Origin: Thomasclavelia sp.
GTDB lineage: Bacteria; Bacillota_I; Bacilli_A; Erysipelotrichales; Coprobacillaceae
Direction: 5' to 3'
NCBI RefSeq assembly: GCF_017889095.1
Contig: NZ_JAGHEW010000249.1
Coordinates: 1-32,644, forward strand
Length of the DNA stretch: 32,644 bases
Below are positions 1 through 32,644 of this stretch, one piece after another. The position numbers and the translations under genes are program-made. Numbering within the stretch: position 1 is the stretch's first letter; each line of letters begins with the position of its first letter. The notes under the pieces are model-generated. The model saw nothing but the letters and a program-made list of their open reading frames with translations. It was not told the origin of the DNA and ran no database searches.

Positions 1-818
1 ATAAAACTTTAGAAAATTACGCTAAAGCTAAACAAAAGCTATTTATGAAAACAAGAAATAAAAAAATTGCTGTAATTAATGGTGATGATAAACATTATCA
101 AACTTTTATGTTACCTGAAAATAACAATATTGTTATTAGTGAACATGATGGTGATTTAATCATTAAAGAAATTAAATTCACTCATTTAGGAACATCATTT
201 AAATTTGAATATTTAAATCAAGAATATCAAACGACATTAAATATGGTAGGGCGATATAACGTTTATAACTATTTAACAGCGTTGCTTTTGATTACTAATT
301 TAGGTTTTTCAATTGAAAAAATTTTAACCTTAAATGAAAATTTAAAAGCACCAGAAGGAAGAATGGAATTAATCAAATATCAAACTAACAGCGTTTTTGT
401 CGATTTTGCGCATACCCCCGATGCAGTGTTTAATGTTTTAAAAAGTGCTCAGGAATTTAAAATTGGAAAGATTATTACAATAATTGGCTGTGGTGGTGAT
501 CGTGATCCACTTAAACGACCAATAATGGGTCAAATAGCGGTTGAAAACAGTGATTATGTTATCTTTACTAGTGATAATCCTCGCAGTGAAGATCCTTTTA
601 AAATCCTTGATGATATAACTGCTAATTTAGTTAAGGACAATTATGAAGTGATTGTTGATCGTAAAGAAGCAATAAAAAAAGCAATGGGATTATTAAAGGA
701 AAATGATATTTTAATGATTCTTGGTAAAGGACATGAAAACTATCAGATCACCAAAGCTGGTAAACAGCATTTTAGTGACCAGGAAGAAGTTTATCGCTAT
801 CTTGAGGAAAATAAATAA
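1..818 (+). CDS. murE: UDP-N-acetylmuramyl-tripeptide synthetase MurE, 3' part (5' end outside window)
   Basis: Cytoplasmic Mur ligase that adds the third stem-peptide residue to UDP-MurNAc-L-Ala-D-Glu using ATP. The frame is open from base 3 through the left edge, so the ATG at 45 is internal and about half of the protein is missing. The visible 271 residues hold the end of the central ATPase domain (GRYNVYN, then FAHTPDAV at the central/C-terminal junction) and the C-terminal ligase domain (DNPRSEDP encoded from 573, and LGKGHENYQ near the end). DNPR is the family motif associated with meso-diaminopimelate recognition; lysine-adding enzymes usually differ there, so I infer a DAP-type wall. 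The gene is not next to the mraZ cluster at 11692-17445, so the usual division/cell-wall cluster is split. Its stop codon overlaps the start of the next gene by one base (TAATG), suggesting translational coupling. Confidence 0.95.
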   Translation, partial: KTLENYAKAKQKLFMKTRNKKIAVINGDDKHYQTFMLPENNNIVISEHDGDLIIKEIKFTHLGTSFKFEYLNQEYQTTLNMVGRYNVYNYLTALLLITNLGFSIEKILTLNENLKAPEGRMELIKYQTNSVFVDFAHTPDAVFNVLKSAQEFKIGKIITIIGCGGDRDPLKRPIMGQIAVENSDYVIFTSDNPRSEDPFKILDDITANLVKDNYEVIVDRKEAIKKAMGLLKENDILMILGKGHENYQITKAGKQHFSDQEEVYRYLEENK

Positions 819-1099
819 TGCGGATCCAACAAATTGATATTAGTGAAATTGAATTTAAGGAAACTGAATATAGTGATAGTTTATTGGCATCAATTAAACG
901 AATCGGTCTATCACTTCCAATTAAAGTAAAATTAGAAAATAATCGTTATTATTGTGTTGATGGTCATAAACGCTTAAGTGCTATTAGCCAGATTAATGAT
1001 CATGAATTGTATCAAAAAAGAAGAAAAATAAATATAGTAATTGTTAATAATGGTGATCTAAGATCAAATGACTGTTGGCGCAGTCGAAATTATCATTAA
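818..1099 (+). CDS. Small ParB/Srx N-terminal-domain protein
   Basis: A 93-residue protein consisting only of a ParB-like N-terminal fold: an N-terminal IDISEIEF strand, SLLASIKRIGLSLPIKV, and the box DGHKRLSA (about residues 48-55), which matches the DGHRR/GERR phosphate-binding loop of ParB/sulfiredoxin domains. There is no helix-turn-helix or dimerisation domain, so it is unlikely to be a chromosome-segregation ParB. The C-terminus, rich in Arg, Asn and Trp (RSNDCWRSRNYH), looks like a true end. ATG overlaps the murE stop codon, so expression is probably coupled to murE. In this family the domain binds or hydrolyses CTP in ParB and transfers phosphate in Srx-like relatives; which applies here cannot be told. 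Function is unknown. The 3' end overlaps a possible small ORF at 1068. Confidence 0.8.
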   Translation: MRIQQIDISEIEFKETEYSDSLLASIKRIGLSLPIKVKLENNRYYCVDGHKRLSAISQINDHELYQKRRKINIVIVNNGDLRSNDCWRSRNYH

Positions 1100-1172
1100 C
1101 AGTATAATTGCTCCTTTATTGGCGATAATGGTTATAAGTAGTTTGCAATCGGCTTATTTTGTGATAAAATAA
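1068..1172 (+). CDS. Possible 34-residue single-span membrane peptide
   Basis: An ATG ORF in the frame of murE but not of the ParB-like gene, overlapping the last 32 bases of the latter. The product is short and hydrophobic: VEIIINSIIAPLLAIMVISS forms one plausible transmembrane segment, ending SAYFVIK. A GGTGATC Shine-Dalgarno-like sequence lies at 1052-1058, nine bases before the ATG. The last codons overlap the -10 element of the promoter for the riboswitch transcript (1165-1170). The case for it is the continuous hydrophobic run in otherwise non-coding DNA and the ribosome binding site. The case against is its small size and lack of a recognised family. It is not a frameshifted tail of the ParB-like gene, whose end looks complete. 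Confidence 0.35.
   Translation: MTVGAVEIIINSIIAPLLAIMVISSLQSAYFVIK
1143..1170 (+). promoter_or_regulatory. Sigma-A promoter of riboswitch-ATPase transcript
   Basis: TTGCAA at 1143-1148, 16-base spacer, TAAAAT at 1165-1170, with a TG one base before the -10 element (extended -10). It lies just upstream of the first base-paired strand of the riboswitch (1177). Confidence 0.6.
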
Positions 1173-1293
1173 GGTTATAAAAGGGAGTAGTTAGCCAAAC
1201 GGTTTACGATGCGTCAACACGATAAGATTATCCGTATCGTAATTAAACAACGAGACTTTTATTGTATGCAAGTACGATAAAAGTCTCTTTTTT
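1173..1293 (+). promoter_or_regulatory. yybP-ykoY Mn2+ riboswitch with intrinsic terminator
   Basis: The leader carries the conserved elements of this metal-sensing riboswitch: AGGGAGTAG at 1182-1190, GCGTCAACACG at 1211-1221 and ACGAGAC near 1250-1256. Helix P1 can form between ATAAAAG (1177-1183) and CTTTTAT (1256-1262). The same 3' strand is part of the terminator stem GAGACTTTTAT...ATAAAAGTCTC (1252-1287), so the two structures exclude each other. That predicts an ON switch in which Mn2+ stabilises the aptamer and prevents termination, as known for this family. The downstream gene is a P-type ATPase, matching known Mn2+ exporters under this riboswitch (for example Lactococcus yoaB). Confidence 0.9.
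1252..1293 (+). terminator. Riboswitch expression-platform terminator
   Basis: GAGACTTTTAT (1252-1262) pairs with ATAAAAGTCTC (1277-1287), extended by four inner pairs around loop TGCAAG and followed by six T (1288-1293). Its 5' arm overlaps the riboswitch P1 strand. Confidence 0.9.
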
Positions 1294-1313
1294 GTTAGAA
1301 GGAGTGAAAATTT

Positions 1314-3914
1314 ATGAATTATAATCAAACGATTGAAGAGTTGGCACAAAAATTTTCGACCGATTTAAAACATGGTCTAACTGACAAGCAAGTTAATGAA
1401 TCTTTAGAAAAATATGGTTTAAATGAGCTGGAAAAAGCTGAAAAACAACCATTGATCGTCCGTTTTTTATTACAGTTTAAAGATGCTTTGACAATTATTT
1501 TAATTATTGCAGCTATTGTCAGTATCATTGTTGAGCCAAGTGAATGGATCGATAGTGTTATTATTGTTTTTGTTGTAATTGTTAATGCAATTTTAGGATT
1601 AATTCAAGAAAATAATGCTCAAAGAGCCCTAGAAGCATTACAAAAAATGGCCAGCCCCCATGCTAAAATTATTCGTAATGGTAAGTTAAAAACAATTGAA
1701 GCTAGCCAAATTGTTCCTGGTGATTTGTTAGTATTAGAAGCAGGTGACTGTATTGCTAGTGATGGGCGCTTAATTGAAGCTTTTAATTTAAAGGTCGATG
1801 AAAGTGCTTTGACCGGTGAAAGTGTTCCAGTTGAAAAAAATGATTTAATTATTGATCAAGATGAAGTTCCATTGGCCCAGCGTACTAATATGGTTTATGC
1901 CTCATGTAATGTTACTTACGGTAGGGGGATTGCAATTGTCGTAGCTACTGGTAAAGATAATGAAGTTGGTAAAATTGCGACAATGCTAAAACAAACTGAT
2001 CAAGAAACTACTCCTTTACAACAGCAGTTAAGCCAAATTGGTAAAATGATCGGAATGATTTGTATTGTTATTTGTATCGTTGTTTTTATCATGGAGTCAT
2101 TAGAAGGCTTAAATTTTTTAGAAGCGTTTAAAACTTCAGTGGCATTAGCGGTAGCAGCTATTCCTGAAGGACTGGCAACGGTAGTAACTGTTGTTCTAGC
2201 TTTAAGCGTTCAAAGAATGGTCAAGAAAAATGCAATTGTTAAAAGTTTACCTGCAGTAGAAACGTTAGGAAGTACGTCAATTGTTTGTAGTGATAAAACG
2301 GGTACGTTAACGCAAAATAAAATGACTGTTGTTAAAACTTATTGTTATCAAGAAGAAATTGAATTGATTGAAACAGCAAGTCAAAAAACAAAACAGTTAT
2401 TAAATTATTTTACGTTATGCTGTGATGGAACGATTTCATTTGAAAACGGTAAGGAAGTTAGTATTGGTGATCCTACGGAAACAGCCTTAGTAAAAGCCAG
2501 TTTAGAAAAAGGATTTAGTAAAGCAGCTTTGAATGAACAATATCCACGTTTTAATGAATTGGCTTTTGATAGTGATCGGAAGATGATGACGGTTTTTGTA
2601 AAAGATAATGGTAAAATTTTATCAATTACCAAAGGCGGTCCTGATGTTATCTTTGCTCGCTGTAAAAATATTGATCTTCAAGAAGTTAATCGCGTTAATG
2701 AAGCAATGTCTAATGAAGCCTTACGAGTATTAGCTCTAGGAATTCGTTACTGGGATCAAGAACCAGAAGCATATACTAGTGAAATCGTTGAACAAGATCT
2801 TACTTTCATGGGTATGGTTGGAATGATTGATCCACCACGGCAAGAAGCTAAACAGGCTGTTAAACAGGCTAAAAGTGCCGGTGTACGAACAATCATGATT
2901 ACTGGTGACCATGTAGTTACCGCTAGTGCCATTGCCAGCAGTTTGGGGATTTTACAGCCGGGTCAAAAAGCAATCATGGGTAGTGAACTAGAAAAAATGA
3001 GTGATGCAGAATTGGAAGAACATATTGAAGAATATTCAGTTTATGCCAGAGTTGCCCCTGAACATAAAGTAAGGATCGTTAAAGCTTGGAAAGCTAAAGG
3101 TAAGATCGTAGCCATGACTGGTGATGGTGTTAATGATTCACCAGCTTTAAAAGCAGCTGATATAGGTGTTGGTATGGGAATTACCGGAACTGATGTTGCT
3201 AAAGGAGCAGCTGATATGATCTTAACCGATGATAATTTTGCTACGATCATTACTTCAATCAAAGAAGGCCGTGGAATTTTTGATAATATCAAAAAAGATG
3301 TACAGTTCTTGTTATCAAGTAATATTGGTGAAGTAATTACGATTTTTGGGGCTTCATTAATATCTTTGCTTACGCCATATAATTTAGGCGTGCCATTATT
3401 ACCAATTCATTTATTATGGGTCAATTTAATTACGGATACTTTACCAGCCTTTGCTTTAGGAGTAGAACCAGTTGAAGCTGATATCATGGAAAGAAAGCCA
3501 CGTAATAAAAATGAAAACTTTTTTGCAGATGGTCTTGGATTTACAATTGCCTGGCAAGGTCTAATGATTGGTGTTTTAACCTTAATTGCTTATATGATTG
3601 GTAATAATCAAGATCATACTATTGGAATGACAATGGCTTTTATTACTTTATGTGGCTGCCAGTTAGTTCATGCATTCAACGTAAAAAGTAGTAAATCAAT
3701 TTTAAATCGAACGTTATTTAGTAATCCACATCTCTGGGGTGCCCTGGCAGCTGGATTATTATTACAAGTAATTATTTTAGCGGTTCCTGAATTAAGTATG
3801 ATCTTTAAATTGCAGCGATTAAATGCTTGGCAATGGACAATTTGTCTTGCGTTGTGTTTAACTACGACTTTGATTTGTGAAATTGTTAAATTTGTGCATC
3901 GTAACAATAAATAA
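1314..3914 (+). CDS. P2A-type cation-transporting ATPase, probably Mn2+ (or Ca2+) exporter
   Basis: An 866-residue membrane P-type ATPase of the SERCA/PMR1-like P2A class. Visible parts: cation ATPase N-terminus (residues 1-60), TM1-2, actuator loop TGES (167-170), TM4 metal-site motif PEGL (284-287), phosphorylated Asp327 in DKTGTLTQ, the nucleotide domain, hinge TGDGVND (602-608), and C-terminal helices. TM5 N670/E673 (NIGE) and TM6 N704...T707-D708 (NLITD) match ion-ligating positions of SERCA, so both ligand-bearing helices look intact. Length is normal for bacterial members. GGAG at 1300-1303 precedes the ATG. The Mn2+ riboswitch immediately upstream is the best evidence for substrate; I infer Mn2+ efflux with possible Ca2+ transport. 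It appears monocistronic, with a terminator at 4018. Confidence 0.93.
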   Translation: MNYNQTIEELAQKFSTDLKHGLTDKQVNESLEKYGLNELEKAEKQPLIVRFLLQFKDALTIILIIAAIVSIIVEPSEWIDSVIIVFVVIVNAILGLIQENNAQRALEALQKMASPHAKIIRNGKLKTIEASQIVPGDLLVLEAGDCIASDGRLIEAFNLKVDESALTGESVPVEKNDLIIDQDEVPLAQRTNMVYASCNVTYGRGIAIVVATGKDNEVGKIATMLKQTDQETTPLQQQLSQIGKMIGMICIVICIVVFIMESLEGLNFLEAFKTSVALAVAAIPEGLATVVTVVLALSVQRMVKKNAIVKSLPAVETLGSTSIVCSDKTGTLTQNKMTVVKTYCYQEEIELIETASQKTKQLLNYFTLCCDGTISFENGKEVSIGDPTETALVKASLEKGFSKAALNEQYPRFNELAFDSDRKMMTVFVKDNGKILSITKGGPDVIFARCKNIDLQEVNRVNEAMSNEALRVLALGIRYWDQEPEAYTSEIVEQDLTFMGMVGMIDPPRQEAKQAVKQAKSAGVRTIMITGDHVVTASAIASSLGILQPGQKAIMGSELEKMSDAELEEHIEEYSVYARVAPEHKVRIVKAWKAKGKIVAMTGDGVNDSPALKAADIGVGMGITGTDVAKGAADMILTDDNFATIITSIKEGRGIFDNIKKDVQFLLSSNIGEVITIFGASLISLLTPYNLGVPLLPIHLLWVNLITDTLPAFALGVEPVEADIMERKPRNKNENFFADGLGFTIAWQGLMIGVLTLIAYMIGNNQDHTIGMTMAFITLCGCQLVHAFNVKSSKSILNRTLFSNPHLWGALAAGLLLQVIILAVPELSMIFKLQRLNAWQWTICLALCLTTTLICEIVKFVHRNNK

Positions 3915-4017
3915 GTTCTAAATGATAAAATAGAAATTATTAAATTGATTTTTTCAGGCTGTTGATAAAATCGGTTTTAAATTTTTGATTTTTTAAATAA
4001 CCAGTTTGACAACATGT

Positions 4018-4044
4018 AAAAGAGCGAAAGCTCTTTTCTTTTAG
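4018..4044 (+). terminator. Intrinsic terminator downstream of the ATPase gene
   Basis: AAAAGAGC (4018-4025), GAAA tetraloop, GCTCTTTT (4030-4037), then CTTTT. It ends the ATPase transcript about 100 bases after the stop codon. The rest of 3915-4094 is AT-rich; TATAAT at 4057-4062 is a likely -10 for the next gene, without a good -35. Confidence 0.8.
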
Positions 4045-4094
4045 AATATTTTGCTTTATAATGTTAGTGTTTATTTAAATAGGGAGGAAACGTT

Positions 4095-4649
4095 ATGATT
4101 TGTAAACAATGTGGCAAAGAAATTGAAGATAATGCAAGATTTTGTCCTGAATGTGGTGCTGCAGTTGAAAACAGCAATGCTGCTAGTGGTAATAACTTTG
4201 AACAGACAACTGCTAATATTCAAGATAAAGTTGATGGATTTACGCAAAATATGAAGCAAAAAGAAGTTGAAATTTCTGGTAAAAAATTTAATATGCTTGA
4301 AGTGGTGACTTTTGCTTCAACAATTATTGCAATAGTTGCCTGCTTTTTACCATTTATCTCAGTTAGCTATTATAGTCTTAGTTTGATGGATGCTGGAAAA
4401 GATGCTATTATCTTTATAGTATTAGCTGTAGGAGCTAGTGTTTTGACTTATCTTCGTCAAGATTTACCAGCGATGTGTGTTTCAATTGTTACGGCAGTAT
4501 ATTTATTTATGGAATATACTGATGTAAAAGATACTTTAGGTTCTTATGCTAGTTTATCAATGGGATTTTATTTGATGCTTTTAGCAGTAGCTGGACTAAT
4601 CATTAGCACTTTATTAGTGTATTTAGATGGAAAAAAACAAATGAACTAA
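4095..4649 (+). CDS. Zinc-ribbon domain membrane protein, function unknown
   Basis: A 184-residue protein. The N-terminus is a classic short zinc ribbon, C3-x2-C6 and C17-x2-C20 (ICKQCGKEIEDNARFCPECG). A polar linker of about 45 residues follows, then four hydrophobic segments: about 67-92 (VVTFASTIIAIVACFLPF), 97-118, 123-141 and 152-175. No catalytic motif is visible. Such ribbon-plus-membrane proteins are common and poorly characterised in Firmicutes. GGAGGAAA (4082-4089) gives a strong ribosome binding site, and TATAAT at 4057-4062 a plausible -10. A terminator overlaps its stop codon, so it is a single-gene unit between two riboswitch-controlled transporter genes. That position does not by itself imply a shared role. 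Confidence 0.85.
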   Translation: MICKQCGKEIEDNARFCPECGAAVENSNAASGNNFEQTTANIQDKVDGFTQNMKQKEVEISGKKFNMLEVVTFASTIIAIVACFLPFISVSYYSLSLMDAGKDAIIFIVLAVGASVLTYLRQDLPAMCVSIVTAVYLFMEYTDVKDTLGSYASLSMGFYLMLLAVAGLIISTLLVYLDGKKQMN

Positions 4650-4670
4650 CGGTAAATGCCGTTAGTTTTT
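4644..4670 (+). terminator. Terminator overlapping the stop codon
   Basis: AACTAACGG (4644-4652) pairs with CCGTTAGTT (4659-4667) around TAAATG, followed by a T run. The stop codon TAA (4647-4649) lies in the 5' arm. Confidence 0.85.
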
Positions 4671-4680
4671 ATTATATTAT

Positions 4681-4709
4681 TTGCTTTTTGCAGGTAAATT
4701 GACTATAAT
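4681..4709 (+). promoter_or_regulatory. Promoter of ribU transcript
   Basis: TTGCTT (4681-4686), 17-base spacer, perfect TATAAT (4704-4709). Transcription would start around 4716, just before the FMN aptamer. Confidence 0.65.
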
Positions 4710-4722
4710 AGTATCGAAAAAT

Positions 4723-4879
4723 AAGTCTTCAGGGCAGGGTGTAATTCCCGACCGGTGGTAAAAGTCCACGAGCGCAAGCTGAATAGGTGCAATTCCTATA
4801 CCGACAGTAAAGTCTGGATGGAAGAAGAACATAGTTAAAGTGTTTTTGTCGTGAAGATTGTATTTTCATGATTTTTTTA
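4723..4879 (+). promoter_or_regulatory. FMN riboswitch (RFN element) with terminator
   Basis: The aptamer at about 4723-4830 has the hallmark RFN segments: TCTTCAGGGCAGGGTG, TTCCCGACCGGTGGTA, AGTCCACGAGCG, CCTATACCGACAGT and GGATGGAAGAAGAA. Downstream, TCGTGAA (4849-4855) pairs with TTCATGA (4865-4871), with seven T after it, forming an intrinsic terminator. The P1 5' strand AGTCTTC (4724-4730) can instead pair with GAAGATT (4853-4859), inside the terminator's 5' side. FMN binding should hold P1 closed, free that strand and terminate transcription, giving an OFF switch. The aptamer is certain; the antiterminator pairing is inferred. Confidence 0.96.
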
Positions 4880-4897
4880 TTTTTAAGGAGAAATATT

Positions 4898-5545
4898 ATG
4901 AAAAGTACGAAGACAAGAAAATTAGTACTGGCAGCTGTTTTAGCGGCCTTAGCAATGATTTTAGGATTACTGGAGATTCCTTACCCTTTAGCACCATGGT
5001 TGAATTTGGATTTATCAGAAGTGGTCGTGTTAGTAGCAATTTCAATGTTAGGATTTAAAACTGCTTTGTTTGTATGTGTGTGTAAGTTTTTTATTTCCAT
5101 TTTATTTAAAGGACCAGTTGGACCAATTGCGATTGGTCAAATAACGGCTTTGATTGCATCAATGACGATCTGTTTGGTTTATTATTATTTATCAAAGTAT
5201 TTTAAATTAAAAAATGAACTATTAACTTATATTATTAATATGATCATGACGATGTTTGTTTTTGCAATGGTGATGTTTATTTTGAACTATTTATTTGTAA
5301 CCCCAACTTATTTAATGCAAAAACCAATCTGGTATACACAATTGCCATTTGCGGTTGATATTCAGGCGTTTAATCAGCAGTATGGTACTAATATAGCGGT
5401 TCCAGGCTTTCTAAATTTTTTATCATCCTATGGTCAGGCAATCTTCATTATTTATTTTCCGTTTAATTTTATCAAAGGAATTATTTCTGGGATTGTTTAT
5501 TATTTCGTTCGTCCGATTGAAACTAAATTTAAAGAAATATCATAA
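4898..5545 (+). CDS. ribU: Riboflavin transporter RibU (ECF S-component)
   Basis: A 215-residue integral membrane protein with about six hydrophobic helices, the substrate-binding S subunit that works with a shared energy-coupling module (EcfA/A'/T, not in this window) to import riboflavin. The N-terminal RKLVLAAVLAALAMILG helix, the IPYPLAPWLNLDLSEVVVL segment and the KGPVGPI turn are typical of RibU. I chose ATG 4898 because AAGGAG (4885-4890) stands seven bases upstream; an in-frame ATG at 4868 lies inside the riboswitch terminator and has no ribosome binding site. The FMN riboswitch directly upstream independently supports the substrate. It is a single-gene unit ending at a hairpin shared with the convergent ferredoxin gene. 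Confidence 0.95.
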   Translation: MKSTKTRKLVLAAVLAALAMILGLLEIPYPLAPWLNLDLSEVVVLVAISMLGFKTALFVCVCKFFISILFKGPVGPIAIGQITALIASMTICLVYYYLSKYFKLKNELLTYIINMIMTMFVFAMVMFILNYLFVTPTYLMQKPIWYTQLPFAVDIQAFNQQYGTNIAVPGFLNFLSSYGQAIFIIYFPFNFIKGIISGIVYYFVRPIETKFKEIS

Positions 5546-5576
5546 ATTAAAAAGCAGGTCCTCCTGCTTTTTAATT
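5545..5576. terminator. Bidirectional terminator between ribU and ferredoxin gene 1
   Basis: AATTAAAAAGCAGG (5545-5558) pairs perfectly with CCTGCTTTTTAATT (5563-5576) around TCCT. The A-rich and T-rich flanks make it usable from both strands, serving convergent ribU (+) and the ferredoxin gene (-). Confidence 0.88.
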
Positions 5577-5577
5577 A

Positions 5578-5754
5578 TTATTCAATTTCAATTGCGCCTT
5601 CTGGACAAAATTGAGCTGCTTCTTCACCGTTAACCATAATATCAAATTCATTGATTACTTCAGCTACACCATCATCATTAATCGCAAAAACATCTGGTGC
5701 AATTTCTATACATACTCCACATCCAATGCATTTATCATTTACAGTAATAGCCAT
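5578..5754 (-). CDS. Ferredoxin, single [4Fe-4S] (copy 1)
   Basis: A 58-residue soluble electron carrier. Cluster ligands are C9-x2-C12-x2-C15 (CIGCGVC) and C50-P (CPEGAIEIE). The DDGVAEVI middle replaces the second cluster of 2[4Fe-4S] ferredoxins, so this is the one-cluster Thermotoga/Bacillus-like type. The protein is strongly acidic, as expected for a ferredoxin. I chose the ATG at 5754 because AAAGGAGG (5762-5769) lies seven bases upstream; a longer frame runs through the promoter and is not credible. It is the most divergent of three tandem paralogues (one residue shorter, different loop DIMVNGEE). It has its own promoter and shares a terminator with ribU. Redox partners are not visible here. 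Confidence 0.93.
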   Translation of the reverse strand: MAITVNDKCIGCGVCIEIAPDVFAINDDGVAEVINEFDIMVNGEEAAQFCPEGAIEIE

Positions 5755-5775
5755 GTTTTCCCCTCCTTTATTATC

Positions 5776-5804
5776 ATTATAATCTAAAAAAATAGAATTT
5801 CCAA
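5776..5804 (-). promoter_or_regulatory. Promoter of ferredoxin copy 1
   Basis: On the minus strand: TTGGAA (5799-5804), 17-base spacer, TATAAT (5776-5781). The same two hexamers stand before copies 2 and 3. Confidence 0.75.
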
Positions 5805-5856
5805 GATTCATAAATGAAACTTAAATTGAGAGTAAAAAGCATATATTTTATAAATA

Positions 5857-5887
5857 CAAAAAAAGACCATACTTACTATGATCTTTT
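5857..5887 (-). terminator. Terminator of ferredoxin copy 2
   Basis: Minus strand: AAAAGATCATA (5887-5877) pairs with TATGGTCTTTT (5871-5861) with one G-U pair, loop GTAAG, continuing into a run of seven T. It is nearly identical to the hairpin after copy 3. Confidence 0.8.
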
Positions 5888-5895
5888 AATTATAA

Positions 5896-6075
5896 TTATT
5901 CTTCAACTTCAATTGCTTCAACTGGACAGCATTCAGCAGCTTCTTTAGCACCATCGATATTTGCGTCATCGATTACTTCTGCTAAACCGTCATCATTAAG
6001 TGCGAAAACATCTGCTGCAACTCCAGTGCATGCTCCACATCCGATGCAATTATCATTTATAGTAATTTTAGCCAT
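5896..6075 (-). CDS. Ferredoxin, single [4Fe-4S] (copy 2)
   Basis: A 59-residue acidic one-cluster ferredoxin with ligands C10-x2-C13-x2-C16 (CIGCGACT) and C50-P. An extra cysteine at 49 (ECCP) is not shared by copies 1 and 3. The start at 6075 follows AAAGGAGG on the minus strand; the extended in-frame reading upstream runs into the promoter. It is closely related to copy 3 at 6272-6451: both begin MAKITI and end AIEVEE. Its promoter is TTGGAA (6121-6126), 18 bases, TATAAT (6097-6102), and it has its own terminator (5857-5887), so it is an independent transcription unit. The role is low-potential electron transfer; specific partners cannot be inferred. Confidence 0.93.
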   Translation of the reverse strand: MAKITINDNCIGCGACTGVAADVFALNDDGLAEVIDDANIDGAKEAAECCPVEAIEVEE

Positions 6076-6096
6076 TTTAATTCCTCCTTTGATATC

Positions 6097-6126
6097 ATTA
6101 TAACCCAAAAGAAAAGGAATTTCCAA
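6097..6126 (-). promoter_or_regulatory. Promoter of ferredoxin copy 2
   Basis: Minus strand: TTGGAA (6121-6126), 18-base spacer, TATAAT (6097-6102), the same hexamers as copy 1. Confidence 0.72.
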
Positions 6127-6240
6127 TATTTATAAATAAAACTTAAGTTTAAAAGTAAAAAAGCGGATAAAAAGAATAAAACAGTAACAAAAAAATCTAC
6201 AAATAGTGATATCGAACGATTATTTTGATTTTTTAAATAC

Positions 6241-6267
6241 AAAAAAAGACCATAATAATATGATCTT
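6241..6267 (-). terminator. Terminator of ferredoxin copy 3
   Basis: Minus strand: AAGATCATA (6267-6259) pairs with TATGGTCTT (6254-6246), four-base loop, followed by a seven-T run that overlaps the end of the stem. It is the duplicated counterpart of 5857-5887. Confidence 0.78.
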
Positions 6268-6271
6268 ATAA

Positions 6272-6451
6272 TTATTCTTCAACCTCAATTGCTGCAATTG
6301 GACATCCGTCAACCGCTTCTTTAGCACCCTCAATATTTGTATCATTAATTACTTCTGCTACCATGCCATCATTAAGTGCAAAAACATCTGGTGCAATTGC
6401 TGTACATGCTCCACATCCAATACAATTATCTTTGATCGTAATTTTAGCCAT
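6272..6451 (-). CDS. Ferredoxin, single [4Fe-4S] (copy 3)
   Basis: A 59-residue ORF read directly from the minus strand. It begins MAKITIKDNCIGCGAC and ends AAIEVEE, with ligands C10, C13, C16 and C50 (GCPIAAIE). Compared with copy 2 it has IAPDVFALNDG in place of VAADVFALNDD. GGGAGG upstream is the ribosome binding site. The promoter is TTGGAA (6496-6501), 17 bases, TATAAT (6473-6478). It is divergent from the acidic anchored protein gene at 6561, whose -10 lies at 6532-6537. It is the first of three tandem ferredoxin units on this strand, each separately promoted. Confidence is high that it is a real gene despite its length. Confidence 0.92.
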   Translation of the reverse strand: MAKITIKDNCIGCGACTAIAPDVFALNDGMVAEVINDTNIEGAKEAVDGCPIAAIEVEE

Positions 6452-6472
6452 TTTAATTCCTCCCTTATTGCC

Positions 6473-6501
6473 ATTATAACTTAAAAAAAATGAATTTCCA
6501 A
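6473..6501 (-). promoter_or_regulatory. Promoter of ferredoxin copy 3
   Basis: Minus strand: TTGGAA (6496-6501), 17-base spacer, TATAAT (6473-6478). Confidence 0.73.
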
Positions 6502-6560
6502 TATTTATAATAAATTACTAAAAAAGTATGTTATAATGTAGCACGAAAGGGTGATTTTAG

Positions 6561-7421
6561 GTGGATAATTCACGTGTAAGCAAATATCGGAAGTTAAGAG
6601 AAGGAATTAAAGATGAAGTTGGAATAAATCGAGATAGTGGTGTTGATAATAATATTGATAATCACGAAGATGATGATGACGATTTTTTATTATCAGTAAA
6701 CCGGGCTTTTCGTAGTGAACGAAAAGATATAGATCTTGAAGATACTCTAACTGAAGCTAAAACATTTGAACAAATGCGTCAAGAAAGCAGTGAAGAAATT
6801 GATCGTGCTTTACGCAGTGCTAAAGTAAGTGTTGGCAAAGCTGCTCACTACAATACGCGAATGGATATTTTAAATAAAATTAGAGATCCAGAAAAACAGG
6901 TAGTTCGTTTAAATAAATTTGATAATGTCAGTACTTCACAATTTTCTAAAGGTTATTTTGTAAATGAGGATAATGAAGAAAACGATATCGAAGCAAAAAT
7001 AAAAGAAGAAAAGAAAAAGATGACTTTAATGGAACGTTTAGCTAGTATGTCGCCAGAAGAAGATGCCAAAAAAGCTAAAATGGTCATGGAAGAAGTCGAT
7101 CATGATGAAATAGAAGAAGAACTAGAAGAAAATGAAGTTGAACCAGCATTACAACAAACTAAATCGTTAGAAGAAATGCTTAAAGAAATAAAAGAAAAAG
7201 ATCAGCGTGAAGTTGCCAAAGCGTTACAAGAAAAAGAAGCAACCAATGCTTATCAAGAAATAAAAATTGAAGAAGAAATAACTGAAGATAATGAAGAAAT
7301 CGAAGAAGTAAATGGTGATAAAAATGATCGCATTGCAACTGTTTTAAATTATATTATTATCATTTTAGTTATTGTATTTGTCGGATTATGTGGTATGATT
7401 GGATATCAGTTATTCTTTTAA
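6561..7421 (+). CDS. Acidic coiled-coil protein with C-terminal membrane anchor, unknown function
   Basis: A 286-residue protein I do not recognise. Starts at GTG 6561 after GAAAGGGTG; an extended -10 (TGTTATAAT, 6529-6537) lies upstream. The N-terminal 255 residues are soluble and highly charged: a DDDDD stretch near residue 38, Arg-rich patches (SRVSKYRKLREG, RAFRSERK), then Glu/Lys-rich probable coiled coil (EAKIKEEKKK, EEIEEELEENE and similar). The only hydrophobic span is at about 260-284 (VLNYIIIILVIVFVGLCG), followed by YQLFF, so it would be tail-anchored with the bulk in the cytoplasm. There is no signal peptide or catalytic motif. It lies just upstream of cmk-der-gpsA, separated by a terminator-like hairpin. 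A scaffold or envelope-associated role is possible, but nothing in the sequence fixes it. Confidence 0.8.
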   Translation: MDNSRVSKYRKLREGIKDEVGINRDSGVDNNIDNHEDDDDDFLLSVNRAFRSERKDIDLEDTLTEAKTFEQMRQESSEEIDRALRSAKVSVGKAAHYNTRMDILNKIRDPEKQVVRLNKFDNVSTSQFSKGYFVNEDNEENDIEAKIKEEKKKMTLMERLASMSPEEDAKKAKMVMEEVDHDEIEEELEENEVEPALQQTKSLEEMLKEIKEKDQREVAKALQEKEATNAYQEIKIEEEITEDNEEIEEVNGDKNDRIATVLNYIIIILVIVFVGLCGMIGYQLFF

Positions 7422-7445
7422 ACTAAGGTTACCCTTAGTTTTTTT
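7421..7445 (+). terminator. Terminator-like hairpin before cmk
   Basis: AACTAAGG (7421-7428) pairs with CCTTAGTT (7433-7440) around TTAC, followed by five T. It starts on the last base of the upstream stop codon and ends only 24 bases before cmk. No separate promoter fits in that gap, so it may be leaky or act as an attenuator. A TTGCAA...TATTAT pair inside the end of the upstream gene (7333-7360, 16-base spacer) could also serve cmk. Confidence 0.75.
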
Positions 7446-7469
7446 AAAAAAATTGGAGGTAATTAAAGG

Positions 7470-8138
7470 ATGAAAAAAATTTCAATTGCAATTGATGGAC
7501 CTAGTGCAGCAGGCAAAAGTACCATCGCTAAAATTATTGCTAAGAAATTAGACTATGTATATATAGATACTGGAGCAATGTATCGTTGTGTAGGATATTA
7601 TTGTTTAAATAATGATGTTGATTTAGATGATGAAACTGCTGTTAGCAAAGCGTTAAAGGATATAAAGATTGAAATGGATAGTGCTAATCAGGTTTATTTA
7701 AATCAAATAAATGTCAGTCAGGATATTCGTAAAGATGAAATTTCAATGGCTGCTAGTGTTATTTCTAAATATCAGCCTGTCAGAGATTTTTTAGTTAAAC
7801 AACAGCGTCAAATGGCAAGTCTTGGTGGAGTAATCTTAGATGGAAGAGATATTGGTACGGTAGTATTACCAAATGCTGATTTGAAAATCTATCAGGTTGC
7901 TAGCAGTAAAACGCGAGCTAAAAGACGGTATTTAGAAAATTTAGAGCGTGGGTTAGAGGCTGATTTACAAACGATTCAAGAAGAAATTGAAGAACGTGAT
8001 TATCAGGATATGCATCGACAAATATCACCATTAAAAAAAGCTGATGATGCAATTGAAATTGATACTTCTGATTTAACTCTAGATCAAGTAGTTGAAAAAG
8101 TGATGGAATTAATCATAGTTAAACAAAAGGAGGAATAA
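7470..8138 (+). CDS. cmk: Cytidylate kinase
   Basis: Phosphorylates CMP and dCMP to the diphosphates with ATP in the cytoplasm, feeding RNA, DNA and phospholipid synthesis. 222 residues, normal for the family. The N-terminal P-loop is GPSAAGKST (about 10-18). [10 protein letters not shown] follows, then the DGRDIGTVV motif of CMP kinases (about 124-132), and the basic lid [15 protein letters not shown] (7455-7459) stands ten bases before the ATG. It is followed after one base by der, with an AAGGAGG ribosome binding site inside the cmk end, so cmk-der-gpsA form an operon, an arrangement common in Firmicutes. Confidence 0.97.
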
Positions 8139-8139
8139 T

Positions 8140-9444
8140 ATGGCTGGAATTGTTGCTATTGTTGGTAGAGCCAATGTTGGTAAATCGACTATTTTTAATC
8201 GAATCGTCGGTGAAAGGGTTTCTATTGTAGAAGATATTGCCGGGGTAACTCGAGATCGGATTTATGCTACGGCATCATGGCTAACTAAAGAATTTAGAGT
8301 TATTGATACCGGGGGAATTGAATTAGAAAATGCTTCATTTACGACCCAAATTAAAATGCAGGCAGAAATTGCAATTGAAGAAGCGGATTTAATTGTCTTT
8401 GTAGTCAATGGTCGTGAAGGGATAACGCGTGAAGATGAATTTGTAGCTCGTTTACTACAAAAAACTAAAAAGCCGGTTTTATTAGCAGTTAATAAAATAG
8501 ATGATGTATCATTAAAAGATAATATATATGAATTTTATAGTTTAGGTGTTGGTGATCCAATTGCGGTTTCGGGAAGTCATGGAATTGGAATTGGTGATTT
8601 GCTTGATGAAATAGTTAAACAGCTTGATTTTAGTGAAGATGAATTTGATGAAGATGAGATTCGTTTTTCTATCATAGGACGTCCTAATGTTGGTAAGTCT
8701 TCATTAACTAATGCAATATTAGGTGAAGAACGGGTAATTGTTTCCGATGTTGCGGGAACAACTCGTGATGCCATTGATACTGTTTTTGAAAAAGATGGTC
8801 AAAAATATCGAGTTATTGATACTGCAGGAATGCGTAAACGTGGGAAAATTTACGAAAATGTGGAAAAATATTCGATTTTAAGAGCGATGAGTGCTATTGA
8901 AAAAAGTGATGTAATTATCGTTGTTGTTGATGGTAGTGGAAAAATCGTTGAACAAGATAAACATGTAGCCGGGTATGGACACGAATCAGGTAAAGGAGTT
9001 ATCCTGGTAGTTAATAAATGGGACTTAGTTGCTAAAGATGGAAAAACGATGAATAAGACAGAAAAAGAATTAAGAAGTCAGTTTAAATATTTGGATTATG
9101 CAAGAATTATCTTTATTTCTGCTAAAACACATCAACGGGTCGATCAATTATTCCCATTGATTGAAGAAGCTTATTTTAATTCTTATAAACGAGTTCAAAC
9201 TAGTGTTTTAAATGATGTATTAGTTGATGCTCAGGCGATGAATCCAACAACTACTTTTAATGGTGGACGGTTAAAGATTTTTTATGCGAATCAAGTTAGT
9301 GTTGCTCCGCCAACTTTTGTCCTATTTGTCAATGATCCTCAATATATGCATTTTAGTTATAAGCGCTATTTGGAAAATAGATTAAGAGAAGCGTTTGGTT
9401 TTGAAGGAACACCAATTCATATTATTTGTCGCAAACGGGATTAA
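8140..9444 (+). CDS. der: Ribosome-biogenesis GTPase Der (EngA)
   Basis: A 434-residue tandem GTPase required for 50S subunit maturation. The first G domain has GRANVGKST (8-16), DTGG and NKID; the second has GRPNVGKSS (about 182-190), [11 protein letters not shown] and NKWD. The C-terminal KH-like domain runs from about residue 355 to the end ([19 protein letters not shown], typical of Der). All G motifs are intact. It follows cmk by one base and precedes gpsA by 12 bases with an AGGAGG site. Length and order are normal, with nothing unusual seen. Confidence 0.98.
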
Positions 9445-9456
9445 TAGGAGGAAAAT

Positions 9457-10461
9457 ATGAGTAAAATTGCTGTTTTAGGAACTGGAAGCTGGGCAACAGC
9501 TTTAAGTCGGGTCTTAGTTGACAATCAAAATGAAATAATCATGTATGGAATTGACCAGAGTCAAATTGATGATATTAATCAAAACCATCAAAATCAGGCA
9601 TTTTTCAAAGATGTATATTTAGAAACAGAAATTAAAGCAACTAATAATTTAGAAGAAGCATTAAAAGATATGGATTATCTTTTAATAACGATTCCAACAC
9701 AGTATGTAAAAGATACTTTAGAAAAGGTCAAACCTTATATTGATCATAAGATCACTGTAATTAATGCCGCTAAAGGATTTGATTTAGGTACTAATATGCG
9801 GATGTCAGATACAATTAGAAGTGTCTTAGATGAAAGTTTGATCAATCCCGTTGTTTCTTTGATTGGACCAAGTCATGCTGAAGAAGTAGTAATTAGGATG
9901 TTAACGACAGTATGTGCAGTTTCATTAGATGATGATATGGCTCGAGATGTACAAATGTTATTTTCTAATGACTATTTTAGAGTATATCGTTTGCAAGATG
10001 AAGTTGGAGCTGAATATGGGGTGGCCATTAAAAATGTTATTGCAGTAGCTGCCGGGGTCTTAAGTGGTCTTGGTTATGGTGATAATACTAAGGCGGCTTT
10101 GATTACCAGAGGATTAGCCGAAATGGTGCGCTACGGAATGAAAAAAGGTGGTCGTTTAGAAACATATATGGGCTTAACTGGAGTTGGTGATTTAATAGTT
10201 ACCTGCTCATCAATTCATTCGCGTAATTTCCAGGCTGGATTAGAAATTGGTAAAACTAACGATGCTCGTTCATTCATGAAAAATAATACTAAGACTTGTG
10301 AAGGAATTAGAACTTGTCGGGTCATTTATGAAGATGCCAAAAAATATAGTGATATTGAATTACCAATCATTAATGCTATTTATAATGTATTATATAAAAA
10401 TCATGAACCAAAACGGGAAATCCAGCAGTTGATGCGTCGGGAATTAAAAATCGAAGGGTAA
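9457..10461 (+). CDS. gpsA: Glycerol-3-phosphate dehydrogenase [NAD(P)+]
   Basis: Reduces dihydroxyacetone phosphate to sn-glycerol-3-phosphate for membrane lipid synthesis. 334 residues. Rossmann motif VLGTGSWATAL (5-15); NAAKGF and GPSHAEEV at the substrate/cofactor cleft; the C-terminal helical domain begins with the catalytic-lysine segment IKNVIAVAAGVLSG (the family lysine follows AI), then TRGLAEMVRYG and LTGVGDLIVTC. AGGAGG lies eight bases before the ATG. Last of the cmk-der-gpsA run. Its stop codon falls in the loop of a short hairpin (10453-10466), and a sporulation-family gene follows 39 bases later. Confidence 0.97.
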   Translation: MSKIAVLGTGSWATALSRVLVDNQNEIIMYGIDQSQIDDINQNHQNQAFFKDVYLETEIKATNNLEEALKDMDYLLITIPTQYVKDTLEKVKPYIDHKITVINAAKGFDLGTNMRMSDTIRSVLDESLINPVVSLIGPSHAEEVVIRMLTTVCAVSLDDDMARDVQMLFSNDYFRVYRLQDEVGAEYGVAIKNVIAVAAGVLSGLGYGDNTKAALITRGLAEMVRYGMKKGGRLETYMGLTGVGDLIVTCSSIHSRNFQAGLEIGKTNDARSFMKNNTKTCEGIRTCRVIYEDAKKYSDIELPIINAIYNVLYKNHEPKREIQQLMRRELKIEG

Positions 10462-10469
10462 CCTTCTTT
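10453..10469 (+). terminator. Weak stop-codon hairpin after gpsA
   Basis: GAAGG (10453-10457), GTAA loop containing the TAA stop, CCTTC (10462-10466), then TTT. Only five base pairs and a short T run, so termination would be partial at best. Confidence 0.35.
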
Positions 10470-10500
10470 AAAAACTTTCATATTATATAGTGGTGATAAT

Positions 10501-10743
10501 ATGAAAGATGAAGATATTTTTTTAGACAAGGTAGTTAAGAAAACTAACGTTAATAAAAAAGAGATCATGAAACTGGCAAGTGATTTGCAAACTAAAGATC
10601 TTAATAATGAAAATGATATTCGCGAGTTTATTATGTCAGTAGCTAAGGTTACAAATAAGTCGATTAGTACTAATAAAGTTGATAAATTAGTGTCGATGAT
10701 CAAAAATAATAAAATTCCTCGGGATATCGATCGAATGGTTTAA
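10501..10743 (+). CDS. SpoVIF-family sporulation protein
   Basis: An 80-residue basic, helical protein. The layout KVVKKTNVNKKEIMKLASDLQ, then a central DLNNENDIREFIMSVAKVTNK, then a terminal KVDKLVSMIKNNKIP agrees with the small stage VI sporulation protein F family of Bacillus (VEKKTGV...EIMKLA...DE..VR..I..VS..ANK). I recall that family pattern and could not align it here. In B. subtilis the family is linked to late spore maturation. ATG 10501 is preceded by GGTGAT (10492-10497). The 39-base gap after gpsA holds CATATTA (10479-10485), similar to forespore sigma -10 elements, without a convincing -35. It is the best direct hint that the organism sporulates. Confidence 0.72.
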   Translation: MKDEDIFLDKVVKKTNVNKKEIMKLASDLQTKDLNNENDIREFIMSVAKVTNKSISTNKVDKLVSMIKNNKIPRDIDRMV

Positions 10744-10785
10744 ACAAAATGATAAAATAAACGATAAAAACAAATATTTTTTATG

Positions 10786-10814
10786 TTGACTTATGGTGGC
10801 ATTTTATATATAAT
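10786..10814 (+). promoter_or_regulatory. Near-consensus promoter of yceD-rpmF
   Basis: TTGACT (10786-10791), 17-base spacer, TATAAT (10809-10814). One mismatch from the ideal sigma-A promoter, fitting a ribosomal protein operon. Confidence 0.88.
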
Positions 10815-10844
10815 TGTCATTGCGGTTATGGAAAGGTGATTATT

Positions 10845-11354
10845 TTGAAATACAATTTACAATGGATTATTAAACATCATGGAAAATTTGACTTTGAAGA
10901 AGGCATTACATTCCCTTCACAGATGTTTGACCAGTATGCTCAAATTAATGACTTAAAGGACATTATTGTTTCAGGAACCGGAAATCTTGATTCAAATGCA
11001 AAACGCCTTTATGTTGATCTTCATATCAAAGGAACAATGATTCTCCCATGCGCTCTTACATTGGAGGATGTTGATTATCCTTTTGAAATAAGTTCAACAG
11101 AAGTCTTTGCTTTTGACAAACCTGATCCTCTAGAAGATATTCATGAGGTAAAGAAAGATATTGTCGATCTTACTCCAGTCGTATTTGAAAATATTATGCT
11201 GGAGGTACCGATGCGGGTAGTAAAAGACGGCGCAAATATTAAATCTGAAGGAAAAGGTTGGAAAATATTAGATAGCACTACTAGCAAGACCAGTGATGAA
11301 GATTACATTGATCCTAGATTAGCTAAGTTGAAAGATTATTTTAAAGATAAATAG
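10845..11354 (+). CDS. yceD: YceD-family (DUF177) 23S rRNA accumulation protein
   Basis: A 169-residue soluble protein of the DUF177/YceD family, implicated in 23S rRNA/large-subunit accumulation. I start at TTG 10845, giving a KYNLQW N-terminus as usual for the family. AAAGGTGA (10832-10839) is then the ribosome binding site, whereas the in-frame GTG at 10836 sits inside that site. Family features: [30 protein letters not shown], the acidic segment [20 protein letters not shown], and a C-terminal [11 protein letters not shown]. It lies directly upstream of rpmF (L32), the conserved gene order for this family, which strongly supports the call. The classic conserved cysteine region is reduced to one CALTLE. 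Confidence 0.93.
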
Positions 11355-11367
11355 GAGGGTTATACTG

Positions 11368-11535
11368 ATGGCAGTACCATTTAGACGAGTATCTAGTACA
11401 AAAAGAGATAAGAGAAGAACACATGATAAACTTACAGCTCCTGCTGTAGTTGTTTGTCCAGAATGCGGTGAATACAAATTATCTCATCGTGTTTGCAAAC
11501 ATTGCGGTACTTATAAAGGACAAAAAGTTTTATAA
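11368..11535 (+). CDS. rpmF: 50S ribosomal protein L32
   Basis: A 55-residue protein of the large ribosomal subunit, read as [20 protein letters not shown] followed by a zinc-binding ribbon with four cysteines (C30-x2-C33 in VCPECGEY, C43-x2-C46 in CKHCG) and ending GQKVL. This is the zinc-containing (C+) form of L32, not the cysteine-free paralogue some Firmicutes use under zinc limitation. AGGAGG (11353-11358) overlaps the yceD stop codon and lies nine bases before the ATG. It is cotranscribed with yceD and ends at a strong terminator. Shorter than most open frames but unmistakable. Confidence 0.97.
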
Positions 11536-11548
11536 AATTTGTTTTTTG

Positions 11549-11579
11549 AAGCACTATCTTAATGATAGTGCTTTTTTTT
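11549..11579 (+). terminator. Strong terminator after rpmF
   Basis: AAGCACTATC (11549-11558) pairs with GATAGTGCTT (11564-11573) around TTAAT, with eight T from 11572 on. Confidence 0.93.
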
Positions 11580-11606
11580 GTTATTTATAAATATTTCTAA
11601 AAAGTC

Positions 11607-11635
11607 TATACAAACGAAACAATTAAGTATATAAT
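11607..11635 (+). promoter_or_regulatory. Promoter of the mraZ division/cell-wall cluster
   Basis: TATACA (11607-11612), 17-base spacer, TATAAT (11630-11635). Transcription would begin at about 11642, inside the MraZ box array. Confidence 0.75.
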
Positions 11636-11637
11636 GA

Positions 11638-11682
11638 GTGGTAAGAAGTGTTAAATCGTGGTATGAAGTGTTAAGAAGTGGG
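11638..11682 (+). promoter_or_regulatory. MraZ operator: five GTGKK boxes, exact 10-nt period
   Basis: GTGGT 11638, GTGTT 11648, GTGGT 11658, GTGTT 11668, GTGGG 11678. Boxes alternate between GTGGTAWGAA and GTGTTAARWH contexts, so there is also a 20-nt repeat. MraZ is known to bind short TGGG/GTGG-type direct repeats at its own promoter. The array begins two bases after the -10 element and reaches the ribosome binding site, where a repressor would block transcription. The last box contributes the GGGTGAT Shine-Dalgarno. Confidence 0.85.
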
Positions 11683-11691
11683 TGATTAATA

Positions 11692-12123
11692 ATGTTTATG
11701 GGTCAATTTAAGCATAACATCGACGCCAAAGGGCGTCTTATTATTCCCTCTAAAATAAGAGAGCAATGTGGTGATACAGTTGTGATCACTCGCGGATTAG
11801 ACGGATGTCTAGCTTTATACACGATGGATGGCTGGAATGAATATTACGAAAAATTACACAAATTACCCACAACAAAAAAACAGGCTCGTGATTATGTCAG
11901 AATTGTTACAGCAATGGCTGATGACCTTACTTTTGATAAATTAGGAAGAGTAAATATCTCATCGTTTTTACGAAAAGCCGGAAATTTAGAAAAAGAATGT
12001 ATGATCATTGGAGCTGGTGATCATGTGGAAATTTGGGATAAGGATCGCTGGGAAAGTTATTATGATTTGAAAAAAGATAGTTTTGATGAACTTTGCGAAT
12101 CCCTTGAAGATTTTGATTTATAG
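11692..12123 (+). CDS. mraZ: Transcriptional regulator MraZ
   Basis: A 143-residue DNA-binding protein with two SpoVT-AbrB half-folds. The first carries the family signature MFMGQFKHNIDAKGRLIIPS, the second FDKLGRVNISSFLRK. Known members form ring oligomers that bind tandem short repeats and repress the division/cell-wall cluster. The box array directly upstream (11638-11682) fits autoregulation. ATG 11692 gives the conserved MFMG start; GGGTGAT (11680-11686) is the binding site, and it overlaps the last box. First gene of mraZ-rsmH-ftsL-PBP. Acidic C-terminal tail ESLEDFDL. Confidence 0.97.
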   Translation: MFMGQFKHNIDAKGRLIIPSKIREQCGDTVVITRGLDGCLALYTMDGWNEYYEKLHKLPTTKKQARDYVRIVTAMADDLTFDKLGRVNISSFLRKAGNLEKECMIIGAGDHVEIWDKDRWESYYDLKKDSFDELCESLEDFDL

Positions 12124-12132
12124 GAGAAGAAA

Positions 12133-13077
12133 ATGTTTGAACATGTAACCGTTTTATTAAATGAAGCAGTTGAAGGTTTAAAAATAAAAGAAGATGGTAT
12201 TTATGTTGATTGTACTTTAGGTGGTGCCGGGCATAGTATGGCTATTTTAAAACAGTTGACATCGGGTCATTTATACTGTTTTGATCAGGACCAGACTGCA
12301 ATTGAAGCAGCCAGAAAAAGATTAGCGACAATTAGCGATAACTTTACCATTTTTTACTCCAATTTTGTCAATTTAAAAGCAATGCTGGCAAAGGAAAATA
12401 TCTTTAAAGTTGATGGTATTCTTTTTGATCTAGGGGTGTCTTCACCGCAATTTGATACTGGCGAGCGTGGTTTTAGTTATAATCTAGATGCTCGTTTAGA
12501 TATGCGCATGGATAATGCTAATCCTCTAGATGCTTATACGATCGTTAATACCTGGTCGTATCAGCAAATCGTGGAAATATTATATAAATATGCTGATGAA
12601 AAATTTGCTAAACAGATTGCTCGAAAAATCGAACAAAAACGAAAGCAAAAACCGATCGAAACAACTTTTGAATTAGTTGAAATCATCAAAGAAGCTTTGC
12701 CTGCTTCGGTACTTAAAAAGAAAGGACATCCAGCTAAAAAAACATTCCAGGCTTTACGAATTGCGGTTAATGATGAATTAAATGTATTTGATAAAGCTTT
12801 AAAAGATGCCTTAGATTTATTAAACGTTAATGGACGTATCGCAGTAATAACCTTCCATAGTTTAGAAGATAAAATTTGTAAATATACTTTTAATGATGTT
12901 AGTAAATTAAAAGATGTACCGGCAAATTTGCCGATAATTCCTGATTATTTGCAACCAAAATTTAAATTAGTCAATCGTAAACCGATTGTCGCTAGCGAAG
13001 CTGAATTAAGTGCTAATCATCGGGCGCATTCAGCAAAACTGAGAATAATTGAAAGGGTGGTCGAAGATGAAACATAG
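12133..13077 (+). CDS. rsmH: 16S rRNA (cytosine(1402)-N(4))-methyltransferase RsmH
   Basis: SAM-dependent enzyme that methylates N4 of C1402 in 16S rRNA at the ribosomal P site. 314 residues, normal length. Motifs: [10 protein letters not shown] at the N-terminus, SAM loop [10 protein letters not shown] (about 26-35), [11 protein letters not shown] (about 99-109), [17 protein letters not shown] and [10 protein letters not shown] (catalytic region), ending [14 protein letters not shown]. All family motifs look intact. AGGAGA (12122-12127) overlaps the end of mraZ. Its 3' end overlaps the ftsL start by 11 bases, so the genes are translationally coupled. Confidence 0.98.
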
Positions 13078-13363
13078 AAAAAAAAGAACAAAATTTGAAG
13101 CTTTTGCCCAAAGATTTTTGGTCATTACAACTGTTGTTTTTATTTTTGGGCTAATTGGCGTTAAATCAATGGAATCACAATATAATCGTAATGTCCAGGA
13201 GTTAGAAAAAGAAATCGAAACATTAGAAAGTGAAATTGATAGTCTTGAAATGCAAAAACAAGAATTAGCATCATTTTCACGTTTAAATGCTGTTGCTAGT
13301 GAAAAAGGATATACATACAGTAATGATGCCGTAGCTGCCTCTGCTACTGTTCCAAGTGAATAA
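13067..13363 (+). CDS. ftsL: Cell division protein FtsL-like
   Basis: A 98-residue bitopic membrane protein: a basic cytoplasmic N-terminus (KHRKKRTK), one transmembrane segment (about 15-35, [16 protein letters not shown]), and an extracytoplasmic leucine-zipper-like coiled coil ([20 protein letters not shown]), as in FtsL/FtsB proteins that form the septal complex with DivIC and the septal transpeptidase. The sequence itself is weakly conserved; the call rests on topology and on its position between rsmH and the PBP gene. ATG 13067 is preferred because AAAGGGTGG (13052-13060) is six bases upstream; a TTG at 13049 lacks a site. Its stop overlaps the PBP start (TAATG). Confidence 0.88.
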
Positions 13364-15498
13364 TGAAACAATTTAAAAGTGCGACAATTGCCTATATTGT
13401 TTTTGCGTTAGTTATTTTTGCTTTAGTTACTAATATTGTTTATCTGGGAGTAAGTGGAAAACATTTAATTAGTGGCGAGGATATTGCCGCTTTTGCTCAA
13501 TCAAGAGGCAAGGCAAAAACGGTTGAATATGCTAAACGTGGTGAAATAATAACGAGTGATAACCAGGTAGCTGCCTCAACAGTAAAAAAATATAAATTAA
13601 TTGCAATTTTATCAAGTGATCGAATCAATTTTAGTAAAAAAGCAGCTTATGTTGAGGATATTGTGGCGACAGCTAATGCCATTGCGCCGATTATTGGAAT
13701 GGATCCTACGGTCATGGCTAACCAAATGCAAGAAAAAGCTAATGCTGGAGCATACCAGGTTGAATTTGGAAGCTATGGCAATAATTTAAGTGCTAATACT
13801 AAAAAACAAATCGAAGCTTTAAATCTATCCGGATTAGAATTCCAGGAAAGCAATTCTCGGAATTATCCTTATGGTGATTTTTGCAGTTATATTATTGGCT
13901 ATGCTAAATCTTATGAAGAAGACAGTGTCAAAAAATTAGTTGGGGAAATGGGATTAGAAGCAATTTATGATGACACATTAGCTGGTGAAAATGGTTATAA
14001 ATTGTACCAGAAAGATTCTAAAGGTTATATTTTGCCAAATGGAATCTTGGAAGAAAAAGAGGCTAAAAATGGTGAAACTATTTATTTAACGATCAATAGC
14101 ACATTACAAAGAGAACTAGATTATCAATTAGCTCAAGAAGCAGCGGCTGCGGGTGCATCCAAAGCTTCATGTACGATCATGGAAGCTAAAACTGGTAAGA
14201 TTTTAGCAACTTCGACTTACCCGTCTTTTGATCCAAATCAGCGAAATATAACTGATTATAAGAATTTCTTATTCGATACTGCTTATGAATGCGGATCGGT
14301 TTTTAAAACATTTCCGTATGCAAGCTCAATCGAAAGTGGTTTGTATAATGGACAGGCTACATACGAATCAGGAACTTATGATTATGGTGCCAGTCGACCA
14401 ATTCACGATCACAACAATGGTGCTGGATGGGGTACGATTACTTTTGATGAAGGTTTCTATCGTTCCAGCAACGTGGCAATTTGTAACTTGTTAGAACGTG
14501 GTTATACTAACCGTGATGAAGTAGTGCAAACATACCAGGATCTAGGCTTTTTCCAATCAGCTACTGTTGATGGTTTTGATGCTGCAGCTGGAGTAGCTTT
14601 ATATGAAAGTGATGATAGTCGGGCTGCTTATTTAACAACCGGTTTTGGCCAAGGTTCGACAGTAACTTCATATCAGTTATTAAAAGCGTATAGTGCTTTT
14701 GCAAACGATGGAAAAACCGTTGATCCATATTTGGTAGAACGGGTTGTTAATAACGAAACTAATGAAGTTACTTATTCAGCTAAAACAAATTATTCAAGTC
14801 AAATTTTTTCTACGGAAACAGTAAATCAAATTCGCGATTTATTAAAAGGAGTAGTTAGTGATACAACCGGTACTGGTAAAAAGTTTGCATTAACTAATGG
14901 AGTGCAAATGATTGGTAAAACGGGAACTGGTCAATTAGTTGAAAATGGAGCTTATTCTTCAACTAATTATACTAAGTCATTTATGGGAATGGCTCCTTAT
15001 GAAGACCCTCAAATTATTGTTAATATTGTCTTCCAGGGGCCGGATAATGATACAACGACACATCAGGCAAATGTGATTCAAAATGTTATACCAACAGCTT
15101 TGTCAATTGTATCATCATATAATGCTAGTGAAATAACTACTAGCAACGATTATCAATTAGATTCATTTACTAATCAAAGCATAGCTTTTGTAAAAGCTAA
15201 ATTAGAATCAAAATCATTGAATGTCGTAACAATTGGTAATGGCTCTTCGGTTGTTGAACAATACCCGGAAGCAGCGACTAAAGTAACCAAAAATGATCGT
15301 GTCTTTTTAAAGACTGAATCACCAGATATTACTTTACCTAATTTTACCGGCTGGTCGCGTAAAGATGTATTAACCTATGCATCGTTATCGGGATTAAATA
15401 TTACGATTGACGGTCAAAGCGGTCAGGTAGTTAATCAAAGTCTACCGGAAGGAACTGTTGTTCATGCTGGTGATGTTTTAGTAATTGCAATTCAGTAA
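13363..15498 (+). CDS. Septal class B penicillin-binding protein with two PASTA domains (PBP2B/FtsI type)
   Basis: A 711-residue peptidoglycan transpeptidase anchored by an N-terminal helix (about 7-29). Then a dimerisation/pedestal domain, the transpeptidase domain with S312-x2-K (SVFK), S368-S369-N370 and K519-T-G (KTGTG), and two C-terminal PASTA repeats (about 598-653 and 656-711). Size and two PASTA repeats match B. subtilis PbpB, the septal enzyme, encoded in the same place. It would work with FtsL and FtsW in septal wall synthesis. The start overlaps the ftsL stop. It ends in a terminator hairpin that begins on the stop codon, separating it from the spoVD-like gene. The usual EPGSTFK sequence around the active serine is ECGSVFK here. 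Confidence 0.93.
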   Translation: MKQFKSATIAYIVFALVIFALVTNIVYLGVSGKHLISGEDIAAFAQSRGKAKTVEYAKRGEIITSDNQVAASTVKKYKLIAILSSDRINFSKKAAYVEDIVATANAIAPIIGMDPTVMANQMQEKANAGAYQVEFGSYGNNLSANTKKQIEALNLSGLEFQESNSRNYPYGDFCSYIIGYAKSYEEDSVKKLVGEMGLEAIYDDTLAGENGYKLYQKDSKGYILPNGILEEKEAKNGETIYLTINSTLQRELDYQLAQEAAAAGASKASCTIMEAKTGKILATSTYPSFDPNQRNITDYKNFLFDTAYECGSVFKTFPYASSIESGLYNGQATYESGTYDYGASRPIHDHNNGAGWGTITFDEGFYRSSNVAICNLLERGYTNRDEVVQTYQDLGFFQSATVDGFDAAAGVALYESDDSRAAYLTTGFGQGSTVTSYQLLKAYSAFANDGKTVDPYLVERVVNNETNEVTYSAKTNYSSQIFSTETVNQIRDLLKGVVSDTTGTGKKFALTNGVQMIGKTGTGQLVENGAYSSTNYTKSFMGMAPYEDPQIIVNIVFQGPDNDTTTHQANVIQNVIPTALSIVSSYNASEITTSNDYQLDSFTNQSIAFVKAKLESKSLNVVTIGNGSSVVEQYPEAATKVTKNDRVFLKTESPDITLPNFTGWSRKDVLTYASLSGLNITIDGQSGQVVNQSLPEGTVVHAGDVLVIAIQ

Positions 15499-15520
15499 GG
15501 TCTAAGGACCTTACTTTTTT
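15494..15520 (+). terminator. Terminator between the two PBP genes
   Basis: AGTAAGGTC (15494-15502) pairs with GACCTTACT (15507-15515), loop TAAG, followed by T (15515-15520). The stop codon TAA lies in the 5' arm. CATATACT (15521-15528) just after it resembles a sporulation sigma-E -10 (CATACANT, one mismatch), without a clear -35. Confidence 0.85.
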
Positions 15521-15543
15521 CATATACTTTATTAGGTGATTAA

Positions 15544-17445
15544 ATGATTTATGAATTGACAAGAAAGAAAATTAGGTTAGTAAAAATTATAACGATAATC
15601 ATAATTTTAGCGATCATTTTAAAAATCAGTTATATCCAAATTATTGACCGTGTTAATATTTATAATAAAGCCGTTGATTTGTGGCAACGCAGTTTTCCGG
15701 TTGAAGCTAATCGCGGTTTAATTTTAGATAGTGATAATAATGTATTAGCTACTAATTTAACGACTGCTTCTTTAGTGGTCGTACCTAGTCAAATTAAAGA
15801 TGTTGTCGATACTGCTCATAAACTAGCTGAAATCTTGAATGTTGATGTAAAAACAATGGAAGAAAAAATAAGTAAAAATGTTTCTATTCAACGTATTCAG
15901 CCTGAAGGAAGGCAGTTAGATGATGAAACTGCAGCTAGGATCGATCGTTTAAAACTAGCTGGTGTATATTTGATCAAAGATACCAAAAGATATTATCCTA
16001 ATGGCAGTTATTTAGGGCAGACTTTAGGTTTTGTGGGAATTGATAATCAAGGATTATTAGGGTTAGAATTAAAATACGATGCTTATTTAAATGGTAATAA
16101 TGGCAGTATCAATTATTTTATGGATGCTAAAAGTAATCCCGTATCTTTATACCCAAGTATATATAACGCTCCTACTAGCGGTTTTAATCTGCAGCTTACA
16201 ATTGATGGTGATATTCAAGATATTGTTGAACGTGAATTAGATAATGCCTATGATACGTATGATCCAGATGGTATTTGGGCATTAGCGATGGATCCTAATA
16301 CGGGTAAGATCCTGGCAATGGCTAGTAAACCTGATTTTGATCCTAATGATTATCAAAATGCAGATCCTGATGTCTATAATCAAAATATTCCCATTTGGAA
16401 ATCTTATGAACCAGGTTCTACTTTTAAGATCATAACTTTTTCATCAGCACTAAATGAAAACTTATTTGATATGGATAAAGATACTTATTATGATCAGGGT
16501 TATGAAATAGTTGGCGGAGCTAGAATTAAATCATGGAAAAAAGGTGGTCATGGTTTGCAGACATTTAGAGAAGTTCTGCAAAACTCATCAAACCCAGGAT
16601 TTGTAGAAATTGGCCGGCGTTTAGGTAAAGAAAAACTCTATGAATATGTAAAAAAATTTGGTTTAACCGAAAAAACAGATATTGATTTACCTGGTGAATC
16701 AAAAGGGATTATGTTTGATTACGAAAATTTTAACGAGCTAGAACAAGCTACTGTTGCTTTTGGCCAAGGTATTTCAATTACCCCATTGCAGTTAGTTCGG
16801 GCTGTTTGTGCCTGTGTTAATGGTGGCACTTTATATCAGCCTTATATTGTTGAAAAGATCATTAATAATTATTCTAATGATATTATTTATGAAAAACAGC
16901 CTAATGCCTTATATCAGGTTATTAGTGAAGAAACCTCAGCTAAAGTTAGAGATGCCTTAGAAACTGTCGTAACTGATGGTGGAGGTCGTAATGCTTATAT
17001 CGACGGTTATCGAATTGGTGGTAAAACGGGAACGGCTCAAAAAGCAGTTAATGGCAGTTATGTTGATGGCGGTTATATTTTATCATTTATTGGCATTGCT
17101 CCTATTGATGATCCACAGATTGTTTTATATGTAGCGATGGATAATCCCAAAAACTGTGTGCAATATGGGGGAACGACTGTTGCACCAATCGCTCGAAAAA
17201 TGTTAGTTGATATTTTACCAGCTATGAATATTGAAAAAGTAAGCAAACAAAGAGAGAAAAGTGAAAATGTGTTAGATATTAAAACAATCAAGGTTGAAAA
17301 CTATATTGGTAAAAGTAAAAAAGAAGTAAGTAATCCGGAATTAAAATTTGAATTTATTGGTGAAGGTGATCAAGTAATTGATCAATTACCACGAGTTGGC
17401 GAATATGTTGATGCTGGCTCGACAATTGTGATCATGTTAGGGTAG
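15544..17445 (+). CDS. spoVD: Class B penicillin-binding protein, SpoVD type (one PASTA domain)
   Basis: A 633-residue transpeptidase: short cytoplasmic N-terminus, TM helix (about 13-30), pedestal domain, catalytic domain with S292-x2-K (EPGSTFK), S348-S349-N350 and K494-T-G (GGKTGTAQK), and one PASTA repeat (about 582-633). Length and the single PASTA match SpoVD, the spore-cortex PBP, which in Bacillus follows pbpB as here. AGGTGAT precedes ATG 15544. A terminator separates it from the preceding PBP gene, which fits separate, perhaps sporulation-specific, expression, as known for spoVD. It could instead be a second vegetative PBP2-like enzyme; sequence alone does not exclude that. The murE, mraY and murD genes that normally follow are absent. 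Confidence 0.82.
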   Translation: MIYELTRKKIRLVKIITIIIILAIILKISYIQIIDRVNIYNKAVDLWQRSFPVEANRGLILDSDNNVLATNLTTASLVVVPSQIKDVVDTAHKLAEILNVDVKTMEEKISKNVSIQRIQPEGRQLDDETAARIDRLKLAGVYLIKDTKRYYPNGSYLGQTLGFVGIDNQGLLGLELKYDAYLNGNNGSINYFMDAKSNPVSLYPSIYNAPTSGFNLQLTIDGDIQDIVERELDNAYDTYDPDGIWALAMDPNTGKILAMASKPDFDPNDYQNADPDVYNQNIPIWKSYEPGSTFKIITFSSALNENLFDMDKDTYYDQGYEIVGGARIKSWKKGGHGLQTFREVLQNSSNPGFVEIGRRLGKEKLYEYVKKFGLTEKTDIDLPGESKGIMFDYENFNELEQATVAFGQGISITPLQLVRAVCACVNGGTLYQPYIVEKIINNYSNDIIYEKQPNALYQVISEETSAKVRDALETVVTDGGGRNAYIDGYRIGGKTGTAQKAVNGSYVDGGYILSFIGIAPIDDPQIVLYVAMDNPKNCVQYGGTTVAPIARKMLVDILPAMNIEKVSKQREKSENVLDIKTIKVENYIGKSKKEVSNPELKFEFIGEGDQVIDQLPRVGEYVDAGSTIVIMLG

Positions 17446-17447
17446 TA

Positions 17448-17474
17448 GGCATAAATAATATTTTTATGCCTTTT
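17448..17474 (+). terminator. Terminator after spoVD-like gene
   Basis: GGCATAAA (17448-17455) pairs with TTTATGCC (17463-17470) around TAATATT, followed by TTTTG. It closes the cell-wall cluster. Confidence 0.83.
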
Positions 17475-17538
17475 GTTAATTTTAGGTGTTAAAATCATTA
17501 TTTTTTGATAACTATATAGGTAAATCGAAAACCAAAAT

Positions 17539-17567
17539 TTGACATTTGACAGTGTTTATAATATTAT
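17539..17567 (+). promoter_or_regulatory. Promoter of the CNNM-type gene
   Basis: Perfect TTGACA (17539-17544), 17-base spacer, TATTAT (17562-17567). A second TTGACA (17546-17551) and two TATAAT (17557-17562, 17565-17570) overlap but do not give good spacing. Confidence 0.7.
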
Positions 17568-17606
17568 AATAGCAAAAATGTTATATATAAGGAGATATGA
17601 TTAATT

Positions 17607-18893
17607 GTGGACCCGAGTCAGATAGTTAATATTATTGTGTTTTTTATTTTAATTGCTTTATCAGGTGTTTTTTCCTGCTCTGAAACAGCTTTTTTATCAT
17701 CAAATAAAATTAGGATGCGGAATTTAGCCCAGGAAGGTGATGGGCGTGCTAAAACGGTAATTAAGCTTTTAGAAAATAGTGATCGTTTGTATAGTTCTAT
17801 TTTAGTAGGTAATAACTTAGTAAATATTGGAGCATCTTCATTAACGACATCGATCGTAATTGGCATCTTTGGTAACTCTGCAACGTTGGTTGCCGCTGCT
17901 TCCGGGGTAGTTACATTTATGATCTTAGTTTTTGGTGAAATTACTCCAAAGACTTTTGCTACTAAAAATGCCGATCGGCTAGTTTTGTTTCTTTCAAGAT
18001 TTGTAGCGTTTATTTGTTTTATTTTTACACCAGTAGTCTTTTTATTAAACATCATTACTGGTTTTATTATCAAAATGTTAGGTGGTAATAAAAATCCCGG
18101 ACCGACGATGACTGAAGAAGAATTAAAAACCATCGTTACTGTTGGTCATGAAGAAGGGGTATTGGAAGAAGAAGAAAAGGAAATGATTCATAATGTATTT
18201 GAATTTGGTGAAACTGAAATCAAAGAAATTATGACTCCAAGAATTAATGTTGATAGTATTCCTGATGATTGCAGTTATGAAGAACTGATGGATATTTATA
18301 AACGGGGACAGTTTTCACGTTACCCTGTACATAGTGAAAGTTTTGATGAAATCGTTGGGGTATTAAACGTTAAAGACTTATTATTCTTTAATATCGATCC
18401 TGAAAAGTTTGAAGTAAAAGATTACATGCGGGATACTTTTGTAGTTTATGAATTTAATGAAGTTGGTGATGTCTTTGCTTCAATGCGTAAAGAACATGTT
18501 TCTCTTGCAATTGTTTTAGATGAATATGGTGTAATGAGCGGGATCGTCACTTTTGAAGATATCGTTGAAGAAATTGTCGGTGAAATTGATGATGAATATG
18601 ATGATGAAGAAGACGATATGGTAATTAAGTTAAGTGAAAATGAATTTTTAATTGATGGCAGCTTGAATTTAGGTGAAGTTAATGATAAAGTAGGTACCGA
18701 CTTTGATTCGGAGGATTTTGAATCAATCGGCGGTTTGGTATTAGGTGAGGTTTCTGGAGTACCAGAAATTGATGATGAAGTCCAAATTGATAATGTTTTA
18801 TTTAGAATTGTAAAAATGCATAAAAATCGAATTGCTCAATTGAAAGTTACTATTTTAGAAAATGAAGAGGAAAAAGAAGGAGAGCATGATTAG
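17607..18893 (+). CDS. CNNM/CorC-HlyC family membrane protein (divalent cation transporter-like)
   Basis: A 428-residue protein. The N-terminal DUF21/CNNM transmembrane domain (about 1-145) has SGVFSCSETAFLSSNKIR and FGEITPKTFATKNADR. A linker and paired CBS domains follow (about 205-325; MTPRINVDSIP, DEYGVMSGIVTFEDIVEEIVG). Then an acidic stretch (DDEYDDEEDD) and the C-terminal CorC_HlyC domain (about 345-420). Relatives are linked to Mg2+ export; the older name is hemolysin-like. GTG 17607 is needed for the conserved N-terminal helix, but AAGGAG (17589-17594) is 12 bases away. An out-of-frame ATG at 17597 opens a 10-codon ORF over the start (see findings). It has its own promoter and a terminator over its stop codon. 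Confidence 0.92.
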   Translation: MDPSQIVNIIVFFILIALSGVFSCSETAFLSSNKIRMRNLAQEGDGRAKTVIKLLENSDRLYSSILVGNNLVNIGASSLTTSIVIGIFGNSATLVAAASGVVTFMILVFGEITPKTFATKNADRLVLFLSRFVAFICFIFTPVVFLLNIITGFIIKMLGGNKNPGPTMTEEELKTIVTVGHEEGVLEEEEKEMIHNVFEFGETEIKEIMTPRINVDSIPDDCSYEELMDIYKRGQFSRYPVHSESFDEIVGVLNVKDLLFFNIDPEKFEVKDYMRDTFVVYEFNEVGDVFASMRKEHVSLAIVLDEYGVMSGIVTFEDIVEEIVGEIDDEYDDEEDDMVIKLSENEFLIDGSLNLGEVNDKVGTDFDSEDFESIGGLVLGEVSGVPEIDDEVQIDNVLFRIVKMHKNRIAQLKVTILENEEEKEGEHD

Positions 18894-18905
18894 CTTTCCT
18901 TTTTT
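18877..18905 (+). terminator. Terminator overlapping the CNNM stop codon
   Basis: AAGGAGAGC (18877-18885) pairs with GCTTTCCTT (18893-18901) with one G-U pair; loop ATGATTA holds most of the TAG stop. A T run continues to 18905. Confidence 0.7.
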
Positions 18906-18922
18906 AAAGGTGAGGTTGTAGG

Positions 18923-20236
18923 ATGAAGAAAACTATTGAAATTAAAAAATTAGGAATTAATGGTGAAGGAATTGGCTATTTAAATCGTAAGATTGTTTTT
19001 GTTTCTGGAGCATTACCAGGCGAAGAAGTAGTTGTTGAAATTGTTAAACAAAATCGCGGTTACAGTGAAGGAAAATTAGTTAAAATCTTAAAAGCATCAA
19101 AGAATCGAGTAGAACCAATGTGTCCTTTATATGAAAACTGTCAAGGTTGCAACATGATGCACATGACTTATGAAAGTCAGTTACAAGAAAAGAAAGAAGC
19201 TGTAAAAGAAACGCTTAAAAAATATACTGAATATGATTTAAAATCAGTTGATTTCAGTGATGTTATTGCATCTAAACAATCAACTGGCTATGTATGTGAA
19301 GTCAATTTACCAATTGTATCTTTTAATGACAAGATTACTTTTGGAATCTACCAGCGTGAAAGTAAGTATTTAACATTAATGACTGGCTGCTTGATGCATC
19401 ATCCGCTAGTCAATCATTGTTTAAAAGAATTAAAAAATATTTTAACTAAAAATAAATGTCGCATTTATAATGATCGTTTTAAAACCGGACTTAGATTTTT
19501 AAAATTAAAACTGATCGAAGATAAGATCCAGTTAGTTTTTGTTACTGGTCGTGATGGTTTGTCAGATAATCTAGTTAAACAGATTAGTGAAATCCCTAAT
19601 GTTGCGGGAATCTTCATGGCGGTAAATACTTCTAAATATCAAAATTTTGATGAATCTAAATATTCTAAATTATATGGTTTATCAAGATTAGAATTACATC
19701 ATGATAATAAGCGGTATTTATTAGGGGTAAAAACAGAACTTAATAAAAGTGTTGATTTGATTTTTAAAGAAAATGAAATCGTTAAAGAAATGATATGTGA
19801 TAGTAAAAAAATTATCGCTACTAATGTTAAAGCGGCACTATTAGAGTTGAATTTGGACCAGGAAGAAATAATTGCGCTTGATAATAAAACTTATCAAGTT
19901 GAAGACGCTAAATTAAATGCTAAATATTTAAAACGAGATAATGTTAAATTTGTTGCTGGAAAAATTGAAGATAAAATCGTTACTTATGCTAAGAAAAAAT
20001 GTTATGATACTTTGATCATTCATGACAGTGGTAAAAAATTAAGTGAAAAAATTATTAATACGATTAAAATTGCTCGCTTTGATACGGTAATTTATATCAG
20101 TGATTCATATTCTGCGCTAGCTAAAGATATTGCATTACTACAAAACAGTTATTCATTAAAACAAGTAGTACCAATTGATACTTCTTGTCATAATACTTAT
20201 TTGACAACAATCGTTAAACTAGTTCGTAAAAAATAA
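18923..20236 (+). CDS. Degenerate RlmD/RumA-family protein (TRAM and Fe-S parts kept, methyltransferase site lost)
   Basis: A 437-residue protein with the full architecture of 23S rRNA (uracil-5-)-methyltransferases: N-terminal TRAM domain (about 3-58, GINGEGIGYLN...GALPGEEV), four cluster cysteines C67, C73, C76 (CPLYENCQGC) and C156 (TGC), as in RumA, followed by ESQLQEKKEAVKETL. The catalytic domain is full length but its motifs are gone. The SAM loop DxxCGxG is absent. DPPR-like is HDSGKK (367-372). The nucleophile motif YVSCN is YISDS, with Asp394 in the cysteine position. The general-base Glu of the DMFPxTxHxE motif appears as Thr428 in DTSCHNTYLTT. There is no frameshift. I infer an RNA-binding pseudoenzyme, not a methyltransferase. 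GAGGTTG precedes the ATG; the TSCPD gene follows after 16 bases. Confidence 0.88.
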   Translation: MKKTIEIKKLGINGEGIGYLNRKIVFVSGALPGEEVVVEIVKQNRGYSEGKLVKILKASKNRVEPMCPLYENCQGCNMMHMTYESQLQEKKEAVKETLKKYTEYDLKSVDFSDVIASKQSTGYVCEVNLPIVSFNDKITFGIYQRESKYLTLMTGCLMHHPLVNHCLKELKNILTKNKCRIYNDRFKTGLRFLKLKLIEDKIQLVFVTGRDGLSDNLVKQISEIPNVAGIFMAVNTSKYQNFDESKYSKLYGLSRLELHHDNKRYLLGVKTELNKSVDLIFKENEIVKEMICDSKKIIATNVKAALLELNLDQEEIIALDNKTYQVEDAKLNAKYLKRDNVKFVAGKIEDKIVTYAKKKCYDTLIIHDSGKKLSEKIINTIKIARFDTVIYISDSYSALAKDIALLQNSYSLKQVVPIDTSCHNTYLTTIVKLVRKK

Positions 20237-20252
20237 AGGGAGGAAAATAAAA

Positions 20253-20498
20253 ATGGAAATTAGATATCAGCCTCAAGGAGTCTGCTCAAGACAAATTATC
20301 ATTGACGAAGAAGACGGGATCATTAATCAAGTAAAATTTGTCGGAGGATGCTCTGGTAACACTCAAGGTGTTGGCGCTCTTGCAAAAGGAATGAAAGTTG
20401 AAGATGTCATCACTCGTTTAGAAGGAATTCGCTGTGGCAGCAAGCCAACTAGCTGTCCAGCTCAATTAGCTAAGGCTTTAAAAGAAAACATGGGATAG
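20253..20498 (+). CDS. Small TSCPD-domain protein
   Basis: An 81-residue protein consisting of one TSCPD domain (the TIGR03905-like stand-alone form), related to the C-terminal domain of B12-dependent ribonucleotide reductases and of some NADH-oxidoreductase-like proteins. Cysteines C11, C33, C61 and C68 (GVCSRQ, GGCSGN, IRCG, TSCP) are placed as a possible metal or Fe-S site. The signature is KPTSCPAQLAKAL. GGGAGG precedes the ATG. It is 16 bases after the RlmD-like gene with no terminator between them, so the two are probably cotranscribed. Function of the stand-alone family is unknown to me. It ends at a hairpin over its stop codon. Confidence 0.9.
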   Translation: MEIRYQPQGVCSRQIIIDEEDGIINQVKFVGGCSGNTQGVGALAKGMKVEDVITRLEGIRCGSKPTSCPAQLAKALKENMG

Positions 20499-20525
20499 TG
20501 GAAAGCAATTTTCCACTTCTTTTCA
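20497..20525 (+). terminator. Terminator after the TSCPD gene
   Basis: AGTGGAAA (20497-20504) pairs with TTTCCACT (20510-20517), loop GCAAT, followed by a T-rich tail. It begins inside the TAG stop. Confidence 0.83.
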
Positions 20526-20565
20526 TTTTCTAGTTAAAAAAACATATAATATCATAGGTGATTAT

Positions 20566-20871
20566 ATGTTGATAAAGATAAAAAAATTACAGTTACTTTG
20601 TGGAATGATCCTATTAATGCAAGTGATTTGTCCAATGTGGATCATTCCTTTTCATTTTATCGCTGCCTTGATTTCGATCATTATTATTGGCTGGCAAAGA
20701 AAGTTTTGTGTGCTTCAAGTTCAATACCATTATTATACCTTGATTTTATATGCCTACCGTATCTGGTTATTAAATTATCCAGCCTGGGCTATTTTTGATA
20801 CGATTTATTTATGTTTATGTTTATATATTGCCATTATGATCATATTATTTTCTTTTCGGGCGATTTTGTAA
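20566..20871 (+). CDS. Small hydrophobic membrane protein, unknown
   Basis: A 101-residue protein with about three hydrophobic segments: near 9-40 (LLCGMILLMQVICPMWIIPF... into ALISIIIIG), 55-70 and 74-97 (IFDTIYLCLCLYIAIMIILF). There is a short basic N-terminus (KIKK) and a WQRK cytoplasmic turn. I do not recognise the family. Support for it being real: AGGTGATT (20555-20562) four bases before the ATG, a TATAAT at 20545-20550 as a likely -10, and a coherent membrane profile. The overlapping frame at 20598-20798 lacks a site. It occupies the gap between the TSCPD terminator and dnaE and may be an orphan. Confidence 0.65.
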   Translation: MLIKIKKLQLLCGMILLMQVICPMWIIPFHFIAALISIIIIGWQRKFCVLQVQYHYYTLILYAYRIWLLNYPAWAIFDTIYLCLCLYIAIMIILFSFRAIL

Positions 20872-20931
20872 TATCTTTTTAAATAGCTATTTTAGTGGTA
20901 TAATAAAAACATCATGAAAGGATGTGAGATG

Positions 20932-23900
20932 ATGCTAGGACATTTACAAGTTTATAGTTCTTATAGTTTTCAAAATAGTACTATTTTAATTGAAGACTTG
21001 GTAAAAAAAGCTAGCGATCTCCATTTTAAGGCGCTAGCTTTGAGCGATAAAGATAATATGTTTGGAGCTTTTGAGTTTTTTAAAGCAGCTTTAAAATATA
21101 ATATTAAGCCAATATTTGGAATGGAAGCTAGTGTCCTGATTGAAAACGAAATCTATCCTTTGCTCTTGTTAGCTAAAGATATTACTGGTTATTTTGATTT
21201 AGCTAAGATATCTAGTGAGATTTGTTTAAGTGATCAAAAAGCGATTGAGTTATCTCATTTACACTTGCTCCAGGAACACTTGTTTGTCATATCCGCTTGT
21301 AAAGAAGGAATAATTGAACGGCTTATTTTAAAAGAATTAGATTCTCAGGCCTTAAAATATTTAGAATTGTTTAAAAAAAGTTTTAAAAACTTTTATCTTG
21401 GAATTCAAAATCATGGTTTAGCGATGCAACAAAAACTTAATGAAAAAATGATTGCTTTAGCGACTATTGCTAAAGTCGAAATTTGTGTCACTAACGAAGT
21501 TCGTTATTTAGATCCCAGCGAAGCTTATACACTTGATTTGTTGCAGGCATCTTATCATCAAACTACCTTAGAGTTAGATCATCAAGTTGTAACTGATCAG
21601 TTATATTTAAAATCAAGCTTTGAAATGGATAGTTTATTTGATCGTAAATATATTGATAATACTAATAAAATTATTAATTTATGTAATGTAACTATTCCTA
21701 ATAATATTATGCATTTACCTAAATTTCCTGTTCCTCATAACGGTGATGCCAGGGAATATTTAAAACAGCTCTGTGTTGTTGGTTTGAAAAAACGTTTTAA
21801 AGGTAAAAAAATTCCTTATGAATATTTAAAACGACTCCAGGAAGAATTACGAGTAATCAATAAAATGGGCTTTAATGATTATTTTTTGATTGTTTTTGAT
21901 TATGTTCGTTTTGCCAAAATTAATAAAATAATCGTTGGCCCAGGCCGGGGATCAGCAGCTGGCAGCTTAGTTGCTTATGTTTTAGGAATTACTAATATTG
22001 ATCCGATTAAATATAATTTATTATTTGAACGTTTTTTAAATGAAGAAAGAATTAGTTTGCCAGATATCGACATTGATTTCCAAGATGATCGTCGTGATGA
22101 AATAGTTGAATATGTAATTAAAAAATATGGTTCTAGTCATGTTGGGCAAATTGTTACCTTTTCAACTTATGGCCCTAAAGTAGCTTTAAAAGATTTAGGG
22201 AAGGTAGTTAAAGTCCCACTGCCGCGATTAGAACTGTTAGCTAAAAATATCCCTACTAGTCCCAAAAATCGTAAAAGTGCTAAAGAAGTTTATCAAAATT
22301 CTTATAATTTCCAGTCAATGATCAATAAAGATCCTGCTTTAGCTAAGATCATCAACTCTGTTTTTATTGTTGAAAAACTACCTCGTAATATTGCAACCCA
22401 TCCAGCTGGCGTAGTTTTATCAAATGATCCTTTAGAACAAATTGTTCCGTTAGCTAAGGGACCCAATGGTGGTGTCATTACCCAATATTCAAAAGATTAT
22501 ATTGAAGAAGCAGGATTATTGAAAATGGATTTTTTAGGACTTAGAAATCTAACGATGATCGATCATATCATTAAAGATATTGAACATAATTACCAGATTA
22601 AAATCAATATCAATGATATTGATTTTAATGATCAAAAAACATATACCATGATTAGTCGCGGGGATACTTATGGAATATTCCAGTTAGAATCACCAGGAAT
22701 GCGCGATTTACTAGTTAAAATGAAATGTGACTGTCTAGATGATGTAATTGCGGCAATAGCTTTATATCGTCCTGGACCAATGGCTAATATTCCTAGCTAT
22801 TTAGCTAGAAAACAGGGTAAAGAGCCAATTGATTATCCACTTGAATGTTTAAAACCAATTTTAAAATCAACTTATGGGATTATTATTTATCAAGAACAAA
22901 TCATGCAGGTAGCCCAGATTGTCGCTGGATTTTCACTAGCCAAAGCGGATATTTTAAGAAAGGCAATGTCAAAGAAAACTGCTTCTTTGATGCAGTCAAT
23001 TAAAGCGGAATTTATTAGTGGGGGAATTAATAATGGTTTTAGCGAAACAGAGGTTAATGAAATTTTTGATTTGATTGAAAAGTTTGCCAATTATGGTTTT
23101 AATAAATCACATTCAGTTGCTTATGGTTATGTTGCTTATTATTTAGCTTATCTTAAAGCAAATTACCCATTAGAGTTTTTTAGTGCTTTGCTTTCAAATG
23201 CCCAAAGCAGTGATACAAATAAAATTAACTGTATTCAAGAAGGTAAAAAATATGGGATTAAAGTATTGCCGCCTTCGATTAATTATTCAACTAATCGTTT
23301 TAAAGTTGAAAACGGAAACATTCGCTATTCTTTGATGGCAATTAAAAATGTTGGTCATGCTGGCTATCAAGCCATCGCTTTGGAAAGAGAAAAAGGTTTA
23401 TTTAAAGATATTTTTGACTTTATTTCCCGCATGGAATCAAGCAAGCTTAACAGTAAGATGTTGGAAAGTTTGATTCAGGCTGGTGCTTTCGATGAATTTA
23501 AAATTAATCGTTCTTCGATTAAAGAAAACTTACATAAGATCATTGAATATGCTCAGCTTAAAAATACGATTGGAATTGATGACCCACCAATTTTAACGAT
23601 CGTTAAAGATAATAAAATGAAAGTCTTAGAAGAAGAAAAGATGGTTTTAGGGGTCTATTTATCAATGCATCCAATTGCTTTGATAAAAAATAATTTAAAT
23701 GTTAGAATTGTAAATGTAAGCGAGCTAAAGCAATATTTAAATCAATCAGTTCGGGTAATTTTAAATATTACCAGAGTTAAAGTGATCGTTGATAAAAAAG
23801 GTCAGGAAATGTGTTTTGTAGAAGGACATGACGAAACTGGTGAAGTTGATGGAGTCGTGTTTGCTTCAAATTTTCAGGGCTTAAAAAAGATCTTAGTTCG

Positions 23901-23985
23901 TGGTGAAATATATTTGATTGAGGGACGAGTAAATTATCGTGATAAATTATCATTAATAATCAATCAAGCAAGAAATGTACGTTAA
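20932..23985 (+). CDS. dnaE: DNA polymerase III subunit alpha (DnaE, Gram-positive short type)
   Basis: A 1017-residue replicative polymerase. PHP domain (1-~200), palm and fingers (GPGRGSAAGSLVAYVLG, catalytic D378-I-D380-I-D382), KSHSVAYG, tandem HhH near 830 and a C-terminal OB fold (about 920-1010). Active-site Asp residues are intact. PHP metal ligands are not: HLQVYSSYS replaces the HxHxHS motif, and SDKDNMF replaces TDHGNMF, so this PHP is unlikely to hydrolyse pyrophosphate or proofread, as in Bacillus DnaE. I start at ATG 20932 because AAAGGATGTGAG (20917-20928) is the binding site; ATG 20914 has none, and ATG 20929 is the alternative. An extended -10 (TGGTATAAT, 20896-20904) lies upstream. 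First gene of the replication/repair run. Confidence 0.96.
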   Translation: MLGHLQVYSSYSFQNSTILIEDLVKKASDLHFKALALSDKDNMFGAFEFFKAALKYNIKPIFGMEASVLIENEIYPLLLLAKDITGYFDLAKISSEICLSDQKAIELSHLHLLQEHLFVISACKEGIIERLILKELDSQALKYLELFKKSFKNFYLGIQNHGLAMQQKLNEKMIALATIAKVEICVTNEVRYLDPSEAYTLDLLQASYHQTTLELDHQVVTDQLYLKSSFEMDSLFDRKYIDNTNKIINLCNVTIPNNIMHLPKFPVPHNGDAREYLKQLCVVGLKKRFKGKKIPYEYLKRLQEELRVINKMGFNDYFLIVFDYVRFAKINKIIVGPGRGSAAGSLVAYVLGITNIDPIKYNLLFERFLNEERISLPDIDIDFQDDRRDEIVEYVIKKYGSSHVGQIVTFSTYGPKVALKDLGKVVKVPLPRLELLAKNIPTSPKNRKSAKEVYQNSYNFQSMINKDPALAKIINSVFIVEKLPRNIATHPAGVVLSNDPLEQIVPLAKGPNGGVITQYSKDYIEEAGLLKMDFLGLRNLTMIDHIIKDIEHNYQIKININDIDFNDQKTYTMISRGDTYGIFQLESPGMRDLLVKMKCDCLDDVIAAIALYRPGPMANIPSYLARKQGKEPIDYPLECLKPILKSTYGIIIYQEQIMQVAQIVAGFSLAKADILRKAMSKKTASLMQSIKAEFISGGINNGFSETEVNEIFDLIEKFANYGFNKSHSVAYGYVAYYLAYLKANYPLEFFSALLSNAQSSDTNKINCIQEGKKYGIKVLPPSINYSTNRFKVENGNIRYSLMAIKNVGHAGYQAIALEREKGLFKDIFDFISRMESSKLNSKMLESLIQAGAFDEFKINRSSIKENLHKIIEYAQLKNTIGIDDPPILTIVKDNKMKVLEEEKMVLGVYLSMHPIALIKNNLNVRIVNVSELKQYLNQSVRVILNITRVKVIVDKKGQEMCFVEGHDETGEVDGVVFASNFQGLKKILVRGEIYLIEGRVNYRDKLSLIINQARNVR

Positions 23986-23998
23986 GGAGTTATAATTG

Positions 23999-26611
23999 AT
24001 GATAGAATTAGTATTAATAGATGGAAATTCACTGCTGTATCGAGCTTATTATGCTACTGCAGCAATGGGAAATTTAATGACCAATAAAGATGGTATTCCC
24101 ACTAATGCTGTTTTTGGTTTTGCTAATATGTTAGAAAGTGTTTTAAAAGGCAATCCCGAATATTTGGTCGTTGCTTTTGATTATGGTAAAAAAACTTTTA
24201 GAAATGATTTATTTGAAGTCTATAAAGGAACTAGAAGTGCTACACCAGATGAACTGATTTGTCAGTTTTCCATGATTCGTGAATATTTAACTGCTCATGG
24301 CATCAAATACCAGGAAGTTGAAGGTTATGAAGGTGATGATGTAATTGGAACAATTGCAACTGTCGCTAGTAAAAATCGTTTTAAAGTAAGCATTGTAACT
24401 AGTGATAAAGATATGTTGCAGTTAGTAACTGATGAAATCAGTGTTTATTTAACGAAAAAAGGGGTTGGTGAGTTAGAAAAGATCACCCCAGCTAAATTTA
24501 AAGAAATGTATGGATTAATCCCTGATCAAATGCGGGATTTAAAAGGGTTAATGGGTGATAAATCCGATAATATTCCCGGAATTCCTGGTGTCGGGGAAAA
24601 AACAGCTTTAAAATTATTGAAACAATATCATACCGTTGAAAATCTAAGTGAACATTTAGATGAATTAAAAGGTAAAATGGGTGAAAAGATCAAAACTAAT
24701 ATTGATCAAGGATTATTATCGAAAAAAATTGCAACGATCGTTAAAGACGTTCCCTTTGAGATTGATTTAAATAACTATCGTTATCTTGGTCATGATTATA
24801 ATGAATTAGCGGATTTTTACCGTCGTTATGGCATGAATTCTTTGCTTAAACGAATGTCAATCAACAACGAAGAAAAACAGCCCGTTAAACAAGTAAGTGT
24901 TGAAATCGTTAAAAACTTACCAGTTATTAAACGTGATAGTGCTTTAGTCGTTGGGGTCTATGATTCTAATTATCATCGTTCGTTAATCGTTGGATTTGCG
25001 ATTTATAACGATAGTGAAGCTTATTATATTGCAATTGAAGATGCTTTGAATTGTACTAATTTTAAAAATTTTATTAACAGCCCGGAAATTGAAAAATATG
25101 GTTATGATATAAAAAAATGTATCAATGCTTCTAGATGGCATGGTTTAGAGATTAAAAACTATGTTTTTGATTTACAGTTAGCTTCATATATCTTAAATCC
25201 AAGTTTAAAAGATGAAATTCGCAGTGTTTGTGAATACTATGATTACTATGATGTTTATTATGATGAAGAAGTTTATGGTAAAGGGGCTAAAAAGAAAGTT
25301 CCCGAAACTGCTAAGGTTGCCGATCATTTAATTAAGCAAGCTAAAGCCATTTATACATTAAAAGATCAGGCAATCGAAAAACTTAAACATGAAAATCAGT
25401 ATGAATTATATAAAGATGTTGAAATGCCAGTAGCTAAAATCTTAGCTAATATGGAGTATCAGGGAGCTAAAGTTGATTTAAAAGTATTAAAGGAAATGCA
25501 AAAACAATTTGGTGGTGAAATCAAAATCTTAGAAACGGAAATTTATGAATTAGCGGGAAAAGAGTTTAATATTTCTTCACCAAAACAGTTGGGTGAGGTT
25601 TTATTCGTTGATCTTGGCTTACCAAATGGTAAGAAGACGAAAACTGGTTATTCAACTTCGGTAGAAATCTTAGATAAGATCAAAGGATTCCATCCAATTG
25701 TTGAAAAGGTTTTAAAATATCGAACTTTAACTAAATTATATTCAACTTATATTGTTGGCTTACAGGACCAGGTTTTTGTTGATGGCAAGATCCATACGAT
25801 CTATAATCAAGCTTTAACGCAGACTGGAAGATTATCATCAACGGATCCTAATCTTCAAAATATTCCGGTTAAAACACCGGAAGGGAAATTAATTCGTAAA
25901 GCCTTTGTTCCCGAAAATGATTATTTAGTTTCTTTTGATTATTCACAAATTGAATTAAGAGTTTTAGCTCATTTAGCGAATGTTAAATCATTGATCCAGG
26001 CTTTTAATGAAGATAAAGATATTCACCGTCATACGGCTAGTGAAGTATTTGGAGTAAGTGAAGACCAGGTTGATGATACGATGCGTCGTAATGCTAAAGC
26101 AGTAAACTTTGGTATTATTTATGGAATGTCTGATTTTGGCTTGGCAGAACAAATTGGCGTATCGGTAAATGAAGCACGAAATTTTATTAAAAGTTATTTT
26201 GATAATTATCCTGAAATTAAGACATATATGGATAGTAATATCGAATTTTGTAAAAAACATGGTTATGTAACAACGATGCTTAATCGGAAACGGTTTATTC
26301 GTGAAATTAATGAAAAAAATTATATGCGTCGTGAACTGGGAAAACGGTTAGCGATGAATACTCCAATCCAAGGTTCGGCAGCGGATATTATTAAAGTTGC
26401 CATGATCAAAGTAGATCAGTTATTAAAAAAACATCATTTAAAATCAAAGATGATCTTGCAAGTACACGATGAATTGATTTTTGATGTTTACCAGGATGAA
26501 TTAGATGAAGTTATGGAAGTTGTATCAAAAGGGATGACTTCGGCAGTTAAGATGAAAGTCGAATTAAAATCTCAAGGTAGTTATGCCGTTAACTGGTACG
26601 AATTAAAATAG
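23999..26611 (+). CDS. polA: DNA polymerase I
   Basis: An 870-residue repair/Okazaki-processing polymerase. 5' nuclease domain (1-~290: LVLIDGNSLLYRAYYA, EGDDVIGTIA, SDKDMLQL, GDKSDNIPG with HhH). The 3'-5' exonuclease-like domain (about 300-460) lacks the DxE motif (GVYDSNYH), so it is probably not proofreading, as in Bacillus and Thermus enzymes. The polymerase domain has motif A D647YSQIELR, motif B RRNAKAVNFGIIYG and motif C H823-D824-E825. ATG 23999 lies nine bases after AAGGAG (23984-23989), which overlaps the dnaE stop codon. An in-frame TTG at 23996 is the weaker alternative. Cotranscribed with dnaE and mutM. Confidence 0.97.
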   Translation: MIELVLIDGNSLLYRAYYATAAMGNLMTNKDGIPTNAVFGFANMLESVLKGNPEYLVVAFDYGKKTFRNDLFEVYKGTRSATPDELICQFSMIREYLTAHGIKYQEVEGYEGDDVIGTIATVASKNRFKVSIVTSDKDMLQLVTDEISVYLTKKGVGELEKITPAKFKEMYGLIPDQMRDLKGLMGDKSDNIPGIPGVGEKTALKLLKQYHTVENLSEHLDELKGKMGEKIKTNIDQGLLSKKIATIVKDVPFEIDLNNYRYLGHDYNELADFYRRYGMNSLLKRMSINNEEKQPVKQVSVEIVKNLPVIKRDSALVVGVYDSNYHRSLIVGFAIYNDSEAYYIAIEDALNCTNFKNFINSPEIEKYGYDIKKCINASRWHGLEIKNYVFDLQLASYILNPSLKDEIRSVCEYYDYYDVYYDEEVYGKGAKKKVPETAKVADHLIKQAKAIYTLKDQAIEKLKHENQYELYKDVEMPVAKILANMEYQGAKVDLKVLKEMQKQFGGEIKILETEIYELAGKEFNISSPKQLGEVLFVDLGLPNGKKTKTGYSTSVEILDKIKGFHPIVEKVLKYRTLTKLYSTYIVGLQDQVFVDGKIHTIYNQALTQTGRLSSTDPNLQNIPVKTPEGKLIRKAFVPENDYLVSFDYSQIELRVLAHLANVKSLIQAFNEDKDIHRHTASEVFGVSEDQVDDTMRRNAKAVNFGIIYGMSDFGLAEQIGVSVNEARNFIKSYFDNYPEIKTYMDSNIEFCKKHGYVTTMLNRKRFIREINEKNYMRRELGKRLAMNTPIQGSAADIIKVAMIKVDQLLKKHHLKSKMILQVHDELIFDVYQDELDEVMEVVSKGMTSAVKMKVELKSQGSYAVNWYELK

Positions 26612-26620
26612 GAGAAGATT

Positions 26621-27433
26621 ATGCCAGAATTACCAGAAGTAGAAACAGTTAGAAATACGTTAAAGAATTTTGTATTAAATCGTAAAATTGAAGATGTTCA
26701 AATAATTTATCCTAAAATTATTGAAGATGATCTAGAAACATTTGTAAGTAGTGTCGTAAATCAAACAATCAAGGACATTGATCGCGTTGGCAAGTTTTTG
26801 GTTTTTAAATTAGATCAGATTGCGTTTGTTTCCCATTTACGAATGGAAGGAAAGTATCATTATGTAAATAAAGATGAGCCAATTCAAAAACACGATCATA
26901 TCATTTTTAAATTAGATAATGGCTATCAGTTACGCTATAATGATACACGAAAATTTGGTCGCATCAAATTAGTAAGTTTAGATAATTATCGAAATGAATT
27001 GCCCCTTTCAAAATTGGGTCCAGAACCATTTGCGGCAACAGTAGCCGACCTTTATCCTAAATTACATAAAAGTACGCTGCCAATAAAACATGCCTTGTTA
27101 GACCAAAGCATGATTGCGGGAATTGGAAATATTTATGCTAATGAAATTTGTTTTGCCATGGGCTTAAATCCAAGTACACCAGCAAAAAATTTAACTAAAA
27201 AAAGTGTTCAGGAGTTAATTGACACCGCTTGTTTAATTTTAAATGAAGCGATTGAACAAGGCGGAACAACGATTCATTCATTTTCAGCTAATGGAATCGA
27301 TGGGCTATTTCAAGTTAAATTAAAAGCCCATCTGCAAAAAACTTGTTCTATTTGTAAGGGACCAATTAAAAAGATTAAAATCAAAGGTCGGGGAACTTAT
27401 TATTGCCCGCATTGTCAAAAAAGGAGACGATAA
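26621..27433 (+). CDS. mutM: Formamidopyrimidine-DNA glycosylase (Fpg/MutM)
   Basis: A 270-residue base-excision repair enzyme that removes 8-oxoguanine and formamidopyrimidines and cleaves the abasic site. The N-terminal PELPEVETVR supplies the catalytic Pro/Glu after Met removal. RVGKFLVF contains the catalytic lysine region, SHLRMEGKY follows, H2TH helices include QSMIAGIGNIYANEICF, and the C-terminal zinc finger is C-SIC...YYCPHC with the terminal ...KRR. All key parts are present. GGAGA precedes the ATG nine bases after polA, and one base separates it from the next gene. polA-mutM-coaE neighbours are typical for Firmicutes. Confidence 0.98.
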   Translation: MPELPEVETVRNTLKNFVLNRKIEDVQIIYPKIIEDDLETFVSSVVNQTIKDIDRVGKFLVFKLDQIAFVSHLRMEGKYHYVNKDEPIQKHDHIIFKLDNGYQLRYNDTRKFGRIKLVSLDNYRNELPLSKLGPEPFAATVADLYPKLHKSTLPIKHALLDQSMIAGIGNIYANEICFAMGLNPSTPAKNLTKKSVQELIDTACLILNEAIEQGGTTIHSFSANGIDGLFQVKLKAHLQKTCSICKGPIKKIKIKGRGTYYCPHCQKRRR

Positions 27434-27434
27434 T

Positions 27435-28382
27435 ATGATCAACTGGGGAATTATTGGCGCTGGACGAATCGCTCATCGTTTTGCAAATGCGTTTGCAAAC
27501 GATAATACAAGCTGCTTGTATGCTACTAGTAATCGAACGATGGAAAAAGCTAAACAGTTTCAAGCGCTGCATCATAGCAAAATTGCTTATGATTCTTTCG
27601 ATGCTATCATCAATGATGAAAACATTGAGGCTATCTATATTGCTTTGCCTCATTATTATCACTATGAATATATTAAAAAAGCCTTGCTGGCTAATAAAAA
27701 AGTGCTTGTTGAAAAACCAGCAACAATTTCGTTAGCGCAAATGGAAGAAGTGGCAAAGTTAGCTAAAGATAAACAGGTCTTATTGATGGAAGCAATGAAA
27801 ACACGTTTTGTTCCGGCTTATCAAAAATTAAACCAATTAATTGATGATGGTATAATTGGTGAAATCAAAGAAATCAAAACTAATTTTTGTTATCCTGGTG
27901 AATATGATCCTAATTCCTATTTATATGATCAAAAACAAGGGGGCTGTCTGTTTGATCTAGGTATTTATAATATTGGTTATATCGCTGATTTTATTGAAGA
28001 TGATTTAAAAAATGTTATCGTTACTAGTAAAAAACATCCTTGTGGGGTGGAAACTTACTTAAATGCTAAATTAGAATTTAATACATCAACTGCAATTATT
28101 GAATGTGCAATGGATCGTCAGGGAACTAATGATTTAATTATTGTTGGAAGTAAAGGAACGATTAAGTTAACACCAATTCATCGACCTTTAGATCTGAAAA
28201 TTAAGTTGAATGATGGAACTAATCAAACAATCCATCTTAATTATTTAATTGATGATTTTTATGGTGAAATTGCTCATTTTAATCGGTTGATCATTGATGG
28301 ACGTTATGAAAGTCCTATCATGCCGTTATCACAAAGTATTAAGTGTGCTAAGATCTTAGCTAAAATTAAGGAGAAGCTATAA
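27435..28382 (+). CDS. Gfo/Idh/MocA-family NAD(P)-dependent oxidoreductase
   Basis: A 315-residue dehydrogenase. The N-terminal Rossmann fold begins WGIIGAGRIAHRFANAF (about 3-19), followed by YIALPHYYHYEY and the family Lys-Pro motif KKVLVEKPATIS (about 89-100). The C-terminal alpha/beta domain contains GGCLFDLGIYNIGY, typical of trans-dihydrodiol dehydrogenase-like members. No specific substrate can be named; sugar or inositol-type substrates are usual. AAGGAG precedes the ATG, inside the mutM end. It is inserted between mutM and coaE, which are normally adjacent or nearly so. Its stop overlaps the coaE start (TAATG), so it is fully integrated in the operon. Base use looks like its neighbours. 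Confidence 0.93.
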   Translation: MINWGIIGAGRIAHRFANAFANDNTSCLYATSNRTMEKAKQFQALHHSKIAYDSFDAIINDENIEAIYIALPHYYHYEYIKKALLANKKVLVEKPATISLAQMEEVAKLAKDKQVLLMEAMKTRFVPAYQKLNQLIDDGIIGEIKEIKTNFCYPGEYDPNSYLYDQKQGGCLFDLGIYNIGYIADFIEDDLKNVIVTSKKHPCGVETYLNAKLEFNTSTAIIECAMDRQGTNDLIIVGSKGTIKLTPIHRPLDLKIKLNDGTNQTIHLNYLIDDFYGEIAHFNRLIIDGRYESPIMPLSQSIKCAKILAKIKEKL

Positions 28383-28960
28383 TGAAAGTATATGGAATTA
28401 CAGGCAGTATTGCTACTGGTAAAAGTACTGTAACTAAATATTTAAGGGATAAAGGATATTTAGTTGTTGATAGCGATAAATTAGCTTATGATGCTTTAAC
28501 GATCGATTTAGAATGTATTGAAAAAACTAAACAGCGTTTTAATTTAACTGGTGATGGAATTGATCGTAAGGCATTAGGTAAAATTGTTTTTAATGATTCC
28601 AAAGCAAAAGCTGATCTAGAAGCAATCATTCATCCTTATGTGATTAAAAAAATCAAAGAAACAATCAATGATAATCAAGATCAAGAGCTGATTTTTTTAG
28701 ATATTCCTTTGTTATATGAAAGTAATTTAGAATATTTATGCAATAAAGTTATCGTTGTATACTTAAATTATCAAAAAGAAGTAAAAAGATTGATGAAACG
28801 TGATAATATTGATGAAAAATATGCTAAAATTATAATTAGTAATCAAATAAATATTGAAGAAAAAAAATCACGGGCCGATATTGTTCTTGACAATAATGGA
28901 ACATTAGAAAATTTATATTTGCAAATCGAAGCAATGTTAGCAGGTAAAGATGATGAGTGA
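28382..28960 (+). CDS. coaE: Dephospho-CoA kinase
   Basis: A 192-residue kinase that phosphorylates the 3'-hydroxyl of dephospho-CoA, the last step of CoA synthesis. P-loop GSIATGKST (8-16), DSDKLAYDAL (about 30-39), EAIIHPYV, DIPLLYES (the LPLLFE-type motif) and the lid region with KRDNIDEKYA. Length is typical. The ATG overlaps the stop of the oxidoreductase gene; AAGGAG is just upstream. Its last 11 bases overlap the dnaB start. Nothing unusual. Confidence 0.97.
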   Translation: MKVYGITGSIATGKSTVTKYLRDKGYLVVDSDKLAYDALTIDLECIEKTKQRFNLTGDGIDRKALGKIVFNDSKAKADLEAIIHPYVIKKIKETINDNQDQELIFLDIPLLYESNLEYLCNKVIVVYLNYQKEVKRLMKRDNIDEKYAKIIISNQINIEEKKSRADIVLDNNGTLENLYLQIEAMLAGKDDE

Positions 28961-30200
28961 ATTAATGAATTGTGATCTTTACAGCGTAAGTGCTACTTAT
29001 CCTTTAGATATCGTGCATTTAAAAACGCTTCATCTATTATATCAGCCATTAATTGGCAATCAGTCCTGCAGTTTATATTTAACTTTATATAGTGAATTAG
29101 ATCAGCTTAGTTTAACTAAAGTAGCTAGTTTGCATCAGCGTTTAGTTAAGCTTACTGGTTTGTCATTAAAAGAAATTAATGAAGCCAGTTTAAAATTAGA
29201 AGCATTAGGATTAATGGCTAAATATGTTAAAGAAGCAGAGAATAAACGAATTTATTGTTATGCTTTAAAAACACCATTAACACCAGCTAAGTTTTTTAAT
29301 CATCCAATCTTAAATCCGTTATTAAACAAACGGTTAGGTAAAGAGGAATTTTATCGAACCAAGCTATGTTTTAAATCGGCAGCTTACGATCATCGTGGTT
29401 ATCAAAATATTACAGCCAAGTTTACTGATGTTTTTGATATAAATTTAGTTGATCAAAATAGTGAAGTGTTAGTGGAAAAGGATTATTTTAATAGTGATTA
29501 TGGTAAAGTTGAGCTTGAATATGATTTAAGTTTATTTTATCAAAACTTAGCTGATTATCAGATCAAACATTCTAGTATTACTAAAGATGATGAAATATTG
29601 ATCAAACAGCTTGGAATAATGTATCGTATCAATGCTTTAGATATGCTTTCATTAGTTAAAGAAGCAATGATCAATGATAAATTAAATCACCAGGAGCTTA
29701 AAAAAAGGTGTCGTGATTATTTTGATTTAAAAGTTCCGGAAAACTTTAAAGAAATTTATCATCATCAATCACTTGTTCATAAAAGTACTAGTGATGATCA
29801 GTCTTTGAATCAGCATATTAAATATTTAGAAACTGTTAATCCTTATCAGTTATTAAAAGATAAACAAGGCGGTCGGGAACCGTTGAAACATGATTTGCAA
29901 ATAATTGAATCAATCATGACATCATTATATCTAGAACCAGGTGTAATGAATGTTTTAATTGAATTAACACTATCACAATGTGATAATGTTTTATCTCGGG
30001 CTTTTATGCAAGCCAGAGCATCGCAGTGGAAACGAAAAAAGATTAATACGGTCAAAGATGCCATTGATGAAGCTAAAGTATATATAAGATATCGTAAAGG
30101 TAATTATAGTGATCAAGTGGAAGAGACTAGTGTTAATATGATCGATAATGAAAGTGTCGATGAAAGTGAATTAGATGAATTTTTAAGTCAATTTGAATAG
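28950..30200 (+). CDS. dnaB: Replication initiation/membrane attachment protein DnaB
   Basis: A 416-residue primosomal helicase-loader partner of the Firmicute DnaB type (DnaB/DnaD superfamily, not the replicative helicase). The N-terminal winged-helix region starts about residue 14 (YPLDIVHLKTLHLLYQPLIG). A middle helical domain (about 190-260) precedes the DnaD-like module (about 285-400), which has YQLLKDKQGGREPLKHDLQI and the loosely conserved WKRKKINTVKDAI helix. The tail is acidic (DESELDEFLSQFE). ATG 28950 or 28953; the site AGGTAAAG (28940-28947) is weak, and coupling to coaE may supply initiation. It is followed by dnaI, as in Bacillus. Confidence 0.9.
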   Translation: MMSELMNCDLYSVSATYPLDIVHLKTLHLLYQPLIGNQSCSLYLTLYSELDQLSLTKVASLHQRLVKLTGLSLKEINEASLKLEALGLMAKYVKEAENKRIYCYALKTPLTPAKFFNHPILNPLLNKRLGKEEFYRTKLCFKSAAYDHRGYQNITAKFTDVFDINLVDQNSEVLVEKDYFNSDYGKVELEYDLSLFYQNLADYQIKHSSITKDDEILIKQLGIMYRINALDMLSLVKEAMINDKLNHQELKKRCRDYFDLKVPENFKEIYHHQSLVHKSTSDDQSLNQHIKYLETVNPYQLLKDKQGGREPLKHDLQIIESIMTSLYLEPGVMNVLIELTLSQCDNVLSRAFMQARASQWKRKKINTVKDAIDEAKVYIRYRKGNYSDQVEETSVNMIDNESVDESELDEFLSQFE

Positions 30201-30210
30201 GGGAGATATA

Positions 30211-31119
30211 ATGAAAGACGTCCAAAGTGTTAATCTGTTTATCAATGATGAAAGTTTTAGGAAAAATAAGGAAAATAGTATTAATGAGCTTTTAAGTGAT
30301 CATAATATTATTAAGGTCTTAAAGCAGTATAACTTGACTAGAGAAGATATTGAAGAAAACTGGATCGAATTTTTGGATTATCAAGAGGATCTGAATTATT
30401 GTAAAGGTTGTAGATCATTAAAATCTTGCCCTAAAATATCTAAAGGAATGGTTCGCTGTTTTAATTATGAAAATGAGCAAATTACTTTATCGTTACAGCC
30501 ATGTGTTTATGGTAAAGCATATTATGCCGATCAAAAGATCATTAGCTCAATTTTACTAAAAAATGTTAGTGATCGAATTTTATTAACTAAACCAAGTGAT
30601 CTGACAATCAAAAATGATCCGGAAAGTAATGGTAAAGCAGTAATTAAGATATTAAGTGATTATATTAAAAAGCCGCAAACCAAAGGAATCTATCTTTTTG
30701 GAACCGGTGGTAGTGGTAAAAGTACTTTAATGGGATTTTTAATCCGGTGTTTGGTAACTGGTGGCAATAAATGCGGTTTTATTCATTTTCCAACTTTTTT
30801 GATGGATATCAAAGCTTCGTTTGGAAATGAAGGTGTCAATAACTCAATCGAGTTAATGAAAAATCTTGATTATTTAGTTATTGATGATGTTGGCGGGGAA
30901 AATGTGACTTCATGGTCACGTGATGAAATTTTGTCAGCAGTAATCGCTTATCGGCTTCAAAATCAAAAGACGACTTTTTTTACAAGTGAGTATTCTTTTG
31001 AAAAGCTAAAAAAGATTTATATGTTGAAAGCTGGCGATAAAGAAAACGTCGAAAGACTAATTTCAAGAATGAAAGCGATAAGCATGCCGGTGGAGTTGAA
31101 AGGGAGGGATTTAAGATAA
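30211..31119 (+). CDS. dnaI: Primosomal helicase loader DnaI
   Basis: A 302-residue AAA+ ATPase that loads the replicative helicase with DnaB/DnaD. The N-terminal region is a zinc-binding domain (about 60-108, with YCKGCRSLKSC, VRCFNYE and QPC). The AAA+ core has Walker A G164TGGSGKS171, Walker B YLVIDDVGGE, and the R-finger region SWSRDEILSAVIAYRLQ with TTFFTSEYSF and VERLISRMK. I start at ATG 30211, five bases after AGGGGAG (30199-30205), which overlaps the dnaB stop; an in-frame TTG at 30193 is upstream of that site. Last gene of the replication run. A small hairpin follows at 31146-31161. Confidence 0.95.
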   Translation: MKDVQSVNLFINDESFRKNKENSINELLSDHNIIKVLKQYNLTREDIEENWIEFLDYQEDLNYCKGCRSLKSCPKISKGMVRCFNYENEQITLSLQPCVYGKAYYADQKIISSILLKNVSDRILLTKPSDLTIKNDPESNGKAVIKILSDYIKKPQTKGIYLFGTGGSGKSTLMGFLIRCLVTGGNKCGFIHFPTFLMDIKASFGNEGVNNSIELMKNLDYLVIDDVGGENVTSWSRDEILSAVIAYRLQNQKTTFFTSEYSFEKLKKIYMLKAGDKENVERLISRMKAISMPVELKGRDLR

Positions 31120-31145
31120 AAATATAATGTAAAAATATGCCATTA

Positions 31146-31168
31146 TTGATGGAAACATCAAAACTTTT
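31146..31168 (+). terminator. Weak candidate terminator after dnaI
   Basis: TTGATG (31146-31151), GAAA tetraloop, CATCAA (31156-31161), then AACTTTT. Six base pairs and a short T run; the pfkA promoter follows immediately. Confidence 0.4.
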
Positions 31169-31169
31169 G

Positions 31170-31178
31170 TGTTAAAAT
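31170..31178 (+). promoter_or_regulatory. Extended -10 promoter of pfkA-pyk
   Basis: TGTTAAAAT at 31170-31178 is an extended -10. No good -35 is found at 17 bases. It precedes the strong AAAGGAGG site of pfkA. Confidence 0.5.
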
Positions 31179-31217
31179 GTCTTGGAAATTAATATGAGGT
31201 ATAAAGGAGGAGAAACA

Positions 31218-32177
31218 ATGGTTAAATGTATTGGTGTATTAACTTCTGGTGGAGACGCTCCTGGGATGAACGCTGCTGTTCGTGCAGTTGCAAGAACATG
31301 CTTAAATAAAGGAATTGAAATTTACGGTGTTCGTTTAGGATATAAAGGTTTGCATGAAGGTGAATTTATTAAATTCGATCGTCATAGCACTCGTAATATT
31401 ATCAATTTGGGAGGAACTATCTTAAAATCAGCTCGTTTCCCAGAATTTAAAGATCCTGAAGTTAGAAAACAAGCCATCGAACAAATGAAAAAAGTTGGAA
31501 TGGAAGCTTTAGTAGTAATCGGTGGTGATGGAAGCTATAACGGAGCTTTAAAACTTACAGAAATGGGTGTCAACTGTATCGGAATTCCTGGTACAATTGA
31601 TAATGATATTCCTGATACAGATTTTACAATTGGATTTGATACAGCCTTAAATACAATTGTTGACGCTTTAGATCGTTTAAGAGATACTTCAGGTTCACAT
31701 CAACGTTGTACTATTTTGGAAGTAATGGGACGTCGTTGTGGTGATCTTGCTATCAATGCTGGAATTGCAGCTGGAGCTGAAATGGTTATTACTAGTGAAA
31801 TGGGATATGATGAAAATAAAGTAATCGAAGTCTTAAAAACAGCTAAAGCATCTGATAAAAAACATGCTATTGTGGTAATTACTGAACATATTACTGATGT
31901 TCATGAACTAGCTAAAAAAGTTGAAGCAGAAACTGGATTTGAAACTCGTGCTAACGTATTAGGACATATGCAACGTGGTGGACGTCCTTCAGCACGTGAT
32001 CGTGTTTTAGCTTCAAGAATGGGTGTTTATGCCGTTGAATTATTAGAAGCTGGAAAAGGTGGACTTTGCGTCAGTGAAGTACATGGTGAAATTAAAGGTT
32101 TAAAAATTGAAGAAGTATTGTCACATAAACGGGCAGTAGACTATGATATTTACGAAGATCTATATAAACTTCGTTAA
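31218..32177 (+). CDS. pfkA: ATP-dependent 6-phosphofructokinase
   Basis: A 319-residue glycolytic kinase, exactly the usual length for bacterial Pfk[14 protein letters not shown] (8-20; ATP loop with G11-G12-D13), [30 protein letters not shown] (catalytic Asp in TIDND), MGRRCGDLA, and the fructose-6-phosphate/effector segment [17 protein letters not shown] 31218 lies seven bases after AAAGGAGG (31203-31210) and yields the normal N-terminus; an in-frame ATG at 31182 is upstream and has no site. It is followed 34 bases later by pyk without a terminator, the classic pfkA-pyk operon. Confidence 0.98.
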
Positions 32178-32211
32178 TATAATAAAATGAATGTAAGGTG
32201 AGGAATAGGAA

Positions 32212-32644
32212 ATGGTATTTGCATTAAAAGAAAGAAAAAAGAAAACAAGAATTGTATGTACGATTGGACCTGCTAGTGAAGATGAAAAAATGATGCGTAA
32301 ATTAATCTTAGCAGGGATGAATGTAATGAGATTAAACTTCTCTCATGGTGATTTTGAAGAACATGGTGGAAGAATTAAAACAGCTCGTAAATTAGGTAAA
32401 GAATGCAATAAAAATATTGCTGTATTATTAGATACTAAAGGACCAGAAATTAGAACTGGTAATTTTGTTGGGGGACAAACTGAGTTTAAAAAAGGCCAAG
32501 TATCAGTGATCACTACTGAAGATATTGAGGGAACAAGTGATCGTTTTACAATTACTTATAAAGAATTATATAAAGATGTTAAACCAGGTGGATTTATTTT
32601 AGTAAACGATGGTCAAGTAGAATTATTAGTTGATCATGTTGAAG
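32212..32644 (+). CDS. pyk: Pyruvate kinase, 5' part (3' end outside window)
   Basis: The first 144 residues of pyruvate kinase, which makes ATP and pyruvate from phosphoenolpyruvate. TRIVCTIGPASEDEKMMRKL, AGMNVMRLNFSHG, the substrate-loop DTKGPEIRTG (about 72-81), and the start of the B domain. AAGGTGAGGA (32195-32204) is the ribosome binding site before ATG 32212. Cotranscribed with pfkA. The frame is open at the right edge; the catalytic core and C-terminal domain are not visible. Confidence 0.97.
   Translation, partial: MVFALKERKKKTRIVCTIGPASEDEKMMRKLILAGMNVMRLNFSHGDFEEHGGRIKTARKLGKECNKNIAVLLDTKGPEIRTGNFVGGQTEFKKGQVSVITTEDIEGTSDRFTITYKELYKDVKPGGFILVNDGQVELLVDHVE

Follow-up and report, generated by a model that had tools for sequence, protein, structure and literature searches.

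A putative five-slot MraZ operator at the mraZ promoter of a Thomasclavelia species and its family

The window, i.e., the whole 32,644-nt stretch of Thomasclavelia sp. DNA analyzed here, contains an mraZ gene with a dcw cluster behind it (Table 1). The protein encoded by mraZ has the two MraZ domains typical of the family, with a DXXXR motif in each, and its closest solved structures are MraZ proteins (PDB codes 1n0e and 9qlr were matched). A literature search found no papers accompanying the MraZ entries 9qlg, 9qlr and 9sx6. The nearest named relative of the source genome is Erysipelatoclostridium sp. An173, whose MraZ is 89% identical. A CNNM/CorC-type transporter gene (17607-18893) follows the pair of penicillin-binding protein (PBP) genes, so mraY, murD and ftsW are not adjacent and the dcw cluster is a short one. 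Elsewhere in the window, an FMN riboswitch (RF00050, 111 bits) is located at 4721-4833, upstream of an open reading frame at 4868-5545.

Table 1. Features in and around the mraZ leader (positions in the window).
Feature	Position	Strand	Remarks
rpmF (ribosomal protein L32), end of preceding operon	11368-11535	+	Pfam PF01783, E=4e-27
Intrinsic terminator between rpmF and mraZ	11548-11574	+	11-pair stem-loop, then T run
-35 hexamer TATACA (predicted)	11607-11612	+	17-nt spacer to TATAAT; CTATACA recurs in relatives
-10 hexamer TATAAT (predicted)	11630-11635	+	1-2 nt before box 1 throughout the family
MraZ box 1, GTGGT	11638-11642	+	GTG and TG core invariant in 21 five-slot relatives
MraZ box 2, GTGTT	11648-11652	+	GTGT invariant, 21/21
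MraZ box 3, GTGGT	11658-11662	+	Differs most among relatives (GTG or ATG); TG invariant
MraZ box 4, GTGTT	11668-11672	+	ATGT in many other genera; TG invariant
MraZ box 5, GTGGG	11678-11682	+	Overlaps Shine-Dalgarno; GTGG invariant, 21/21
Shine-Dalgarno GGTGAT for mraZ	11681-11686	+	5 nt before ATG at 11692; matches TAAGGAGGTGATC (complement of assumed 16S 3' end)
mraZ, 143 aa	11692-12123	+	PF02381 twice; DAKGR and DKLGR (DXXXR) motifs; PDB 1n0e, E=1.4e-23
rsmH (mraW), 16S rRNA methyltransferase	12133-13077	+	PF01795, E=5e-127
ftsL-like gene	13049-13363	+	Weak DivIC match below curated cut-off; position
Two tandem class B PBP genes with PASTA domains	13363-15498, 15544-17445	+	PF00905, PF03717, PF03793; PASTA match in the second gene below cut-off

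Five boxes, GTGGT, GTGTT, GTGGT, GTGTT and GTGGG, succeed one another in the mraZ leader at steps of exactly 10 nt. On re-reading the window directly, we found every box position and the period given in the original prediction to be exact. When up to three mismatches were allowed, a search for five GTGK cores at 10-nt steps returned the array as its one match in the window, against 0.01 expected from shuffles. In the 3.19-Mb assembly, exact GTGK arrays of four boxes and of three boxes occur solely within this array (the reversed control gave 0), and about 2e-5 to 6e-5 five-box arrays are expected per genome. A chance origin of the array is excluded. Scans of the assembly for a wider MraZ regulon, using three-box and degenerate five-slot patterns, recovered the mraZ site plus isolated matches at about the reversed-control rate.

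The placement of the array is also that of a MraZ operator. These operators are recognized by direct repeats of a GTG core with a 10-nt period and by a position at the promoter of mraZ and the dcw cluster; the array has both, and the same position is seen in relatives. Its first box begins 2 nt past the TATAAT of a predicted promoter, TATACA-17-TATAAT (11607-11635), which agrees with the consensus at 10 of 12 positions. From there it occupies the mraZ leader into the Shine-Dalgarno sequence. The array lies downstream of the predicted -10 box and over a start site that is itself predicted, near 11642-11643. The last box had been described as part of the ribosome binding site, and this is borne out by box 5 running into GGTGAT. 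The overlap is nothing special: it is widespread in the class and also occurs in E. coli. Because MraZ binds DNA, the overlap most simply reflects the resemblance of GTGGG to a Shine-Dalgarno sequence, rather than translational control. It had also been proposed that the evenly phased boxes face one side of the helix. A turn of B-DNA takes 10.5 bp, not exactly 10, and at this pitch a 10-nt step drifts by about 17 degrees per box and about 69 degrees across the five boxes. Thus, the boxes lie roughly, and not exactly, on one side.

To place the array among its relatives, mraZ upstream regions were compared in 55 relatives and 40 further genomes of the class. The repeats are retained in related species, a comparison that the original prediction had itself called for. 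Within the genus, each of the nine genomes carries five slots spaced by exactly 10 nt, and in the family five slots are present in 27 of 34 mraZ upstream regions and four slots in the remaining 7 (one genome, G019, was added by eye because an overlapping GTGG misled the script). The distance from box 1 to the last box is exactly 40 bp in 21 of the five-slot regions, which come from nine genera, and 41 bp in 6, each of these 6 having at least one degraded inner slot. Three or four boxes predominate in the other family of the order. Genomes sampled from the wider class have two to four in most cases, and a distant one (G364) has five, of which the first overlaps the promoter region. An exact search across the class found five intact boxes at mraZ in only 3 of 395 genomes, the remaining matches being simple repeats; this strict pattern misses those related species whose inner boxes read ATGT. 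Judged by these upstream regions, the five-slot operator is a trait of the family and not of the source species.

Several variants were seen in the course of this comparison. The 41-bp operators, in which an inner slot is degraded, belong to L052, L064 and L067 (genus g11) and to G020, G027 and G017. Those of genus g11 consist of two box pairs set 21 bp apart, i.e., two exact helical turns. In L045 (G011), the fourth in-register box is formed by the GTG with which mraZ presumably starts. In addition, one genome has, besides a full mraZ, a further MraZ-like frame (about 78 aa) with a single domain (L091, G055:C3:89632-89823).

Evolutionary constraint on the box cores, a further mark of a MraZ operator, is evident in the 21 genomes with exactly 40 bp between the outer boxes, which represent 9 genera. 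None of the five slots departs from TG in its core, and the spacers vary. In slots 3 and 4, the base before TG is G or A, and the box often reads ATGT. On average, genera are 75% identical to one another over the array, compared with 41% over an equal stretch upstream of the -35 hexamer. These genomes were chosen by the -10 hexamer, box 1 and the last box. The conservation of slots 1 and 5 alone proves little, because the promoter and the Shine-Dalgarno sequence constrain them as well. The inner slots were not used in the selection, and their TG is nevertheless invariant. This argues that all five slots are probably in use, with slots 3 and 4 the weaker ones. The proposal of a five-slot MraZ operator directly before a genuine mraZ is supported at the sequence level, and the five slots are kept in relatives. 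The two alternating box types that were pointed out are real in the source genome. Their reading as a design feature is not supported, since the alternation GGT/GTT breaks down within the genus itself: the eight other species have GTGTT, GTGAT or ATGTT in slot 3. For this reason we reject the alternation as a code.

Very probably, the array is the operator through which MraZ represses the operon that encodes it, mraZ-rsmH-ftsL-pbp. In this reading, each GTGK box would serve as the recognition element for one DXXXR-bearing subunit of an MraZ ring, and the 10-bp step would let several subunits bind cooperatively on approximately one face of the DNA. Box 1 is located between the -10 hexamer and the predicted start, and boxes 2-5 would cover the first ~40 transcribed bases, so that bound MraZ would block open-complex formation or early elongation, resulting in negative autoregulation. 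Slots 1, 2 and 5 would be strong, and the inner slots 3 and 4 weaker, with ATGT tolerated. Since the array covers the predicted start and is the sole one in the genome, local negative autoregulation, by occlusion or as an early roadblock, is the best reading. We infer MraZ binding and repression at the array, together with the ring mode, the stoichiometry and the start site. It may be that a single ring reaches just four of the boxes. We are doubtful of a further proposal, that the five-slot operator of the family represents a different engagement of MraZ from that at three- or four-repeat sites. Here, five subunits of the ring would sit on the DNA, or the ring would slide between two overlapping four-box registers, boxes 1-4 blocking the promoter and boxes 2-5 covering the leader, with the weak inner boxes setting the balance.

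The same operator could in principle be used for activation, with bound MraZ recruiting or stabilizing RNA polymerase. MraZ overexpression in M. gallisepticum is associated with raised FtsZ and filaments (cited in PMC8475190), and the sign of regulation may differ for that reason. We consider activation improbable at this locus, since the whole array follows a near-consensus -10 hexamer and covers the predicted start, which is a blocking position. Moreover, MraZ is a repressor in M. genitalium, where deletion of mraZ raises rsmH (mraW) and ftsZ transcripts, and in E. coli, and the B. cenocepacia site is equally downstream (PMC8475190, PMC7761207).

It is highly improbable that the repeats have no regulatory role at all, being a 20-bp tandem repeat made by chance or slippage with box 5 merely a Shine-Dalgarno sequence. 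The boxes do form two 20-nt units, and 20 of 25 comparable positions match at a 20-nt shift. However, slot 3 holds GTGTT in the nearest relative (G002, MraZ identity 89%). This contradicts an origin by duplication, and a single base change explains the seeming 20-nt unit better. Furthermore, the boxes are conserved across genera, the TG cores persisting in 9 of them while the spacers diverge. A role as RNA or single-stranded DNA, through a leader structure or a G-quadruplex as at S. aureus mraZ, is scarcely credible either, though the array is transcribed from the predicted start and G-rich on one strand, and such a G-quadruplex has been described in S. aureus, downstream of the mraZ promoter (PMC11796246). 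The leader RNA folds no better than shuffles (z=0.29) and the DNA strand has no fold. Only three GG tracts are present (one is GGG), which is too few for a G-quadruplex, and the G4Hunter score is 0.58; G tracts are scarcer still in relatives with ATGT boxes. As a separate observation, the S. aureus motif sits where MraZ boxes would be expected, and it may coincide with them.

Taken as an MraZ operator, the array is real, conserved and of a known kind, a modest five-slot variant within one bacterial family. It does not change the accepted view of what MraZ does. It is a structural question how a ring-shaped protein recognizes boxes arranged in a straight line. Orthologous mraZ genes of a single family are preceded by four-slot, five-slot and 41-bp operators (two boxes, a gap and two boxes, or similar). 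This natural series, in which the main value of the finding lies, is suited to testing how affinity and cooperativity depend on the number of boxes and their helical phase.

Described MraZ sites have three or four boxes, and the array adds one or two. The original prediction had cited the same range, in agreement with PMC5282649 (three) and PMC7761207 (four). The M. gallisepticum site is given as (AAAGTGKN3)3 in PMC5282649, and in M. genitalium the motif is present solely at the mraZ promoter (PMC8475190). Our array resembles these Mollicutes sites in its GTGK core, 10-nt period and A-rich 5' flank (AAGTG), as well as in its position at the mraZ promoter as an apparently single target. The Mollicutes differ in having three repeats in the quoted core site, compared with five slots here, and a sign of regulation reported as mixed. 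P-mra of B. cenocepacia, for which MraZ binding to a site fragment was demonstrated by EMSA, has four 7-nt repeats with 3-nt spacers downstream of the -10 and over the start site (PMC7761207). The two arrays are alike in their direct repeats, 7+3 nt period and place downstream of the -10 over the start site, which is predicted in our case. They differ in that P-mra has four repeats and a 100-nt leader, whereas the present array has five boxes and a leader of about 50 nt. In E. coli MG1655, we read three GTGGG boxes at 10-nt steps upstream of mraZ, followed by an in-register GGGGT. Here too, 10-nt direct repeats stand between promoter and gene, though the three E. coli boxes are all of the strong GTGGG type. 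The fourth in-register element of E. coli merges with the Shine-Dalgarno sequence, just as the last box of the present array overlaps its own.
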